Shown here: positions 1 to 64,000 of the stretch, piece by piece | How the letters are laid out: the number at the start of each line of letters is the position of its first letter | Position numbering within the stretch: the first letter of the stretch is position 1 | From: Intestinimonas timonensis | Lineage (GTDB): Bacteria; Bacillota; Clostridia; Oscillospirales; Oscillospiraceae | Length of the DNA stretch: 64,000 nucleotides | Direction: 5' to 3' | Assembly (NCBI RefSeq): GCF_900626145.1 | Contig: NZ_LR130817.1 | Location: forward strand, 1,480,382 to 1,544,381 | Program-made: the position numbers and the translations under genes | Notes under the pieces: model-generated | What the model was told of the DNA's origin: nothing | The model's database searches: none | The model's input: only the letters and a program-made list of their open reading frames with translations

Positions 1-60
1 GATTTTCCGGCTCTTCTGGACCGTGTTTCGGCTCCGTGCTCAGCTTAAGAACACGAAAAA

Positions 61-94
61 AGCGCGTGATCACGTTTTATCGTGAGCACGCGCT
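61..94. terminator. Bidirectional intrinsic terminator
   Basis: Near-perfect hairpin with arms AGCGCGTGATCACG and CGTGAGCACGCGCT around a TTTTAT loop. It is flanked by an A run (55-60) and TCTTTTC, so it can end transcription from either strand. It lies just beyond the stop of the anti-sigma gene. Nothing else is recognisable in bases 1-54. Confidence 0.85.
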
Positions 95-103
95 CTTTTC
101 TTA

Positions 104-1102
104 TCACGCAATAGGCAGATAGCCCAGAACGGCCAGGGTCTCGCTGTCACACAGGAGAACCGCGTAGTCGTGGCCAGTGGTATCTCCCAGGGTCACAGCC
201 CAGTCGGCAGCATCCAGCAGCGCGGCGCTTTCGTCATCACAGACCGCCGCCGCCAGGTCCCCCTCTGTGACCTGGGCAACAGAGACCAGGGTGGTATCCA
301 CCCGGTCCTTCTGGTCAAAGGTGGAATCCGCCAGCCAGGCGGTGCAGTTGGCCCGCAGGGTCTCAGTGGTGTCCGCGTCAGGTTGGGCAGCTCCGTCGTT
401 GGTGGCCGCCTCCGCCGGCATGACGCTGAACGTGATCGCCTGGTTGGCCCTCTCCTGGCTGCTCCCGCTGTCTTCCGCCGCCGGAGTGGGAGCCGGTGTG
501 GGCTGGGCAGACGCGGGCGGACTCATCCGCAGGGCGGCACCGCCGCTGCTGTTCTCCTCTGCGTCATCCTGGACGAGCACAGGCACGCTCTCCGCAGGCT
601 GGGCCTCCTCATGGTTGGAGACGGCGTTCTCTTTGGACTTGCCGTCTGTCTCGGGCTGTTCGGCGCCACCGCTGACGCCTTCGCCCACAGCGGCATCCGC
701 CGTATCCTGGGTGGCCTCCGCCGTGGTCACGCTCGCCGCCGCCGGGGCGGTTGCGGTGGAGCCGCCGCTCTGTAGGGTCTTCAGGGTGCCCGCGCCCAGC
801 AGGATCACCGCAAAGACCGCCGCCAGAGAGGCCCAGCGTTGGATGTGGGACTTTTTGCTCACCCTGGAGAGGGGAACTACCTTTTCCGCTCCGACCCTGT
901 CCATGATGGCCTGGTGGAGTCCGTCGGGCACCTCCTCCTCCAGCTCCGGCAGGATGGTGTGGAGCTGCCGCAGCTCCTCCGCCGCCCCGCGGCATTCCTC
1001 ACAGGCAGCCAGATGAGCCTCCAGCTCACCTTTCTCCTCTGGGGTCAGTTCACCGTCCAGCTCCAGGCTCAAAAGCTCCAGAGCGCGGTCGCAGTCGCAC
1101 AT
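104..1102 (-). CDS. Zinc-finger anti-sigma factor (RsiW-like), membrane-anchored
   Basis: Predicted anti-sigma factor of 332 residues that would hold the neighbouring ECF sigma factor at the membrane. The N-terminus has a zf-HC2/ZAS domain (about residues 1-45) with cysteines at 2 and 4 and an H-x3-C-x2-C motif (HLAACEEC). One membrane helix follows at about residues 90-110 (AAVFAVILLGAGTL). The rest is a low-complexity Ala/Thr/Pro/Glu extracytoplasmic stretch and a C-terminal domain of unknown fold. The ATG is preceded by a full AGGAGGTGA ribosome site. It lies 28 bp downstream of the sigma gene on the same strand, the usual sigma/anti-sigma order. The inducing signal is not visible. Confidence 0.88.
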   Translation of the reverse strand: MCDCDRALELLSLELDGELTPEEKGELEAHLAACEECRGAAEELRQLHTILPELEEEVPDGLHQAIMDRVGAEKVVPLSRVSKKSHIQRWASLAAVFAVILLGAGTLKTLQSGGSTATAPAAASVTTAEATQDTADAAVGEGVSGGAEQPETDGKSKENAVSNHEEAQPAESVPVLVQDDAEENSSGGAALRMSPPASAQPTPAPTPAAEDSGSSQERANQAITFSVMPAEAATNDGAAQPDADTTETLRANCTAWLADSTFDQKDRVDTTLVSVAQVTEGDLAAAVCDDESAALLDAADWAVTLGDTTGHDYAVLLCDSETLAVLGYLPIA

Positions 1103-1130
1103 GGCAGGTCACCTCCTCTCCTTTGTTTCA

Positions 1131-1724
1131 TCACTTTCTAGACGAAAGCTCGCCAAAAAAGTTCCCCCGCTCCGTCAAAACTTTTCGCAGGGCATTTCTG
1201 GCCCGGGCGATGCGGGACTTCACCGTCCCCTCCTCCAATCCCAGGACCGCACCGATCTCGGCGTAGCTCAAACCGTTGATCTCCCGCATGACCAGCACCT
1301 GACGGTGCTCCGGGGTGAGCCTTTCCAGCCCCGCCGCCACCGCCTGCCGAACCTCTGTACGCTCCAGCTCCCGCTCGGGGGCATACCGCTCGTCGGGGAG
1401 CTCCACCTGCCGCGCCTCTTCCTCGTCATCCAGGGAGACCGTCATGGAGAGATTCTGCCGCCGCTTCTCCTTTCGCAGGAAGTCAATGCAGGCGTTGGAG
1501 GCCAGCCGGTAAAGCCAGGTGGAGAAGCTGCTCTCCCCCTGGAAGCGGCTCAGCCCCCGCCAGGCATTGAGGAATGCCTCTTGGGTCAGCTCAGCGGCGT
1601 CCTCTGGGTTGCCGGTGAGCCGCCGGCAGAGATTGTAGATGCGCTTTTCATTGTCGGTGACCAGGACCTCAAAGGCGGCCTCCTCCCCCTTTTTGGCCCG
1701 TTCCACCAGCTCCTGTTCCGTCAA
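1131..1724 (-). CDS. ECF RNA polymerase sigma factor (SigW/RpoE type)
   Basis: A 197-residue ECF sigma factor. Region 2 (about residues 15-85) contains the core-binding and -10 recognition helix (DAAELTQEAFLNAWR, STWLYRLASN). Region 4 (about 125-180) contains the -35 HTH (LSYAEIGAVLGLEEGTVKSR). It lacks regions 1 and 3, as is normal for the family. The reading frame begins with a TTG codon; no in-frame ATG with a ribosome site is seen upstream, so the exact start is uncertain. It is followed by its anti-sigma gene, and the pair probably forms one transcription unit. The regulon cannot be read from this window. Confidence 0.9.
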   Translation of the reverse strand: MTEQELVERAKKGEEAAFEVLVTDNEKRIYNLCRRLTGNPEDAAELTQEAFLNAWRGLSRFQGESSFSTWLYRLASNACIDFLRKEKRRQNLSMTVSLDDEEEARQVELPDERYAPERELERTEVRQAVAAGLERLTPEHRQVLVMREINGLSYAEIGAVLGLEEGTVKSRIARARNALRKVLTERGNFFGELSSRK

Positions 1725-1759
1725 GGCGACCCTTCACCCGCCTTTCCTTCCTCATCAAA

Positions 1760-2731
1760 TCATTTCAGATCCCGCTGGATGCCAGCCGTGATCCGCCGCA
1801 GGTCCTCCATGGTCTCCACGTGACAGATCTGCTCCTTCCAGTAGCCCGCGTGGGGTACCCCCTTCAGGTACCAGCAGTACTGCTTCCGGGCCTCCAGGCA
1901 GGCGATCTTCTCCCCCTTGTGGGCAGCGTTGATCTCAAACTGCCGCATGGCAGTGGCACACCGCTCCGCCAGAGGGGGCAGGAGCGGGATCTCCCTGCCC
2001 TCCAGAGCGGCCTGGGCCTGCTGGAAGAGCCAGGGATCGCCGAAGCAGCCGCGGCCGATCATCACGGCGTCAGCGCCGGTCCATCGGAGGATACGCACGG
2101 CATCCTTTCCCGCAAAAACATCACCGTTGGCCATGACCGGGATGTGCAGGGCCTCCTTCACCTCCCGGATGTAGTCCCAGTTGGCGGTACCGGCATACTG
2201 CTGGCTGCGGGTGCGGCCATGGACGGCCACGGCGGCCACTCCTGCCTCCTCCATAGCCTTGGCCAGCTCCACGCAGTTGATGGAGCCCTTGTCCCAGCCC
2301 AGACGCATCTTCACGGTGACAGGGCGGCTCCCCGCCCCCTTCACCACCGCCTCGGCCACCCGGACGGCCAGGTCCGGGGTACGCATGAGCCCCGAGCCGT
2401 CCCCGGAATTGGCCACCTTGGGCACGGGGCAGCCCATGTTTATGTCGATGATGTCCGCCCCGGACACCTCCCCGGCGATGGCGGCAGCCTCCTCCATGCA
2501 CGCCGGGTCGGAGCCGAAGATCTGGGCGGCGGCGGGGTGCTCCCCCTCCCCCAGCTTCAGCAGCGGGATGGACTTTTTATCCTGGTAGCACAGGGCCTTG
2601 GCGCTCACCATCTCGGTGACGGTGTAGCCCGCCCCCAGTTCCCGGCAAATGGTGCGGAATCCTAGGTCGGTGACCCCCGCCATGGGGGCCAGCACCAGCT
2701 GGGAGTCGATCTCCACGTTTCCTATCTTCAC
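1760..2731 (-). CDS. dusB: tRNA-dihydrouridine synthase
   Basis: FMN- and NADPH-dependent reduction of uridine to dihydrouridine in tRNA D-loops. The 323-residue protein has the Dus signatures in order: APMAGVTD near residue 15, the catalytic-cysteine motif DINMGCPVPKV near residue 100, KMRLGWD near 145, HGRTRSQQYAG near 175 and the phosphate-binding IGRGCFGDPW near 230. Length and N-terminus match the DusB subgroup. It stands upstream of the sigma/anti-sigma pair on the same strand, about 35 bp apart, and could be co-transcribed with it. Confidence 0.93.
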   Translation of the reverse strand: MKIGNVEIDSQLVLAPMAGVTDLGFRTICRELGAGYTVTEMVSAKALCYQDKKSIPLLKLGEGEHPAAAQIFGSDPACMEEAAAIAGEVSGADIIDINMGCPVPKVANSGDGSGLMRTPDLAVRVAEAVVKGAGSRPVTVKMRLGWDKGSINCVELAKAMEEAGVAAVAVHGRTRSQQYAGTANWDYIREVKEALHIPVMANGDVFAGKDAVRILRWTGADAVMIGRGCFGDPWLFQQAQAALEGREIPLLPPLAERCATAMRQFEINAAHKGEKIACLEARKQYCWYLKGVPHAGYWKEQICHVETMEDLRRITAGIQRDLK

Positions 2732-2959
2732 GGTCTTCCTCCGGTTCTATTGGATTCTTTTTATCATACCATAAACCGCCATTGGGGGCAAGGGCCGCCG
2801 CCCTCCGCCCCGATTTTGCCCGCCAATGCCCGGAAAATCCGCCCAAGACGCCAGGATGCCGCAGAAAATCGCAGAAAGAGCGTCTCCCCTTCCGACGCTA
2901 TATTTCCAAATCATGGATTATACTGTCTCTACTACCCGATACACAGGAGGAGATCGTCC

Positions 2960-5326
2960 ATGGCGGCGAAGGTTGGATGGAAGTCAAAGGCAGCCCAGGC
3001 CCGGGAGGAGATGGCCCGGACGGGCAGGCTGGTGCTTCGGGCGCCGGCCCTGGTGCGGGGGGCGGAGTATGTCATCCGCTTCACCCTCTCGGCGGTACTG
3101 GCGGGGGCGGAGATCCTGAACGGCTGCGCCCCATTCGGGCTGTCCATGGTGGGCTGCTCCGGCTCCGGGCTGGGCGGCTTTGCCGCCCTGCTGGGCGCCT
3201 GCTTCGGCTATCTCGCCTTCCGGGGACTGGCCGAGGGACTGCGGTACGTAGCGGCGGCCATCCTCATTTTCTCGGTGGCCTTCGCCTTTTTCGATATCAA
3301 GCTGTACCAGCGCAGCTGGTTCATGCCGACGGTGACGGCGGCGCTCTCCGGCGCCACCGGCTTCGTCTACCTGGGAGAGGGGGGCTGGGAGATCTCCACT
3401 GTGATCTTTTTTCTCACCGAGCTGCTGCTCTCGGGTGCCTGCGTCTACTTCTACCGCACCGCCTTCTCCCCCTGGCTGGACAAGCGGGATGAGGGGGAGC
3501 TCTCTACCCGGCAGTTGGCCAGCCTTTTCATTCTGGGCAGCACCGTTCTCATCTCCCTGGCGCAGCTCACCCTGGTGGGGGACATCATCTCCGCCGGCCG
3601 TGTCCTCGCCGCCCTGGCGGTGATGGTCTTTTCCTCCCAGGGAGGGCTGGGCGTCGGCGCTGCCGCCGGCGTGGCCGCCGGGCTGAGCATGGACCTGGCC
3701 CGGGGCGGCGGGGACTGGTCCTGCACCGTGTGCTACGGCTGTGCCGGCCTGGTCACTGGCGTCTTTCAGGGCCGGTCCCGGACAGGCTGCGCCGTGGCCT
3801 ACGTCCTCACCAACGCTGTGGTGGTGCTGTGGGCCTGGGAGGGCGGCGCCGAGCTGCCCCTTCTCTATGAGGTCTTTACCGCCTCCGTCCTCTTCCTCCT
3901 GCTGCCGGAGCAGCTGCTCCGCAAGGTCCGGGCCCGGCTGAGCCGGGAGCGCTCCCCCGGCACCGCCGACCGGGCCGCCGCCTACGTCCGGGAGCGGCTG
4001 ACTCAAACCGCCGAGGCCTTCCGCACCCTCTACGAGTCCATGCGGGGGAGCTTTCGAGGCAGCGCCCCCAACGACGGCGACCTCTCCACCGTCTTTGACC
4101 GGGCGGCGGACAAGGTGTGCCGCCGGTGCGCCCTCCGGGACGCCTGCTGGCAGCGAAACTACAACACCACCTTCAACGCCCTCAACGACGCCCTGCCCGC
4201 CATGGCAGAGCGGGGCCATGGCGAGGCCGGAGACTTCCCCCAACACTTCACCACCCGCTGTCTCCACTTTCCGCAGTTTCTGGCCGCGGCCAATGAGGCC
4301 CTCACCGCCGTTCTCTGCCGCCGGCAGTACCAGAACCGGCTCCAGGAGAACCGGGCCGCCGTCTTCCGGCAGTACGGCACCCTCTCCTCCCTGCTGGGCC
4401 AGGCGGCCGCCGAGCTCTCTGGGGAACTGACTCCCGACCCGGCGCGTGAAAAGCGGCTGCGCCGCCATCTCACTGCCCTGGGGCTGGAGGGAGACGCCTG
4501 GGTCTACTACGACCAGGCCGGCCACCTGCGCTGTGAGGTAGCCGGACCCGACCTGTCTCCCCTTCGGAAGGAGGACGAGCGCGCCACCCTCTCCTCCCTG
4601 CTGGGGGTCTCCCTCCACGCGGCGGAGGAGGAATCCCCCATTGGTACAAGAGAGCATCTGGTCTTCACGCAGGCCGAACCCCTCCAGGCTGTCATGGGGG
4701 CTGCCGCCCGGCAGAAGGGGGGCGAGACGGTGAGCGGGGACGCCGGTGGTCTCCTGCGCACCCCGGAAGGCCTTCTTTATGTCATGCTGTGCGACGGCAT
4801 GGGCAGCGGCTCCGCCGCCAGCCGGGAGAGCAAGCTGGCCGTCCGCCTGCTGGAGCAGTTTTTACGGGCGGGCGTTCAGGCCGAGACGGCCCTCAAAACC
4901 CTCAATGCCGCCCTGGCGCTTCGCAGCGAAGAGGAGGGTGGCTTCACCACCGTGGACCTGCTGGAGCTGGACCTCTTCACCGGTGCCGCCGCCCTCTATA
5001 AATTCGGCGCCGCCCCCACCTACCTGCGCCGTGGGCCCTCCGTGAGCCGCATCACCGGCGCCGCCCTCCCCGCCGGGCTCACCGATGGGGAGCGGATCGC
5101 CCCCGACATCACCCGGCTCCAGCTGGAGAGTGGGGATGTGGTAGTGATGGTCAGCGATGGCGTGGCGGACCAGCGTGAGGACCAATGGCTCCGGGACGCT
5201 CTGGCAGCCTTTGACGGTGAGAGCCCCAAGGACCTGGCCCGGGCTCTGGTCTCGGCCAATGTGGACGAGCACGGCCCTCTGGATGACCGCACCGCCCTGG
5301 TGGTCCGGCTCTCCGCCCGCAGCTAA
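2960..5326 (+). CDS. spoIIE: Stage II sporulation protein E, membrane PP2C phosphatase
   Basis: SpoIIE dephosphorylates the anti-anti-sigma factor SpoIIAA, which activates sigma-F in the forespore. The ATG at 2960 was chosen because it follows AGGAGG at 2945-2950; the frame is open upstream to 2750 but without a ribosome site. This gives 788 residues. The order is a basic N-terminus, about ten membrane segments (roughly residues 45-330), a central regulatory/linker domain with a Cys cluster (CRRCALRDACW), and a C-terminal PP2C phosphatase domain (roughly 575-788). The last carries CDGMGSGSAA near 610 and MVSDGVADQ near 729, the metal-binding aspartate motifs. A TATACT -10-like element lies near 2925. 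The gene converges on the DUF1576 gene and shares its terminator. It is direct evidence of a sporulating lineage. Confidence 0.95.
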   Translation: MAAKVGWKSKAAQAREEMARTGRLVLRAPALVRGAEYVIRFTLSAVLAGAEILNGCAPFGLSMVGCSGSGLGGFAALLGACFGYLAFRGLAEGLRYVAAAILIFSVAFAFFDIKLYQRSWFMPTVTAALSGATGFVYLGEGGWEISTVIFFLTELLLSGACVYFYRTAFSPWLDKRDEGELSTRQLASLFILGSTVLISLAQLTLVGDIISAGRVLAALAVMVFSSQGGLGVGAAAGVAAGLSMDLARGGGDWSCTVCYGCAGLVTGVFQGRSRTGCAVAYVLTNAVVVLWAWEGGAELPLLYEVFTASVLFLLLPEQLLRKVRARLSRERSPGTADRAAAYVRERLTQTAEAFRTLYESMRGSFRGSAPNDGDLSTVFDRAADKVCRRCALRDACWQRNYNTTFNALNDALPAMAERGHGEAGDFPQHFTTRCLHFPQFLAAANEALTAVLCRRQYQNRLQENRAAVFRQYGTLSSLLGQAAAELSGELTPDPAREKRLRRHLTALGLEGDAWVYYDQAGHLRCEVAGPDLSPLRKEDERATLSSLLGVSLHAAEEESPIGTREHLVFTQAEPLQAVMGAAARQKGGETVSGDAGGLLRTPEGLLYVMLCDGMGSGSAASRESKLAVRLLEQFLRAGVQAETALKTLNAALALRSEEEGGFTTVDLLELDLFTGAAALYKFGAAPTYLRRGPSVSRITGAALPAGLTDGERIAPDITRLQLESGDVVVMVSDGVADQREDQWLRDALAAFDGESPKDLARALVSANVDEHGPLDDRTALVVRLSARS

Positions 5327-5330
5327 AAAA

Positions 5331-5367
5331 TGTGCCGTTTCCCGCAGCATCAGTGGGAAACGGCACA
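5331..5367. terminator. Bidirectional terminator between spoIIE and the DUF1576 gene
   Basis: Perfect 13-bp stem, TGTGCCGTTTCCC pairing with GGGAAACGGCACA around an 11-nt loop. It is flanked by AAAAAA and TTTTC. It serves both convergent genes. Confidence 0.92.
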
Positions 5368-5372
5368 TTTTC

Positions 5373-6764
5373 TTATTCTTGATCTGATTTTTGCTCTTCC
5401 TGCTTTTCCTTGATGACAGGGAACGGTTTCCCCTCCGGGGTCCGCTCCTCCGGCGGAAGATCCCGCTCCATGGGAGACGGCTTGTCCGCTTCAAAGACCT
5501 CAAAGAGATTCCTCGGCGTGAGATCAGGCTTCCGGTGCTGGAAGATGGCTGTGACCGTTGGGAAGAGAACAATGGCAATGAGTCCGCCGGAGAAACCGTT
5601 GTTGTAGAGGTTGACGCCCGCCAGCACATAGCCGGCCTGGAGGACCACCGCCGAGTGGAGAAAGCCCGCCAGGACACCCACGGGCCAACCGAATACGCCG
5701 GCGAAGGGAGCCAGCGTGGTGCCGAAGAGGGCGGCCAGCTGGAGGCCGGGCGTCTCTACGTTGTAGTGCATGAAGATGCCTCCCAGCAGGACGCCGCACA
5801 TGATGGGCAGGATGTTCCGTGCGTGCTTGCCGTAGGCGGAGAAGCCAATGATGGTGAGGATGCCCCCCAGGGTGGGCCCGTTGAGGTCACCGCCCACCAG
5901 CAGGATGTACCCGGTGGCCAGGAGTCCGTTGACCCCCATATTGATGAGCACAGGACCTCCACCCACCGTCAGCAGGAAATCACTGGGAGCCCGTCCCGTG
6001 CTGGTGAGAATACGCCGGTAGCCCGCCCAGGTGGCCCAGGCCGGGTGGCCGGAGAAAAAGAGACCGCTCACGATAAAGACCAGACACATGAGGGTTATGG
6101 CCACGCCGAAGGGCAGATTATACCCCTCCGCCCAGTAAAGGACGCTGCTGGGCGCGTCCCCTACAGCGGTGAGGATGGGCACCAGCATCATGGCCAGCAA
6201 TCCGCAGGCAAAGCCCATGTTGTAGAGGTTCATGCCGTTCTGCACCTTGTAGGTATAGGCTGACAGGGAGGGGAGCACCATGCCGATGAAGACGCCGGTA
6301 AGGATCCCCCCCAGCGGATGGGCATAGAGACTGCCCAGACCCATGTAGCTCACCAACGGAGAAAGGGCTGTGGCCAGCAGGGCCACCGAGGTATACTTGG
6401 AAAAGGGCTCCTTCTGGATGCGGGCATAGATCCAGGTGCCCAGGATGATGGGCCAGATGTTGACAATGTTCTTGCCAAAGAGGGCAAAGCCCGACATGAG
6501 CCCCATCTCCGTGATGGTGAAGCCGTTGAGAGGGCACCGGGCTAGAAAGAGGATGGCGGCGCTGATGAGGGTCACCAGGGCGGAGTTGACGAAGGCCGCC
6601 CCCGGCCCGGCGATGGCAACATAGTCGGTGATGAGCACATCCTGGGTGTTGATGATCTTCCACAGGCCCGGGAGAATGTTGGACGGGTCATCGAAGATGA
6701 GTCCCGCCAGCATCAGGGCCAGTACATACGCCAGGATCACAAAATACATGCGTTTGTATCGCAT
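5373..6764 (-). CDS. DUF1576 polytopic membrane protein
   Basis: A 463-residue integral membrane protein recognised as the DUF1576 family, which has no established function. Many hydrophobic segments run from residue 8 to about 400, interspersed with Gly-rich stretches (TVGGGPVLINMGVNGLLAT). A polar cytoplasmic tail rich in Pro, Glu and Lys follows. The start ATG has a GGGAGGG ribosome site. The topology resembles a transporter or permease half, but no substrate motif is visible. It lies downstream of ribF on the same strand with a 35-bp gap, so it may be read through from the translation operon. Confidence 0.8.
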   Translation of the reverse strand: MRYKRMYFVILAYVLALMLAGLIFDDPSNILPGLWKIINTQDVLITDYVAIAGPGAAFVNSALVTLISAAILFLARCPLNGFTITEMGLMSGFALFGKNIVNIWPIILGTWIYARIQKEPFSKYTSVALLATALSPLVSYMGLGSLYAHPLGGILTGVFIGMVLPSLSAYTYKVQNGMNLYNMGFACGLLAMMLVPILTAVGDAPSSVLYWAEGYNLPFGVAITLMCLVFIVSGLFFSGHPAWATWAGYRRILTSTGRAPSDFLLTVGGGPVLINMGVNGLLATGYILLVGGDLNGPTLGGILTIIGFSAYGKHARNILPIMCGVLLGGIFMHYNVETPGLQLAALFGTTLAPFAGVFGWPVGVLAGFLHSAVVLQAGYVLAGVNLYNNGFSGGLIAIVLFPTVTAIFQHRKPDLTPRNLFEVFEADKPSPMERDLPPEERTPEGKPFPVIKEKQEEQKSDQE

Positions 6765-6799
6765 CTAGAGGTCCCTCCCTTTTGGCTCCGGTCCTGGGG

Positions 6800-7699
6800 T
6801 CAAACGGCGCGGAAAAAGTCTCTTGTCTCCTGGGCGTTGCGCATGACTTCCTCACGCAGGGCTTCCAATGAGGGGAACTTCCGCTCCCCCCGCAGCTTTT
6901 TGTAAAACTCCATACGGATGGTCTGGCCGTAGAGGTCTCCGGAGAAATCCAGGATGTACCCCTCCACGCTGACCCTGTCCCCATCGTCCACCGTGGGACG
7001 GACACCGATATTGGTGACAGCGGGGCGGCTGTCGCCATTTTCGAACCACACCCGGGTGGCGTACACCCCGTGGGCGGGCACCAGCACGCCCTCCGGGAAG
7101 TGCAGGTTCACCGTGGGGAAGCCCAGAGTGGAGCCCAATTTTTTCCCGTGGCTCACCTTGTCGGTGAGCACATGGGGGTGACCCAGAAACTCCATGGCCC
7201 GCTCCATCTCCCCCTGGGCGATGAGGGTGCGGATATAAGTAGAGGAAACCGTGATCCCCTCCATCTCGATCTTGGGGATGATGTTACAGCCCACGCCCAG
7301 CTGGTCGCACAGCTCCTGGAGTCGCTGGGGATTGCCCTCCCCCTTGTAGCCGAAGTGGAAGTCGTGGCCGGCCACCACATGGGCGGCGCCGTGCTCCTTT
7401 ACCAGATATTCGGTGACGAAGTCCCGCCAGTCCATCCGCATCATGCTGTCAAAGTGGGCCACGATGACCTCTTTGATGCCGTAGCACCGCCGCATCAGGT
7501 CGGCCCGGTCGGCAGGGGAATTGATGAGGGGGGTCACCGCTCCGGTGATCCGGCTGCCCGGGTGGGCATCAAAGGTAAAGGCGGTGGGGATGAGTCCCTT
7601 CTGGGCCGACACCTCTCCCACACGGCTCAGCAGAGCGCCGTGACCCACGTGCACCCCGTCAAAAAAGCCCAGTGCAATGGCTCGTTTTGTCTCGTTCAA
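6800..7699 (-). CDS. ribF: Bifunctional riboflavin kinase / FAD synthetase
   Basis: Makes FMN and then FAD from riboflavin and ATP. The 299-residue protein has an N-terminal nucleotidyltransferase (FAD synthetase) domain with GFFDGVHVGHGALL near residues 12-25, and an ISSTYIRT-like motif (VSSTYIRTLI) near 150. The C-terminal riboflavin kinase domain (about 180-299) has GKKLGSTLGFPTVNL and a conserved GVYATRVW-type strand. It is the last recognisable member of the rimP-to-ribF series, after truB with a 28-bp gap, the order common in Firmicutes. Confidence 0.95.
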   Translation of the reverse strand: MNETKRAIALGFFDGVHVGHGALLSRVGEVSAQKGLIPTAFTFDAHPGSRITGAVTPLINSPADRADLMRRCYGIKEVIVAHFDSMMRMDWRDFVTEYLVKEHGAAHVVAGHDFHFGYKGEGNPQRLQELCDQLGVGCNIIPKIEMEGITVSSTYIRTLIAQGEMERAMEFLGHPHVLTDKVSHGKKLGSTLGFPTVNLHFPEGVLVPAHGVYATRVWFENGDSRPAVTNIGVRPTVDDGDRVSVEGYILDFSGDLYGQTIRMEFYKKLRGERKFPSLEALREEVMRNAQETRDFFRAV

Positions 7700-7727
7700 T
7701 GGAATCGTCTCTCTTTCCTCTCCCGAC

Positions 7728-8606
7728 TCACACCGGGAAAAAGCTTTTCACTGTGATGAGCTTGCCCCGCTCCGCCCGGCACAGGGCCAGGAAGGTCTGG
7801 TCACTGCCGTAGACCCGGTACTCTCCTTCCGGTAGGGCAGGCATCACCAGGGTCATGCCGTTGCGGAGCTTTTTCTCCGCCTCCGGCTTCAGGATCAGGT
7901 CAGGGCGGCCGGCAAAGTAGGCGTCCACCGGCAGCAGCAGGCTCTCGGCCTCTCCACGGTCGGCGGCGGCCTGGACCGCCTCCAGTGTCACCGCGTCATC
8001 CAGCGTAAAGCCGGCGGCCATGGTCCGGCGCAGAGCGCCCATGCAGCCGCCGCAGCCCAAAGCCTCACCAATATCGTGGCACAGGGTACGGACGTAGGTC
8101 CCCTTGGAGCAGCGGACCCGCAGGCGGTAGTCCGCCGGTCCGGTTGACTCCAACAGCTCCAGCTCATGGATGCAGACCGGACGTGCTTTCCGCTCTACCT
8201 CCTTGCCCTTCCGGGCCAGCTCGTAGAGCTTCTTGCCGTCTATTTTGATGGCGGAGTACATGGGAGGGATCTGGAGAATGTCGCCCCGGAACCGGTCCAG
8301 TACCGCCAGAACCTGGTCCCGGCCCACCGTCACCGGACGCTCTTCCACCACCTCACCGGTGGTATCCTGGGTATTTGTGATGACGCCTAGTTTAAGTTCT
8401 GCAATATATTCCTTTTCGGATTCAGAGGCAAACTCCACCGCCCGGGTGGCCCGGCCGATGAACACAGGCAGTACGCCGGTGGCCATAGGGTCCAGGGTAC
8501 CGGCGTGACCCACCCGCTTCTCGTGGAAGATGCCACGCACCTTGGCGCACACATCCATACTCGTCCAATCAGCGGACTTGTCTATGACGAGAATTCCGTT
8601 AGGCAT
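7728..8606 (-). CDS. truB: tRNA pseudouridine(55) synthase
   Basis: Isomerises U55 of tRNA to pseudouridine. The start at 8606 (protein begins MPNGILVIDKSADWTS) was chosen over the longer open frame because family homology begins there. This gives 292 residues with the catalytic aspartate at residue 39 in GHAGTLDPMATGVLP. Other family motifs are IPPMYSAIKIDGKKLYELAR and VRCSKGTYVRTLCHDIG. The start overlaps the nrnA stop by 8 bp, which indicates translational coupling. A small C-terminal PUA-like extension covers about residues 235-292. Confidence 0.94.
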   Translation of the reverse strand: MPNGILVIDKSADWTSMDVCAKVRGIFHEKRVGHAGTLDPMATGVLPVFIGRATRAVEFASESEKEYIAELKLGVITNTQDTTGEVVEERPVTVGRDQVLAVLDRFRGDILQIPPMYSAIKIDGKKLYELARKGKEVERKARPVCIHELELLESTGPADYRLRVRCSKGTYVRTLCHDIGEALGCGGCMGALRRTMAAGFTLDDAVTLEAVQAAADRGEAESLLLPVDAYFAGRPDLILKPEAEKKLRNGMTLVMPALPEGEYRVYGSDQTFLALCRAERGKLITVKSFFPV

Positions 8607-9549
8607 TGGCCTGCACCTTCCGGATGGCGTCCATGATGGCCGCCTTGGCCTCCTCCACTGTGCCCGGCACTGTGCAGCCGGCGGCGGCGGCATGACCACC
8701 GCCCCCCAGCAGGGCGCAAACCTTGGTGGCGTTGAGAGTCTCGTCTGTGCGGACGGACAGCTTGCAGGCCCCGTCCTTCAGCTCACGGATGGTCACTGAG
8801 GTGTGAACCCCCTCCAGCTGCCCCACGAAGGCGGCAATGTCCTCAGCGTCCCGCTCGTCGGCCTCCAGCCGGGCCATGTCGGCCAGGCTGATGGCAGCGA
8901 TGGCGATGGCGCCGTCATCGTAGAGGTCCATGGTGTCCACGATGAGGGACTCCAGCTTCAGCCGTTTCAGGCTCTTGGTGCGGAAATGGAGTTTGTTAGC
9001 CTTCTGGGCGTCGATGCCTGTTTCCATCAGGTCAGCGGCTACCCGATGGGTGGCCGGTGTGGTGTTGCTGTACTGGAAGCAGCCGGTATCGGTGGCCACC
9101 GCCACATAAAGGGGCAGGGCGGCTGTCGGGGACACAGGCCCCCACTGGCGGATGAGGTCATAGATGAGCTCGCCGCAGGCTGCCCGACCGGCATCCAGAC
9201 AGGTCTCCTTGGCGAAGTACTCCTGGGAGGGGTGGTGGTCGAAGGCCAGGTCGATGCCCCGCTTGAGCCACACCTCACCGGCGGGGGTAAACAGCCCCTT
9301 GCCGGCAATGTCCACCGACACCACAAAGGCAGGCTGGAACTCCTCCGGAGCCAGATAGCCCTCCAGGTAGGGGGTAAAGAGGGTGGTAGTGTCCTCGTTG
9401 GGGAGGACCCAGGCCGTCTTGCCCTGCTCCCGCAGGGCCTGGCACAGGCCCACGGCGCAGCCGATGGTGTCTCCATCGGGCCGCTTGTGGGTCAGGATGA
9501 GAATGTTATTTTGCCGCAGCAGCAGCTCCGCCGCTTCTCTGTACTCCAT
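8599..9549 (-). CDS. nrnA: DHH-family phosphoesterase, NrnA-type oligoribonuclease / pAp phosphatase
   Basis: Predicted to degrade nano-RNA and 3'-phosphoadenosine 5'-phosphate, a family assignment. The 316-residue protein has an N-terminal DHH domain with THKRPDGDTIGCAVGL near residue 20 and the name-giving FDHHPSQ near 105. The C-terminal DHHA1 domain has the GGGGHAAAAGC motif near 285. The position between rbfA and truB is conserved in Firmicutes. The start lies 12 bp after the rbfA stop and the end overlaps truB. Confidence 0.9.
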   Translation of the reverse strand: MEYREAAELLLRQNNILILTHKRPDGDTIGCAVGLCQALREQGKTAWVLPNEDTTTLFTPYLEGYLAPEEFQPAFVVSVDIAGKGLFTPAGEVWLKRGIDLAFDHHPSQEYFAKETCLDAGRAACGELIYDLIRQWGPVSPTAALPLYVAVATDTGCFQYSNTTPATHRVAADLMETGIDAQKANKLHFRTKSLKRLKLESLIVDTMDLYDDGAIAIAAISLADMARLEADERDAEDIAAFVGQLEGVHTSVTIRELKDGACKLSVRTDETLNATKVCALLGGGGHAAAAGCTVPGTVEEAKAAIMDAIRKVQANA

Positions 9550-9561
9550 CGTTCAGGCACC

Positions 9562-9900
9562 TCACTTGTCCAGCTTTTCGATGAGCTCCAGGATGTGGGC
9601 GCCCTCGGCGATGGAGTCGTCGGCCACGAAGGTGAGCTCTGGGGTATACCGGAGCTGGAGGGCCTGGCCCAGCTCCCGGCGCAGATAGCCGCTGGCCGAC
9701 TTGAGGCCCTTGACCACCTCTTTGACGTCGCTCTTGTCCAGCATGCTCACATAGACCTTGGCGTACCGCAGGTCAGGGGCGGTGTCCACCGCCGTGATGG
9801 AGACCAGTCCGTGGACGCGGGGGTCCTTCACGGTCCGGATCAGGGCCGAGAGCTCCCGCTGGATCTCCTCGTTGATGCGTCCGATACGATTGCTTGCCAT
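9562..9900 (-). CDS. rbfA: 30S ribosome-binding factor A
   Basis: Late-stage 16S rRNA maturation and cold-adaptation factor of 112 residues, a usual length. A KH-like fold is indicated by the N-terminal RIGRINEEIQRELSALI helix and the VSITAVDTAPDLRYAKVYVS strand pair, then LRRELGQALQLRYTPEL. It follows infB, but separated by a 241-bp gap containing the infB 3'-end duplication element described separately. That gap also holds a weak hairpin (9921-9968) just upstream of the start codon. Confidence 0.94.
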   Translation of the reverse strand: MASNRIGRINEEIQRELSALIRTVKDPRVHGLVSITAVDTAPDLRYAKVYVSMLDKSDVKEVVKGLKSASGYLRRELGQALQLRYTPELTFVADDSIAEGAHILELIEKLDK

Positions 9901-9992
9901 ATTTTTCTCCTATCAAGCATACAGACCCGTCCCCTCCTCAAATGACTTGGGGATGGAACAGGTCTGTTTGGTTGTATTTCTTTTCAGTAAGG

Positions 9993-10162
9993 TCAGACCT
10001 CGATCTGCTCCATCTCGTCGTCGCAAACTCCACACCGCTCCGTCCGGCTCCCGCCGGACATCCGCTCCGTTTCGTTGCTCCTCCTCTCCACACCGGACCC
10101 GCTTCGCTGGGCTCCGGTATGGTTTGGACGCCGGTGGAGAATCACACCTCAATCTGCTCCAT
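9993..10162 (-). repeat. infB 3'-end duplication flanking a hairpin-rich insert
   Basis: The last six codons and stop of infB (10142-10162, encoding MEQIEV) recur at 9993-10013 with 19 of 21 bases identical. Both differences are synonymous (Ile and Val third positions). Similarity ends exactly at the stop codon. The 128-bp insert between the copies has a 7-bp stem around GTCCGGC/GCCGGAC, a second hairpin near 10093-10120, and an internally repeated GGTGTGGAG on the minus strand. The insert has no homology to infB or rbfA. A 79-codon frame across it is not a convincing gene. Confidence 0.8.
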
Positions 10163-12535
10163 GAGGTAGGCCTCGATGATGTCGCCCTCTTTGATGTCCT
10201 GGAACTTCTCGAAGGTGATGCCGCACTCGTAGCCCTGGGCGACCTCCTTCACGCTGTCCTTGAAGCGCTGGAGGGAGGCGATGGCACCGTCGTAGATGAC
10301 GATGTTGTCCCGCAGCAGGCGCATCTGGGCACCGCGCTGCATCTTGCCCTCGGTGACGTAGCAGCCGGCCACCATGCCCACGCCGGTGATCCGGAACACG
10401 TTCCGGACCTCGGCCCGGCCCAGGTCCACTTCCTTGAACTTGGGGGCCAGCATGCCCTTCATGGCGGCCTCAACCTCGTTGATGGCGTCATAGATGACCC
10501 GGTACATCCGCATATCCACATTCATGCGGGCGGCCGAATCACGGGCATTGTTGTCGGGACGGACGTTGAAGCCCACGATGATGGCGCCGGAGGTGGCGGC
10601 CAGCATGACGTCGCTCTCGCTGATGGCACCCACCGCGCAGTGGATGACCCGGACCCGGACCTCCTCGTTGGAGATCTTCTCCAGGGAGGACTTCACGGCC
10701 TCGGCGGAGCCCTGCACGTCGGCCTTGACGATGATGTTCAGGTTCTTCATCTCGCCGGCCTGAATCTGGCTGAACAGGTCCTCCAGAGAGACCTTCTGGC
10801 CCACGGGGCCGCTCATACGGTCCTTCTGCTCCTGCTTGCGCTGCTCCACCAGCTCACGGGCCATGCGCTCGTCGTCCACGGCGTGGAAGTCGTCGCCGGC
10901 GCCGGGCACTTCGCTCATGCCGATGATCTCCACAGGTACGGAGGGACCGGCCTCCTTCAGCTTCTCGCCACGGGCGTTGGTCATAGCGCGGACACGGCCC
11001 ACGGCGGTGCCGGCAATGATGATGTCGCCCTGGTGCAGGGTGCCGTTCTGGACCAGCAGGGTGGCCACGGGGCCGCGGCCCTTGTCCAGCCGGGCCTCGA
11101 TGACGGCGCCGTGGGCAGAGCGGTTGGGATTGGCCTTAAGCTCCTGCATCTCGGCGGTGAGGACCACCATGTCCAGCAGGTTGTCGATGCCCTCGCCGGT
11201 CTTGGCGGAGATGGGGCAGATGATGGTTTCGCCGCCCCACTCCTCGGGCACCAGCTCATACTCGGTGAGCTGCTGCTTGATGCGGTCGGGGTTGGCCTCG
11301 GGCTTATCCATCTTGTTGATAGCCACGATGATGGGGATATTGGCGGCCTTGGCGTGGTTGATGGACTCCACGGTCTGGGGCATGATGCCGTCGTCAGCGG
11401 CCACCACCAGGATGGCGATGTCGGTGATCATGGCGCCGCGGGCACGCATGGCGGTGAAGGCCTCATGGCCGGGGGTATCCAGGAAGGTGACGGGCTTGCC
11501 GCCCACATCCACCTGATAGGCGCCGATGTGCTGGGTAATGCCGCCGGCCTCGCCGGAGGCCACGTGGGCGGAACGGATATAGTCCAGCAGGGAGGTCTTG
11601 CCATGGTCGACGTGGCCCATGACCACCACCACGGGGGCCCGGGGGAGCAAATCCTCCTCCTTGTCCTCGCTGACGTCGATGAGCTTCTCCTCAATGGTAA
11701 CGATGACCTCGTGCTCCACCTTGCAGCCCATTTCCTCGGCAATGATGGCGGCGGTCTCGTAGTCGATGACGTCGGAGAGGGCGGCCATAACGCCGTTCTT
11801 GATGAGGCACTTGACCACCTCGGCGCCGGTCTTCTTCATGCGGGAGGCCAGCTCACCCACAGAGATCTCGTCAGGGATCTTGACCACCAGGGGGTGCTTT
11901 TTGGCGATCTCGGCCTGGAGGCGGCGCATCTTCTCCTGCTCCTCCGCCCGGCGCTTGCTGCCCTGGAAGCCGCCGCCCCGGCGCTGCTGGTTCCGGCCCT
12001 GGAACTTCTGCTTGCCGGCCTGCATCTGCTTGGTCTTGCCGGCGGCCAGATCCTCCAGCCGCTGGTCGTACTTCTCCAGGTTCACGTTGCCGCTCTTCCG
12101 GGTGTCCACGATCTTCTTCTCAGGGACCTTCCGGCTGACGGTGTTCTGCTGGGGCGCGCTCTGAGCAGGCTTCTGGGCCGGCTGCTGCTGGGGCTGCTGG
12201 CCCTTGCCGCCGTTGTTCTGGCCTCCGGCAGGCTTGCTGCCGCTCTGTGCTCCGGCAGCGGGCTTCTCCGCGCCCTTCTGGGGGGCGGGCGCCGCCTTGG
12301 TCTCATCGGCGGGCTTGGGCTCATGATAGGTGTCGGCAAAGATGCTCTCGATGCTGGCCACCTGGTTGTTCTGGGTCAGGTAGTCGAAGAGGATGGCCAG
12401 CTCCCCGTCCTCCAGCACCTGCATATTGTTCTTGGGGGCCTCTCCATACTTGCCCAGAATGTTGATGATCTCCTTGGGCGTGCGGTCAAAATCCTTGGCC
12501 ACGTCCCGAACTCTGTACTTGATCAGACTACTCAA
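10142..12535 (-). CDS. infB: Translation initiation factor IF-2
   Basis: GTPase that delivers initiator fMet-tRNA to the 30S subunit. The 797-residue protein has an N-terminal IF2_N module (residues 1-60, with [11 protein letters not shown]). A Gln/Ala/Pro-rich linker (about 75-150) and a second IF2_N copy (about 215-270) follow. The GTPase domain begins with GHVDHGKT near 308, DTPGHEAF near 355 and [10 protein letters not shown] near 410. Domains II to IV extend to the C-terminus. Its final residues are duplicated downstream of the stop codon. The gene starts 133 bp after ylxQ, behind a strong hairpin. Confidence 0.97.
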
Positions 12536-12559
12536 ATAAATTCCCTCCGTTGATCGTTG

Positions 12560-12618
12560 GGATCACTTCAATACGAAAACCCGGAGCGGAGATCCGGGCT
12601 TGCGTATTGAAGCGATCC
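12560..12618 (-). promoter_or_regulatory. Nested hairpin in the ylxQ-infB spacer
   Basis: A 16-bp stem (GGATCACTTCAATACG at 12560-12575 with CGTATTGAAGCGATCC at 12603-12618; one G-T pair) encloses a smaller hairpin CCCGG/CCGGG. On the minus strand the smaller one is followed by TTTT. It therefore looks like a small terminator inside a larger, mutually compatible stem. It may attenuate infB or protect the upstream mRNA end. Function is inferred from structure only. Confidence 0.55.
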
Positions 12619-12668
12619 GCAGGCCGTTACTTCCTTCCTGCCGCATCCGCGGCCTCATCTGTACCCTT

Positions 12669-13205
12669 TCACGTCACGTGACGCCCTCCTCCGCGCTTTG
12701 TACCCTTTCCGGGACCTTTCCGCACCTGCTTCTTCCGGCCGGCTGCCTTGCCGGGCGCCGCCGGTCTGGCGGGCGCAGCCCAAGGCTTGGCCGCCGCCCG
12801 CTCCAGTTTCTTCTCGTGCCGCCGCTGCTCCTTCTGCCGCTGGAGGGCCCGCTGGGCTTTCTCCTCCAGGTCAGCGGCCGTCGCGCCGTACTGCTCTCCG
12901 TCCGCCTCTGCCAGCTTTTGGGCAAAGGCAGCCGCCAGGCCGTAGTCGGTGAGGGCCAGCATAGCGCAGGAGGAGCGGCCCACAGAGAGGCCCAGCTCCC
13001 CCTTGGTATAGGGGCTCTGGAGAACAGGCACCCCGGCGGACAGGGCGAAGTGGGAGGCCCGGCGCAGGGTGTTGTCGGCGGCGTCGGAGGCCAGCACCAC
13101 CAGCCGGGCCTTGTGCGCCCGGGCGGCAGCGGCCACAGGCTCCTCGCCCACCTCCACACGGCCGCCCTTCCGGGCCAGGCCGATGAGCCGAAGCGCGTTA
13201 TCCAT
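12669..13205 (-). CDS. ylxQ: L7Ae/L30e-family RNA-binding protein YlxQ with long basic tail
   Basis: Ribosomal-protein-like K-turn binding fold (about residues 1-95: ALRLIGLARKGGRVEVGEEPV, VVLASDAADNTLRR). It is followed by an unusually long Lys/Arg/Ala-rich tail to residue 178; classical YlxQ proteins are about 100 residues. The tail (AQRALQRQKEQRRHEKKLERAAAKPW and on) looks like a helical, nucleic-acid-binding extension. It overlaps ylxR by 8 bp and precedes infB, the canonical place. The exact role of YlxQ is unknown. Confidence 0.88.
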   Translation of the reverse strand: MDNALRLIGLARKGGRVEVGEEPVAAAARAHKARLVVLASDAADNTLRRASHFALSAGVPVLQSPYTKGELGLSVGRSSCAMLALTDYGLAAAFAQKLAEADGEQYGATAADLEEKAQRALQRQKEQRRHEKKLERAAAKPWAAPARPAAPGKAAGRKKQVRKGPGKGTKRGGGRHVT

Positions 13206-13476
13206 CCTGCTCCTCCCCCCTCTTCATCTGACCCTCCAGGGCCTCATAGACCTCCGGCGGCAGAGCCGCCGAAAAGGCCCGCTCCAGAGCTTTGGACTTC
13301 CGGGCCTTCTTCAGGCACTCTGGATCAGGGCACACATAGGCACCCCGGCCCGGCTTCTTTCCTTTGAAATCCAGGGAGACCTCCCCTTCAGGGGAGCGCA
13401 CCACCCGGATGAGCTGACGCTTTTCCTTCATCTCCCGGCAGCCCACACACTGCCGCATGGGGATCTTCTTCGGCAT
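13198..13476 (-). CDS. ylxR: YlxR family nucleic-acid-binding protein (RnpM)
   Basis: A 92-residue YlxR protein with the family motifs MRQCVGCREMKEKRQLIRVV near the N-terminus and GRGAYVCPDPECLKKARK near the centre. YlxR proteins have been tied to RNase P modulation in Firmicutes; here that is family knowledge only. It starts 16 bp after the small acidic ORF and overlaps ylxQ by 8 bp. Confidence 0.92.
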   Translation of the reverse strand: MPKKIPMRQCVGCREMKEKRQLIRVVRSPEGEVSLDFKGKKPGRGAYVCPDPECLKKARKSKALERAFSAALPPEVYEALEGQMKRGEEQDG

Positions 13477-13491
13477 GTCACACGCCCCCCT

Positions 13492-13647
13492 TTACCAAAT
13501 ACCGTTCTCGTCCTCGGTCTCCCGGTCGGAGTCCTCCTCTGTCGGGATACCGAAGGTGAAGTTCTCCTCCTCCGGCTCCGTACCGTCAGAGACCGGATGC
13601 CGGACGGCGTCGGGTCCAAAGAACCAGTCCCATTTCTCCCAGTCCAT
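13492..13647 (-). CDS. Small acidic protein between nusA and ylxR (51 aa)
   Basis: A short frame starting MDWEKWDWFFGPDAVRHPVS and ending ETEDENGIW. It has a GGGAGG ribosome-site candidate 9 nt before the ATG. About one third of its residues are Asp or Glu, and it is Trp-rich at the N-terminus. It fills the gap between the duplicated nusA end and ylxR and runs in the same direction, with a 15-bp gap to ylxR. I do not recognise the family. Coding status rests on the ribosome site, position and composition. Confidence 0.5.
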   Translation of the reverse strand: MDWEKWDWFFGPDAVRHPVSDGTEPEEENFTFGIPTEEDSDRETEDENGIW

Positions 13648-13680
13648 GTCCCTGCGCCTCCCGACGCTCTCCTGTGAGGA

Positions 13681-14106
13681 TCACTCCTCGATGTCCACGC
13701 TCTCCTCGGGCTCCTCTTCGATCTCCACCTCGGCGTCCTCTACCGTGGGCAGCTCGCCCGGGTCGGACTCCGGCTTAATGTCGATCTTGTAGCCCGTCAG
13801 CTTGGCCGCCAGACGGGCGTTCTGGCCACCCCCACAAAAGGCAGCGCCTTTTGCGGGGACCCCGGTCTCCACTTGATTTGGGCGGAGTGAATCCGCCCAA
13901 ACCCAAGCTTTGCCCAAGGGCAAAGGCTTGACGCGGCAGACGCCGCGGACAGGAGGGCCTTACTCCTCGATGTCCACGCTCTCCTCGGGCTCCTCTTCGA
14001 TCTCCACTTCGGCGTCCTCCACCGTGGGCAGCTCGCCCGGGTCGGACTCCGGCTTGATGTCGATCTTGTAGCCCGTCAACTTGGCCGCCAGACGGGCGTT
14101 CTGGCC
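13681..14106 (-). repeat. nusA 3'-end duplication flanking a multi-hairpin insert
   Basis: The last 48 codons plus stop of nusA (13960-14106, 147 bp) are repeated at 13681-13827. The encoded residues are identical. There are four synonymous substitutions and a TAA/TGA stop swap. Between the copies lies a 132-bp insert made almost entirely of inverted repeats: arms CGCGGC/GCCGCG, TTTGCCC/GGGCAAA, TTTGGGCGGA/TCCGCCCAAA (loop TTCAC), and CCCC-AAAAGGC/GCCTTTT-GGGG. An 80-codon frame spans part of the insert and the second copy, but nothing suggests it is an independent gene. Confidence 0.92.
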
Positions 14107-15129
14107 CTCTTTGCCGATGGCCAGGGAGAGCTGGTCGTCGGGCACCAGCACCCGGCAGCTCTTGCCGTCGGGCAGCAGGTCCACGCTGACCACGTCGGCG
14201 GGAGAGAGGGCCGCCGCCACATAGGCGGTGGGGTCCTCACTGTACTTGATGATGTCCACCTTTTCACCGTGGAGCTCCTCCACGATGTTGTTGACCCGCT
14301 GGCCGCCGGGGCCCACGCAGGCGCCGATGGGGTCCACGTTCTCGTCGGCGGACCAGACGGCGATCTTAGTGCGGCTGCCCGCCTCACGGGCGATGGACTT
14401 GACCTCCACGGTGCCGTCGTAGATCTCGGGGATCTCCAGCTCAAAGAGACGCTTGACCAGACCGGGATGGGTGCGTGAGATGAGGACCTGGGGCCCTCTG
14501 GTGGAGCGGCGGACCTCCACCACGTAGACCTTCAGCCGGTCGCCCTCATGGATCTCCTCCCCGCGGACCTGCTCGCCGGGGGCCAGGAAAGCCTCGGTGT
14601 ACTCGCTGCTGGAGCTGATACGCAGGTTGGCAGCGCCGCTGCGGGGGTCGATGCGGGTGACGATACCGGTGAGGATCTCGTGCTCCTTGGAACTGAACTC
14701 ATCATAGATCATGCCCCGCTCGGCCTCCCGGATACCCTGGATAATGACCTGGCGGGCGGTCTGGGCGGCAATGCGGCCAAAGTTCTTGGGCTTGACCTCG
14801 ATGCGGACCACATCCCCCAGCTCGGCGTGGGGGATGGCCCGGCGGGCCTCCTCCAGAGACATCTCGGTAGCCGGGTTGTCCACGGTCTCCACGATGTCCT
14901 TGAGGATGAACATGCGCACCTGGCCGGTCTCGGGGTTGGCCTTGACCTCAATGTTGTCCCCGGCGCCCTCGTGGTCCCGCTTGTAGGCGGAGGCCAGGGC
15001 CTGGGTGATCTTCTCCATCATATAGCCGGCGGGAATGCCCTTTTCCTTCTCGATCTGGGCAATGGCGGCGAAAAACTCCTGGCCGTCGTTCTCGCTGCTG
15101 TTGGTCTTTTTCGCGTTCTTTCTCGGCAT
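13960..15129 (-). CDS. nusA: Transcription termination/antitermination factor NusA
   Basis: RNA polymerase-associated factor controlling pausing, termination and antitermination. The 389-residue protein contains the N-terminal RNAP-binding domain (about 1-130) and an S1 domain (about 135-205, [21 protein letters not shown]). Two KH domains follow ([15 protein letters not shown] and [16 protein letters not shown]), then an acidic tail rich in Glu. It follows rimP with a 14-bp gap. Its terminal 147 bp are duplicated downstream of its stop codon, so the native gene is intact while a second 3' end is left behind. Confidence 0.97.
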
Positions 15130-15143
15130 TTCGTTATTCTCCC

Positions 15144-15599
15144 TTAAAAGCTCACGTGCAGCCGCACCTGAGCAACGTCTTTCTTCTCCAAAGTCACGTC
15201 TCCGCCGGGGAGCTCCACGGTCACATTCCCGTTGTCATAGCCCTTGAGCACACCGGTGAGCTCCTTACGCCCCTCCCGGGCCCGGTAGAGCTTCACATCC
15301 ACCTCGCTGCCCGTGAACTGGGCGAAGTGCTCCGGCTTCTTCAGCACCCGGTCGGCGCCGGCGGAGGACACCTCCAGGGTATAGCTCCCCTCGATGGGGT
15401 CGGCCTCGTCCAGGGCGTCACTGAGGGGACGGCTCACCGCCTCACAGTCATTGATGGACACCCCGCCCTCCTTGTCGATGTAGATCCGGAGAAACCACTC
15501 CCCCGCTTCCTTTACGTACTCTACATCCCAGAGCGAGCACCCGGCGGCCTCCACGATGGGCGCCGCCAATCCCGCCGTGAGTTCAGTCACTTTTGCCAT
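15144..15599 (-). CDS. rimP: Ribosome maturation factor RimP
   Basis: 30S maturation factor of 151 residues. The N-terminal domain has VEAAGCSLWDVEYVKEAG and LRIYIDKEGGVSINDCEAVSR, then LDEADPIEGSYTLEVSSAGADR, the family hallmark. The C-terminal SH3-like domain includes LTGVLKGYDNGNVTVEL. It is the first gene of the rimP-nusA-infB operon; its promoter lies about 110 bp upstream. Confidence 0.95.
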   Translation of the reverse strand: MAKVTELTAGLAAPIVEAAGCSLWDVEYVKEAGEWFLRIYIDKEGGVSINDCEAVSRPLSDALDEADPIEGSYTLEVSSAGADRVLKKPEHFAQFTGSEVDVKLYRAREGRKELTGVLKGYDNGNVTVELPGGDVTLEKKDVAQVRLHVSF

Positions 15600-15658
15600 G
15601 TTTCGTCCCCCCTGACGCGCTTTTCCAGATACTTACAGATCCGTTTTTTTCAATAAGA

Positions 15659-15739
15659 AAGAGCGGGGCGGACCCCACTCTTGACGGATACGTACACTGC
15701 TAGTATAGGCAGTATACCATACGGATAGCCTGATTGCAA
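15659..15739 (-). promoter_or_regulatory. Promoter and leader hairpin of the rimP-nusA-infB operon
   Basis: Minus-strand sigma-A promoter with -35 TTGCAA (15734-15739) and -10 TATACT (15711-15716), 17-bp spacer. The -10 region overlaps a small dyad (ACTGC/GCAGT). About 30 nt downstream the leader can form a stem (15659-15682, AAGAG-GGG/CCC-CTCTT) followed by a T-rich stretch. This could be an attenuator through which NusA controls its own operon; that last point is inference. Confidence 0.7.
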
Positions 15740-15792
15740 GATTTTTACCGGGAAATCTCGAAAATACATGGGCTTTTCCCCTCTGAAAAGGA

Positions 15793-15820
15793 GAGACCCG
15801 GGCATTCAGGCCCGGGTCTC
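15793..15820 (-). terminator. Terminator of the ABC importer operon
   Basis: 11-bp stem GAGACCCGGGC/GCCCGGGTCTC with a 6-nt loop, followed on the minus strand by CTTTTC. It overlaps the last codons of the ATPase gene. Confidence 0.85.
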
Positions 15821-16411
15821 CTCTATGGTATGCAAAGGGGAACCGTCCAGGTCCACCCGCCGGGTGGCTAGGGCAACGGTGTGGTGTTCGTGGGCGCACA
15901 GCAGCACGGGGAGCCCCAGGCCGTACACCGCCTCCATGAGGGTCTCCGTCCGGGCCTGGTCCACCCCGGCAAAGGGCTCGTCCAGCAGCACCCAACCCCG
16001 GCGGACCTCTGCCAGGGCCAGGGACCGGACCAGGGAGAGCCGCCGGGCCATACCGCCGGAGAGGGCGGCGGGATAGGTCCCCTCCTCGCCCTCCAGCCCT
16101 GCTGCCGCCAGCCACCGCCTGGCAGTCTCCCGGTCCGGCCGGGGCAGCACATCGGTGATGTGCTGTTCCGCTGTCCGCCAGGGGAAGAGACGGTTTTCCT
16201 GGAAAAGGAGGACAGCCTTCGACGGGTCCAGGCCAGCGCTGGTGCCGGAGGACGGTGTCTCCAGCCCCATCAGGACGCGCAGCAGGGTGGTCTTGCCGCA
16301 GCCGGAGGGCCCGGCCAGCGCCGTGACCCCCTCCGCCGGCACGGTCAGAGAGAACCGGTCCAATACCAGCTTATCGCCGTAGGACACCGTCAGCTCACGG
16401 ATCTCCAGCAC
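15806..16411 (-). CDS. ABC transporter ATP-binding protein (TauB/SsuB-like)
   Basis: ATPase subunit of an importer, 201 residues from a GTG start at 16411 ([17 protein letters not shown]). That start was chosen because GGGAGGG lies 7-8 nt before it; the open frame begins earlier, inside the permease gene. It has Walker [12 protein letters not shown], a Q-loop ([11 protein letters not shown]), signature [13 protein letters not shown], Walker [13 protein letters not shown], and an H-loop in [12 protein letters not shown]. It is shorter than typical TauB (about 250), with a compact C-terminus. The start overlaps the permease end by 17 bp. The substrate is unknown. Confidence 0.9.
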
Positions 16412-17267
16412 GGTCGTTCCCTCCCTTCCCCCGCTCCAGCCTGCCCAGCAGCCGTCCCAGGACCCCCTCCAGCACAAAGCTGAGGAAGAGTACGGTCAGG
16501 GTCCAGGCGAAGAGGGCCGGGGTCTCCAGATAGGTCTTGGCATTGCTCACCTGGGTACCGATGGCCAGCTTGGGCAGGCACAGCACCTCGGCGGCCACCC
16601 CCGCCTTCCAGGCCAGGCCCAGGCTGGTACGGCAGGCAGCGGCAAAGTAGGGCAGCACCGAGGGTACATACACCAGGGTCAGGGTGCGCCGACGTGGAAA
16701 GCCGTATGCCCGGGCCAGCTCCAGCAGCTGAGCGTCGGTGCTCTCCACTCCCTGGACCACGTTCCCCCACACTACGGGCAGGACCATAAGGGCAGCGATG
16801 ATGGCGGGCACCCAGTTCCGATCAGCCCACAGCAGCACCAATATAATAAAGGAGGCCACCGGAGCGGCCCGGACCACCTTCACCGCCGGGGCAAAGATCA
16901 GCCGGGCCCACCGGGAAACGGCGGTGAGAGCGGCCATGACGGTGCCCAGTCCCACCCCCGCGGCGGCACCGGCGAAGACCCGGCACAGGGAGGCTGCCGC
17001 TGTCCGCCAGAAGTCCACTGTACCCACCAGCTCCACCAGCTCCTGGGCCACCCTGGGGGGCGCCGGCAGGATGAAGGCCTGGCCCTCCCACAGACAGGTG
17101 AGGAGCCCCGAAATGTCTCCGGTCTGCCGCCAGGTCGTCCACGCCGCTTCCAGGCTCCGGTGTCCGGCGCACAGGGCGGCGCCCTCCCACACCAGCAGCC
17201 AAAACAGGATGGGCAAAAGCCGCTCCCGCCAGCCTTTGGCAGGAGCGGCAGTCAGCCTCTTGTTCAC
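16395..17267 (-). CDS. ABC transporter permease (BPD type, TauC/SsuC-like)
   Basis: A 290-residue inner-membrane permease with about six helices. The EAA loop sits in [20 protein letters not shown] followed by [25 protein letters not shown], the pattern of nitrate/sulfonate/taurine permeases. The first 4 bp overlap the stop of the substrate-binding protein gene (ATGA). It works with the adjacent ATPase and lipoprotein. The family imports sulfonates, nitrate, thiamin precursors and similar compounds; nothing here decides which. Confidence 0.9.
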
Positions 17268-18325
17268 CCTTCGTAGTAGAAGGCGTCGTCGGGGATGCCC
17301 CCGCCGATGGAGTCGGGATTGGCCTGGTAGAGGACCTCATAGTAGCCCTGGATGGCGCTGCGCATGTCGGAGGCACCGGTGATGCACACCAGAGCGCACT
17401 TGGGGATGGCTGCTTCGGCGATCTGGGCGTTGGCGGTGATGCCGTAGCTGGCCACCAGCTGAGCCGGATTCTCGTCACTGGAGAGGGCCAGATTATCCGG
17501 GTCGTTCATAAACTCCACCGAAGCTGCGTAATCGCTCAGGAAATTCTCCACAGCCTGGGGATTCTCCTCGATGAAGTCGGTCCGGGCCACGATGGTGGTC
17601 ATGGTGAGATGGCTGCCGTTCTGGAGGTTGTCCCACTCTGCAGACAGGTCCAGAGCCTCCCGGACATCGGCGTTCTTGAGCTGCACGGCGGTGGCGGCGG
17701 GGACGGGCAGCATGCACAGGTCGGCCTCGCCGCTGACCATCAGAGTGGTGATCTCGTCGCCGGTCTTCCACTGGATGTCCACATCAGCGGGGTCCACCCC
17801 GTTCTCGGTGAGGAGGTAGTTGAGGACATATTCGGGGTTGGCGCCCTGGCCGGTGGCATAGATGGTGCGACCGGCCAGATCGGCCATGGAGTGGACGGTG
17901 TCGCCGTTCTCCAGGATGTAGAGGACGCCCAGACCGCTGACGGCCAGCATCTGGATGCCGCCGTCGGTCTTATTATATAGGTTAGCGGCCACGTTGGAGG
18001 CCACGGCGGCGATGTCGATCTCGCCGTTGGTAAGGCCGGCGGCCACCTGGTCGTTGGCGGTGAACACCTCCACGTTATAGCTGTTGGCGGTGGTACCGGC
18101 ATCATTGTCGGCCATGAGCTTGGCGGCACCCACACCGGTGGGACCGTTGAGGACGGCGAAGCGGACGGTATCGCCCGTCTCCTGGGTGGGCTGGGCAGTG
18201 GTCTCCACCGGGGCGCTGGTCTCGGGCGCCGGAGTGGTGGTCTCGGCGCTCTTCTGGCCGCAGCCGGCCAGGGCGCCGCCCAGCATCAGCAGGGCCATGG
18301 TGAGGGCGAGCAGTTTTCTTTTCAT
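17264..18325 (-). CDS. ABC transporter substrate-binding lipoprotein (NMT1/TauA fold)
   Basis: Solute-binding lipoprotein of 353 residues. The start at 18325 (MKRKLLALTMALLML) was chosen for its GGAGG ribosome site and signal peptide; the open frame runs further upstream. The lipobox LAGC gives a lipidated cysteine near residue 22, then a Thr/Pro/Glu-rich linker. The mature domain has the NMT1/TauA pattern (VRFAVLNGPTGVGAAKLM, ANDQVAAGLTNGEIDIAAV, ANPEYVLNYLLTENGV, GEADLCMLPVPAATA). The stop overlaps the permease start. A Crp/Fnr regulator lies 1 bp upstream. Confidence 0.9.
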   Translation of the reverse strand: MKRKLLALTMALLMLGGALAGCGQKSAETTTPAPETSAPVETTAQPTQETGDTVRFAVLNGPTGVGAAKLMADNDAGTTANSYNVEVFTANDQVAAGLTNGEIDIAAVASNVAANLYNKTDGGIQMLAVSGLGVLYILENGDTVHSMADLAGRTIYATGQGANPEYVLNYLLTENGVDPADVDIQWKTGDEITTLMVSGEADLCMLPVPAATAVQLKNADVREALDLSAEWDNLQNGSHLTMTTIVARTDFIEENPQAVENFLSDYAASVEFMNDPDNLALSSDENPAQLVASYGITANAQIAEAAIPKCALVCITGASDMRSAIQGYYEVLYQANPDSIGGGIPDDAFYYEG

Positions 18326-18326
18326 G

Positions 18327-18992
18327 CTAAGTTCCTCCATTCTGTATCTCCAGGACCCTCCGGTCCAGGATGACGATGGTCTTTCCCGCCCGGCGGATGG
18401 CACCCGCCCGTTCCAGCTCCTCAAAGGCACGGTAGAGGGAGGCGCGGCTCACATCCAGACGGCGGGAGAGCTCGGTGGCGGGACAGGAGACCTCCTCCCG
18501 CCCCGATTCCAGCAGCCAGCGGGAGAGCTTTCCCGTGACCTTGGGGGCGGTGAGGCCCTCCACCTTCCGACTCAGGAAGTGGATGCGCTCGGAGAGATAG
18601 GCGATGTAGCTCCTGCGGAAGGCCGGGCAGTCGTCCAGCAGTTCGGCCACCAGCTCCTCCGTGAAGAAGGCCACAGTGCAGGGGGTGAGAGCGGTGATGG
18701 TGGTCTCGTAGCGGTCCCGGCGGTGGAAGAGGGCAGCCGCACCGAAGAAGGCCCCTCGCTCCAGGGTGCTCATGACCAGAGCCCCCTTGGTGACCCCGGC
18801 CCGGCCGGCGAGGAAGACCCCCAGGCACCGGCGGAACCGGTCGGGACTGTAGATCACTTCGCCTTTGGCAAAGCGTTCCCGCAGGCAGCCCGGGTCCTCC
18901 GCCGCCCGGCGGAGCCGGTCCTCCGGTACCTCCCGAAAAAGCTCTGTCCGGGCCAGGGCGGCCAGCTGCTCTCCGCTCCAGTGCTCCGCCAT
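18327..18992 (-). CDS. Crp/Fnr family transcriptional regulator
   Basis: A 221-residue regulator with an N-terminal cyclic-nucleotide-binding beta-roll (about 15-130: LFREVPEDRLRRAAEDPG, GRAGVTKGALVMSTLERGAFFG). A dimerisation helix and C-terminal winged HTH follow (VTGKLSRWLLES, PATELSRRLDVSRASLYRAFEELERAG). No iron-sulfur cysteine cluster of the FNR type is evident. It is the first gene of the ABC importer operon, with 1 bp to the lipoprotein gene, so it probably responds to the transported compound or its metabolism. A Crp-like dyad sits at its own promoter, pointing to autoregulation. Confidence 0.9.
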   Translation of the reverse strand: MAEHWSGEQLAALARTELFREVPEDRLRRAAEDPGCLRERFAKGEVIYSPDRFRRCLGVFLAGRAGVTKGALVMSTLERGAFFGAAALFHRRDRYETTITALTPCTVAFFTEELVAELLDDCPAFRRSYIAYLSERIHFLSRKVEGLTAPKVTGKLSRWLLESGREEVSCPATELSRRLDVSRASLYRAFEELERAGAIRRAGKTIVILDRRVLEIQNGGT

Positions 18993-19009
18993 TCCCTCGC
19001 CCCGCTTTC

Positions 19010-19061
19010 TGTCTCATTTCAGACACTTTCAGATTTTACACCCTGGATGGACCAAAGTCAA
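19010..19061 (-). promoter_or_regulatory. Crp/Fnr-ABC operon promoter with a TGTCT-N6-AGACA dyad
   Basis: Minus-strand promoter with -35 TTGACT (19056-19061) and -10 TAAAAT (19033-19038), 17-bp spacer. Immediately downstream, at 19010-19025, is TGTCT-N6-AGACA, the 5-6-5 geometry of Crp/Fnr operators. It lies around the expected start of transcription, so binding there would repress. The promoter is clear; the operator role is inferred. Confidence 0.75.
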
Positions 19062-19101
19062 TCCCGAACATAAGATGAGGAAGAAAGGAGGGATCTCCAG
19101 G

Positions 19102-19338
19102 ATGGGATACCGCAACCACTGTCCCCACGGTCAGGCACGGCAGCGGCAGGCGTCGGAGTCCGCCTGCGCGCAGGCCGCCGCGGCCCGTCGGGCGGCCCTG
19201 GCCGACACCCCTACCCGGGTCTGCCGTTCCGGCCAGTGCGCCGGGGCCTGCCCCACCTGCCGTGAGGTGGTCTCCCTCCTCCGGCGCCAGAACCGGCTGC
19301 TGGAAGAGCTGCTGGAGGCCATGGGCGTCCGGCCCTGA
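19102..19338 (+). CDS. Small Cys-rich protein (78 aa), function unknown
   Basis: Short gene with an excellent ribosome site (AAAGGAGGG at 19084-19092) before the ATG. It starts MGYRNHCPHGQARQRQ and ends in a Leu/Glu-rich helix (VVSLLRRQNRLLEELLEAM). Between them is a cysteine cluster CRSGQCAGACPTC that could bind metal or an iron-sulfur group. A terminator follows immediately. I do not recognise a family. The coiled-coil-like C-terminus suggests an oligomer. Confidence 0.65.
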   Translation: MGYRNHCPHGQARQRQASESACAQAAAARRAALADTPTRVCRSGQCAGACPTCREVVSLLRRQNRLLEELLEAMGVRP

Positions 19339-19343
19339 ATAGC

Positions 19344-19375
19344 AAACGCCCCGTGAGCATGCTCACGGGGCGTTT
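19344..19375. terminator. Bidirectional perfect-palindrome terminator
   Basis: A perfect 32-bp palindrome with half-site AAACGCCCCGTGAGCA followed by GTTTA. It separates the convergent Cys-protein and DUF523-DHFR genes. Confidence 0.9.
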
Positions 19376-19377
19376 GT

Positions 19378-20313
19378 TTACGGATTCCAGATCCGGCGGT
19401 AGGTATCGTAGTGGAAAGTGAGCCCCTGGTGGTCATAGGGCCCTTCGGTCCCGGCGAGACGCCAGTCCGGGTGGTTGTCCAGGTCGGGAAAGTGGGTGTC
19501 GGCGGGGAAGGTCCGCTCAAGCCGGGTCACATAGACGGTATCACACCAGGGGAGGAGTTGCTGATAGACGGCGCCGCCGCCGATGACGAAGGCGTCCTCC
19601 GGCGCGGCGGCCCGCAGGGTCTCCACATCCCGGAATACCTCCGCCCCCTCCGGAGCGAAGTCCGGGTCCCGGGAGAGGATCAGGTTCCGCCGGCCCGGCA
19701 AGGGCCGTCCACCGGGAAAGGTGGCCAGGGTCTTCCGACCCAGGATAACGGCGTTGCCAGAGGTAAGGGCCTTGAAGCGCTTCAGGTCGGCGGGGATGTA
19801 GCAGGGCTGGTTCCCATCCTTCCCGATGCCCCAGGCCTGGTCGGCGGCCACGATGGCCTTCCAGTGTCCGCCCCGGAGAAAAGCCCCCAGAGCCTCCCCC
19901 CCCTCCTCGGTAAAGACGGCCACACCGGCGGCCTTCAGGGCGGCGGCGGCCACACCGTCCCCTGGCACCCTGGTACCGGTAAAGGTGCCGTCATAGATGG
20001 TGCCGCTGCCGCAGGAGGGGCTGCGGGCCTTGAGCACGGCGCAGGGGCAGTCCAGCAGGCGGGCCAGATCAACAGCGCCCTCCACCCCCCGGCGGTAGGG
20101 TTCCGTCACATCCGCCCCAGCCTTGGTGCGGACCTTCTCTCCCACCCGCTCGGCGGGAGGCCGCGGGGTGGGGAGTCCCCCAAGCTGCTCCGGGCAGACG
20201 GGGACCAGATGGTGCCCGGCGGCGATGAGGGCGGTCGCCCCCTCCCACCCCTTGCCGGTGCCGTCGTACCGGCAGGGCAGACCCAGCAGGCAGGCGGAGA
20301 TGAGGATGTTCAC
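19378..20313 (-). CDS. DUF523 - dihydrofolate reductase fusion
   Basis: A 311-residue fusion. Residues 1-145 are a DUF523 domain (ILISACLLGLPCRYDG, VPVCPEQLGGLPTPRPP, LKARSPSCGSGTIYDG), a family with conserved cysteines and no established activity. Residues 148-311 are dihydrofolate reductase (IVAADQAWGIGKDGNQP, AVILGRKTLATFPGGRPLPGR, AFVIGGGAVYQQLLP), which reduces dihydrofolate with NADPH. It lies 12 bp downstream of thyA, which produces dihydrofolate, so the pair regenerates tetrahydrofolate for dTMP synthesis. Both halves look complete and no stop separates them. Confidence 0.9.
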   Translation of the reverse strand: MNILISACLLGLPCRYDGTGKGWEGATALIAAGHHLVPVCPEQLGGLPTPRPPAERVGEKVRTKAGADVTEPYRRGVEGAVDLARLLDCPCAVLKARSPSCGSGTIYDGTFTGTRVPGDGVAAAALKAAGVAVFTEEGGEALGAFLRGGHWKAIVAADQAWGIGKDGNQPCYIPADLKRFKALTSGNAVILGRKTLATFPGGRPLPGRRNLILSRDPDFAPEGAEVFRDVETLRAAAPEDAFVIGGGAVYQQLLPWCDTVYVTRLERTFPADTHFPDLDNHPDWRLAGTEGPYDHQGLTFHYDTYRRIWNP

Positions 20314-20325
20314 GTCGCTCCCCCC

Positions 20326-21180
20326 TTAAACGGCCACCGGGATCTTGGCCGCCATGGGCCAGGCCTCATAGCCCTCCAGGCGGAAGCTCTCGGTGGTAAA
20401 GTCATAAAAGTCGGTGACGGCCGAATCCATCCACAGCTTGGGGGCATCGTAGGGCTTGCGGGCGATGATCTCCTCCACCACGGGCACATGGCGGTCATAG
20501 ATGTGGGCGTCGGCAATGACATGTACCAGCTCCCCCGCCTCCAGTCCCGACACCTGAGCCAGCATATGGACCAGAGCGGCATACTGCATCACGTTCCAGC
20601 CGTTGGCGGTCAGCATGTCCTGGCTGCGCTGGTTGAGGATGGCGTTGAGGGTACGCCCCGTGACGTTGAAGGTCATGGAGTAGGCGCAGGGATAGAGGGC
20701 CATCTCATGGAGGTCGTGGTGGTTGTAGAGGTTGGTGAGGATGCGCCGGGAGGCGGGGTCGTGCTTCAGGTCGTAGAGCACCCGGTCCACCTGGTCGAAC
20801 CACCCCTCCTTATATTGGTGCTTCACCCCCAGCTGGTAGCCATAGGCCTTGCCGATGGAGCCGCTCTCGTCGGCCCAGGCGTCCCAGATGTGGCTTTTAA
20901 GGTCTTGGACGTTGTTGGACTTCTTCTGCCAAATCCAGAGGAGCTCGTCCAGTGCGCTCTTGAAAGCCATCTTTCGGATGGTCTGGATGGGGAATTCCGC
21001 CCGCAGGTCGTAGCGGTTCACAAGTCCGAAGCGCTTGATCGTATGGGCCGGAGTGCCGTCCTCCCAGCGGGGACGCACCGGCAGGTCTGTATCCCACGTC
21101 CCGTGGGCCAGAATGTCCTTACAGTTATCGATAAAGATCTGATCGGCGTAGCTCACCGGATTTCCTCCTAAATATTTCAA
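20326..21180 (-). CDS. thyA: Thymidylate synthase
   Basis: Converts dUMP to dTMP using methylene-tetrahydrofolate. The 284-residue protein has the catalytic cysteine in ALYPCAYSMTFNVTGRTLN, the phosphate-binding NQRSQDM, GWNVMQYAALVHMLAQ and the HVIADAHIYDRHV substrate-binding segment. In classical ThyA the catalytic cysteine is followed by His (PCH); here it is PCA. The rest of the active site is conserved, so the protein is probably functional in a divergent subfamily. A clean AGGAGG ribosome site precedes the ATG. It forms an operon with the DUF523-DHFR gene. Confidence 0.92.
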   Translation of the reverse strand: MKYLGGNPVSYADQIFIDNCKDILAHGTWDTDLPVRPRWEDGTPAHTIKRFGLVNRYDLRAEFPIQTIRKMAFKSALDELLWIWQKKSNNVQDLKSHIWDAWADESGSIGKAYGYQLGVKHQYKEGWFDQVDRVLYDLKHDPASRRILTNLYNHHDLHEMALYPCAYSMTFNVTGRTLNAILNQRSQDMLTANGWNVMQYAALVHMLAQVSGLEAGELVHVIADAHIYDRHVPVVEEIIARKPYDAPKLWMDSAVTDFYDFTTESFRLEGYEAWPMAAKIPVAV

Positions 21181-21249
21181 TTTGGCCTGGATTTTTTCTC
21201 ACAGTATGGTATAATGTCGACACAAAAATACTTTTGGGGGCGAACCATC

Positions 21250-21786
21250 ATGGATGGGCATCCACACCCACATTTCCCCGGCATCGGCCTTCGGAACCTG
21301 AAGTCAGCCTTCTCCGCAGCTCTGTGCGCAGCCATCTACTACCTCATCGACCGAAACCCCACCTTTGCCTGCATCGGCGCGGTATACGGCATGGGCAATG
21401 ACATGGGCCACTCCTGGCAGCAGGGGGGCAACCGTCTCATCGGCACCATCATCGGCGGCTTTCTTGGGATGGGTCTGTTCTGGTTTTATCTGTTGCTGGA
21501 CCCGCCCGGGGATCAGAGAGTCCTTCTCATCCCCCTCACCTTTGTGGGCGTGGTGGTCCTCATCTGTCTGGCCCAGATGTTCCGCTGGCCCACAGCGGTG
21601 CAGCCGGGGAGCGTGGTGCTGTGCATCATCCTCTTCAACACCCCGGTGGACACCTATGTAAGCTACGCCCTCAACCGTATGGTGGATACCGGCGTAGGCG
21701 TGGTGGTCTCCATGATCATCAACTATCTCCTGCCACGGGAGCGGCTGGACCGCTGGAAGGCAGCGCTCCAGGCCCGGCGGGGCTGA
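21250..21786 (+). CDS. FUSC/aromatic-acid-exporter-like membrane protein
   Basis: A 178-residue membrane protein resembling the N-terminal half of FUSC/ArAE (DUF939-like) proteins. It has about four to five hydrophobic segments, starting LKSAFSAALCAAIYYLID, with GGNRLIGTIIGGFLGMGLFW and VDTGVGVVVSMIINYLLPRE. The start at 21250 (MDGHPHPHFPG) was chosen because the earlier in-frame ATG at 21214 lies inside a TATAAT -10 box (21210-21215). The GGGGGCG before 21250 is a modest ribosome site. Full exporters are longer, so this is a short family member. It converges on mtaB with only 4 bp between stop codons. Confidence 0.72.
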   Translation: MDGHPHPHFPGIGLRNLKSAFSAALCAAIYYLIDRNPTFACIGAVYGMGNDMGHSWQQGGNRLIGTIIGGFLGMGLFWFYLLLDPPGDQRVLLIPLTFVGVVVLICLAQMFRWPTAVQPGSVVLCIILFNTPVDTYVSYALNRMVDTGVGVVVSMIINYLLPRERLDRWKAALQARRG

Positions 21787-21790
21787 GGCC

Positions 21791-23101
21791 TCAGACCTGA
21801 CCGATCAGGCTGCCCCCCTCCCGGCGCAGGATCTTCACCGCCCGCTCCACATTGTGCAGGTCCTCTCCCCGGGCAAATACCTCCACATAGTTGGGGGCAT
21901 GCCCCCGCCAGAGTCCTTCCTTCTCCTCCTCAAAGAGGACGGGCAGGGTCTCTCCCACCCAGCTGTCCAGATAGACCTCCTCCAAGTGCCGGGCCAGGGC
22001 GCCGGCCCGATGGGCCCGCTCCTCCTTCACCGCATTGGGGATCTGGTCCAGCATCTTGGCCGCCGGGGTGCCGGTGCGGCGGGAATAGGGGAAGATGTGC
22101 ATGGCCGAGAAGGCGCATTTTTCCACAAAGGCCAGGGTGGCCTGGAACTCCTCCACGGTCTCCCCGGGAAAGCCCACGATGAGATCGGTGGTGATTCCGG
22201 GGCGTTCAAAGTATTCCCGGAGTAATTTTACACTCTCATAATACCGTTCGGTATCATATTTTCGGTTCATCCGCTTCAAGACGCTGTCACAGCCCGACTG
22301 CATGGACAGGTGGAAGTGGGGACACAGGTTGGGCAGGGCCGCCGCCCGGCGGCAGAAATCAGCCGTGATGGTCCGGGGCTCCAGGGAACCCAGGCGCACC
22401 CGGGTACCCTCCGGCAGCGCCCGGCACACCGCCTCTATGAGGTCGATGAGCCCGCTCCCGTCCCGCCGCTCGGCGCCCCATGAGGAGATCTCGATGCCGG
22501 TGAGGATCACCTCCCGGTAGCCCTCCTCCCCCAGCCGCCGGCACTGCTCCTCCGCCTCCGGGATGGACAGGGAGCGGATGGGGCCTCTGGCGTAGGGGAT
22601 GATGCAGTAGGTGCAGAAGTTGACGCAGCCATCCTCCACCTTCAGCATGGCCCGGGTGCGTCCCTCCAGACCGCCGGCGGGCAGCACCTCGAAGGTCCGG
22701 CGGCGCATGGCGTCATCTACCGTCATGCGGGGTCCCTCCCCGGCCAGATGGGCGGCCCGGCGGTCCTCCAGGGCTGACTCCAAATCATCCAGGAAGGCCA
22801 TCCGACCGGCGGTGCCCGAGATGAGGTCCACCTCCAGCTCCTTCACCACCTCCGGAGCCGTCTGGGCGTAGCAGCCGCACACCCCGATCACGGCATCGGG
22901 ATTTTCTTTTCTGGCCCGGCGGATGACCTGCCGGGATTTTTTGTCACTGACCGCCGTAACGGTGCAGGTGTTGATGATGTAGGCATCCGCCCGCGTCTCA
23001 AAGGGGACCAGCTCATACCCCCGGGTAAGCAGTTCGGCCTCCATCGCCTGGGTCTCATATTGGTTGACTTTGCAGCCCAGGGTGTAAATGGCGATCTTCA
23101 T
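21791..23101 (-). CDS. mtaB: tRNA N6-threonylcarbamoyladenosine methylthiotransferase (MtaB)
   Basis: Radical-SAM enzyme adding a methylthio group to t6A37 of tRNA. The 436-residue protein has an N-terminal UPF0004 domain binding an auxiliary cluster (LGCKVNQYETQAM, INTCTVTAVSDKKSRQ, GVCGCYAQ). The radical SAM motif CVNFCTYCIIPYARG lies near residue 155, and a TRAM-like C-terminus follows (about 370-436). The first motif identifies the MtaB subgroup rather than MiaB. It is divergent from the HPr-like cluster. Confidence 0.93.
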   Translation of the reverse strand: MKIAIYTLGCKVNQYETQAMEAELLTRGYELVPFETRADAYIINTCTVTAVSDKKSRQVIRRARKENPDAVIGVCGCYAQTAPEVVKELEVDLISGTAGRMAFLDDLESALEDRRAAHLAGEGPRMTVDDAMRRRTFEVLPAGGLEGRTRAMLKVEDGCVNFCTYCIIPYARGPIRSLSIPEAEEQCRRLGEEGYREVILTGIEISSWGAERRDGSGLIDLIEAVCRALPEGTRVRLGSLEPRTITADFCRRAAALPNLCPHFHLSMQSGCDSVLKRMNRKYDTERYYESVKLLREYFERPGITTDLIVGFPGETVEEFQATLAFVEKCAFSAMHIFPYSRRTGTPAAKMLDQIPNAVKEERAHRAGALARHLEEVYLDSWVGETLPVLFEEEKEGLWRGHAPNYVEVFARGEDLHNVERAVKILRREGGSLIGQV

Positions 23102-23184
23102 AGTAATACCTCAACAAAAGGGGCAGATTCCGCCCCGATTTCTGGTTGAAATGGCCAAAATTATAGAGGTTCACGGGTTCTTCA

Positions 23185-23216
23185 TTGTTTTTTCCCGCCC
23201 ACCTCATTATAATGAG
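23185..23216 (+). promoter_or_regulatory. Promoter of the HPr-like/HD/ACT cluster with palindromic -10
   Basis: -35 TTGTTT (23185-23190) and -10 TATAAT (23208-23213), 17-bp spacer. The -10 is embedded in a perfect 14-bp palindrome CTCATTATAATGAG (23203-23216) that could be an operator. Confidence 0.65.
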
Positions 23217-23252
23217 CCTATATCATAATAACACACGTGGGGAGGAACCACA

Positions 23253-23489
23253 ATGACAAGCTTTCCTATCCAGCTCACTTCCGTCAGTGACATTAAGGCT
23301 TTTGTGGACGCCGCCAGCCGTTTGGACTGCGACGTGGACGTAATCTGCGGCCGCTATCTGGTGGACGGCAAGTCCATCATGGGACTTTTCTCCATCGATC
23401 TCTCTGCGCCCATTCAGGTCCAGGTCCAGGGCTCCCAGGCCCAGGCCGACATTTTCAAGGGCGCCATTCAGAAATTCCTGGTCAAGTAA
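23253..23489 (+). CDS. HPr-like protein lacking the phosphorylatable histidine
   Basis: A 78-residue protein with the HPr fold pattern: an N-terminal strand, a helix ending AFVDAASRLDCDVDVICG, the DGKSIMGLFSIDLSAPIQV segment typical of HPr, and a final helix. The GLHARPA motif around His15 of true HPr is absent, so it cannot act as a PTS phosphocarrier. It may be a regulatory or Crh-like relative. Strong GGGGAGG ribosome site. It is followed after 2 bp by the HD nucleotidase. Confidence 0.8.
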   Translation: MTSFPIQLTSVSDIKAFVDAASRLDCDVDVICGRYLVDGKSIMGLFSIDLSAPIQVQVQGSQAQADIFKGAIQKFLVK

Positions 23490-23491
23490 CC

Positions 23492-24070
23492 ATGTCCCAT
23501 AACTTTTTCGCTCTGATCTCCCGGATGCGCTACATCGGCCGCTGGGGTCTCATGCGCAACACCTTCCAGGAGAACATTCAGGAACACTCCCACATGGTGG
23601 CCGTCCTGGCCCATGCCCTGGCGGTCATCCGCCGGGACCTCTTCGGCGGTGATCTGGACCCGGAGCACGCCGCTGTGCTGGCCCTCTACCACGACGCCCC
23701 CGAGATCCTCACCGGAGACCTGCCCACGCCGGTCAAGTACTATAACCCGGAGATCCGGGAGGCCTACCGTGAGGTGGAGGAGGTCTCCGCCCGGCGCCTG
23801 CTGTCCATGCTGCCGGATGCCCTCCGCCCTGCCTATGAGCCTCTCCTCCTGGAGGACCCGGAGAGCGAGTACCACGCTCTGGTCAAGGCCGCCGACAAGC
23901 TCTCCGCCTACATCAAGTGCGTGGAAGAGGTCAAGGCGGGCAACACCGAGTTCCGCCAGGCGGCTGAGCAGACCTATCACATTCTGGAGGACTCTCCCCT
24001 CCCGGAGGTGGCCTACTTCCTTGAGCACTTCCTCCCCGGCTTCAGCCTGACGCTGGATGAGCTCCAGTGA
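23492..24070 (+). CDS. yfbR: HD-domain 5'-deoxynucleotidase (YfbR family)
   Basis: Predicted to dephosphorylate deoxyribonucleoside 5'-monophosphates. In the 192-residue protein the metal ligands of the HD fold are visible: NIQEHSHMVAVLAHALAV near residue 30, and ALYHDAPEILTGDLPTPVKY near 67 (the HD and ETGD-like motif). KAADKLSAYIKCVEE near 135 supplies the final aspartate. It starts 2 bp after the HPr-like gene and is translationally close to it. Confidence 0.88.
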   Translation: MSHNFFALISRMRYIGRWGLMRNTFQENIQEHSHMVAVLAHALAVIRRDLFGGDLDPEHAAVLALYHDAPEILTGDLPTPVKYYNPEIREAYREVEEVSARRLLSMLPDALRPAYEPLLLEDPESEYHALVKAADKLSAYIKCVEEVKAGNTEFRQAAEQTYHILEDSPLPEVAYFLEHFLPGFSLTLDELQ

Positions 24071-24107
24071 GGGCCACCCTTTATTTTTGGAAAGGAACTG
24101 ATCGTTC

Positions 24108-24377
24108 ATGAAAGCCATCGTCACCGTTCTGGGCAAGGACCAGGTGGGCATCATCGCCGCCGTATGTACTCTGTTGGCCGACAACAATGTCAACGTGCTG
24201 GATATCAGCCAGACCATCCTGCGGGAGTTCTTCACCATGACCATGCTGGTGGACGTCTCCGCCTGCAAGCTGCCCTTTACCGTGCTGTCTACCCTGCTGG
24301 AGAACGAGGGCTCCAAGCGGGGTCTGGCCATCAAGGTCCAGCGCGAGGATATTTTTGACGCCATGCACAAGATTTAA
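24108..24377 (+). CDS. ACT-domain regulatory protein
   Basis: An 89-residue single ACT domain (KAIVTVLGKDQVGIIAAVCTL, NVLDISQTILREFFTMTMLVD), the pattern of the GcvR/UPF0237 family that senses amino acids or other small ligands. It lies 15 bp before the UPF0210 gene. This pairing is widespread in Clostridia and suggests that the ACT protein regulates or partners its neighbour. The ligand is unknown. Confidence 0.88.
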   Translation: MKAIVTVLGKDQVGIIAAVCTLLADNNVNVLDISQTILREFFTMTMLVDVSACKLPFTVLSTLLENEGSKRGLAIKVQREDIFDAMHKI

Positions 24378-24392
24378 GGAGGTGTCCCGGCC

Positions 24393-25751
24393 ATGCTCAA
24401 CAGCAAAGAGATCCTGGATACCATCAATATGATCGACCAGCAGCACCTGGACATCCGCACCATTACCATGGGCATCTCCCTGCTGGACTGCGCAGATCCC
24501 GACGCCGAGGCCGCCTGCCGCAAGATCTACGACAAGATCTGCCGCCGGGCGGAAAAGCTGGTCTTTACCGGCGAGTCCATTGAGCGGGAGTTTGGCATTC
24601 CCATCGTCAATAAGCGCATCTCCGTTACCCCCATCGCCCTGGTGGCGGGCGCCTCTGTGACCAACGACTACGTCCCCTTTGCCGTGGCCCTGGACAAGGC
24701 GGCCAAGAACACCGGCGTCAACTTTATCGGCGGCTTCTCTGCCCTGGTGCAGAAGGGTTTTGCCGCCGGCGACCGCAAGCTCATCGAGGCCATCCCAGAA
24801 GCCCTGGCCACCACTGATCTGGTGTGCTCCTCGGTGAACGTGGGCTCCACCAAGGCCGGCATCAATATGGACGCCGTGGCTCTCATGGGCCGGACCATCA
24901 AGGCCGCCGCCGAGCGCACCGCCGACTGGGGCGGCTTCGGCTGCGCCAAGCTGGTGGTCTTCTGCAACGCCGTGGAGGACAACCCCTTCATGGCCGGCGC
25001 CTTCCACGGCGTGGGCGAGGGAGACTGCGTCATCAACGTGGGCGTCTCCGGTCCCGGCGTAGTGCACCACGCTCTGGAGAAGGTCAAGGGCCAACCCTTT
25101 GATATGGTGGCTGAGACCATCAAAAAGACCGCCTTCCGCATCACCCGCATGGGCCAGTTGGTGGCTCAGGAGGCCTCCCGCCGCCTGGATGTGCCCTTCG
25201 GCATCGTGGACCTCTCCCTGGCCCCCACTCCCGCCATCGGCGACTCGGTGGCCCGCATTCTGGAGGAGATGGGCCTGGAGGTCTGCGGCACCCACGGCAC
25301 CACCGCCGCCCTGGCCCTCCTCAACGACGCCGTCAAGAAGGGCGGCGTCATGGCCTCCTCCCACGTGGGCGGCCTGTCCGGCGCCTTTATCCCCGTCTCT
25401 GAGGACGAGGGCATGATCGCGGCCGCCGCCTCCGGCGCCCTCCACCTGGACAAGCTGGAGGCCATGACCTGCGTGTGCTCCGTGGGCCTGGACATGATCG
25501 CCGTCCCCGGCGACACCACTGCCGAGACCATCTCCGCCATCATTGCCGACGAGGCGGCCATCGGCATGGTCAACTCCAAGACCACCGCCGTGCGTATCAT
25601 CCCCGCCCCCGGCAAGACCGTGGGGGACACGGTGGAGTTCGGTGGGCTGCTGGGCTCCGCCCCCGTCATGCCCGTTCACCCCTTCTGCAGCGCCGAATTT
25701 ATCCAGCGCGGCGGCCGCATTCCTGCCCCCATGCAGAGCCTGAAAAACTGA
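24393..25751 (+). CDS. UPF0210 / PFL-fold family protein
   Basis: A 452-residue cytoplasmic protein of the UPF0210 (DUF711) family, structurally related to pyruvate formate-lyase but without demonstrated activity. Hallmarks are [12 protein letters not shown] near residue 27, [13 protein letters not shown] near 75, [13 protein letters not shown] near 115 and [19 protein letters not shown] near 270. It begins after a GGAGGTG ribosome site, 15 bp after the ACT gene. The last 12 codons and stop are repeated downstream around a hairpin-rich insert (next entry), so the gene itself is intact. Confidence 0.9.
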
Positions 25752-25949
25752 GCGGGCGGCCGCCACGACGGGCCCCATCGCAGATGGGGCGCGCCCTCAG
25801 GCGCGTACAAGCGTCTTGCGCAGCAAGACCTTGGCGCAGGCGGAATTCACTTCCGCCGAGCATGTGAAATCATCTTCGGGTCCCCACGGGGACCTGTCCC
25901 CGTGGGCCGGCCGCATCCCCGCCCCCATGCAGAGCCTGAAAAACTGAGC
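25713..25949 (+). repeat. UPF0210-gene 3'-end duplication flanking a multi-hairpin insert
   Basis: A 41-bp segment covering the last 12 codons, the stop and two following bases (25713-25753) recurs at 25909-25949 with 39 of 41 identical. Both differences are synonymous (Ile ATT/ATC, Pro CCT/CCC). The 155-bp insert holds at least four hairpins in series: GCCCCATC/GATGGGGC, GTCTTGC/GCAAGAC, GGCGGAA/TTCCGCC with loop TTCAC, and GGTCCCC/GGGGACC. The GGCGGA-TTCAC-TCCGCC hairpin, its preceding CTTGG and the following AAATCA are shared with the nusA insert, so the two belong to one family. Confidence 0.9.
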
Positions 25950-26017
25950 ACATCCTGTGATCTTTGGCCTCATCAGCGTCATGCTGATGGGGCCTTAAAA
26001 AAACGAGGAGGTATACC

Positions 26018-26542
26018 ATGGACGCCATTTTCAACCGCCGCAGTATCCGCAAATTCACCGATGAGCCCCTCACCGACACCCAAATCGAACGGCTGCTCCG
26101 GGCCGGCATGGCCGCCGCCTGTGCAAAGAACAGCCAGAACCGTCTCTTCTTTGTCTCCAAAGGCCAGGGCAGCCTGCCCACCCTCATTCAGGTCCACCCC
26201 AACGCCTTTGCCCTGAAGACCGCCGCCGTCGCCATCACGGTATGCGCCGACCTGCGCCAGGCTGCTCAGGTCGACCCGCTCAACCCCTGGTGGGTCCAGG
26301 ACTGCGCCGCCGCCATGGAGAACATCCTGATCGAGGCCGCCGACATGGGTCTGGGCGGGCTGTGGATCGGCGTCCACCCCGACCCCAAACGCATCGTGGC
26401 TGTCCAGACCGACCTGGCCGCTCCCAGCCACATTGTTCCCCTGGGCGTTGCCGCCCTGGGCCACCCGGACAAGGTAAAAGAGCCCACCGATCGCTTTGAA
26501 ACCGACAAGGTCTTTTGGGGGACCTATCCCGTGGATGCCTAA
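26018..26542 (+). CDS. Small nitroreductase family protein
   Basis: FMN-dependent oxidoreductase of 174 residues. It begins with the family motif MDAIFNRRSIRKFTDEPLTD, has an FMN-contacting AACAKNSQNR segment near residue 35, and ends with a helix-turn MENILIEAADMGLGGLWIG and FGxY-like VFWGTYP. The start follows a GAGGAGG ribosome site. The physiological substrate is unknown. It has its own terminator downstream. Confidence 0.85.
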   Translation: MDAIFNRRSIRKFTDEPLTDTQIERLLRAGMAAACAKNSQNRLFFVSKGQGSLPTLIQVHPNAFALKTAAVAITVCADLRQAAQVDPLNPWWVQDCAAAMENILIEAADMGLGGLWIGVHPDPKRIVAVQTDLAAPSHIVPLGVAALGHPDKVKEPTDRFETDKVFWGTYPVDA

Positions 26543-26576
26543 CATAGTTTCTTTCCATATTTTTCATTTCAGATGA

Positions 26577-26598
26577 CCCGGCAGAGATTCCTGCCGGG
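26577..26598 (+). terminator. Terminator after the nitroreductase gene
   Basis: 8-bp stem CCCGGCAG/CTGCCGGG with loop AGATTC, followed by CCGTCTTATTTTTT. Confidence 0.85.
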
Positions 26599-26673
26599 CC
26601 GTCTTATTTTTTATCAAAATTGGTCGAAATAGATATTGCGGTTACCAATTTTCAGTCGGGAGGCCCTGTCTGT

Positions 26674-28649
26674 ATGAAAAGTATTCAGAAAGAAATCACC
26701 TTCAATTTCCTGGCACTGGTACTGGTTGCGGCACTTCTGTGCGGAGGCGTCGGCATCGTTACCAATTTTATCAGCGCGAACAGTCTCTTGGAGCAGGAGC
26801 TCAATGCGACAGCCTCACTGGCCGCCGACCGCGTATCCTATGAGCTCACATCCTATAAAAATGTGGTAGAAGCCCTCGGTATGATGCCCCAGCTCAGCGA
26901 CAGCACTGTGACCACCGCTGAAAAGAAGGAAATCGTGGACGCCTGGGTGTCTAACTATGACATGGCCCGCGGCAATCTGCTCAATACCTCCGGCATCAGC
27001 CTTTTCGACGGCAACGACTATTCCGACCGAGAATATGTACAGAAAGCCCTTCAGGGAGAGGCATGGATCTCCACTCCCACCATCAGCAAGATCACCGGTG
27101 AGCTGTCTATCATGGTTGCGGCTCCTGTGTGGCGGGACGGCATCGCCAACAGTCAGGTCGTAGGTGTGGTGTACTTTGTTCCCCACGAGAAATTCCTCAA
27201 TGATATTATGGCCACTATCCAGACCAGCAAACATGGCGGCGCCTATATGATCAGCCGTGACGGCACCACCATCGCAGACACCGAAATCGAAACTGTGGCC
27301 GTTCAGAACATTGAGACCGAGGCCCAGAGTGACCCCTCCCTCTCCGCCCTGGCTGCCATTCACGCTGACATGCGCAACGGCAACAGCGGCTGCGGTCAGT
27401 ACAAGATCGATGGCATTTCAAATGTATCGGCTACGCGCCGGTCCCCGGTACCGACGATTGGAGCATTGCCGTTACCTCCTATACGCAGGATTTCATGGGT
27501 ACCACTTACCTGAGCATCATCATCATCCTCGTTCTTCTGGTCCTGGTGATCGTCATCTCCTTCCTCCTGGCGGTCCGCATCGCCCGCAGCCTCAGCGGCC
27601 CCATCCGCACCTGTGTCCAGCGTCTGGAGCTCCTCTCTCATGGCGACCTGACCACCCCCTCCCTTGAATTCAGCCGCAAGGACAAGATCGGCATTCTCTC
27701 CGACGCCACCGCCCGCATCGTATCCACTCTGAACGAGCTCTTCGGCGACATCAGCTATCTGTTGGGCGAGATGGCCCAGGGCAATTTCAAGGTGACCTCC
27801 CGGAATTATGATATTTACCAGGGCGATGTATCCGTCGTTCTGGACTCTCTGCGCAACATTAACCGGAGTCTGAGCTCCACCCTGCGTCAGATCGATACCG
27901 CCGCGGAGCAGGTCTCCACCGGCGCCGATCAGGTTTCTTCCGGTGCCCAGTCTCTGGCCCAGGGCGCCACCGAACAGGCCAGCGCCATCGAGGAGCTGTC
28001 CGCCACCTCTACCGAGATCAACTCCGGCGCCCAGAGCAACCGTGATATGGCCAGAGCTGCCAGTGACAAAGCCAACATGGCCGGTGCCCAGGTGGCCCTG
28101 AGCAATACCAAGATGAAGGAGCTCCAGCAGGCCATGACCGCAATTCTGGATGGTCATCAGGAGATCGGTCAGATCATCACCGCCATTGAAAACATCGCCT
28201 TCCAGACCAATATTCTGGCCCTCAACGCTGCCGTGGAGGCCGCTCGCGCGGGCTCCAGCGGCAAGGGCTTTGCCGTGGTGGCCGACGAGGTCCGCAATCT
28301 GGCCGCCAAGTCCGACCAGGCTGCCAAGCAGACCAAAGAGCTCATTGAGCACTCCGCGGCCAACGTGGCGACCGGAAGCCAGCTCAGCCAGGAGGTCAGC
28401 GCCGCGCTGGACGAGACCGCCGCTCTCACCGGTGAGGCAGTGGGCCTCATCGATCAGGTGATGAACAATATCGTTTCCGAGGCCGAGTCCATCGCACAGA
28501 TCACCGATGGCATCGAGCAGATCTCCAGCGTGGTCCAGACGAATTCCGCCACTGCCGAGGAGAGCGCCGCCGCCAGTGAGGAGCTCTCCAGCCAGGCCCA
28601 GCTCATGAAGAGTCTGGTGGACCGCTTCTCGCTCCGCGACGAGATCTGA
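26674..28649 (+). pseudogene. Methyl-accepting chemotaxis protein with a single-base frameshift
   Basis: Transmembrane chemoreceptor split into two frames. The first frame (start 26674, MKSIQKEITFNFLALVL) gives an N-terminal membrane helix and a dCache-type periplasmic sensor, and ends at 27513. The second frame continues from about 27424 with [21 protein letters not shown], a second membrane helix, HAMP-like region and the full MA signalling domain ([20 protein letters not shown]) to 28649. One base is missing near 27418-27424. Restoring it gives a 658-residue protein of normal length. This is either a true lesion or a sequencing/assembly error. No flagellar or che genes are in the window. 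Confidence 0.85.
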
Positions 28650-28709
28650 CCATTTCTTCCGCTCTCGTCCTCCGTCTCTGTTCGGTAAACGTAAATCTGC
28701 CTTCAACAG

Positions 28710-28743
28710 CGCCGGCGGCCCCAGAGGAAAGGGGCCGCCGGCG
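28710..28743 (+). terminator. Terminator after the chemoreceptor gene
   Basis: 13-bp stem CGCCGGCGGCCCC/GGGGCCGCCGGCG with an 8-nt loop, followed by TTCTATCTTTT. Confidence 0.85.
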
Positions 28744-28774
28744 TTCTATCTTTTGCTCAACCTCGCTTTTTCTC

Positions 28775-28803
28775 TGGCATCGGCGGACAGGCTGTGGTAT
28801 AAT
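28775..28803 (+). promoter_or_regulatory. pgi promoter
   Basis: -10 TATAAT (28798-28803) with an upstream TGTGG. The best -35 candidate is TGGCAT (28775-28780) at 17 bp, a weak match. Confidence 0.5.
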
Positions 28804-28844
28804 GGCTCTAAAGACCACGCATCAAAATCCAGGAGGTTTTCGAT

Positions 28845-30170
28845 ATGCTGAAACTTGACCTTTCCAACGCAAGTTCCTTCCTGTCCCAGGACTACCTCTC
28901 CAGCCGCATGGAGGCCCTGGAACAGGCCCGTGTCATGCTGGCCGAGCACAATGGCCCCGGCGGTGACTTCACCGGCTGGGTCCGCCTGCCCGTGGAGTAC
29001 GACAAGGAGGAGTTCGCCCGCATCCAGGCCGCCGCCAAGAAGATCCGCTCTGACTCCGACGTGCTGGTGGTCATCGGCATCGGCGGCTCCTATCTGGGCG
29101 CCCGAGCCGTCATCGAGCTACTGGGCTCCGCCGACCACAAGCTTGCTCCCAATAAGCCTGAGATTTTCTTCGCAGGCAATGGCCTGTCCACCGACGCCAT
29201 GGGTGACCTCATCGACTATCTGGAGGGCAAGGACTGGTCCATCAACATCATCTCCAAGTCCGGTACCACCACCGAGCCTGCCGTGGCCTTCCGGGTCTTC
29301 AAGGGCCTGCTGGAGGAGAAGTACGGCAAGGAGGAGGCACGGAAGCGGATCTACGCCACCACCGATGCCCACAAGGGTGCCCTGAAGGGCCTGGCTGACG
29401 CTGAGGGCTATGAGGAGTTCGTGGTGCCCGACGCCGTGGGCGGCCGGTACTCCGTCCTCACTGCCGTGGGGCTGCTGCCCATCGCCGTGGCCGGCGTGGA
29501 CATCGAGGCTCTGATGGCCGGCTCCGCCGAGGCCATGGACGTGCTGGCCAAGCCCGGCGCCGACAACATCGCCTGGCAGTATGCCGCCGCCCGGAACGCC
29601 CTCTATGACGCCGGCAAGTCGGTAGAGCTGCTGGTGGGCTATGAGCCCTCTTTCCGCTTCTTCGCTGAGTGGTGGAAGCAGCTTTACGGTGAGAGCGAGG
29701 GCAAGGATGGCAAGGGCCTCCTCCCCGCCAGCGTGGAGTTCACTGCCGACCTCCACTCCATGGGCCAGTACATCCAGCAGGGCCAGCGCATCCTTCTGGA
29801 GACCGTAGTGAAGTTCAGCAAGTCCCGCCGCACCATTACCATCCCCAACGACCCCGACAACGTGGACGGTCTCAACTTCCTCAGCGGCAAGCCCCTCCAG
29901 TTCGTGGCCGAGCAGGCCATGCGTGGCACCCTGCTGGCCCACGTGGACGGCGGCGTGCCCAACCTGGTGGTGGAGGCCGACGCCCGGGACGAGCGCACCG
30001 TGGGCCAGCTCATCTACTTCTTCGAGTACGCCTGCGGCCTGAGCGGCTATCTGCTGGGCGTGAACCCCTTCGACCAGCCCGGCGTGGAGGCGTACAAGAA
30101 AAATATGTTCGCCCTCCTGGGCAAGCCCGGCTATGAGGAGCAGAAGGCCGCTCTGGAGGCCAGACTGTAA
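28845..30170 (+). CDS. pgi: Glucose-6-phosphate isomerase
   Basis: Interconverts glucose-6-phosphate and fructose-6-phosphate. The 441-residue protein matches the short bacterial PGI class: [19 protein letters not shown] near residue 75, [16 protein letters not shown] near 137, the Arg-bearing [13 protein letters not shown] near 200, and [16 protein letters not shown] near 405 with the catalytic lysine. A good AGGAGG ribosome site precedes the ATG. It is monocistronic by its own promoter. Confidence 0.96.
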
Positions 30171-30260
30171 GCATACCTTTCTTCCCGGCAGGCCTGGCAG
30201 AAAAGCGCCCAAATGGAAAGGGATACCGCCGTGAATTTTTCGTGAACTTGTGTAAATGAG

Positions 30261-30289
30261 TTGAAATTTCGGCGCAAAAATGGTAACAT
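30261..30289 (+). promoter_or_regulatory. Promoter of the P-loop gene
   Basis: -35 TTGAAA (30261-30266) and -10 TAACAT (30284-30289) with a 17-bp spacer. The 5' leader contains a short CCGGAGGACCGCTCCGG hairpin. Confidence 0.6.
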
Positions 30290-30341
30290 AGGGACATAGG
30301 CCGGAGGACCGCTCCGGCGGACAATGTAAGGAGTGATCGAT

Positions 30342-30755
30342 ATGGTTAGAGTGATCATGGGGGTCAAGGGCACCGGCAAGACCAAGCAGATGATCGAACT
30401 CATCAATACCGCAGTCCAGAGTGAGCACGGCAACGTGGTGTGCATTGAGCGCGGGCCCAAGCTGACCTATGACATCAATTATAAGATCCGTCTGGTGGAA
30501 GCCAGCCACTATGATATGAAGGATTACGAGTTCCTGAAGGGCTTCGTCAGCGGCCTGTACGCCGGGAACTACGATATTACCCACATCTTCATCGACAGCC
30601 TCACCAAGATCGTCCCCAGCGAGGCCACCGACCTGGCCGTGGAGGACTTCCTGGACTGGCTCAATGGCTTCGGTGAGGACAACAACATCAAGTTCACCGT
30701 CACCATCAGCGCCGATTCCTCCCTGGCCAGCGACGGCGTCAAGAAGTACTTCTGA
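30342..30755 (+). CDS. Small P-loop ATP-binding protein, function unknown
   Basis: A 137-residue protein consisting of little more than a P-loop NTPase core. Walker A is GVKGTGKTKQM at about residues 7-17, and a Walker B-like strand THIFIDSLTKI lies near 87. The ATG at 30342 was chosen for its AAGGAG site 8 nt upstream; a GTG at 30333 in the same frame is less likely. No oligomerisation or DNA-binding domain is visible. Similar short proteins in Clostridia are sometimes labelled PilT-like, but nothing here supports motility. Confidence 0.75.
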   Translation: MVRVIMGVKGTGKTKQMIELINTAVQSEHGNVVCIERGPKLTYDINYKIRLVEASHYDMKDYEFLKGFVSGLYAGNYDITHIFIDSLTKIVPSEATDLAVEDFLDWLNGFGEDNNIKFTVTISADSSLASDGVKKYF

Positions 30756-30816
30756 TTCACTCCTTTGGGCAGATTCGGTCCCCTGGGCCGGTTCCAGGAG
30801 ATCATAAGAGTATAAA

Positions 30817-30850
30817 AACCGCCCTCTCCGGCATGCCGGAGAGGGCGGTT
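30817..30850. terminator. Bidirectional terminator between the P-loop gene and icd
   Basis: 16-bp perfect stem AACCGCCCTCTCCGGC/GCCGGAGAGGGCGGTT with a 2-nt loop, flanked by A and T runs on both sides. Confidence 0.93.
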
Positions 30851-30866
30851 TTTTCACTTCAGAGAC

Positions 30867-32078
30867 TCAGAGCCGCTGGTTCATCTCATCCCGGATGGTC
30901 TCCAGGAACTGGCGGCTGTTGACCACGGTGGCAGGGATCTCACCCTCCCACAGGCCGGCCAGATCCTTAGTCATGGTGCCGCCCTCAATGACGGCGATGG
31001 AGGCGGCCTCCAGCTTGTCGGCGAAGGTCATGAGAGCGCCGATGCCGTCCAGCTCGCCCCGCTTCCGGAGGGCGCCGGTCCAGGCGAACAGGGTGGCGAT
31101 GGGGTTGGTGGAGGTCTCCTCCCCCTTGAGGTACTTGTAGTAGTGCCGGGTGACGGTTCCGTGGGCGGCCTCGTACTCGTACTTCCCGTCAGGGGAGACC
31201 AGCACCGAGGTCATCATGGCCAGAGAGCCGAAGGCGGTGGAGACCATGTCGCTCATCACGTCGCCGTCGTAGTTCTTGCAGGCCCAGATGAAGCCGCCCT
31301 CGCTGCGGATGACCCGGGCCACCGCGTCGTCGATGAGGGTGTAGAAGTACTCAATGCCCGCCTTCTGGAAGGCCTTGGCGTACTCGGCGTCGAAGATCTC
31401 CTGAAAGATGTCCTTGAAGGTGTGGTCGTACTGCTTGGAGATGGTGTCCTTGGTGGCAAACCACAGGTCCTGCTTGCTGCTCAGGGCATACTGAAAGCAG
31501 GAGCGGGCAAAAGAGGAGATGGAGGACACGGTGTTGAACTGGCCCTGGAGGACACCGGCGCCGGTGAAGTCGTAGATGGTCTGGCGGACGGGCTCACCCT
31601 CCGCCGGGGTGAAGACCAGCTCGGCCTTGCCGGGTCCGGGGACCTTGTACTCGGTATTCTTGTAGACGTCGCCAAAGGCGTGACGGGCGATGGTGATGGG
31701 CTTCTTCCAGTTCTTCACCACCGGAGAGATCCCCTTGACCATGATGGGCGCCCGGAAGACGGTGCCATCCAGAATGGCGCGGATGGTGCCGTTGGGGGAC
31801 TTCCACATCTGAGAGAGCTTATATTCCTCCACCCTCTGGGCGTTGGGGGTAATGGTGGCGCACTTCACCGCCACGCCGTACTTCTTGGTGGCTTCGGCGG
31901 AGTCCACCGTCACCTGATCCCGGGTCTCCTCCCGGTGGGGAAGCCCCAGGTCGTAATACTCCGTCTTCAGATCGATGTAGGGCTCCAGCAGGATCTCCTT
32001 GATGTCCTTCCAGAGGATGCGGGTCATCTCGTCCCCGTCCATCTCCACCAGGGGGGTGGTCATTTTGATCTTGTCCAT
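30867..32078 (-). CDS. icd: NADP-dependent isocitrate dehydrogenase
   Basis: Oxidative decarboxylation of isocitrate to 2-oxoglutarate. The 403-residue protein is of the eukaryote-like (type II) homodimeric class, recognisable from [19 protein letters not shown] at the N-terminus. Further matches are [40 protein letters not shown] and [20 protein letters not shown]. The ATG has an AGGAGG site. It is transcribed alone, toward the shared terminator. It probably feeds glutamate synthesis. Confidence 0.96.
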
Positions 32079-32173
32079 AGCGGGCCTCCTTGCGCAAACT
32101 TTATCCTGCTCAGTATATCCTTTTTTTGTTCAAAAGGCAATCTCAAGATGAAACTTCCCCGCTCCGCTTCCCC

Positions 32174-32203
32174 TTGCAGGGTCGGGCAGCACCGTGCTAT
32201 AAT
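32174..32203 (+). promoter_or_regulatory. Promoter of the riboswitch-like leader
   Basis: -35 TTGCAG (32174-32179) and extended -10 TGC-TATAAT (32198-32203), 18-bp spacer. It predicts a 5' leader of about 185 nt before the repeat-protein start codon. Confidence 0.75.
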
Positions 32204-32220
32204 AGCTCATTGTAAACGAG

Positions 32221-32340
32221 ACAGCTGCGGTGCGGGCGCGCAAGGCGCGGCACGCTTCACCAGGAGCCGGTGAGAGTCCGGCGCCGGGCGCTGTATGGGC
32301 CAAAACCCGAGCCAGCCATGGGCGTCCATCCATCCGGGAC
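32221..32340 (+). ncRNA. Structured 5' leader resembling a cobalamin riboswitch
   Basis: The leader contains CCGGTGAGAGTCCGG (32267-32281), then GGGCGCTGTA (about 32286-32295) and CCCGAGCCAG (about 32306-32315). They come in the order and spacing of the cobalamin aptamer core, which has GGTGAAAATCCGG, CGCNACTGTA, and CCGAGTCAGGAGACCTGCC. The last part diverges after CCAG. Shorter stems flank it (GGTGCGGGCGCGC upstream). No covariance model could be run, so a degenerate or variant aptamer, or an unrelated structured RNA, remains possible. The downstream gene is not a usual cobalamin gene. Confidence 0.4.
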
Positions 32341-32396
32341 GGACCGGCACTCAGAGGCCCGGCCCTGTCCCCCCACGGAGAGAGGAGACGGAAGGC

Positions 32397-33374
32397 ATGG
32401 ATCACATGCTGACAGAGGGGGAGCTGCGCCGCCGCAGGCGGGAGCTCCACGCCCTGGCGGGCAAAGCGGAGGCCGAGCCCCAGGGCAAAGAACGTATTCG
32501 CTACGGGTTGGACGGTCCTCAGGGGCAGCAGCTCTACGAGAGCTGTTCCGACCAGGAGCTGCTGGAGCTGCTGAGGGAACGGGCCGGGGCTCTGGGCCGC
32601 TCCCCCGCCCAGAACGAAGTCCACTGGACCTGCCGGACCTATCTGCGGGCCCGGTTCAAGAACTGGCCCAATGCCCTCCGGGCCGCCGGTCTGAGCCGCT
32701 CCGCCGGCCGGTGCGGCAAGCGCTTGGAGCAGGTCCAGGCCGAGGAGCAGGAGAGCCAGAAGCTCTTGGCTCAGGTGCGTGAGGCCCGGAAAACTTTGGG
32801 GCGCATGCCCCACCCCTCCGACCTGCCGGAGGTCATACAGGGCCTGCGGCACCAGTATAAGACCTGGGGCGAGGTGCTTGCCGCCGCCGGTGTTCTGGAC
32901 ACCGCCCCCCTCCCCCCCCTCGGCCCGCTGGAAGCGGAATACAAGCCTCTGCTGGAGGCCGTCCGCCGCCGGGCGGAGGAGCTCAACCGCGCTCCCCTCC
33001 GCCGGGAGGTGGACCAACAGGTGATGGAAACCTTAGTCCGGCGGTGCGGCTCTTGGCGGCGGGTCCTGGAGCAGCTGGACCTGGAACCGGTCCGGCGCAT
33101 TGCCCCCTTCTCCAACACCCGGCTGGGGGACCGCAGCGGCAAGCCCCCCGCCCGGCACCGTGGGAGCCTCCACGACTGCTATTACCGCCTGCTTCGGGTG
33201 GACGAGATTACCGCCCGGGACCTGGAGACGGTGGCCCAGGCCGCCCGCCGGCTGGGCCGCCCGCCGGAACGCCGTGAGATCCCCCTCCCCGTCCGGCGAC
33301 GGCTTCAGGAGGCCTGCGGCTCCTGGTCCAACGCCCTCTATCAGCTGGGTCTGGAGCCCCATCACCCCGGCTGA
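32397..33374 (+). CDS. Protein of four homing-endonuclease-associated repeats
   Basis: A 325-residue basic protein. The ATG at 32397 follows GAGGAG at 32382-32387; earlier in-frame codons run into the structured leader. It consists of four units of about 50-60 residues, each with a helix, an LGRxP motif and a W-containing end: LGRSPAQNEV...FKNWPNALRAAGL, LGRMPHPSDL...YKTWGEVLAAAGV, LNRAPLRREV...CGSWRRVLEQLDL, LGRPPERREI...CGSWSNALYQLGL. This matches the HNH_repeat family seen beside homing nucleases, thought to bind DNA. No nuclease motif (HNH, LAGLIDADG, GIY-YIG) is present. It is a likely DNA-binding protein of unknown role. Confidence 0.72.
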   Translation: MDHMLTEGELRRRRRELHALAGKAEAEPQGKERIRYGLDGPQGQQLYESCSDQELLELLRERAGALGRSPAQNEVHWTCRTYLRARFKNWPNALRAAGLSRSAGRCGKRLEQVQAEEQESQKLLAQVREARKTLGRMPHPSDLPEVIQGLRHQYKTWGEVLAAAGVLDTAPLPPLGPLEAEYKPLLEAVRRRAEELNRAPLRREVDQQVMETLVRRCGSWRRVLEQLDLEPVRRIAPFSNTRLGDRSGKPPARHRGSLHDCYYRLLRVDEITARDLETVAQAARRLGRPPERREIPLPVRRRLQEACGSWSNALYQLGLEPHHPG

Positions 33375-33437
33375 CCCATTTCCCCCATTGTCACCCATTC
33401 CGCCGAAATGGCGAAATCATTATGTGAGGTGCCCTAC

Positions 33438-34301
33438 TTGAATCAGCCCCTTGTGAGCATCATCGTCCCCGTCTACAACGCCGAGGTCTACCTGGGTCCC
33501 TGCCTAGAGAGCCTGCGGAGCCAGACCTGGCCCAACCTGGAGATCATTCTGGTCAACGACGGCAGCACCGACGGCTCCGGCCATCTGTGCGCCGCCGCCG
33601 CTCGGGCAGATCCCCGTATCCGTTTTCTGGACCAGCCCAACAAAGGCGTCTCCGCCGCCCGGAACGCCGCCCTGGCCATGGCGGAGGGCGATTACCTTCA
33701 GTTCTCCGACAGCGACGACCTTCTGACCCCGGATGCCACCGAGACCCTGGTCCGGGCAGCCCAGAGCACCGGCGCCGACCTGGTCATCTCCCATTTCTTC
33801 CGTGTGGATAAGGACAAGCAGGCCCAGCGGGGCCGCATCAAGGGAGATCGTCTCCTCACCCGGCAGGAATTTGCACAGGAGATGGTGAAGGCCCCGGCCA
33901 ACTACTACTACGGCGCGCTGTGGAACAAGCTCTACCGCCGGTCCATTGTGGAAAAGCAGGAGCTGCGCTTCGCGGAGGACGTGACCTGGAGCGAAGACTT
34001 TCTCTTCAACCTGGAGTATATCCGTCATGTCCGGCTGGTGGCGGCGGTGCCCAAGCCCCTCTACTACTACCACAAGCGGCCGGGCAGCCTCATCACCAGC
34101 CAGGCCACCCTCCGGAAGGTTATCCAGATGAAGCGGGACACCTTTGACTACTACAAGAACCTCTACCAGGACCTGGACCTCTACGACGAGCAGAAGGCCA
34201 GAGTCTACCGCTACCTCATCTCCACCGCCACAGACGGCACCACCATCACCCTGCCCGGCCGCGGCGAAAAAAGCCGCCGGGTCCGTGAAAGCGTCGACTG
34301 A
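33438..34301 (+). CDS. Family 2 glycosyltransferase
   Basis: GT-A type glycosyltransferase of 287 residues. It starts with the nucleotide-sugar binding PLVSIIVPVYNAEVYL, then ILVNDGSTDGSG, PNKGVSAARNAAL and the DxD-like FSDSDDLL near residue 85. The TTG at 33438 was chosen because a GAGGTG site lies 6 nt upstream; an in-frame ATG at 33408 lacks a ribosome site. The donor and acceptor sugars are unknown. Its terminator is split by the first IS3-type element immediately downstream. Confidence 0.85.
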   Translation: MNQPLVSIIVPVYNAEVYLGPCLESLRSQTWPNLEIILVNDGSTDGSGHLCAAAARADPRIRFLDQPNKGVSAARNAALAMAEGDYLQFSDSDDLLTPDATETLVRAAQSTGADLVISHFFRVDKDKQAQRGRIKGDRLLTRQEFAQEMVKAPANYYYGALWNKLYRRSIVEKQELRFAEDVTWSEDFLFNLEYIRHVRLVAAVPKPLYYYHKRPGSLITSQATLRKVIQMKRDTFDYYKNLYQDLDLYDEQKARVYRYLISTATDGTTITLPGRGEKSRRVRESVD

Positions 34302-34386
34302 ACAAAAAGCGCCCCCGCCCTTTTCTGAACTGCCCCAGATTGTGCGGACAGTACAAAAAAGAGCCCTTAGTAGGAAAGATTAAGTT

Positions 34387-35244
34387 TTAAGCGGAGAGGC
34401 GTCGCGCCAGCGGCGCCTCTCCAGTTTTTAACTGGATGCGCTCATGGTTATAGAAGTAAATATAGCGGTCAATCATCTCATTGGCTTCGGAAAAGGTCGC
34501 CGGTTTGTGGCGGTAAATACATTCTGTTTTGAGGATAGAGAAGAAATTTTCCGCCATGGCGTTGTCGTACGGGTTTCCTTTCCTTGACATGGATGGTGTG
34601 ATTCCGTATGCTTGAGTCAGATTGAAGTATGCTGCAGAGGTGTACTGAAATCCTTGGTCGCTGTGGAGCTGCAACTCCGCAGCGACCCTCTTTTTCTCCT
34701 GTTTCATTGCCAGATGAACGGTATCCAGAACCAAATTCACTGTCTGCTGGGTTCCAGTCTTGTAGGCGATGATGCTGTTGTCATAGAGGTCCCGGATTAT
34801 GGAAAGGTACAGCACACCCTGCCTGGTGTGGATGTAGGAGATGTCTGTTACCCATTTGCTGTTAGGTTTGTCCGCATGGAACTCCCTGTTCAGCAGATTC
34901 CTGTATTTGTGTGCCTGCCGCCCCATCTGCTGCCATTTCCTGCGGCGGCGGATCTCCGAGAGCAGATCATATTTCTTCATGATTCGCAGCACAGTTTTGG
35001 GATTGCAGAAGATATTCCGGCTTTTCAGCCACAGCCACATCCGCCGGTAGCCGTAGGTGCGGAAGCTGCGTTCCCGCTGCTGTGCGATGAGCCCCGCAAG
35101 AGCCGCATCCTTTTCTGGCTTGCCTAGGCGATGGACAAAAGCATAGTAGCCGCTTCTGGACACTCCAAAGAATTTGCACATGACTGCCACTGGATACTCT
35201 GTCCTGTGACGATAGATGATATGATACTTTACCTTTGCTCTCAC
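34387..35244 (-). CDS. IS3-family transposase OrfB (DDE integrase), copy 1
   Basis: A 285-residue rve-type catalytic subunit. The N-terminal HTH_21 region (RSFRTYGYRRMWLWLKSRNI) is followed by the DDE core: WVTDISYIHT, LHSDQGFQYTS and AMAENFFSILKTE. All three acidic residues are present, so it is probably active. It starts at GTG, overlapping the orfA stop by 4 bp. In the family OrfA and OrfB are usually fused by frameshifting; no classic A6G slip site is obvious. Confidence 0.93.
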   Translation of the reverse strand: MRAKVKYHIIYRHRTEYPVAVMCKFFGVSRSGYYAFVHRLGKPEKDAALAGLIAQQRERSFRTYGYRRMWLWLKSRNIFCNPKTVLRIMKKYDLLSEIRRRRKWQQMGRQAHKYRNLLNREFHADKPNSKWVTDISYIHTRQGVLYLSIIRDLYDNSIIAYKTGTQQTVNLVLDTVHLAMKQEKKRVAAELQLHSDQGFQYTSAAYFNLTQAYGITPSMSRKGNPYDNAMAENFFSILKTECIYRHKPATFSEANEMIDRYIYFYNHERIQLKTGEAPLARRLSA

Positions 35245-35555
35245 TTCCTTTCTGTGAAGCGCAGAAAATCCCGCAGTAGTTTATTTTCCATGCGAAGCCG
35301 TTGGATCTCACAGGCCTGCTCTGCCACAACGTCTCCTGGCGCAGCATCTTTTCTCGGCCGTCCTTTCGGTCGTGGGCGGATTCCGGCTTCCAGTTTTCGT
35401 TCTTTACGGCGCTCACGCTCAAGTAGTCTTTTTACCACCTGCTTATTCCGGAAGCCATAGTATTCTGCGACTTCCCGCTGTGTTTTCCCCTCTGCCAACA
35501 TGGCCTTGATCTCTGGTAAAAGCATTTGAACGTGTGTGTAATTTCGTTTCTTCAT
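35241..35555 (-). CDS. IS3-family transposase OrfA, copy 1
   Basis: A 104-residue HTH protein (EIKAMLAEGKTQREVAEYYGF) with a C-terminal leucine zipper (QACEIQRLRMENKLLRDFL) that pairs OrfA with OrfB. Compared with copy 2, only the zipper portion is similar; the HTH half is clearly different. Confidence 0.9.
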   Translation of the reverse strand: MKKRNYTHVQMLLPEIKAMLAEGKTQREVAEYYGFRNKQVVKRLLERERRKERKLEAGIRPRPKGRPRKDAAPGDVVAEQACEIQRLRMENKLLRDFLRFTERK

Positions 35556-35672
35556 GACAAAACCCCCTGATGTAGTCTATTTTCCTACATCAGGGGGGCT
35601 TTTGTCACTGTCCGTTTTTACTGGATCTGTTCATTTCACTCGGAAAGGACGGGGGCGCTTTTGCGTACTTCA

Positions 35673-36575
35673 TTACACCGCGCCCAGATACTGGCCGGCC
35701 TTGCTGGCGGCCATGGCTCCGTCGGAGGCGGCGGTGACCAGCTGCCGCAGCTCCTTGGAGCGGCTGTCCCCGGCTACAAAGACGCCGGGCACATTGGTGG
35801 CGCAGTCCTCGCCGGCCTGGATATAGCCGTACTCGTTGAGCTTCAGAGGGGGCGAGAACTTCTGATTGTCGGGGATGAGCCCAACCGCCGCGAAGACGGC
35901 GGAGACGTGGAGGATGCGCTGGTGCTCCGGCCCCATGAGCCGGATGGCCTCCACCTGCTTGTCTCCCTGGATCTCCAGCACCTTGTGGTCGGTGAGGAGC
36001 TTCACATTGGCCTTGGTCTTCAGGTTGTCCACCAGGTACTTCTGGGCGGTGAGCTTGTCCCGGCGGTGGATGAGCCACACCGTGGGACAGATGGAGGCCA
36101 GGTAAATGGCGTCCTCCACAGCGGTGTTGCCGCCGCCCACCACGGCCACCTCCTTGCCCTTGAAGAAGCTGCCGTCGCAGGTGGCGCAGTAGCTCACACC
36201 CTTGCCGCCCAGCTTTTCCTCGCCCGGGACACCAAGCTTCCGGCGCTGGACGCCGTTGGCCAGGATGAGCGTGCGTCCCTCATAGGTTCCGTCACCGGCG
36301 TGGACCACCTTCACATCTCCCTTGTCCTCAAAGCCGGTGACGGCGGAGAACTGGAACTGGGCGCCAAGGTCGGCGCACTGCTGATAGAGGCCCATGGCGA
36401 AGTCAGGGCCGGAGATGGACAGAGTGCCCGGCCAGTTTTCCACATGGGGTGTGGTGACAGCCTGGCCGCCGGGGACGCCCCCCTCCAGCACCAGCACGCT
36501 GTGGCCCGCCCGGCGGGCATACAGAGCGGCGGTCAGGCCGGCGGGACCGGCCCCTACGATGACGATGTCATACAT
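35673..36575 (-). CDS. trxB: Thioredoxin reductase
   Basis: FAD/NADPH-dependent reduction of thioredoxin. The 300-residue protein has the FAD-binding VGAGPAGLTAALYARRAG at residues 7-24, the redox-active CATCD near 133-137, the NADPH-binding GGGNTAVEDA near 155, and GVFVAGDSR near 270. AAAGGAGGT precedes the ATG. It is transcribed alone. Confidence 0.95.
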   Translation of the reverse strand: MYDIVIVGAGPAGLTAALYARRAGHSVLVLEGGVPGGQAVTTPHVENWPGTLSISGPDFAMGLYQQCADLGAQFQFSAVTGFEDKGDVKVVHAGDGTYEGRTLILANGVQRRKLGVPGEEKLGGKGVSYCATCDGSFFKGKEVAVVGGGNTAVEDAIYLASICPTVWLIHRRDKLTAQKYLVDNLKTKANVKLLTDHKVLEIQGDKQVEAIRLMGPEHQRILHVSAVFAAVGLIPDNQKFSPPLKLNEYGYIQAGEDCATNVPGVFVAGDSRSKELRQLVTAASDGAMAASKAGQYLGAV

Positions 36576-36669
36576 CGGAACTACCTCCTTTGGGTACAGT
36601 TTTGCCTGCTGCCCCCATTCTAACCCAAATCGGGGCCGGAGGCAATCTTCTTTTCCACAAAGGGTGGAA

Positions 36670-36706
36670 AAAGCCCGCTCGGCGCTGACAGCGCCGGGCG
36701 GGCTTT
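36670..36706 (-). terminator. Terminator of the two-component operon
   Basis: 17-bp stem AAAGCCCGCTCGGCGCT/AGCGCCGGGCGGGCTTT (one G-T pair) with a 3-nt loop, followed on the minus strand by TTTCC. Confidence 0.88.
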
Positions 36707-36710
36707 CCTG

Positions 36711-38837
36711 TTACGGTTGCTCTGTCCGGGGTGTTTCGATCGCCTCCGGCTCCCGGTACTCTGGGAAGGTGACCACCGCCTTGAAAAGGTCGCCGTCGAT
36801 ATCCAGGCGGAAGGTGCCTCCCTGGAGCTCGGTGAGGCTCCGGGCGATGGAAAGGCCCAGACCGGACCCCTCCGTGGTTCGGGACACATCTCCACGGACA
36901 AAGCGCTCCATGAGCTGCTCCGCCGGGATGTTCAGCGGGTCACGGGAGACGTTCTTTACGGAAAGGGCCACGCTGCCGTCCCAGCTCCGCACATCCAAAT
37001 AGACCCGGGTCCCGGGCAGGGCGTATTTGACACAGTTGCCAAGCAGGTTGTCGATAACCCGCCACAGATGGCGGCCGTCGGCCTCTACATAGAGCTCATG
37101 GTCGGGCGTGGTGAGCACCGGGGTCAGGCCGCTCTTTTCAAACTTCTCCTGGTACTCCCCCAGGGCCTGGTCCAGCAGTTGGGTAAAGCCCAGCCTTTCC
37201 CGCACCACGGTCAGGCTCCCGGTGGATGCCTTGGACGCCTCTACCAGATCCTCGGTGAGTTTTTTGAGCCGCTGGCTCTTCCGGTCCAGCACGGCGATAT
37301 ACTCCCGGGCTTTGGCGTCCTGGATGTCCTCCTTCTTCAGCAGATCCACATAGTTGATGATGGAGGTGAGAGGGGTCTTGAGGTCATGGGAGACATTGGT
37401 GATGAGTTCAGCCTTGAACCGCTCACTCTTGAGCCGCTCCTCCACGGCGCTGCCGATGGCGGCACCCAAATCATTGAGCTGCTCGGCATGCTCCCGGAGG
37501 TCCCGGTACATGCCGTTGGTATCAATCTTGAAATCAGGCTCTCCGCCCACGATCCGTTCCGTCCCTTCCCGAATCGCCTGCCACTGCCGCACCCAACGGC
37601 ACAGCCGCCAGAGGACATAGCCCTGATAGATGGGGACAAGGACCACCGTGGGGGTGGTAATGGCGGTGCCCAGAAGGTACAGCAAGAAGGTCTTCACCGG
37701 CCGCTTCGTGATGCTCCAGTTGGCGGAGGCCTCCCCGATCACCCGGCCGAGCCAGCGGCACAGCCGCCAGATCAACGTGTTGCGGAACATATGTCCCGTC
37801 TTCCACCGCACCGCCAGGGTCTGCGTCAGGGCCAGGAAGAGCACACTGCCCATCAGGGTAAAGATGCTCAGGCCCACAAAGGGGGTCATACGTGGCGCTG
37901 TCTGATTGATGGAGTAGGTGATGGAATCCCCCCCGCTCAAAATGATACACAATAAAAGGCCCATCAGCAGCAGGTAGAGGTCCAGGGGAATACGGTCCCA
38001 AAAGCTCAGCTGGATCTTCTCCTCTCCGTTGCGATAGCCCGCAGACCGGCACAGTGCCCAGAGACACCACAGGGCACACAGCAGAGTCACCGCCGCAGCG
38101 GCAGCGATGGCCGGTAAATATTTCTGCAAGATCTGGTAATCGGCATAGTCGGACTGAAAATAGTCATCCACCATCAGCGGCCACTGGACTCCGCTCTGGA
38201 TGGTAAAGGTCTCTTGCACCACCCGGCTGTCCATGGACAGCCGGTAGCCGCCGCTCCAGCCCAGCCCCTCGCTGTCCCCACGATAGCCGTAGCCGTTGTA
38301 CTGGCCAATGTACGCCGAGGGATCGCTGAACACATACTGTCCGTCCCCCAGATAGATCATGAGGCCGCTCCGGTCAGTACGATCGTCGTAGACGGTGTAG
38401 TCCCCCCCGAAGAGCTCGTCTCCCTGGGTCAGGGTCTGCTCCCACAGGGAGACGGCGGACACGCTGTCCATGGAGTCTCCATCCGGCAGGTTGGTATAGC
38501 GCAGCGTCCCATCCTGAGTGTGGATCTCTACCCGGTAGTTGGTGTTCTCCGCCGAGAGCATGGTCTTCAGGTTCTCCAACCGCTTCCGGTCGGTGTAGCT
38601 CAGCGTCCCATCCCATTTTTCCCGCTGGATGAGTTCACTCATCTCCCCGGCATAGTAGTCATAGAACTGAACGGCTCTATAGGCGCTGTAGCTGTCGGTA
38701 TAGCTGCCGCTCACCCATAGGTTGTCCCACTGGCTCAGGGTGATCAGCCCCGTCCAGAAGGCCACGGCACACAGGATCACCCCCGCCAGAAAAAGCCCCG
38801 CTCTGCTGGCGGGACTGGTAAAGGCCCGCTTCATCAC
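36711..38837 (-). CDS. Two-component sensor histidine kinase
   Basis: A 708-residue membrane kinase. A first membrane helix (about 12-32) is followed by an extracytoplasmic sensor domain of about 200 residues (rich in Tyr, Asp and Gly). More hydrophobic segments follow (about 250-420, at least four), a HisKA domain with NVSHDLKTPLTSI near residue 480, and an HATPase_c domain with NLLGNCVKYALPG and GSGLGLSIARSL. The multi-helix central part is unusual for simple PhoR-type kinases. It lies 22 bp downstream of its response regulator. The signal is unknown; such pairs often sense envelope stress. Confidence 0.92.
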   Translation of the reverse strand: MMKRAFTSPASRAGLFLAGVILCAVAFWTGLITLSQWDNLWVSGSYTDSYSAYRAVQFYDYYAGEMSELIQREKWDGTLSYTDRKRLENLKTMLSAENTNYRVEIHTQDGTLRYTNLPDGDSMDSVSAVSLWEQTLTQGDELFGGDYTVYDDRTDRSGLMIYLGDGQYVFSDPSAYIGQYNGYGYRGDSEGLGWSGGYRLSMDSRVVQETFTIQSGVQWPLMVDDYFQSDYADYQILQKYLPAIAAAAAVTLLCALWCLWALCRSAGYRNGEEKIQLSFWDRIPLDLYLLLMGLLLCIILSGGDSITYSINQTAPRMTPFVGLSIFTLMGSVLFLALTQTLAVRWKTGHMFRNTLIWRLCRWLGRVIGEASANWSITKRPVKTFLLYLLGTAITTPTVVLVPIYQGYVLWRLCRWVRQWQAIREGTERIVGGEPDFKIDTNGMYRDLREHAEQLNDLGAAIGSAVEERLKSERFKAELITNVSHDLKTPLTSIINYVDLLKKEDIQDAKAREYIAVLDRKSQRLKKLTEDLVEASKASTGSLTVVRERLGFTQLLDQALGEYQEKFEKSGLTPVLTTPDHELYVEADGRHLWRVIDNLLGNCVKYALPGTRVYLDVRSWDGSVALSVKNVSRDPLNIPAEQLMERFVRGDVSRTTEGSGLGLSIARSLTELQGGTFRLDIDGDLFKAVVTFPEYREPEAIETPRTEQP

Positions 38838-38859
38838 TGTCCTCCCTCAGAGAGAAGGC

Positions 38860-39558
38860 TCACGCCTTCTCCATCTTGTAGCCCAGCCCCCACACCACCT
38901 TGATGTACCGGGGGTTGGCCGGATCGATCTCCAGCTTTTCCCGCAGGTGCCGGATGTGCACCGCCACCGTATTCTCCGAGCCCAGGGAGGGGTCGTTCCA
39001 CACCCGCTCATAAATCTGGCTGGTGGAAAAGACCCGCCCCGGGTGCTTCATCAGGAGCAGCAGAATGTTGTACTCAATGGGGGTCAGGTTGACACCCTCT
39101 CCGTCCACTGTCACGGATTTGGCCCCGTCGTCGATGGCGATGCCTCCATTGCGGAGGACCTGGGGGGCGTCCTCCGCCTTCTGCTGGCCGCCCAGGGTAG
39201 TGTACCGCCGCAGCTGGCTCTTTACCCGGGCCAGCACCTCAATGGGGTTAAAGGGCTTGGTCACATAGTCGTCTGCCCCGATGTTCAGCCCCAGGATCTT
39301 GTCGGCGTCCTCGCTCTTGGCGGTGAGGAAGATGATGGGGATGTTCTCCGTCTCCCGCAGCTTGGCGGTGGCCCGGATACCGTCCATCTCCGGCATCATG
39401 ATATCCATGAGGATGAGGTGGATCTCGTGTTCCTTCACCACTTTCAGAGCCTCGATCCCGTTGTAGGCATGGTAGGTCTGATAGCCGTCGCTGGTAAGGT
39501 AAATGTCCAGGGCCGAGACGATATCCCGGTCGTCGTCACAGATCAGAATATGATACAA
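38860..39558 (-). CDS. OmpR/PhoB-family response regulator
   Basis: A 232-residue regulator. The receiver domain has DDDRD at residues 8-12, the phospho-acceptor Asp in LILMDIMMPEMDG near 53, and the conserved Lys in FLTAKSEDADK. The C-terminal winged helix (about 130-228) contains GRVFSTSQIYERVW and ENTVAVHIRHLREKLE. It is the first gene of the two-component operon. Confidence 0.95.
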   Translation of the reverse strand: MYHILICDDDRDIVSALDIYLTSDGYQTYHAYNGIEALKVVKEHEIHLILMDIMMPEMDGIRATAKLRETENIPIIFLTAKSEDADKILGLNIGADDYVTKPFNPIEVLARVKSQLRRYTTLGGQQKAEDAPQVLRNGGIAIDDGAKSVTVDGEGVNLTPIEYNILLLLMKHPGRVFSTSQIYERVWNDPSLGSENTVAVHIRHLREKLEIDPANPRYIKVVWGLGYKMEKA

Positions 39559-39716
39559 AAGGGCTCACTCCTCCGCTTTCATGGTCAGAATAACACGGCT
39601 TTTTTAAGGTCCGGCAGGCAAGTTTCTTAAGAAGTCATTAAAATGCCGCCCACCGCTTCTGTGAGCAGTATACCATGTCCCACAGCCCCTTGGCAACGGC
39701 GTCCGCCTGCAGAAAA

Positions 39717-39748
39717 AACCCCCGCGCCGCTCAAACGGCGCGGGGGTT
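39717..39748 (-). terminator. Terminator of the lactate permease gene
   Basis: 13-bp stem AACCCCCGCGCCG/CGGCGCGGGGGTT with a 6-nt loop, flanked by A and T runs; probably bidirectional. Confidence 0.9.
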
Positions 39749-39772
39749 TTTCGGAGATAGGACAGACTGGAA

Positions 39773-41338
39773 TCAGACGCCCAGGATGGGAACCACGATA
39801 CCGCCCAGGAGACCCACGATCAGGCAGGCGATGACCAGCTCCAGGAGCGCCCACTTGATGATGCCGCCCAGGAGCTTGGAATCCTGACCCACCAGACCCA
39901 CGGCCGCAGCGGCGGTGGCGATGCACTGGGGGGAGAGGATCTTGCCGATACCGGCGCCGGTAGAGTTGGCGGCGGCCAGCCAGAAGGGAGAGGTACCAAT
40001 CTGCTCGGCGGCGGCGGTCTGCAGGCTGCCCAGCAGCACCTCGGTGCTGGTACCACTGCCGGTGATGAAGGCGCCCAGAGCCGCGATGATGGGAGCCACG
40101 AAGGGATAGAAGTTACCGGTGATGGACACGAAGAAGACAGCCATATCGTTGATCATGCCGCAGTAGGTCATGATCTTGGCCACCGCCAGCACCGACATAA
40201 TGGTGATAATGGTCTTGGACATCTGCTTCACGGTGGCAACCAGAGTGTCGATCATCATCTTAGGCGTAGCCTTCTGAACGAAGCCGCCGATGATGGCCGC
40301 CACGAAGATCCAGATGCCGGGGGTGTTGATCCAGCTGAAGGAGGCATTGCCGGCATTGGCGGAGGTGCTGATTTTGATGGAGCTGGAGAACACAGCCAGG
40401 GCGTTGTTAATGGGGGGAACCAGCTTGGAGGTGACCAGCAGCAGAACAAAAATGAGGATAAAGGGCAGCCAGGACACCAGAGCCTTATGCCCGTCAATGG
40501 CCTGAGCATTGGTGTTGCCGGCGCTCATGTTGTACTCAGCGGGAACTTCCTTCCCCTTCCGGGCACGAGCCATGAAGATGGTGCAGCCTAGGCTGACCAC
40601 GCAGCCCACGATGACGGCCAGCTCAGGACCGGTGAACTTGGCCACGATGAGCTGAGGCACCACGAAGGAGACACCGGAGACCAGGGTGATACCCACCATG
40701 CCCTTCAGGGCCTTGACGCCGCCGCCGCCCACGATGACCATGAGGAAGGGCACCAGGATCATGAAGGGAATCATCTGCACCACAGTGGTGAAGGCCAGGG
40801 GCACGGGATCAAGGCCGGTCACGTTGGCCAGGGTCACAGTGGGGATACCCACGGAACCAAAGGCGGTGGGGAAGGCGTTGGCGAGCATGCACACCAGGCA
40901 GGCGGTGATGGGGTTCATGCCCATGCCGGCCAGCATGCTGGCGGGGATGGCGATGGCGGTACCGAAGCCGGCCATACCCTCCATGAAGCCGCCGAAGCAC
41001 CAGCCGATGAGGAGCACCAGCACACGCTTATCGGCAGAAACGCCGGTGAGCATCTGCTTGATAACGTCCATGGCGCCCGTCTTCAAAGACAGATTATAAG
41101 TAAAGATAGCGGCGATGATGACCAGGATGATGGGCCACAGCGCGGAAGCAAAGCCCTCCAGCGCAGAGGTGGCGCAGTCCACAGCCGGCATCTTCCACAG
41201 GAACAGGGACTCCACAATAGTGATGATCAGAGCGCCCACACAAGCCTTGTGGCCGGCCATCTTCAGCCCGGTCAGTGCCACGATCAGCCAGATGATGGGC
41301 AGCAGCGACAACACACCTTTTAGTACGATCTCTCCCAC
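39773..41338 (-). CDS. lctP: L-lactate permease (LctP family)
   Basis: A 521-residue polytopic transporter of the lactate permease family (about 12-14 helices). It has GLKMAGHKACVGALIITI, GWCFGGFMEGMAGFGTAIAIP near residue 118, ALGAFITGSGTSTEVLLGSLQ, and the C-terminal NSTGAGIGKILSPQCIATA typical of LldP/LctP. It is divergent from larA and the FAD oxidase, with operator-like dyads between, so this is a lactate uptake and interconversion locus. Confidence 0.94.
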   Translation of the reverse strand: MGEIVLKGVLSLLPIIWLIVALTGLKMAGHKACVGALIITIVESLFLWKMPAVDCATSALEGFASALWPIILVIIAAIFTYNLSLKTGAMDVIKQMLTGVSADKRVLVLLIGWCFGGFMEGMAGFGTAIAIPASMLAGMGMNPITACLVCMLANAFPTAFGSVGIPTVTLANVTGLDPVPLAFTTVVQMIPFMILVPFLMVIVGGGGVKALKGMVGITLVSGVSFVVPQLIVAKFTGPELAVIVGCVVSLGCTIFMARARKGKEVPAEYNMSAGNTNAQAIDGHKALVSWLPFILIFVLLLVTSKLVPPINNALAVFSSSIKISTSANAGNASFSWINTPGIWIFVAAIIGGFVQKATPKMMIDTLVATVKQMSKTIITIMSVLAVAKIMTYCGMINDMAVFFVSITGNFYPFVAPIIAALGAFITGSGTSTEVLLGSLQTAAAEQIGTSPFWLAAANSTGAGIGKILSPQCIATAAAAVGLVGQDSKLLGGIIKWALLELVIACLIVGLLGGIVVPILGV

Positions 41339-41364
41339 AACTTATCACTCCTCTTTCCGGCAGC

Positions 41365-41656
41365 ATTGGTGCTACCAATTTTGCGTGCTCAACCTCATTT
41401 TTGCCTGTTAGCCAGGTGTTTTTTCATTGGTTCCACCAATTTTCATAGTTATTTTAGCTCTTTGTAAGCACATTGTCCAGAGCATTTTTGCCCAAGACCT
41501 CATTTTCCTACAAAGTGCCGAATATTGGTAGTGCAAATTGTGCGGAATGGAGAATCGTTAGAAAATTGTTTAAAAAGCCTTGCATCTCAGCGGTATTGTG
41601 CTAAACTTATATGCAGGAAATAGGTAGGACCAATTAAGAAAGTTGGTTTTACCGTG
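41365..41656. promoter_or_regulatory. Divergent lactate promoters with repeated ATTGGT-N3-ACCAAT dyads
   Basis: Two perfect dyads ATTGGT-N3-ACCAAT (41365-41379 and 41426-41440) lie downstream of a minus-strand promoter for lctP (-35 TGGACA at 41474-41479, -10 TAAAAT at 41451-41456, 17 bp). A near-perfect copy (41620-41634) and partial copies (41524-41538, 41642-41656) surround the larA promoter (-35 TTGCAT at 41580-41585, -10 TAAACT at 41602-41607, 16 bp). The dyad matches the TGGT-N3-ACCA type recognised by LldR/FadR-like GntR repressors, so lactate-responsive repression of both sides is likely. No such regulator gene is in the window. Confidence 0.8.
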
Positions 41657-41699
41657 TTGCGGTGCTCAGCGCATCGAAATTTGAAATGGAGGGATCAAC

Positions 41700-42968
41700 A
41701 TGCGAATCCCCTTTGGCACCACCGGTCTGGAGCTCAGCCGGGATGTGACCGGGGCAGAAGTCCTGGAGTCCGCCATCGGGACCCTGAAGGCTGAAGGCAG
41801 CGAGGATGACATCGTCAAAAAGGCGATGGCCAATCCCATCGGCTCGGCCAAACTCTCCGAGCTGGCCAAGGGCAAGAAGACCGCCACCATCATTATCAGC
41901 GATCACACCCGCCCGGTGCCCAGCAAGCACATCCTCCCCTTCATGCTCGCCGAGCTGCGGGAGGGCAACCCCGACATCGACATCACTCTGCTCATCGCCA
42001 CTGGCTTCCACCGCCCCACCACTCATGAGGAGCTGGTGAACAAGGTCGGCGAGAAGATCGCCAACGAGGAAAAGTTCGTCTGCCACGACAGCCGCAACCC
42101 CGACACCAACGTGGAGATCGGCGTCCTCCCCTCCGGCGCCAAGCTGGTCATCGACAAGGTGGCCGCTGAGACCGATCTGCTGGTGGCCGAGGGCTTCATT
42201 GAGCCCCACTTCTTCGCCGGCTTCTCCGGCGGCCGCAAGAGCGTGCTCCCCGGCGTGTGCGACCAGGTCACCGTGCTGGGCAACCACTGCTCCAAGTTCA
42301 TTGATTCCCCCTGCGCCCGCACCGGCATTCTGGAGGGCAACCCCCTCCACAACGACATGGTCGCTGCCGCCAAGCTGGCCAAGCTGCAGTACATCGTCAA
42401 CGTGGTGATCGACGAAGAGAAGCACGTTGCCGCTGCCTTTGCCGGCGATCCCTTCCAGGCCCATGAGACCGGCTGCGCCTTTCTGAAGGGCTACTGCCGC
42501 GTCAAGCCTGAGAAGAAGGGTGATATCGTCATCACCTCCAATGGCGGCGCTCCCCTGGATCAGAACATGTATCAGTCCGTGAAGGGCCTGACCGCCGCCG
42601 AGGCGGCCGCCGCTCCCGGCGCCGTGCTCATCATCTCCACCCGCTGCAACGACGGCACCGGCGGTGACAGCTTCTATCACGCCCTGGCCGACTGCGACAC
42701 CCTGGAGCACCTGATGGAGCGCATCTTGGCCACCCCCATGGACAAGACCGATCCCGACCAGTGGGAGTACCAGATCCTCTGCCGTATGATGCTCAAGCAC
42801 CGCATCATCTTCGTCTCCGAGCCCGCCATGCAGAAGACCATCGAGGAGATGAAGCTGGAGTACGCCCCCGATCTGGACACCGCTCTGGATCGTGCTCGCG
42901 AAGCCAAGGGTAAGGATGCCCACCTGGTCATCATCCCCAACGGCATTTCCGTCATCGTAGAGCCCTGA
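41700..42968 (+). CDS. larA: Nickel-pincer lactate racemase (LarA)
   Basis: Interconverts D- and L-lactate with a nickel-pincer cofactor. The 422-residue protein has SDHTRPVPSKHILPFML near residue 72 and ATGFHRPTTHEEL near 100. The FIEPHFFAGFSGGRKSVLPG segment near 168-190 contains the lysine that anchors the cofactor in the family. A GGAGG site precedes the ATG. The larBCE genes that build the cofactor are not in the window. With lctP and the oxidase it lets the cell use both lactate isomers. Other LarA homologues act on other hydroxy acids, so the substrate is inferred from the neighbours. Confidence 0.88.
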   Translation: MRIPFGTTGLELSRDVTGAEVLESAIGTLKAEGSEDDIVKKAMANPIGSAKLSELAKGKKTATIIISDHTRPVPSKHILPFMLAELREGNPDIDITLLIATGFHRPTTHEELVNKVGEKIANEEKFVCHDSRNPDTNVEIGVLPSGAKLVIDKVAAETDLLVAEGFIEPHFFAGFSGGRKSVLPGVCDQVTVLGNHCSKFIDSPCARTGILEGNPLHNDMVAAAKLAKLQYIVNVVIDEEKHVAAAFAGDPFQAHETGCAFLKGYCRVKPEKKGDIVITSNGGAPLDQNMYQSVKGLTAAEAAAAPGAVLIISTRCNDGTGGDSFYHALADCDTLEHLMERILATPMDKTDPDQWEYQILCRMMLKHRIIFVSEPAMQKTIEEMKLEYAPDLDTALDRAREAKGKDAHLVIIPNGISVIVEP

Positions 42969-43029
42969 AGATAACCACTTCATAGAGATACATATTAACA
43001 TCCTGAAAGATTTTAGGAGGTAAATGATC

Positions 43030-44450
43030 ATGGCTCAGTACAATCAGCTCACGCCCGAAATCATTGAGAAGATCAAGGCCGTCGCCCCCGAGCGCGTCTA
43101 CGTTGGCGCCGACGTCAACGCCGACTACGCCCGCGATGAGATGCCCATCTATGGCACCCGGATGCCCGATGTGGCCATCGATGTCATGAGCACAGAGGAA
43201 GTCTCCGCCGTCATGAAGATCTGCAACGAGAACCACATCCCCGTCACCTGCCGTGGCGCCGGCACTGGCCTGGCCGGCGCCTGCACCCCCATCGCCGGCG
43301 GCGTTGTCATCTGCACCACCAAGATGAAGCAGATCCTGGGCTACGACACCGATAACTTCGTGGTCCGTGTGCAGCCCGGCGTGCTGCTCAACGACCTGGC
43401 CGAGGACGCCTTGAAGCAGGGTCTCCTGTATCCCCCCGATCCCGGTGAGAAGTTCGCCACCCTGGGCGGCAACGTCTCCACCAACGCCGGCGGCATGCGC
43501 GCCGTGAAGTACGGCGCCACCCGCGACTACGTGTCCGCCATGACCGTGGTCCTCCCCTCCGGTGAGATCGTCCACTTCGGCTCCAACGTGTCCAAGACCT
43601 CTTCCGGCTACTCCCTGCTGAACCTGATGATCGGCTCCGAGGGTACCCTTGGCATCATCACCGAGCTCACCCTGAAGCTCATCCCCGCTCCCAAGGTCAC
43701 CGTCAGCCTGATCGTCCCCTACGAGAACCTGGACGAGGCCATTGCCACCGTGCCCAAGTTCAAGAAGAACCACATGAATCCTCAGGCTCTGGAGTTCTTC
43801 GAGAGAGAGATCCTTATCTCCTCCGAGGAGTATCTGGGCAAGGCCGTGTTCCCCCGCAACGTGGGCGGTACCGACGTAGGTGCCTACCTGCTGGTGACCT
43901 TCGACGGCAACACCCAGGACGAGATCGACGCCATCGTGGAGCAGGCTGCTGAGCTGGTCCTTGAGGCCGGCGCTATGGACGTGCTGGTGGCCGACACCCC
44001 CGCCAAGATGAAGGACGCCTGGGCTGCCCGTTCCTCCTTCCTCGAGGGCATCGAGGAGCAGACCAAGCTGCTGGACGAGTGCGACGTGGTCGTCCCCGTG
44101 AGCCGCATCGCCGACTTCGTGGGCTATTTCAAGAGCATCGAGCCCAACTATGGCTTCAAGGTCAAGAGCTTCGGCCACGCCGGCGACGGCAACCTGCACA
44201 TCTACACCTGCGCCAACGACATGGAGCTGGATGAGTTCAAGAAGCAGGTCGACGACTTCATGACCCACATCTATGACAAGGCCACCGAGATGGGCGGTCT
44301 GGTCTCCGGCGAGCACGGCATCGGCATGGGCAGATCGATTACCTGGCCCGCAGTGTGGGCGAGACCAACATGAAGCTGATGGAAGAGATCAAGAAGGTCT
44401 TCGACCCCAACCTGATCCTCAACCCCGGCAAGGTCTGCTACAAGCTGTAA
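43030..44450 (+). pseudogene. FAD-linked (D-)lactate/glycolate oxidase, 3'-frameshifted
   Basis: GlcD/Dld-type oxidase. The ATG at 43030 (MAQYNQLTPEIIEKIK) has AGGAGG 9 nt upstream, a better spacing than the ATG at 43024. The FAD_binding_4 motifs are VTCRGAGTGLAGACTPIAGG and GGNVSTNAGGMRAVKYG; the C-terminal FAD-oxidase domain follows, with GHAGDGNLHIY and SGEHGIGMG. At 44331-44333 one base appears missing: the frame read as is ends at 44373. Restoring a base continues with IDYLARSVGETNMKL through NPGKVCYKL to TAA at 44448-44450, giving 473 residues of normal length. The lost tail contains the usual family terminus. It is either a recent lesion or a sequencing error. Confidence 0.85.
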
Positions 44451-44510
44451 GCATTTCATTTCTGTTTCCTGGAGGGGCGGTCCATTTTGGGCCGCCCCTC
44501 CCTATATGAA

Positions 44511-44547
44511 CAAGGGGACGCTCCGGATGTACCGGAGCGTCCCCTTG
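44511..44547. terminator. Bidirectional terminator between the oxidase and MATE genes
   Basis: 16-bp stem CAAGGGGACGCTCCGG/CCGGAGCGTCCCCTTG, loop ATGTA, followed by CTTTTTCC. A second, weaker hairpin (GGAGGGGCGG/CCGCCCCTCC, 44471-44501) precedes it. Confidence 0.88.
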
Positions 44548-44576
44548 CTTTTTCCGTGTCTGCCCAATCGGACAGT

Positions 44577-45903
44577 TTAATAGTGGTATTTCTTCCGCTT
44601 TCCCACCAGGAAGGCAACGGTCACCGCCACGGCCAGCAACTCTGCCGCCGCAGTGGCCGCCCAGATGCCGTCCAGGCCCCAGAGCAGGGGGAGCAGCAGC
44701 ACCGCCACCACCTGAAAGACCAGGGTCCTCATAAAAGAGATGAGTGCGGAGACCAGACCGTCGTTCAGCGCGGTGAAGAAGGAAGAGCCGAAAATGGCCA
44801 GTCCCGAGAAGAGGAAGGAAAAGGAGTAGAGCCGGAACTCCCGCAGTGTGAGGGCCAGAAGGGCCTGGTCATATCCCACAAACAATCGTGATAACGGCAG
44901 TGCCAGCAGCTCTGCCGCGGCGAACATGAGCAGAGCGAAAACGCCTACGATGCCCAGGCTCCGCCGCAGGAGTCCCCGGAGCTCTTCGTAGTGTCCCGCT
45001 CCGTCGTGATAGCTGATCACTGGTGCCGTTCCCACGGAATAGCCCAGGAAGGCCGCCTGAAAAATGAGGCTGACGTACATCAGAACGCCATAGGCGGCAA
45101 TGCCATCCTCACCGGCGTAGCGCAGGAGCTGGAAGTTGTAGAGCATCCCCACCACAGACATGGAGATGTTGGACAAAAACTCGGAGGAGCCGTTGGTACA
45201 GGCCTTGCGCAGCGCCCGCCAGTCCACCCCCGCCCGGGTCAGGCGGAGCAGGCTCCGATTGGGGCGGCTGAAGTAGAGCAGCGGCAGCAAGCCCGCCCAC
45301 ACACTGACTCACAGCGGTGGCGGCCGCCGCTCCCTCCAGTCCCCAGGATAGCCCCACCACAAACAGAGCGTCCAGCACCACATTGGTCATCCCCGCCGCC
45401 ACCGTCACAGCCAGGCCCAGCTTGGGCTTTTCCGCCGTGGCAAACAGGCACTGGAACTCATACTGGAGAACGTAGGCAGGGATGGCCAGCAGGATGATGC
45501 GCCCATAGGTCACACTGTCCGCCAGCATCTCCCCCTCCGCCCCCAGCAGGGCGGCCACGGGCACCAGAAGCAGTTGACCCAGAATGGCCAGCCCCACGCC
45601 GCAAAGGGCGGAAACCCACACCAGCATGGAAAAGATCCGGTTGGCTTTTCCCCGGTCCCCCTCCCCCAGGGTCTTGGCGATCAGGGCGCCGCCGCCGGTG
45701 CCGAACATGAATCCCACGCACCCCAGAACCAGCAGGAACGGCATAATGAAGTTGACAGCCGCAAAGGGGGTCTTGCCCACATAGTTGGAGACAAAAAAGC
45801 CATCCACCACACCGTAGATGGAAGTGAACACCAGCATTACAATGGATGGGAAGGTAAAACGCAGCAGGCGCCGGCAGGTAAAGTGGTCGGAAAGCCGGGT
45901 CAT
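44577..45903 (-). pseudogene. MATE family efflux transporter with one-base frameshift
   Basis: Multidrug/cation antiporter of the MATE family. The frame starting at 45903 (MTRLSDHFTCRRLLRFTF) gives the N-terminal half (SIYGVVDGFFVSNYVGKT, GVGLAILGQLLLVPVAALLG). The C-terminal half is in another frame from about 45290 (GLLPLLYFSRPNRS, SFLFSGLAIFGSSFFTALNDG). The junction lies in a G-rich run (CCCGCCC on the plus strand, 45292-45298), consistent with one extra base. Without it the protein is 441 residues, a normal MATE length. The start overlaps the MarR stop (ATGA). It may be truly broken or a homopolymer sequencing error. Confidence 0.85.
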
Positions 45904-46361
45904 ACGTTCCACTCCCTCGCCTTCCGTCCCCGCAGCTCCTCCACCCGCGCCCGCATGTCCACCAGGAAGCGCTCCGTCAGGGCCACATACTGCTCCACTT
46001 CCTCCGCAGTCCAGGTGTCCAGAATCTCGTTCTCCATCCGGATGATTTCCTGGGCGGTACCGGCGGCATAGGCCTCCCCCGCCGCCGTCAGACAGACCCG
46101 CTTGGCCTTGCCGTCCACCGCCTCCAGATAAATCATCCCCTCCTTCTCCAGCTTCCGCACCGCCGAGTTCACCGTCTGCTTGCTCAGCCCGCACTGCCGG
46201 CAGATCTCATGGAGCAGGCAGCGTCCGCCGCTGACGCAGATGGTATAGAGGATCTGGGACACGCTGTCCGACATGCCCAGCAGCAGCGAGGCGTCATGAT
46301 AGACGCCCTCCAGCTCCCCCAGCAGGTGATTATACCGCTTGATGGCGGCATTTCTTTCCAT
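45900..46361 (-). CDS. MarR family transcriptional regulator
   Basis: A 153-residue winged-helix regulator (ILYTICVSGGRCLLHEICRQ, GLSKQTVNSAVRKLEKEGMIYL, and the wing DGKAKRVCLTAAGEAY). It is co-transcribed with the MATE gene, with an ATGA overlap. This arrangement suggests a repressor relieved by the transported compound. Its promoter carries a long palindrome. Confidence 0.93.
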   Translation of the reverse strand: MERNAAIKRYNHLLGELEGVYHDASLLLGMSDSVSQILYTICVSGGRCLLHEICRQCGLSKQTVNSAVRKLEKEGMIYLEAVDGKAKRVCLTAAGEAYAAGTAQEIIRMENEILDTWTAEEVEQYVALTERFLVDMRARVEELRGRKAREWNV

Positions 46362-46378
46362 GCCTCTTCCCCCTTATC

Positions 46379-46429
46379 GTCCGAAATCGTACTATACGGT
46401 ATAATAGTATGATTTCGGACCATTGTCAA
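46379..46429 (-). promoter_or_regulatory. MarR-MATE promoter with long palindromic operator
   Basis: Minus-strand promoter with consensus -35 TTGACA (46424-46429) and -10 TATTAT (46401-46406), 17-bp spacer. An inverted repeat spanning 46379-46420 (arms TCCGAAATC-TACTAT, about 17 bp each) covers the spacer, -10 and start region. It is the expected autorepression site for the MarR protein. Confidence 0.85.
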
Positions 46430-46570
46430 CCACTTTCTTGGACACGACCGCAGCGGCAGCAGAAAACAAAAAAAGGCCGGCCGCTGCGAGTGAACAGCTC
46501 CAGTAAAACCGGACAATAGACAAAAGGCCCCCTAATGTAGGAAAATAAAGCTACATTAGGGGGTCTTGCT

Positions 46571-46843
46571 ATGTCCGGAAAAAAAGGGATGAAAAAGTAT
46601 CCGGTAGGGATACGAGAAGAAGTGGTGTCACGAATCCGTGGAGGAGAAAGCCAGCGTGCTTTATGTCGGGAGTATGGGATCAGCCGGTGGGCTATTCAGT
46701 GCTGGCTAAAGGAGCCTGTCCTTCCAAAAGCGCGGGGGCGTAAACCCGCAAAAACACTGGCGGAGTACAAGTATGAGAACAAACGGCTAAAGATGGAAAA
46801 CGAGCTGTTGCGGGATTTTCTGCGCTCCACAGGAAGGAAGTGA
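46571..46843 (+). CDS. IS3-family transposase OrfA, copy 2
   Basis: A 90-residue HTH protein (VVSRIRGGESQRALCREYGISRW) with a C-terminal leucine zipper (YENKRLKMENELLRDFLRS). The zipper resembles copy 1 but the HTH half does not. It overlaps orfB by 4 bp. Confidence 0.9.
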   Translation: MSGKKGMKKYPVGIREEVVSRIRGGESQRALCREYGISRWAIQCWLKEPVLPKARGRKPAKTLAEYKYENKRLKMENELLRDFLRSTGRK

Positions 46844-47697
46844 GGCCAAGGGCAAAATACGCAGTAATCTACCGGCACAGAAACGAATATCCGGTAACCG
46901 TTATGTGTCGCTTCTTTCAGGTATCCCGCAGCGGATACTATGATTTCGTCCATCGTTTGGGCAGGCCGGAGAAAGACGCGGCCCTTGCAGAAATCATCGC
47001 GGAACAGCGAGAGCGCAGCTTTCGTACGTATGGCTACCGCAGAATGTGGCTGGTGCTGAAGAAGCGAGGCATCCACCGTAATCCCAAGACCATCCTGCGT
47101 ATCATGGAGAAATATGGTTTGCTTGCGGAGATCCGGAGACGCAGAAAATGGCAGCAGATGGGGCAGCAAGTCCACAAGTACAAGAATCTGCTGAATAGGG
47201 AGTTTTATGCGAACAGGCCCAACAGCAAATGGGTGACGGACATCTCCTACATCCACACCAAGCAGGGCGTATTGTACCTGTCCATGATCCGGGACCTTTA
47301 CGACAACAGCATTGTTGCCTACAAGACCGGCACAAAGCAGACAGTCAACCTGGTGCTGGACACCATTCGCCTGGCCATGCGCAAGGAGAAAAAGAGGGCC
47401 GCTGCGGAGTTGCAGCTCCACAGCGACCAGGGGTTCCAGTACACCTCGCAAGCATACTTCGACCTGACAAAATCTTATGGCATTACGCCTTCCATGTCAA
47501 GACGCGGAAACTGTTACGACAACGCTATGGCGGAAAATTTCTTTTCCATCCTCAAGACAGAGTGTATCTACCGCCATAAACCGGCCTCATTCTGTGAGGC
47601 CAATGAGATGATTGACCGCTATATCAATTTTTACAACCACGAGCGCATCCAGCTAAAAACTGGAGTGGCGCCGCTCACGCTGCACCACTCCGCTTAA
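46840..47697 (+). CDS. IS3-family transposase OrfB (DDE integrase), copy 2
   Basis: A 285-residue catalytic subunit starting at GTG. It has SKWVTDISYIHTKQG, LHSDQGFQYTS and NAMAENFFSILKTE, so the DDE triad is complete. By eye it shares roughly four fifths of its residues with copy 1 OrfB, so the two elements are relatives rather than recent duplicates. Confidence 0.93.
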   Translation: MRPRAKYAVIYRHRNEYPVTVMCRFFQVSRSGYYDFVHRLGRPEKDAALAEIIAEQRERSFRTYGYRRMWLVLKKRGIHRNPKTILRIMEKYGLLAEIRRRRKWQQMGQQVHKYKNLLNREFYANRPNSKWVTDISYIHTKQGVLYLSMIRDLYDNSIVAYKTGTKQTVNLVLDTIRLAMRKEKKRAAAELQLHSDQGFQYTSQAYFDLTKSYGITPSMSRRGNCYDNAMAENFFSILKTECIYRHKPASFCEANEMIDRYINFYNHERIQLKTGVAPLTLHHSA

Positions 47698-47782
47698 AAC
47701 TTCATATTTCCCTACATTGAGGCCTTTTTGTGCTGTCCGCACAATTTGGGGCGGTTCAGAGAGCAGCGGCCGGCCTTTTCAT

Positions 47783-50080
47783 TTAAATGTTTTCTTTTCG
47801 ATTCTGTGCCATGCCCTGGACCAGTTTCTCCGCCGTGATGGGGAGATCCCGGACCTGGACCCCCGTGGCATTGCGGATGGCCTGGGCCACGGCGGGAGCG
47901 GGCGTATTGATGACCACCTCACCGATGGACTTGGCGCCGAAGGGCCCGTTGGGCTCATAGCTCTCCTCAAACTCCACCCGGATCTGGGGCAGATCGGTGC
48001 GGCTGGGGATCTTGTACTGCATGAAGGAGTTGTTGGCCATCATGCCCCGGCCATCATAGCACACGTCCTCAAAAAGGGCCATGCCGATGCCCTGGGCAAT
48101 GCCGCCCTCGGCCTGGATGCGGGCCAGGTTCTTGTTGACCACGGTGCCGCAGTCCACCACGCCCACATAGTCCACCACCTTTACCTCGCCGGTCTCCAGG
48201 TCGGCCTCCACCTCGGCAAAGCCCGCCATCAGCGGCGGCGGAGAGGTGGGGCTGCAGTGGGTGGCGGTGGCGGTGAGCCACTGGGCTCCCGGCCCCACCA
48301 CCAGGTCCTGTCCCAGCTTGGCCAGGGTGATCCGGGTGTCCGGATTGGTATGGTCATAGACCGCCTGGCCGTCGAACCGGGCACGATCGGGGTGGATGCC
48401 CAGCCGGCGGGCGCCCTCGTTGGTGATCTTCTCCACCAGCTCAGTGCAGGCCTTCACCACGGCGGTGCCGGTGACATAGGTAGTGCTGGAGGCGTAGGAG
48501 CCGGTATCATAGGGGGAGTAGTCGGTGTCGATGGGGGCCACGCTGATCCACTCCATGGGGCATTCCAGCACCTCGGCGGCCATCTGGGCCAGGATGGTAT
48601 CACAGCCGGTGCCCATGTCGGTGGCGCCGATCATCAGGGTATAGAAGCCGTCATCGTTGAGCTTGATGGTAACAGTGGCCGTATCCACAGCGGAGATACC
48701 GGAGCCCTGCATGGTGATGGCCATGCCCACGCCCCGGACGTGCCGGTCGTCCACCCGGACGCTGGGGTACTTCTCCGCCCAGCCAATCATCTCCATGCCC
48801 CGCTGGATGCACTGGGGCAGGCTGGAGCTGCTCAGGGGCTCGTTGTAGTAGGCCGGCATATTCATGCCCTGCTGGGGCAGGTTTTTGAGCCGCAGTTGAG
48901 CCGGGTCCATGCCCAGCTCGGCGGCCAGCTCATTGACAGCCGACTCCATGGCGAAGCAGCCCTGGGTGGCGCCGTAGCCGCGGTAGGCCCCCGCCGCCAT
49001 GGTGTTGGTGTAGACCACATCGTAGGTGAAGCGGAAGGCGGCATCCTTGGCGTAGAGAGGGATATTTTTATGTCCCACCAGACCCACGGTGGTAGAGGCA
49101 TGCTCACCGTAGGCGCCGGCGTTGGAAAGGGCGTGCATGTCCACCGCCTTTATGGTACCGTCCCGCATGGCGCCCACCCGGACGTGGACCCGCATCTGGT
49201 GGCGGCTGTTGGAGGCCTGGAAGACCTCCCGGCGGGTGTAGACAATCTTGGCCGGCCGGCCGGTGCGCAGGGTCACCAGGGCGGGGAAGAGCTCGCTCAC
49301 CAGGGTCTGCTTGGCACCGAAGCCGCCGCCGATCCGGGGCTTGGTCACCCGCACCGCCCCCTGGGGCAGCCCCAGAGCGTGGGCAATGATCCGGCGGCAG
49401 TGGAAGGGCACCTGGGTGGAGGAGGTGACGTTGAGCCGCCCCGTCTGGTCCAGCCAGGTATAGGTGGAGAAGGTCTCCATCATGGCCTGGGCATTGGCCT
49501 TGGTATAGTAGGTCCGGTCCACCACCACATCGCACCCGGCCAGGGCGGCCTCCACGTCGCCGTCGGCGTCGCAGCCGCTGGAGACCAGGTTCCGGGACGG
49601 GTCGCCGCCAATGTCGAAGTTGGTGTGGTAATCGGACTCCGGATGGATCACGGAGGGGTTGTCCAGGGCCTTTTCAAAGTCGATGACCGGCTCCAGCACC
49701 TCGTACTTCACTTGGATCATCCGCATGGCCTTGTCCACGCTGGCCTCATCCCGGCCGGCCACAATGGCCACCGGGTCTCCCACATACCGCACCACCTGAT
49801 CCAGGATGTACCGGTCGTAGGGGCTGGGCTCGGGGTAGGACTGGCCCGCCAGGGTGTAGCGGATCTTGGGCACGTCCTCCCAGGTGAGGATGCAGGCGAT
49901 GCCGGCTACCCGGCTGGCCGAATCCTTCCGGATGGACTTGATGCGTGCAAAGGCGTGGGGGCTGCGGAGAATCTTCACCACCAGGCAGTCACGGGGGGCC
50001 AGGTCGTCGGTGTAGAGACCCTTGCCGCTGGTGAGGGTCATGCCGTCGGTCTTGGGGACGGCCTTGTTCACATAGCGCAT
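47783..50080 (-). CDS. Xanthine dehydrogenase-family molybdopterin-binding subunit
   Basis: Large catalytic subunit (765 residues) of a molybdenum hydroxylase. It has the N-terminal aldehyde oxidase/xanthine dehydrogenase a/b hammerhead domain (SGKGLYTDDLAPRDCLVVKILRS split at about residue 130). The molybdopterin-binding domain follows, with PRIGGGFGAKQT near 265, GAYRGYGATQGCFAMES near 370, and the catalytic Glu in the C-terminal GIGEV-type motif (GAKSIGEVVINTPAPA near 735). It overlaps the 2Fe-2S subunit gene by 13 bp. The substrate (xanthine, purine, nicotinate or other N-heterocycle) cannot be decided from sequence alone. Its terminator is split by IS copy 2. Confidence 0.9.
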   Translation of the reverse strand: MRYVNKAVPKTDGMTLTSGKGLYTDDLAPRDCLVVKILRSPHAFARIKSIRKDSASRVAGIACILTWEDVPKIRYTLAGQSYPEPSPYDRYILDQVVRYVGDPVAIVAGRDEASVDKAMRMIQVKYEVLEPVIDFEKALDNPSVIHPESDYHTNFDIGGDPSRNLVSSGCDADGDVEAALAGCDVVVDRTYYTKANAQAMMETFSTYTWLDQTGRLNVTSSTQVPFHCRRIIAHALGLPQGAVRVTKPRIGGGFGAKQTLVSELFPALVTLRTGRPAKIVYTRREVFQASNSRHQMRVHVRVGAMRDGTIKAVDMHALSNAGAYGEHASTTVGLVGHKNIPLYAKDAAFRFTYDVVYTNTMAAGAYRGYGATQGCFAMESAVNELAAELGMDPAQLRLKNLPQQGMNMPAYYNEPLSSSSLPQCIQRGMEMIGWAEKYPSVRVDDRHVRGVGMAITMQGSGISAVDTATVTIKLNDDGFYTLMIGATDMGTGCDTILAQMAAEVLECPMEWISVAPIDTDYSPYDTGSYASSTTYVTGTAVVKACTELVEKITNEGARRLGIHPDRARFDGQAVYDHTNPDTRITLAKLGQDLVVGPGAQWLTATATHCSPTSPPPLMAGFAEVEADLETGEVKVVDYVGVVDCGTVVNKNLARIQAEGGIAQGIGMALFEDVCYDGRGMMANNSFMQYKIPSRTDLPQIRVEFEESYEPNGPFGAKSIGEVVINTPAPAVAQAIRNATGVQVRDLPITAEKLVQGMAQNRKENI

Positions 50081-50547
50081 GCCTGGACCTCCTTTTCCTC
50101 TCTGGCGTCCAGCCAGGCCCGGATGGCCCGCATCTGCCCGGCGTAGCCGGTGCAGCGGCAGAGGTTGCCGGAGAGGTACTGCCGGACCTCCTCATCGGTG
50201 GGGTGGTCCAGCTCCCGGCCCATGGCCAGCACGGTCATGATGAGGCCGGGGCTGCAATAGCCGCACTGCTCGGCGCCCTCGTCCACCAGGAAGCGGGCGA
50301 AGGCCTGGGCCTCCTCCTGCACGCCCTCCAGAGTTGTGACGATCTTGCCGTCGGCCCGGGCGGCGGGGTAAGAGCAGGAGAGCACGGGGCTCCCCTCCAC
50401 CCAGACGGTGCACAGGCCGCAGTTGGAGGTGTCGCATCCCCGTTTCACGCTGTAAATGCCGTACTTCCGCAGGAAGTCCAGCAGCATCATATCGTTGGGG
50501 ATGTGCTTGTTGAGCACCTCTCCGTTGACGGTGATCTTTACCTTCAC
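50068..50547 (-). CDS. Xanthine dehydrogenase-family 2Fe-2S subunit
   Basis: A 159-residue electron-transfer subunit with two 2Fe-2S clusters. The plant-type cluster is in CDTSNCGLCTVWVEGSPVLSC (residues about 40-60, split here to the motif C-x4-C-x2-C). The second is in EQCGYCSPGLIMT and NLCRCTGYAGQ. It overlaps the FAD subunit gene upstream by 4 bp and the Mo subunit downstream by 13 bp, so the three are translationally coupled. Confidence 0.93.
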   Translation of the reverse strand: MKVKITVNGEVLNKHIPNDMMLLDFLRKYGIYSVKRGCDTSNCGLCTVWVEGSPVLSCSYPAARADGKIVTTLEGVQEEAQAFARFLVDEGAEQCGYCSPGLIMTVLAMGRELDHPTDEEVRQYLSGNLCRCTGYAGQMRAIRAWLDAREEKEVQACAM

Positions 50548-51350
50548 GCCTGATTCCCTCCCTTCCCGCAGGCCTCAGCGGCCCGGCGGACCAGCACCTT
50601 GGTCATCTCCCGGCGGTAGTCGGCCCCGGCCCGCAGGTCCGTGCCGAAGGTCAGCTCCCGGGCGGCGGCCTCACCGGCCTCCTCGGGAGTGCCGCCGGCG
50701 GCCAGGCAGGCGGCGGCCTCCACCGACCGCCGGGCGCTGGCCGGACGGGCGCCCACGGAGACGATCCACTCGTTGTCCAGACGGCTCACTCCCACTGCCA
50801 GCAGAGGCAGGTCGGTGGTGGAGCGGCGCAGGCTCTCATAGGCGGCGGTGCGTCCGTCGTCCCGGACCCGGACCTTGACCAGGATGTCGTCAAAGTGGAT
50901 GGGCATGGCCATGAAGTCGGCCAGGGGGATCTCCCCCTGCCGGTAGAGGACCACCGAGGCGTCCAGGGCCAGCAGGGCCGCTGTCACGTCGGAGAAGCCG
51001 AACCGGGAGTAGACTGAGCCGCCCACGGTGGCGCAGTTGCGGAACTGGACGCCCACGATGTGCTCCACGCAGCGGCTCAGGATGCCGCCGAAGCGGCCGG
51101 TGAGCTCCGGCGCCGTCTCCAGCTGCCGCAGGGTGACGCAGGCGCCGATCTCCACACAGCCGTCCCGGACCTCGATCCGGTCCAGCCCCAGTTGAGTGAG
51201 GTCAACGGCGGTGCGCAGGCGCCGCCGGCCCATCTTCAGCCAGCAGCAGCCGCCCAGAATGGCGTTGTTCTTCGGGTCCCGGCTGAGGAGCTCATAGGCC
51301 GCCTCCAGGGACTGGGGGAACATGTAGCTTTTGATGGTGTACAAATCCAT
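50544..51350 (-). CDS. Xanthine dehydrogenase-family FAD-binding subunit
   Basis: Medium subunit (about 268 residues) of the same enzyme. It begins DLYTIKSYMFPQSLEAAYEL, and has an FAD-binding segment ILGGCCWLKMGRRR, then FRNCATVGGSVYSRFGFSD and the CO-dehydrogenase flavoprotein C-terminal domain. Starts considered: ATG at 51350, with GGAGGG only 1 nt away, or TTG at 51344, which gives MYTIKSY and a better spacing of about 7 nt. The frame is open upstream to 51428 without a ribosome site. First gene of the operon. Confidence 0.88.
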   Translation of the reverse strand: MDLYTIKSYMFPQSLEAAYELLSRDPKNNAILGGCCWLKMGRRRLRTAVDLTQLGLDRIEVRDGCVEIGACVTLRQLETAPELTGRFGGILSRCVEHIVGVQFRNCATVGGSVYSRFGFSDVTAALLALDASVVLYRQGEIPLADFMAMPIHFDDILVKVRVRDDGRTAAYESLRRSTTDLPLLAVGVSRLDNEWIVSVGARPASARRSVEAAACLAAGGTPEEAGEAAARELTFGTDLRAGADYRREMTKVLVRRAAEACGKGGNQA

Positions 51351-51579
51351 CCCTCCAAAATAATGCCGCAGAACGGCCTTCGCCATCCCGCGGCGCCCGC
51401 TCGGTGGCGGGCTCCCCTGCCGGATCACATCCGCGGGGAGATCTCTTCAGGATAGATTATAGCGGATCAGGTCGAATTTGTATAGCATGGAATCCGTTTT
51501 CTGAAAAATCTCTGCTCTGCACGAAAGCAGTACGGTTTTAGGGCCTGTCAGCCGTAAGTTCACCCATGAGCCGACACGT

Positions 51580-52713
51580 TCACCGGCTTTCCACAGGGGA
51601 GGGCCAGGTATAGAGCAGTACGGCCAGGGCCACAGTGACCGGCACAGCCAGCACGATGCCGAAGCTGCCGGAGAGCCCCTGCATGATGGCGATGCCGATG
51701 TTGTTGGAGTTGATGATCTGCTGATAGGGCAGCGCGTAGGCGTAGTCCAGCACCAGCATGGAGATACTGCCTCCGGCAAAGGCCAGGATCAGGGTGTTGG
51801 AGTCGGTGCCCATCATGTCCCGGCCCACATGCATTCCCGCTTTGAACAGATCCCGGCGGGAGATGGCAGGGTTCTGGGCGTGGAGCTCAGCGATGGCGCT
51901 GCCGATGGACATGGCCACATCCATCACAGCCCCCAGACTGGAGATGAGCAGTCCGGAGAAGAGAAGTCCGCCCACCTGGACCCCACTGGTGCTGGCCAGG
52001 GTCAAAAGGCTCTCGATATCCGACACATTCCAGCCCGTGATACCGGTGGCCATACTGAAGACAGTGGCGGCGATGCCGGCGATGATGACCCCTGCCACCG
52101 TTCCGCCGGTGGCGACCAACGTCTTTTTGGTGGGGCCGCCGATGAGGTACATAGTGACCAGGGTGGTGACCACACAGATGAACACCGCCACCCAAAAGGG
52201 CGACCAGCCCTGATACACCAGCGGGAGATACACAAACAGGATGCAGAAGAAGGTGAAGACCAGCCCCAGGGCACCCTTAATCCCCTGCTTGCCACCAACC
52301 AGACAGAGGACCAACAGATAGGCCGCCGCGAAGCCATAGATGATCCACTCACGGTCCTGGGAATAGATGCTGGTGATGGTGGACTCCCCCGCCACGCTCT
52401 GCATGACCACGACATGCATCCCCACCGTACAGCCGGCGCCGAAGAGGAAGCCGGAGGAGCTGGTGGTCTCCAGCTCCTGTCCCGCCCGAACGCCGGTGGT
52501 CATGCGCACCACCACCCGCTGCTCCCCCACCCGGGAGCCGTCGGGCTGGAGGTTGTCCTGAAGGATCTCGGTCACCACGCCCTTTTCAAAGGTCTGACCC
52601 TCCCGGTTGACCAGTGCGATCCGCTCACCCTGGTTGATGCGGACGATAAACAGCGCAAATACCGCCAAAAGAAGCAGCGGGATTCCCCACCGCAAAAAAC
52701 GTGCTCTGAGCAT
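51580..52713 (-). CDS. YibE/F family membrane protein
   Basis: A 377-residue polytopic membrane protein of the YibE/F-like family, function unknown. An N-terminal helix (LRWGIPLLLLAVFALFIV) is followed by an extracytoplasmic beta-rich region with VVRMTTGVRAGQELETTSS and about seven to eight helices. One of these includes the conserved GAVMDVAMSIGSAIAEL. The ATG at 52713 has AGGA upstream; the longer frame to 52743 has no site. The region 51430-51579 downstream holds no gene. Confidence 0.85.
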   Translation of the reverse strand: MLRARFLRWGIPLLLLAVFALFIVRINQGERIALVNREGQTFEKGVVTEILQDNLQPDGSRVGEQRVVVRMTTGVRAGQELETTSSSGFLFGAGCTVGMHVVVMQSVAGESTITSIYSQDREWIIYGFAAAYLLVLCLVGGKQGIKGALGLVFTFFCILFVYLPLVYQGWSPFWVAVFICVVTTLVTMYLIGGPTKKTLVATGGTVAGVIIAGIAATVFSMATGITGWNVSDIESLLTLASTSGVQVGGLLFSGLLISSLGAVMDVAMSIGSAIAELHAQNPAISRRDLFKAGMHVGRDMMGTDSNTLILAFAGGSISMLVLDYAYALPYQQIINSNNIGIAIMQGLSGSFGIVLAVPVTVALAVLLYTWPSPVESR

Positions 52714-52746
52714 AAGTCCTGTTCCGCCTTTCTGTCTGAACATAAA

Positions 52747-52775
52747 GATTCCCGGCGGCTATGCCGCCGGGAATC
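52747..52775 (-). terminator. Terminator of the metallophosphoesterase gene
   Basis: 13-bp perfect stem GATTCCCGGCGGC/GCCGCCGGGAATC with loop TAT, followed on the minus strand by TTTATG. Confidence 0.85.
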
Positions 52776-52803
52776 CATGTCTTGCACAACCTGTACCGTC
52801 TGA

Positions 52804-54699
52804 TCAGGCGCCCAGGGACACACTCAGGGTGGCCAGGAAGGAGGCGGTCACATAGTAGTTGCCGTCAGCCAGCATGGCGTCGGTGGTGACGCTCTCCCCG
52901 TCCACGGTGAGGGTCAGGGAGGCGGCGGCGCCGGCGGTGGGAGCAGCGGCGGGCACCGCGTCGGTGTATGCGGCGCCGGTGGTAACCACCACACCGTCAT
53001 TCCAGGCCACATTGAACTGGCTGTCGCTGCCGTTTACAGAGGCGGCCACATCGCGCAGGCGGTAATAGGTCTCGCCGCCGGCGGCGAGGGTGGCCACATC
53101 GGCCTCAGCGGTCTGGTCATTCTGGTCAGCCGCGCTCTTCTGGATGGTGAAGGCATCGTCAATGGCCTCGGTCTTGCCCTCGGCGGTCACCTGGTAGGTG
53201 ACGATGGAGAAGGAGTCCTCATCCATCTCGATGACGGAGTAGGAGGGCAGCCAGTTCTGGCTCCGGGCGGCGATGTAGTCCTGCTGAGCGGCGATGAGCT
53301 CATAGAACTTGGAGCCGGAGGCGGAGTTGGCGGTCATGTACAGGGCGCCCTTGGGGTTGACCACGGTGTTGCCAGTGGTGTCCTCAATGGTGTAGCAGCC
53401 GTTGTCGGCCTGGAAGGCGTCATGAGCGGCGGTACCGGCGGTGTCGCCCTCCTCGGGATACAGGGGGATCTTCTCATCGGTCTGGGTGTTGTAGGCGTTG
53501 TCCCAGTCGTAGTCGCTGCCGTCCTCATTCAGGCGGAACTCGTAGGTGCCGTGGGTCTGACCGTCGCCGTAGAGCAGCTTGGAGCGGCTGTAAGTGTGGT
53601 CGTGGCCCTGGAGAACCACGTCGATGTCGTACTCGTCAAAAATGGGAGTGAGCTGGGTGCGCAGGATCATGCCGTCAGTGTCGGAGTGATCCAGGCCGGT
53701 GCCGTAGATGTCCTGGTGGATGGTCACGACGCGCCAGGCGGCGTCGGGATCGGAGGCCACAGCCTCCTGAATGGTCTTCTCATGCTCGGCCACATTGTAG
53801 TTGTTGGTATTGAGCACGATGAACAGGCCAGAGCCATAGGAGTAATAGTAGTCGCCGCCGGCCTCCGTCTCACCATAGCCGGTGGTGTTGGGGTTGTTGA
53901 AGTGGTAGGTATAGTCGGGATTCAGGGAGTCGTGGTTGCCGATGGTGGTGGCCACAGGCAGGCCGGAGAGCACAGAGGCAGACAGGTAGCCTGCGTACTC
54001 CTCCTCCTTGGCCTGACCGGTCTTGTTGACCTGGTCGCCGGCGGAGATCACAAAGTTCAGGTCGGGGTTCTGGGCGGAGGCGATCTCCAGGGTGCGGTTC
54101 CAGGCGAAGGCGTCGTTGCGGGCGGCGGTGTTGGCCGCGCCGGAATCGGCCTTCAGGGTGTCGCTGCCCTGGGTCTGGCCCTTGGAGGCGCCGATCTGAG
54201 GATCGCCCACATAGAGGATCTTGACGCTCTCAAAGCTGCCGGTCTTATATTCCTGGACCTCGGTCTGCACACCGTTCTTCTCCACGGTGTAATAGTAGGT
54301 GGTGTTGGGCTCCAGGCCGGTGACGACCACATGGTTGTAGTCATAGGCCACGCCGTCGGTGAGGCTGGTGTCCACCTGACCGGAGGTGCCGGTAAAGGCT
54401 GTCAGATTGTCCTTGTCGGTACCGAAGTGGACCACGGGCGTGGCGGCCTTGCCGTCCTCGCTCTTGCTGTACCAGGCGAAGTTGAGCTGGGTCTCGTCAG
54501 CACCGGGGGTCAGGGAGACCTTGGTATAGTCCGTTGCCACGCTCTCCCACTCGCTCACCCAGGCCTGCCACTCCTCGGAGCCGCCTGTCACACTGCTGTC
54601 ATTGTAGCTGGCCGCCAGCGCGAAGGGGCATGCGCTCAGAGCCAGGGTGCCGGCCAGAACACCGGCCAGGATCTTCTTCCGTTTCTGCATCTGTTCCAA
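52804..54699 (-). CDS. Secreted metallophosphoesterase (purple-acid-phosphatase-like)
   Basis: A 631-residue exported phosphatase. It has a signal peptide (KKILAGVLAGTLALSACPFALA, cleavage after about residue 31), a purple acid phosphatase-like N-terminal fibronectin-type domain (about 60-150) and a calcineurin-like phosphoesterase core. The core metal motifs are ILYVGDPQIG, NFVISAGDQVN, IGNHDSLNP, VVTIHQDIYG and VVLQGHDHTYSRS. The C-terminal segment (about 540-631, with YRLRDVAASVNGSDSQFNV) resembles copper-amine-oxidase-like stalk domains. It probably releases phosphate from organic phosphates outside the cell. Confidence 0.88.
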   Translation of the reverse strand: MEQMQKRKKILAGVLAGTLALSACPFALAASYNDSSVTGGSEEWQAWVSEWESVATDYTKVSLTPGADETQLNFAWYSKSEDGKAATPVVHFGTDKDNLTAFTGTSGQVDTSLTDGVAYDYNHVVVTGLEPNTTYYYTVEKNGVQTEVQEYKTGSFESVKILYVGDPQIGASKGQTQGSDTLKADSGAANTAARNDAFAWNRTLEIASAQNPDLNFVISAGDQVNKTGQAKEEEYAGYLSASVLSGLPVATTIGNHDSLNPDYTYHFNNPNTTGYGETEAGGDYYYSYGSGLFIVLNTNNYNVAEHEKTIQEAVASDPDAAWRVVTIHQDIYGTGLDHSDTDGMILRTQLTPIFDEYDIDVVLQGHDHTYSRSKLLYGDGQTHGTYEFRLNEDGSDYDWDNAYNTQTDEKIPLYPEEGDTAGTAAHDAFQADNGCYTIEDTTGNTVVNPKGALYMTANSASGSKFYELIAAQQDYIAARSQNWLPSYSVIEMDEDSFSIVTYQVTAEGKTEAIDDAFTIQKSAADQNDQTAEADVATLAAGGETYYRLRDVAASVNGSDSQFNVAWNDGVVVTTGAAYTDAVPAAAPTAGAAASLTLTVDGESVTTDAMLADGNYYVTASFLATLSVSLGA

Positions 54700-54863
54700 C
54701 TTCCTTTATCGTTTTGGTTTTTTATCCAGGAACCGTGATGCAGTATAGCACTCAAAAAATGGCCTTTCAATACGCTTTCTGCAACATTTACGCACTTTTT
54801 ACTTTGTTTACATTCTCATGATCGGGCTGTCATCCTCCCTTGAAAAATCAGCCCGAACAGTAT

Positions 54864-55895
<1,032 letters not shown>

Positions 55896-55896
55896 A

Positions 55897-56144
55897 GGGC
55901 TTGTTTGAAAAAAGGCGGAGATTGTGCTAAAGCAACAAAATAGCGATGGAGGCAAGATACGCTTCCCCTGCGCTGGCTGCCGCCAGCTACCCTTTTGTGG
56001 ACTTGCCATCTGGGGACATCTTGCGTTGCAAGCTGTTCCCAGCCGACAAGTTTCATAAAATATGCTATCTTTTTGATAGGCAGTGAAGTATAATGAAGAT
56101 GACAACAAATATGAATTTATTTAGAGGTGTTAGACAATGAAATT
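55897..56144 (-). mobile_element. Fragment of an IS5-like element and unassigned flank
   Basis: Bases 55897-55964 repeat, in inverted orientation, the right end of the complete IS5-like element at 56925-56992 with only a couple of differences. The remaining sequence to about 56060 has no recognisable gene. From 56060 the DNA turns AT-rich and includes a TATAAT (about 56092) and a GAGGTG ribosome site that belong to the interrupted VOC gene. Confidence 0.75.
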
Positions 56145-56145
56145 A

Positions 56146-56992
56146 GGCCTTGTTTGAAAAATAAAAGTTGCACAAGAAACCAAGTTATGCGAAGCTATGA
56201 GCATGAAACGATATGAATTAACAAAAGAACAATGGGAACGAATCAAGCCGCTGCTGCCACCGGAAGAAACGGGAAAGCGGGGTCGTCCCCGGAAGGATAA
56301 CCGGATCATGCTCAACGGAATGCTCTGGATCGTCCGGAGCGGTGCGCAGTGGCGTGAGCTGCCGGCGACCTATGGTCCTTGGCAGTCTATATACGCAAGA
56401 TTCGCCAAATGGCGGAATGAGGGCACTCTGGAAGCGGTATTCCACACACGGTCTGCGGACGCGGATATGGAGAACCTGAGCATGGACTCCACTTGCGTAA
56501 AGGTGCATGAAAGCGCAAATGGCGGGGAAAAAAACGGCGGATAAGGCGGTTGGCCGTACCAAAGGCGGGTGGAACACAAAGCTCCACGCTGTCGTAGACG
56601 GTCTGGGAAACCCGGTGGAGTTCCTTCTCTCCGCTGGAAATGACCACGATTCGGTTCACGCTGTTGAACTGCTGAAAAAGGTCAGAATCGGCGGGAGTGC
56701 CGTGCTGGCAGACCGGGCCTATGGTGCCCGGACGATTCGGGAATATATCTCAGCGCACGGGGCCAGCTATGTGATCCCGCCGCAAAGCAACGTTTCCGAT
56801 CCCTGGCCGGTTGACTGGCATCTGTATAAAGAACGCCATCTGGTGGAGTGTTTTTTCCAGAAAATCAAGTGGTTTCGCAGAATCGCCACCAGATATGACA
56901 AGTCGGATGCTTCCTTCCTAGCCTTTGTGTATCTTGCCTCCAGCGCTATTTTGTTGCTTTAGCACAATCTCCGCCTTTTTTCAAACAAGCCC
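56146..56992 (+). mobile_element. IS5-family insertion sequence (IS427-like)
   Basis: An 847-bp element with inverted ends GGCCTTGTTTGAAAAA and GGGCTTGTTTGAAAAA, flanked by TA (56144-56145 and 56993-56994). It encodes one transposase in two frames. It is inserted three codons into the VOC gene. Confidence 0.88.
56197..56962 (+). CDS. IS5-family transposase in two frames (frameshift at A7)
   Basis: The first frame (56197-56544) encodes the N-terminal DUF4096-type domain (LTKEQWERIKPLLPPE, NGMLWIVRSGAQWRELPA) and the first catalytic Asp (LSMDSTCVKVHE). The second frame (in use from about 56530) gives KKTADKAVGRTKGG, VLADRAYGARTIREY and the C-terminal HLVECFFQKIKWFRRIATRYDK with the catalytic Glu. 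The frames join at an A7 run (56528-56534), where loss of one A gives a continuous protein. This is the usual slippage device of this IS group, so the transposase is probably functional. Confidence 0.88.
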
Positions 56993-57349
56993 TAAAGAAC
57001 ATTTTTAATTGTTGTTAAAGATATTGAGAAATCAAAACGATTTTACAATGACCTGTTCGGTCTTGATTTGGTACTTGACAATGACGGTAACATGATTTTA
57101 ACGGAAGGACTTGTGCTTCAAGACGAAAAAATTTGGAAAAAGTTTTTAGGAAAGGATATTATCCCTAAAAGTAATTCTTGTGAATTATATTTTGAAGAAC
57201 AAGATATAGAAGCATTCGTTGAAAAGCTGGAACGGTCTTATCCCTCAATTCAATATGTTAATAAACTTATGACACATAGTTGGGGACAAAAAGTAATTCG
57301 TTTTTATGATTTGGACGGTAATTTGATTGAAGTAGGAACACCGATGTAA

Positions 57350-57636
57350 CACCATAAAATCCAGTTTGTCAACTTCACATCGGGTCAACTTGCCCCGAAC
57401 TTTTATAACTAAATACCCGCCGCCCACACAGCGGCACACCGAGCAGGAAATCTGAAAAGGTCTCCTGCTTTTTTTCTGCCCCAAATGAGGTGGTAAAACG
57501 CCACCCCATCCACCAATTACCGAAAGGAGGGACACGAAATGCCCTGTCCACAGGTACTGTCCAGAATTGGACCTGTTGACAAAAGTCCCAAACACCCCAT
57601 TCCCATGGTATAATTAAAATAAGGGAGGGATGGAGC
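57350..57636 (+). other. Remnant of an integrative element plus IS1182 left end
   Basis: No complete gene. After the VOC stop there is a non-coding stretch. It includes a GAGCAGGAAATC/GTCTCCTGC hairpin (about 57442-57467) and a ribosome site GAAAGGAGGG before an ATG at 57539, a layout typical of conjugative-element backbones. That short frame is cut after a few codons by sequence leading into the IS1182-type transposase. A TATAAT (about 57608) and GGGAGGG site serve the following ORF. Confidence 0.5.
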
Positions 57637-58473
57637 ATGATGGGACGGCAAAGCGGTCAGAAGAGTATGGTGATTCTGGATATAGCAGAATTAATTCCAC
57701 GCGATCACTTACTTCGGAAAATCAATCAGATGGTTTCATTTGACTTTATCTACGATCTTGTAGCGCCATATTACCCTGCAAATGGCCGCCCATCTGTTGA
57801 CCCTGTTAGTATGTTTAAAATGCTGCTGGTGGGATACCTTTATGGCATCAAGTCAGAACGCCGGCTTGTCCAGGAAATTCAGCTAAACATTGCTTATCGT
57901 TGGTTTTGTGGCTTTGAGCTTGGAGAAAAGATACCGGATCATTCTACCTTCAGCAAAACAAGAGTCCGCAAGTGGAATGAGAGCAGCTTGTTCCAACAGA
58001 TCTTTCTGGAAATTGTCCGATGCTGCATGGAACAGAAATTGATAGACGGCAAAGAGATGGCCTCCGATGGCTGCTACATCCCAGCCGACGTTTCAAGGAA
58101 CAGCTGGATGGATATAGAAGTTGAAGTCGAGCAGAGCATGTTGAGCTATCATCCCATCCGGGATTATTTAAGTTCCCTTGTGTGGGACGGGAAGGAACGA
58201 ATCCGCTTCTGCCTACGGCACTTTCTGGGAGCTGACGCAGATGATTACACCTATGAAGCGTTGAAGCTGTTCCTGGTGGGCGCTATCTCACGAGCCTTTC
58301 AGCCGGGGTGCAAGTTTGAAATCATGCTCTGTCTGGTCGGAGGTCAGGGGGCTGGCAAGTCCACCTTCTTCCGTCTGCTGGCAGTCCGGGACGAGTGGTT
58401 CTCCGATGATTTGCGGACGCTGGACGATGACAATGTGTACCGTAGGGATCGCCCTCCGGGGCCTCCACCTTGA
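57637..58473 (+). pseudogene. Chimeric ORF: IS1182 transposase N-terminus fused to a VapE-like fragment
   Basis: Residues 1 to about 165 match the N-terminal half of IS1182-type DDE transposases (MVILDIAELIPRDHLLRKI, PYYPANGRPSVDPVSMFKML, PDHSTFSKTRVRKWNES, and the catalytic-Asp region ASDGCYIPADVSRNSW). Residues from about 168 to 268 match virulence-associated E / phage primase-helicase proteins (HPIRDYLSSLVWDGKERI, CKFEIMLCLVGGQGAGKSTF with Walker A GGQGAGKST, EWFSDDL). The last ten residues are antisense of the CoA-transferase fragment. The seam at about 58130-58150 and the second at about 58440 are both in frame by chance. Neither domain is complete. Confidence 0.85.
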
Positions 58474-58570
58474 TGACCTCCGCGCCCCAGTCGGCCAGGA
58501 TCCGTCCGCACATCGGCGCCGCGAAATTCGTTTCCATCTCCAAAACTCTGATTCCCTCCAGCGGTTTCAT
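58441..58570 (-). pseudogene. 5' fragment of a CaiB/BaiF CoA-transferase gene
   Basis: From the ATG at 58570 (MKPLEGIRVLEMETNFAAPM) the frame reads a perfect family-III CoA-transferase N-terminus: CGRILADWGAEVIKVEAPEGDPYG. It is cut after about 43 codons at the chimeric ORF. A GGAGATGG ribosome site precedes it. Together with the 5'-truncated acyl-CoA ligase on the same strand it marks the outer borders of a former CoA-transferase/ligase operon. Confidence 0.85.
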
Positions 58571-58653
58571 GGCTACCATCTCCATTTCAAAATTTAAGAG
58601 CAGTTGTTTCTTGACTCTGCCCAGCTTATAAGCAATTACAGGGTCAACTTGAA

Positions 58654-59061
58654 TTGCACAATTTTCTCTCCGGATCAAGATTTGTGTTTTTTTCGCATGT
58701 CACGGCCGTTCTATCCCCCGTTGCACAGCCCATTCCCCGTTTTATTTGCACAATTTCAGATTTCGTTCTTTTTTGCGGCCGGTATATCAATCCGGAGAAC
58801 TACTTTTATATTTGCAGCAATTTGGTCATATCGCATAAAATCATTCTTATATTTTTTCTATTTATATCTTATATCCATATATTTTCAGCGCTGATAATCT
58901 TGTCAGCCGCTGCGGAAATTTCAAATCTGTATCCGCTGCGCACATTTGCACAATTTCAGCATGCCGTCTCGCGCCTCAAAAAGCATTTTGCACTTTTTGT
59001 ACCTTCCAATTTGATTTGCACAACTTTTTTGGTTGACAGTTCCGTGCCGCTTCTCTAGAAT
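58654..59061 (+). promoter_or_regulatory. AT-rich control region with repeated TTGCACAA sites and a sigma-A promoter
   Basis: The 600-bp gap between the CoA-transferase fragment and the sigma-54 activator contains no gene. TTGCACAATTT recurs at 58654, 58746 and 58946, TTGCACAACTT at 59016, and a half-like TTGCACTTT at 58988. A consensus sigma-A promoter for the activator is TTGACA (59033-59038), 17 bp, TAGAAT (59056-59061). The repeats look like upstream activator sites bound by the downstream activator. No clear -24/-12 promoter was found. Confidence 0.6.
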
Positions 59062-59170
59062 GTAGGCGTAGGAACCACATCTTCTGCATCCGGAGCACGG
59101 CCATTGCTGGCACCTGTTCAGCGGCATCTGCACCGGATGCGGACTTTGGTTTTTGACCGAGGAGGTATGT

Positions 59171-60553
59171 ATGGTGAATTCCCGCATGAGCCTGGATGAT
59201 CTGAGTTCTGTTACCACGGTGCTGGACCACTTGGATATTGGCGTCACGATTTTTGACGCCAACGGAAAATTCCTTTTCGTCAACCGGGGCAGCCTGCACA
59301 TGAGCGGCCAATCCCGTAGCTTCTATGAAAACCAGACCATTTTTGATCTTTATAAAAAGGGCGTTTTTAACCACCCCGTATGCACAGAGGTCATACGCAC
59401 CAAGAAACCCGTGGCCAGGGTGCAGCGCTCCATTACAAAGGACGGCGGGAGAAAGGAGTACCTGGTGCGGGCCAATCCTATTTTTGACGGCGAGGGCAAT
59501 ATCGCGCTGATCGTTGCCGACCGGATTGAGATGAAATCCCTGCTCCAGCAATATGAATCGCTGCGGTACGACTGCTATGAGGAGTACACGCCCGTGGAAA
59601 ACACACAGAGCACGGACAAGATCATCAGTCGGAGCCGTGCCATGGAGCAGGTCATGTCCCTGGCGCTCCGCGCCAGCCAGCGTGATTCCTCCGTTTTGCT
59701 CCAGGGAAAATCCGGGACAGGCAAGGAGGTCATTGCGGAGTACATCCACTCCAACAGCATGCGGCGCAGCCATGAGATGGTCCGGATCAACTGTGCCTCC
59801 ATGCCGGAAAACCTGCTGGAATCAGAGCTGTTCGGCTATGAGCGGGGCACCTTTACCGGTGCCTTGCAGACGGGAAAAATGGGCCTGATCGAACTGGCTG
59901 ACAAGGGGACCCTCTTCCTGGACGAGGTGAACTCCATGCCGCTGGAGCTCCAAGCCAAGCTGCTCCGGGTGCTGGAGACAAAATCTGTGCTGAGAATCGG
60001 CGCATGTAAACCCCGGGCCATTGATTTCCGGCTGATCGCCGCCACGAACGCCGATCTGCGGGAATGTGTTTCCAAAAACCAGTTCCGGGAGGATCTGTAT
60101 TACCGCCTGAACGTCATCCCCATCACCATTCCCCCTTTGAAAGACCGCCCGGAGGACATCAGACCTCTGGCCAACTACTTCTTACAAAAATTCTGTGCCC
60201 AGTACGGCTTGCAGAAGCGACTTCTGCCCAAAATTTACCGTCTGATGCAGAATTATGACTGGCCCGGCAATGTGCGTGAGCTGCGGAATTTCATCGAGTG
60301 GATCGTGGTCATGAGCACCTCCACCACTGTGAAGATCAGCGACATTCCCGCCGGGTTCCTGACCTCGGTCCATACGCAGACACCTTCTGAGGAGGAAAAG
60401 GAGCCTCCGGAGGATGAGAGTTCCGCCATCATCGCCGCTCTGGAGAAATTCCAGTACCGGCGGCAGGATACTGCCGATTATCTGGGCATTTCCAGGCGCA
60501 CCTTACAATACAGGCTGAAAAAGTACGGCCTTCTCACGCCTCGTTCGGAATAG
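59171..60553 (+). CDS. Sigma-54-dependent Fis-family activator with PAS domain
   Basis: A 460-residue enhancer-binding protein. The ATG at 59171 follows GAGGAGGT. An N-terminal PAS sensor domain (about 10-125) is followed by an AAA+ domain: Walker A GKSGTGKEVIAE near 175, the sigma-54 contact loop motif GAFTGA as GTFTGALQTGKMG, Walker B GTLFLDEVNSM. A C-terminal Fis-type HTH follows (RRQDTADYLGISRRTLQYRLKKYG). The sigma-54 loop has Thr in place of the first Ala, which is also seen in functional members. It lies next to the ruined CoA-transferase/ligase operon, which it probably once controlled. Confidence 0.92.
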   Translation: MVNSRMSLDDLSSVTTVLDHLDIGVTIFDANGKFLFVNRGSLHMSGQSRSFYENQTIFDLYKKGVFNHPVCTEVIRTKKPVARVQRSITKDGGRKEYLVRANPIFDGEGNIALIVADRIEMKSLLQQYESLRYDCYEEYTPVENTQSTDKIISRSRAMEQVMSLALRASQRDSSVLLQGKSGTGKEVIAEYIHSNSMRRSHEMVRINCASMPENLLESELFGYERGTFTGALQTGKMGLIELADKGTLFLDEVNSMPLELQAKLLRVLETKSVLRIGACKPRAIDFRLIAATNADLRECVSKNQFREDLYYRLNVIPITIPPLKDRPEDIRPLANYFLQKFCAQYGLQKRLLPKIYRLMQNYDWPGNVRELRNFIEWIVVMSTSTTVKISDIPAGFLTSVHTQTPSEEEKEPPEDESSAIIAALEKFQYRRQDTADYLGISRRTLQYRLKKYGLLTPRSE

Positions 60554-60597
60554 CGATCCATAAAACATCCCGCTTTGGAGGCGTGCGCGCACAAAAA

Positions 60598-60634
60598 AAG
60601 AGCCAGACGAACCGCCGCGGTTCGTCTGGCTCTT
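60598..60634. terminator. Bidirectional terminator between the activator and AGCS genes
   Basis: 16-bp perfect stem AAGAGCCAGACGAACC/GGTTCGTCTGGCTCTT with a 5-nt loop, preceded by an A7 run. Confidence 0.92.
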
Positions 60635-60690
60635 ACACTTATGCGATTTTCATGCTCGCGCGGCTCGTTCGGCTGCCTTTCGCGCTTTTC

Positions 60691-62109
60691 TCAGGCTTTT
60701 CCAACCTTTTTCCTGCCCCTGCCTTGGGCAATCTTCATCACCGTACCCGTCAGCGCAAAGAGCGCGATGGCATTGGGAATCACCATCAGGTTGTTGAACA
60801 TATCCGTCAGTTCCCACACCAGGTCGTTGGACATGAGCGTGCCCAGGAAAATAAAGATCAGCGCGATGACCGCATACACAGGGGCTGCCTTTCTGCCGAA
60901 CAGATAGATCACGTTGATCTTGCCGAACATGTTCCAGCCCAGCACAGTGGAGAAGGCAAAGAAAAACAGGCACACCGCCACAAACATGGCGCCCGCCTCC
61001 GCTCCGAACACGGAGCCGAACGCCACCTGGGCCAGATTGGTCTTGCTGATATTTTCGGGGATGGTACCGGAGTGGAGGATGCCGTCGCTGGTGTAGAGGG
61101 TGGAGATGATCACAAGGGCGTTGAGGGTGAGCACCACGAAGGTGTCGATGAACACGCCCACCATGGCCACCACACCCTGATCGTGGGGGTCCTTCACATT
61201 TGCCTGGGCGTGGGCATGGGGAGTGGAACCCATACCGGCCTCATTGGAAAAGAGGCCGCGCTTTGCACCCTGACTGATGGCGGTCTTGATGGCATAGCCG
61301 AAGCCGCCGCCGATGATGGCCTGGGGCTGGAAGGCGTAGCGGAAGATCATGGCAAAGGTCTCGGGCAGATAGGCCAGCCGGGCCACCAGTACCGCCAGGC
61401 CGCCCACCAGGAAGATCACCGCCATGATGGGGACCAGCTTTTCAGTCACCGCGGCCAGACGGTTGATGCCGCCCAGAAAGATTACGGCGCAGATGACCAC
61501 CAGCACGATGCCCACCGCCCAGGACGGCACATGGAAGGCGGTCTGGAATGTGGAGCCGATGGAGTTGGACTGGACCATACAGCCCATGAAGCCCAGGGCC
61601 AGAATGATGGCCACGGCAAAGAAGCCGGCCAGGAACTTTCCGAACGCACCCTTGAAGGCGGTGGTGATGTAATATACCGGGCCGCCGTGGAAGGCGCCCT
61701 GTTCATCTACCACCCGGGTCTCAATGGCCAGGGTGGCCTCGGCGTAAATGGTGGCCATACCGAAAAAGGCAATGACCCACATCCAGAAAATGGCGCCCGG
61801 TCCGCCGGTGAGGATGGCGCCGGAGGCGCCTACGATATTACCTGTGCCCACCTGGGCGGCAATGGCGGTGGCCAACGCCTGGAAGGAGCTCATACCCCGC
61901 TCCTGCCGCCCGCCCCGCAGAGACAGATTTCCAAACACTCGCCGCATTCCTTCGCCAAAGCAGCGCACCTGGATGAATCGGGTACGGATGGAGTACCAAA
62001 GTCCCACGCCGATCAGCAGAAAGACCAGGATATAGCTGGACAGGGTCACATTGATGTTGCAGACAATGGGGTAGAGCCAGGCTTCCAGGGATTGAAATGC
62101 TTCCAACAT
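60691..62109 (-). CDS. Sodium:alanine/glycine symporter (AGCS family)
   Basis: A 472-residue transporter of the AGCS family. The start at 62109 (MLEAFQSLEAWLYPIV) has a GGAGAG site and lies after the riboswitch and its terminator; the longer open frame reads through the riboswitch and is not used. Motifs are FQALATAIAAQVGTGNIVG near residue 85, GGPGAIFWMWVIAFFGMAT, the cation-binding KRGLFSNEAGMGSTPHAHA near 280, and about ten helices. Control by a glycine riboswitch indicates that glycine (possibly with alanine) is the substrate. Confidence 0.93.
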   Translation of the reverse strand: MLEAFQSLEAWLYPIVCNINVTLSSYILVFLLIGVGLWYSIRTRFIQVRCFGEGMRRVFGNLSLRGGRQERGMSSFQALATAIAAQVGTGNIVGASGAILTGGPGAIFWMWVIAFFGMATIYAEATLAIETRVVDEQGAFHGGPVYYITTAFKGAFGKFLAGFFAVAIILALGFMGCMVQSNSIGSTFQTAFHVPSWAVGIVLVVICAVIFLGGINRLAAVTEKLVPIMAVIFLVGGLAVLVARLAYLPETFAMIFRYAFQPQAIIGGGFGYAIKTAISQGAKRGLFSNEAGMGSTPHAHAQANVKDPHDQGVVAMVGVFIDTFVVLTLNALVIISTLYTSDGILHSGTIPENISKTNLAQVAFGSVFGAEAGAMFVAVCLFFFAFSTVLGWNMFGKINVIYLFGRKAAPVYAVIALIFIFLGTLMSNDLVWELTDMFNNLMVIPNAIALFALTGTVMKIAQGRGRKKVGKA

Positions 62110-62140
62110 ACTTCTTCTCTCCTCTTTCAGAACAAAAAAA

Positions 62141-62164
62141 CAGGCCGTGGGTCCACCCACGGCC
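62141..62164 (-). terminator. Riboswitch expression-platform terminator
   Basis: Hairpin CAGGCCGTGGG/CCCACGGCCTG (loop TCCA-like) followed on the minus strand by TTTTTTTG. It lies between the glycine aptamers and the AGCS start codon, so ligand binding can control read-through. Confidence 0.9.
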
Positions 62165-62209
62165 TGAAAAGATAAACACCACCCGCAAACAGACCAAAGC
62201 CCGGTCCGC

Positions 62210-62413
62210 AGCGGCATGTATCCTCTGTCCTTTTGCCTGAGAGATTGACGGTATGCTTCCGCACCGTTTTGCCCCTTCGGCACCCAGTTCATGAGCTTCT
62301 CCAGAGTGACATTCACGCACAGTCCTCGTTCCTGCTGGGAACGCCTGAGAGTGTTACTCCTTCGGCAAGCCAACGGCTTTTTCCTGGGCGCTTCAACTGT
62401 CCTGTTCGATTGT
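62210..62413 (-). ncRNA. Tandem glycine riboswitch
   Basis: On the minus strand two glycine-aptamer signatures follow one another. The first is GCCGAAGGAGTAA with ACTCTCAGGCG and GAGGACTGTG. The second is TCTGGAGAAGC, GCCGAAGGGGCAAA, AATCTCTCAGGCAAAAGGACAGAGG. They match the two-aptamer glycine riboswitch consensus (GCCGAAGGNGCAA, TCTCAGG, AAAAGGACAGA). It is followed by a terminator and then the AGCS symporter start. A glycine-activated or glycine-repressed switch would tune import or export to the glycine supply. Confidence 0.93.
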
Positions 62414-62420
62414 GATGGAC

Positions 62421-62449
62421 ATTATACCGCCATTAGTGGACAATGTCAA
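62421..62449 (-). promoter_or_regulatory. Consensus sigma-A promoter of the glycine riboswitch-AGCS unit
   Basis: Perfect -35 TTGACA (62444-62449) and -10 TATAAT (62421-62426) with a 17-bp spacer on the minus strand. Confidence 0.9.
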
Positions 62450-62608
62450 GTCTCATTTCTCCCCTGCCCGAGGAGATCATTTTGTGCAAGGTCAGGGTAT
62501 TGACCACAAGGATTGCGTTTTTCCGCGGCTCATTTCGGCCCTTCCCGTCATAGACCGCGGGCAAGGCTCTGTGTCCCTGCGCCAGCACTAAAATGAAGGA
62601 CCCTCAAA

Positions 62609-63028
62609 TCAAGCCTTCGTAACTGGCACGCTGCGCTTGATCTGCACCAGCAGAAGCACCAGGCTGACACCCAGCAGAATATGACCAATCCCGGCCATGC
62701 CAGAAATGGCCGCACTCATACCCGAGGAAAGTGCTGTTCCCAGCATCTGGGTCACACCCCGTACCACGAACATCACCGCCGTAAGGTTCAGGCCTATCTG
62801 ATAGGCAACCAGTATCCGGCCGGTTTTGGCTCCGGTGAAGGCAAAGTTTTTTTCCAGCAACAGCAGCAGCAAGAAAAATACCATACCCAGCAGGAAGTAG
62901 TGGGTATGCACCACCCCCAGGGTGGTTCTGCCGGTAAAGCCATTGAACTTGGTGAACTCCCGATAAAATACGCCGCCAACCATGGCAAGAATGGCGTACA
63001 CCAAAGCCATATTCATATAGCGCTTCAT
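62609..63028 (-). CDS. DUF2871 membrane protein
   Basis: A 139-residue membrane protein with four predicted helices. The family DUF2871 is recognised from MKRYMNMALVYAILAMVGGVFYREFTKFNG (given here to MKRYMNMALVYAILAMVGG), the histidine pair GVVHTHYFLLGMVFFLLLL and AGIGHILLGVSLVLLL. The HTH and GH histidines within helices resemble haem-ligand positions of small cytochrome-like membrane proteins, but function is unknown. It follows the next membrane protein by 12 bp. Confidence 0.8.
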   Translation of the reverse strand: MKRYMNMALVYAILAMVGGVFYREFTKFNGFTGRTTLGVVHTHYFLLGMVFFLLLLLLEKNFAFTGAKTGRILVAYQIGLNLTAVMFVVRGVTQMLGTALSSGMSAAISGMAGIGHILLGVSLVLLLVQIKRSVPVTKA

Positions 63029-63040
63029 GTTTGCTCTTCT

Positions 63041-63706
63041 TTATCTACATTCCTTTTTCATGGCAAAGTACCCAATGAGAACCGTCCATACATAGGCGCA
63101 GGTTTTGGGGATCATCAGCATCCCAATCATGGGGATGGTATCGGCCCACAGTACTACCGGGATGTAGAAGCCAAAGCTCAGCACAATGGTCAGCCACATC
63201 CAGCGGAACGCCCGATCTTGACGCTCTTTTGCGCTGCGATAGAACAACACGATCACCAGGAGACTCAGCAGGGCAAACGGAAGATTGCGGTAGATCCCCC
63301 AGGAGAGAGGTGCTTCTGTACTGAGCCACTGGTTCTGCGGCATCATGCAAAGAGCGATCCGTATACCGGCCAGACCATACATGGCGGCAGTCAGACCGCT
63401 TTGCCCCTTGATCTGATACCGCTGCCGCCACACATAGTAGAGAAGCACATAAAAAATGGTCATGGTAACCGACGTGATCCACTTGCCCAGCCCCAGGGGG
63501 ACGGTGTAGTTCTCCAGCCCGGTGGTACACAATGCCAGGGCCCTGGGAATCAGATGAAAGGAGTTGCCTGCGCCCAGCACCACGGCCATCCATCCAAACA
63601 GCCGGAACTGGCGCTCCCCCTTGCTGCCCCGAATCATCAGGACACCGATGGTAATGACGGAAATCAAATAGACTGCGTCGAACAAGGTCTCTACAATTGC
63701 TTGCAT
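63041..63706 (-). CDS. Seven-helix membrane protein, function unknown
   Basis: A 221-residue integral membrane protein with about seven hydrophobic segments (LISVITIGVLMI, VTMTIFYVLLYYVW, LPFALLSLLVIVLFY, MWLTIVLSFGFYIPVVL). Charged loops include an SKGERQFRLFGW turn. No family motif is recognised. It lies 12 bp upstream of the DUF2871 gene and 3 bp downstream of another membrane protein, so the three form an operon that continues beyond the window. Confidence 0.7.
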   Translation of the reverse strand: MQAIVETLFDAVYLISVITIGVLMIRGSKGERQFRLFGWMAVVLGAGNSFHLIPRALALCTTGLENYTVPLGLGKWITSVTMTIFYVLLYYVWRQRYQIKGQSGLTAAMYGLAGIRIALCMMPQNQWLSTEAPLSWGIYRNLPFALLSLLVIVLFYRSAKERQDRAFRWMWLTIVLSFGFYIPVVLWADTIPMIGMLMIPKTCAYVWTVLIGYFAMKKECR

Positions 63707-63709
63707 CCT

Positions 63710-64000
63710 TTACTCTCCTTTATGCTCCGTTTTATTTTGAACCCTGGCGTCGGCCAACACCGCTTTGCCAAAGTTACGGCCAAACAATAATCCAGCCAGC
63801 AAAAGGGATGCACCCAGGCCGGTATAAAAGACGGCGATAAACCGTTCCGGCGCCAATCCGCTCACGCGCAGACCAATCCCTCCGGACATCATGACCGCCA
63901 TGATAGCGAAGGCTTTCCCATCAAAAAATTTAAGGAAAAAATGCCGTTCTTCCACATAGGAATGGATCCTGGCCGTATGCTTTTTTACCAGCTTTCCAAA
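63710..64000 (-). CDS. Membrane protein, 5' end beyond the window
   Basis: The frame is open to the window edge (FGKLVKKHTARIHSYVEERH) and ends at 63710. The visible 96 residues hold two membrane helices (FAIMAVMMSGGIGLRVSG and AVFYTGLGASLLLAGLLFG) and a polar tail. An internal GTG at 63955 could start a shorter product, but the upstream residues are in frame and plausible. It belongs to the same operon as the two genes downstream. No family was recognised. Confidence 0.6.
   Translation of the reverse strand, partial: FGKLVKKHTARIHSYVEERHFFLKFFDGKAFAIMAVMMSGGIGLRVSGLAPERFIAVFYTGLGASLLLAGLLFGRNFGKAVLADARVQNKTEHKGE

Follow-up and report, generated by a model that had tools for sequence, protein, structure and literature searches.

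A dispersed, hairpin-rich element flanked by long direct repeats at gene ends in Intestinimonas and related bacteria

In the window analyzed here (the whole stretch of 64,000 nucleotides from Intestinimonas timonensis contig NZ_LR130817.1, positions 1,480,382 to 1,544,381), the 3' end of nusA is present twice around an array of hairpins, and the sequence between the two copies belongs to a family whose members have very probably inserted at dispersed sites, duplicating long stretches of target. Its members are dispersed, their hairpins covary, direct repeats of variable length surround them, the same sites are single-copy elsewhere, and a short arm, x', is complementary to target sequence around the start of the repeats (about -6 to +9). 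The best explanation, favored with moderate confidence, is a small, non-coding, structured insertion element with a guide arm and long target duplications of variable length. In the orientation of the element, the order of parts is gene body A, proximal repeat copy D1, arm x', hairpins A-B-C-D, distal repeat copy D2 and downstream DNA.

The nusA locus and other sites in the window

Segments 13962-14106 and 13683-13827 are copies of each other (145 nt, 97% identical), and the intervening insert (13828-13959) consists of 132 bp of hairpins; a fold of the insert with short flanks (13810-13965) reaches -83.9 kcal/mol (z -4.95), with none of 200 shuffles as good. The duplication of the nusA 3' end around a hairpin array, described in a preliminary description of this DNA, is thus borne out. 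A stop codon closes both repeat copies, TAA in one and TGA in the other, and their four coding differences are all synonymous. The closest full-length relative of the encoded NusA is that of Candidatus Intestinimonas merdavium (98% identical). The features of this locus and of another family member found in the window are as follows; R1 is a covariance model built from 30 copies of the element, and G001 to G015 designate genomes of the genus.

13960-15129, minus strand: nusA (NCBIfam TIGR01953)
13962-14106, minus strand: D1, the proximal repeat copy and real nusA 3' end (last 48 codons), from the repeat alignment and TIGR01953
14103-14110, minus strand: x, the stretch of target at the left edge of D1 to which x' is complementary (7 pairs, score 14, alone not significant)
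13952-13959, minus strand: x', the 5' arm of the element, GGCCCTCC, directly 3' of the nusA stop codon; the same 8 letters in G001, G002, G013 and G014
13828-13951, minus strand: body of the nusA element, four hairpins (R1 match 13824-13945, 91.5 bits)
13932-13947, minus strand: hairpin A (limits by eye)
13904-13930, minus strand: hairpin B, CAAG...CTTG (limits by eye)
13877-13901, minus strand: hairpin C, loop TTCAC (limits by eye)
13830-13858, minus strand: hairpin D (limits by eye)
13681-13827, minus strand: D2, the distal repeat copy with stop TGA, followed by downstream DNA (repeat alignment)
25712-25753, plus strand: D1 of the second family member, the 3' end of ORF 24393-25751 (NF003700, hypothetical protein) plus 2 nt
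25754-25907, plus strand: second element copy with its x' (score 19; R1 match 25792-25916, 100.7 bits)
25908-25949, plus strand: D2 of the second copy, 42 nt, 95% (repeat alignment)

The same repeat-hairpin-repeat arrangement lies behind nusA in four genus genomes (G001, where the locus is truncated by a contig end, G002, G013 and G014), and the nusA tail is single in G004, G009-G012 and G015. The pairing of x with x' amounts to 7 pairs in the window and 9 in the sister species G001, G002 and G014. In G013 the second repeat can be aligned over 36 nt only, which suggests that D2 is not indispensable. Two sites that are single in the window are occupied in its relatives: the truB start (8544-8606), where G002 has an element between 63-bp repeats (100%), and the end of the glucose-6-phosphate isomerase gene (30121-30170), where G013 has one between 50-bp repeats.

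Behind infB (~10014-10141, minus strand) an unlike hairpin sequence, GGAGGAGCAACGAAACGG...GGAGTTTGCGACGACG, lies between copies of the last infB codons (21 nt, 90%). A relative of it in L098 (~1685-1820) has a 36-bp repeat and an arm that is, by eye, complementary to its target; with three sequences in total showing the strict pattern, these hairpins may be a second family using the same trick. The window also contains two adjacent glycine riboswitch aptamers (62223-62396, minus strand) and a 66-nt inverted repeat (55895-55960 and 56929-56994, 98% complementary, 968 nt apart).

Spread and fold of the element family

The preliminary description had proposed searching for further copies of the insert, comparing empty sites in relatives and building a covariance model from all copies. 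With the nusA insert alone as query, matches were found in 7 of 8 genomes, at most of these loci again between direct repeats. R1 has matches in all 11 genus genomes (at least 1-49 copies each, E 0.01), in at least 63 of 200 genomes sampled from the taxonomic family (up to 17 candidates scored per genome) and in at least 4 of 391 drawn from the class (up to 8 candidates scored per genome), three of these four being already among the family-level matches. One occurrence, in Vescimonas fastidiosa (NZ_AP023416.1), has a 63-bp repeat (97%) that ends at the truB start codon.

The element is ~120-150 bp long and non-coding. In an alignment fitted to the model, 99.1% of cells are paired, 12 of 15 pairs show two-sided changes and none of 500 shuffles is as good; covariation is seen in helix B, helix C and part of helix D, with 182 two-sided changed cells versus 47 in shuffles of the same model-fitted alignment. 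Pairs in hairpin C comprise 995 Watson-Crick, 11 G-T and 2 other; G-T accounts for 11 of 13 pairing faults in hairpin C, 69 of 119 in hairpin D and 5 of 10 in hairpin B. Because the faults of hairpin C are mostly G-T, the evidence leans towards RNA as the element strand, with the faults of hairpin B evenly split (5/5). Rfam covariance models gave no relevant match in the window and six further loci, and a known structured RNA family is accordingly rejected.

The two marks of a dispersed mobile element, numerous sites and undivided counterparts, were both found by comparison between species. Among 134 copies there are 110 dissimilar junction sequences (the same gene in diverged species being counted repeatedly), and undivided single-copy sites occur in sister species that lack the element, for example at uvrB, the truB start and the glucose-6-phosphate isomerase end. 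In G003, G009, G011, G014 and G015 the uvrB tail is repeated; it is single in G001, G002, G010, G012 and G013, where the search extended over more than 1.1 kb downstream. The insertion sites show a weak G at -2 and nothing further, so that motif-driven targeting is rejected. Elements are no assembly artefact, being present in G009, which is assembled as a single 3.22-Mb contig, and in the V. fastidiosa record. Seen from one locus alone, the arrangement could be taken for an assembly error or for a simple tandem duplication flanking a normal terminator; this reading is rejected as highly improbable in the face of hundreds of related inserts, the undivided sites and the annotated isolate record. 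Ordinary intergenic DNA and an insert with no other copies, the picture that the preliminary description had set against its own reading, is therefore not what the comparison revealed.

Autonomous versions carrying open reading frames, sought through long-range repeats around copies that have no short repeats, were not found, and viral, phage and plasmid records hold few element matches. One repeat-less member occurs in common flanking sequence in a 3.2-Mb contig and a viral contig (L289, ~5549-5676; L381, ~6327-6354); this common flank indicates that prophages may carry copies.

Direct repeats, the target-complementary arm and the distal copy

Flanking direct repeats were found in 125 of 148 copies of a first set and in 42 of 59 of a second, which includes nine re-fetched copies without repeats. 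When the sets are merged, joining the re-fetched copies and two identical tandem units, 165 of 196 distinct copies have repeats, and 161 of the 196 have them at ≥25 bp with E<1e-6, compared with 2 of 400 random positions. Repeat lengths are continuous (156 of 165 within 30-154 bp, median 75) and, to our knowledge, vary far more than in any known transposition. In 22 of 125 copies the repeat extends into an element, forming tandem units.

Stop positions were assigned for 133 copies that have sufficient flank and whose repeats do not reach into the element. In 94 of them the stop codon of the gene lies in D1 or within 20 nt of it; another 20 were classed as antisense and have a start codon in D1 (some, e.g. 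uvrB, are actually sense), 16 fit neither pattern and 3 have no open frame. The predominance of stops in or near D1 implies that the copy joined to the gene body usually completes the gene. The peptides at gene-start insertions resemble RpiB, TruB, PrfC and carbamate kinase (names by eye). The preliminary description had the duplication ending exactly at the stop codon, which holds at nusA and fails as a rule for the family: in 30 sense copies with repeats ≥97% identical, the ends range from 56 nt beyond the stop to 10 nt short of it. An exact end is found in only 2 of these 30, which rejects it as a design rule, and in 7 of 26 repeats with <92% identity, a rise expected if non-coding flanks diverge faster. 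Its picture of an element that enters downstream of a gene and brings along or generates a new 3' end agrees with the many relatives, duplicated gene ends and undivided sites, and must be widened to gene starts such as truB; the new end is more likely generated by the long target duplication than brought along.

The arm x', a feature new relative to the preliminary description, is a stretch of ~12-14 nt before the first hairpin that is complementary to sequence around the start of D1. A score of ≥18 within 20 nt of the D1 start is reached in 74 of 103 non-tandem copies, compared with 4.5 expected from cross-pairing, and a score of ≥16 in 82 of 103, compared with 11 expected; 73 of these 82 pairings span the junction, mostly from about -6 to +9. 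In a wider pooled set the pairing spans the junction in 90 of 136 copies, with a mean length of 12-14 nt. At the stricter score, 29 of 103 copies lack x', the nusA copy of the window among them.

For copies at one site with unlike bodies (identity <75%; 62 pairs), x' fits the x of its own species in 139 comparisons, that of the other in 40 and neither in 21; for orthologous copies (identity ≥82%; 40 pairs), changes in x are mostly unmatched in x' (20 own, 17 other, 7 neither). All within-site pairs pooled give 212 own, 92 other and 62 neither, pairs within one site not being independent in any of these counts. In orthologous copies x' is 95% identical and the spacer ahead of it 75% (19 pairs, both members of each being preselected for x'; the spacer has ≥2 bases in 10 pairs), and mean mismatches between x and x' do not rise with repeat divergence (0.58, 0.66, 0.62). 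The arm thus seems to be a working part that is set to the target at insertion and largely conserved afterwards, and its pairing is probably, with good confidence, part of how the element works.

The strongest rival for the chemistry of insertion is replication strand switching, in which a nascent strand stalled at the end of D1 switches to the opposite template, copies the short inverted x', captures the hairpin sequence and then resumes at the beginning of D. The product (duplicate, inverted piece, insert, duplicate) would be like the small inverted triplications of yeast, and a duplicate/inverted/duplicate of similar size (148/160/148 bp) is reported to be eliminated by polymerase slippage in E. 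coli (PMC13334657). The fit of x' to its own locus, sites with no motif beyond the weak G at -2, and the tandem units (repeats reaching into an element in 22 of 125 copies) all agree with strand switching. However, a mutational accident is unlikely to use one conserved structured sequence throughout, and x' is kept despite decay of the spacer, with no extra mismatches where the repeats are old; strand switching is therefore considered unlikely, though less so than the other replacements for insertion.

D2 behaves as coding sequence. Since D1 ends the gene, D2 is expected to decay, and mostly it does not. Differences between D1 and D2 at 68 sense loci total S=202 and N=65, a ratio of 0.32 compared with 2.9 at random and ~1.45 for a free D2 by our own estimate, in a count where choosing the longest open frame gave some loci a wrong label (L197 and L200, at least, are sense). 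The D2 of 97 copies is free of in-frame stops, with gapped codons in 3. Between species (18 pairs) the D2-D2 changes (S=123, N=68) resemble in pattern those of D1-D1 (S=128, N=52) and of the gene body (S=229, N=151). With the first one to three residues left aside, D1 and D2 encode the same peptide in 3 of 5 uvrB carriers, both infB carriers and 5 of 5 carriers at a third gene; at a fourth gene they do so in none of 4, one to three residues differing. In gene-start copies the constraint is weaker (S=18, N=8 in 13 loci; this count and that of stop positions use coding bias or exclude sense-readable loci, the latter count still filing some uvrB copies as antisense), and in one of them, L096, the D2 start codon is lost. 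As a separate observation, in uvrB, infB and two further genes (up to 10 genus genomes) the last 19-28 codons have higher synonymous divergence than the preceding 100, the tail/body value being 2.33 in carriers and 1.43 in non-carriers.

A coding D2 can be read in either of two ways: the product of A joined to D2 is really made, by excision, or gain and loss together with recombination keep renewing D2. In the first reading D1, x' and the element are removed from the mRNA as an intron would be, with x' as the splint that brings A and D2 into line, and both D1 and D2 serve as protein ends. This would explain why x' pairs from about -6 to +9, i.e. with both would-be exons, and why D2 is constrained, and it suits the G-T faults of the hairpins (11 of 13 in C; 69 of 119 in D, 5 of 10 in B). 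Against it, the gene is in most cases already complete with D1 (a stop in 94 of 133 copies, a start codon in 20 more), which would be needless if excision were efficient; gene-start copies, antisense to the gene, also tend towards a coding D2 (S=18, N=8); and Rfam gave no relevant match. Excision of this kind appears quite improbable. In the second reading, which adds to the insertion model rather than replacing it, the element is repeatedly gained and lost by recombination with element-free relatives, and undivided alleles refresh D2. Undivided sites in sister species and the D2 constraint in both orientations agree with this, as do the nusA carriers, where lineage-specific changes are common to both repeat copies and, in the pairs compared, copies are mostly more similar within a genome (94-99% identity) than from one genome to another (83-97%). 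Certain D1-D2 pairs, however, carry numerous synonymous differences, e.g. 16 in 28 codons for uvrB in G003; in our judgement this exceeds within-species diversity, and recurrent gain and loss is rated as possible but rather doubtful.

A model of insertion and its relation to known systems

In the favored insertion model, the folded element strand (RNA or single-stranded DNA) would dock via x' on a target strand, the junction A|D would be opened at the docking point and the other strand 30-150 nt further on, and gap filling would then yield D1 and D2; these docking steps are proposed tentatively. Insertions would survive where the end of the gene falls within D1, and the chemistry would be supplied by an enzyme in trans or by host replication and repair. 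Several observations count against insertion: searches for a partner enzyme found none, repeat lengths spread more widely than in known transposition, 31 of 196 copies have no repeat, 29 of 103 have no strict x', changes in orthologous x are mostly unmatched in x', and D2 is constrained although D1 ends the gene, which plain insertion does not predict.

No candidate partner enzyme tracks the element across the 11 genus genomes, and a retroelement, TnpB and a Y1 transposase are rejected in that role. Reverse transcriptase (RVT_1) was found in 3 of 11 genomes and not in G013 or G014, the richest in copies; the TnpB-type zinc finger PF07282 in 3 of 11, above the cut-off in 2; and the Y1 transposase domain in 4 of 11, compared with 11 of 11 for the element (the assemblies searched for RVT_1 and Y1 being possibly incomplete). 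Homing-nuclease logic is rejected by reasoning, as the paired site A|D1 is intact in the carrier allele.

A more speculative reading is that the mobile element is self-addressing: a very small folded molecule, RNA or single-stranded DNA, would pair with its target through an arm that becomes the complement of each new site, and would insert there with a long duplication that rebuilds the gene end, making it harmless in compact genomes. If mobile insertion is correct, it would let mobile DNA enter core genes (nusA, infB, uvrB) and leave them unbroken, each site being matched by its own address arm. Enzyme-driven chemistry could represent a new programmable insertion system, and replication-driven chemistry would amount to repeated evidence from nature that strands switch in bacteria. 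That both repeat copies are constrained raises the question of which gene end is used.

MITE-like sequences and REP/BIME palindromes are likewise small, non-coding, hairpin-rich, dispersed and near genes. They have a short fixed target duplication or none, whereas the present element has variable repeats, mostly 30-154 bp, and a target-complementary arm; a fixed short duplication is absent (156 of 165 repeats at 30-154 bp), and inspection of the alignment by eye showed no terminal inverted repeats. Integrative elements that occupy the 3' ends of genes, and whose attL and attR restore the gene, also leave a duplicated gene end and a whole gene, but unlike them the hairpin element has no cargo genes, occupies many different sites and varies in repeat length. 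The guide RNAs of IscB and TnpB have a structured body and a variable arm that pairs with DNA, and resemble the element in its RNA-like body and variable pairing arm; after insertion of the hairpin element, however, the paired site is intact, and PF07282 is present in 3 of 11 genomes. In group I and II introns and IStrons, the internal guide sequence spans both sides of the junction, as x' does, and the gene remains usable after insertion; the hairpin element differs in being much smaller, in having no Rfam match and in that D1 is usually already the gene end, with RVT_1 in 3 of 11 genomes. In yeast rad27 mutants and cancer genomes, small inverted triplications (duplicate, inverted, duplicate, with repeats near 150 bp that are lost by slippage) are alike in geometry and repeat size; their inverted piece is ~160 bp rather than ~12-14 nt, and they are not reported to contain a conserved insert (PMC13334657). 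Here that geometry is matched in part, by the short x', a conserved, unrelated body lying in between. A search of titles and abstract openings in the open-licence PMC literature returned no description of the hairpin element. Although MITE-like in size and dispersal, the element combines a structured body, a self-matching arm and long duplications that rebuild gene ends, a set of features for which no counterpart was found among known mobile elements.
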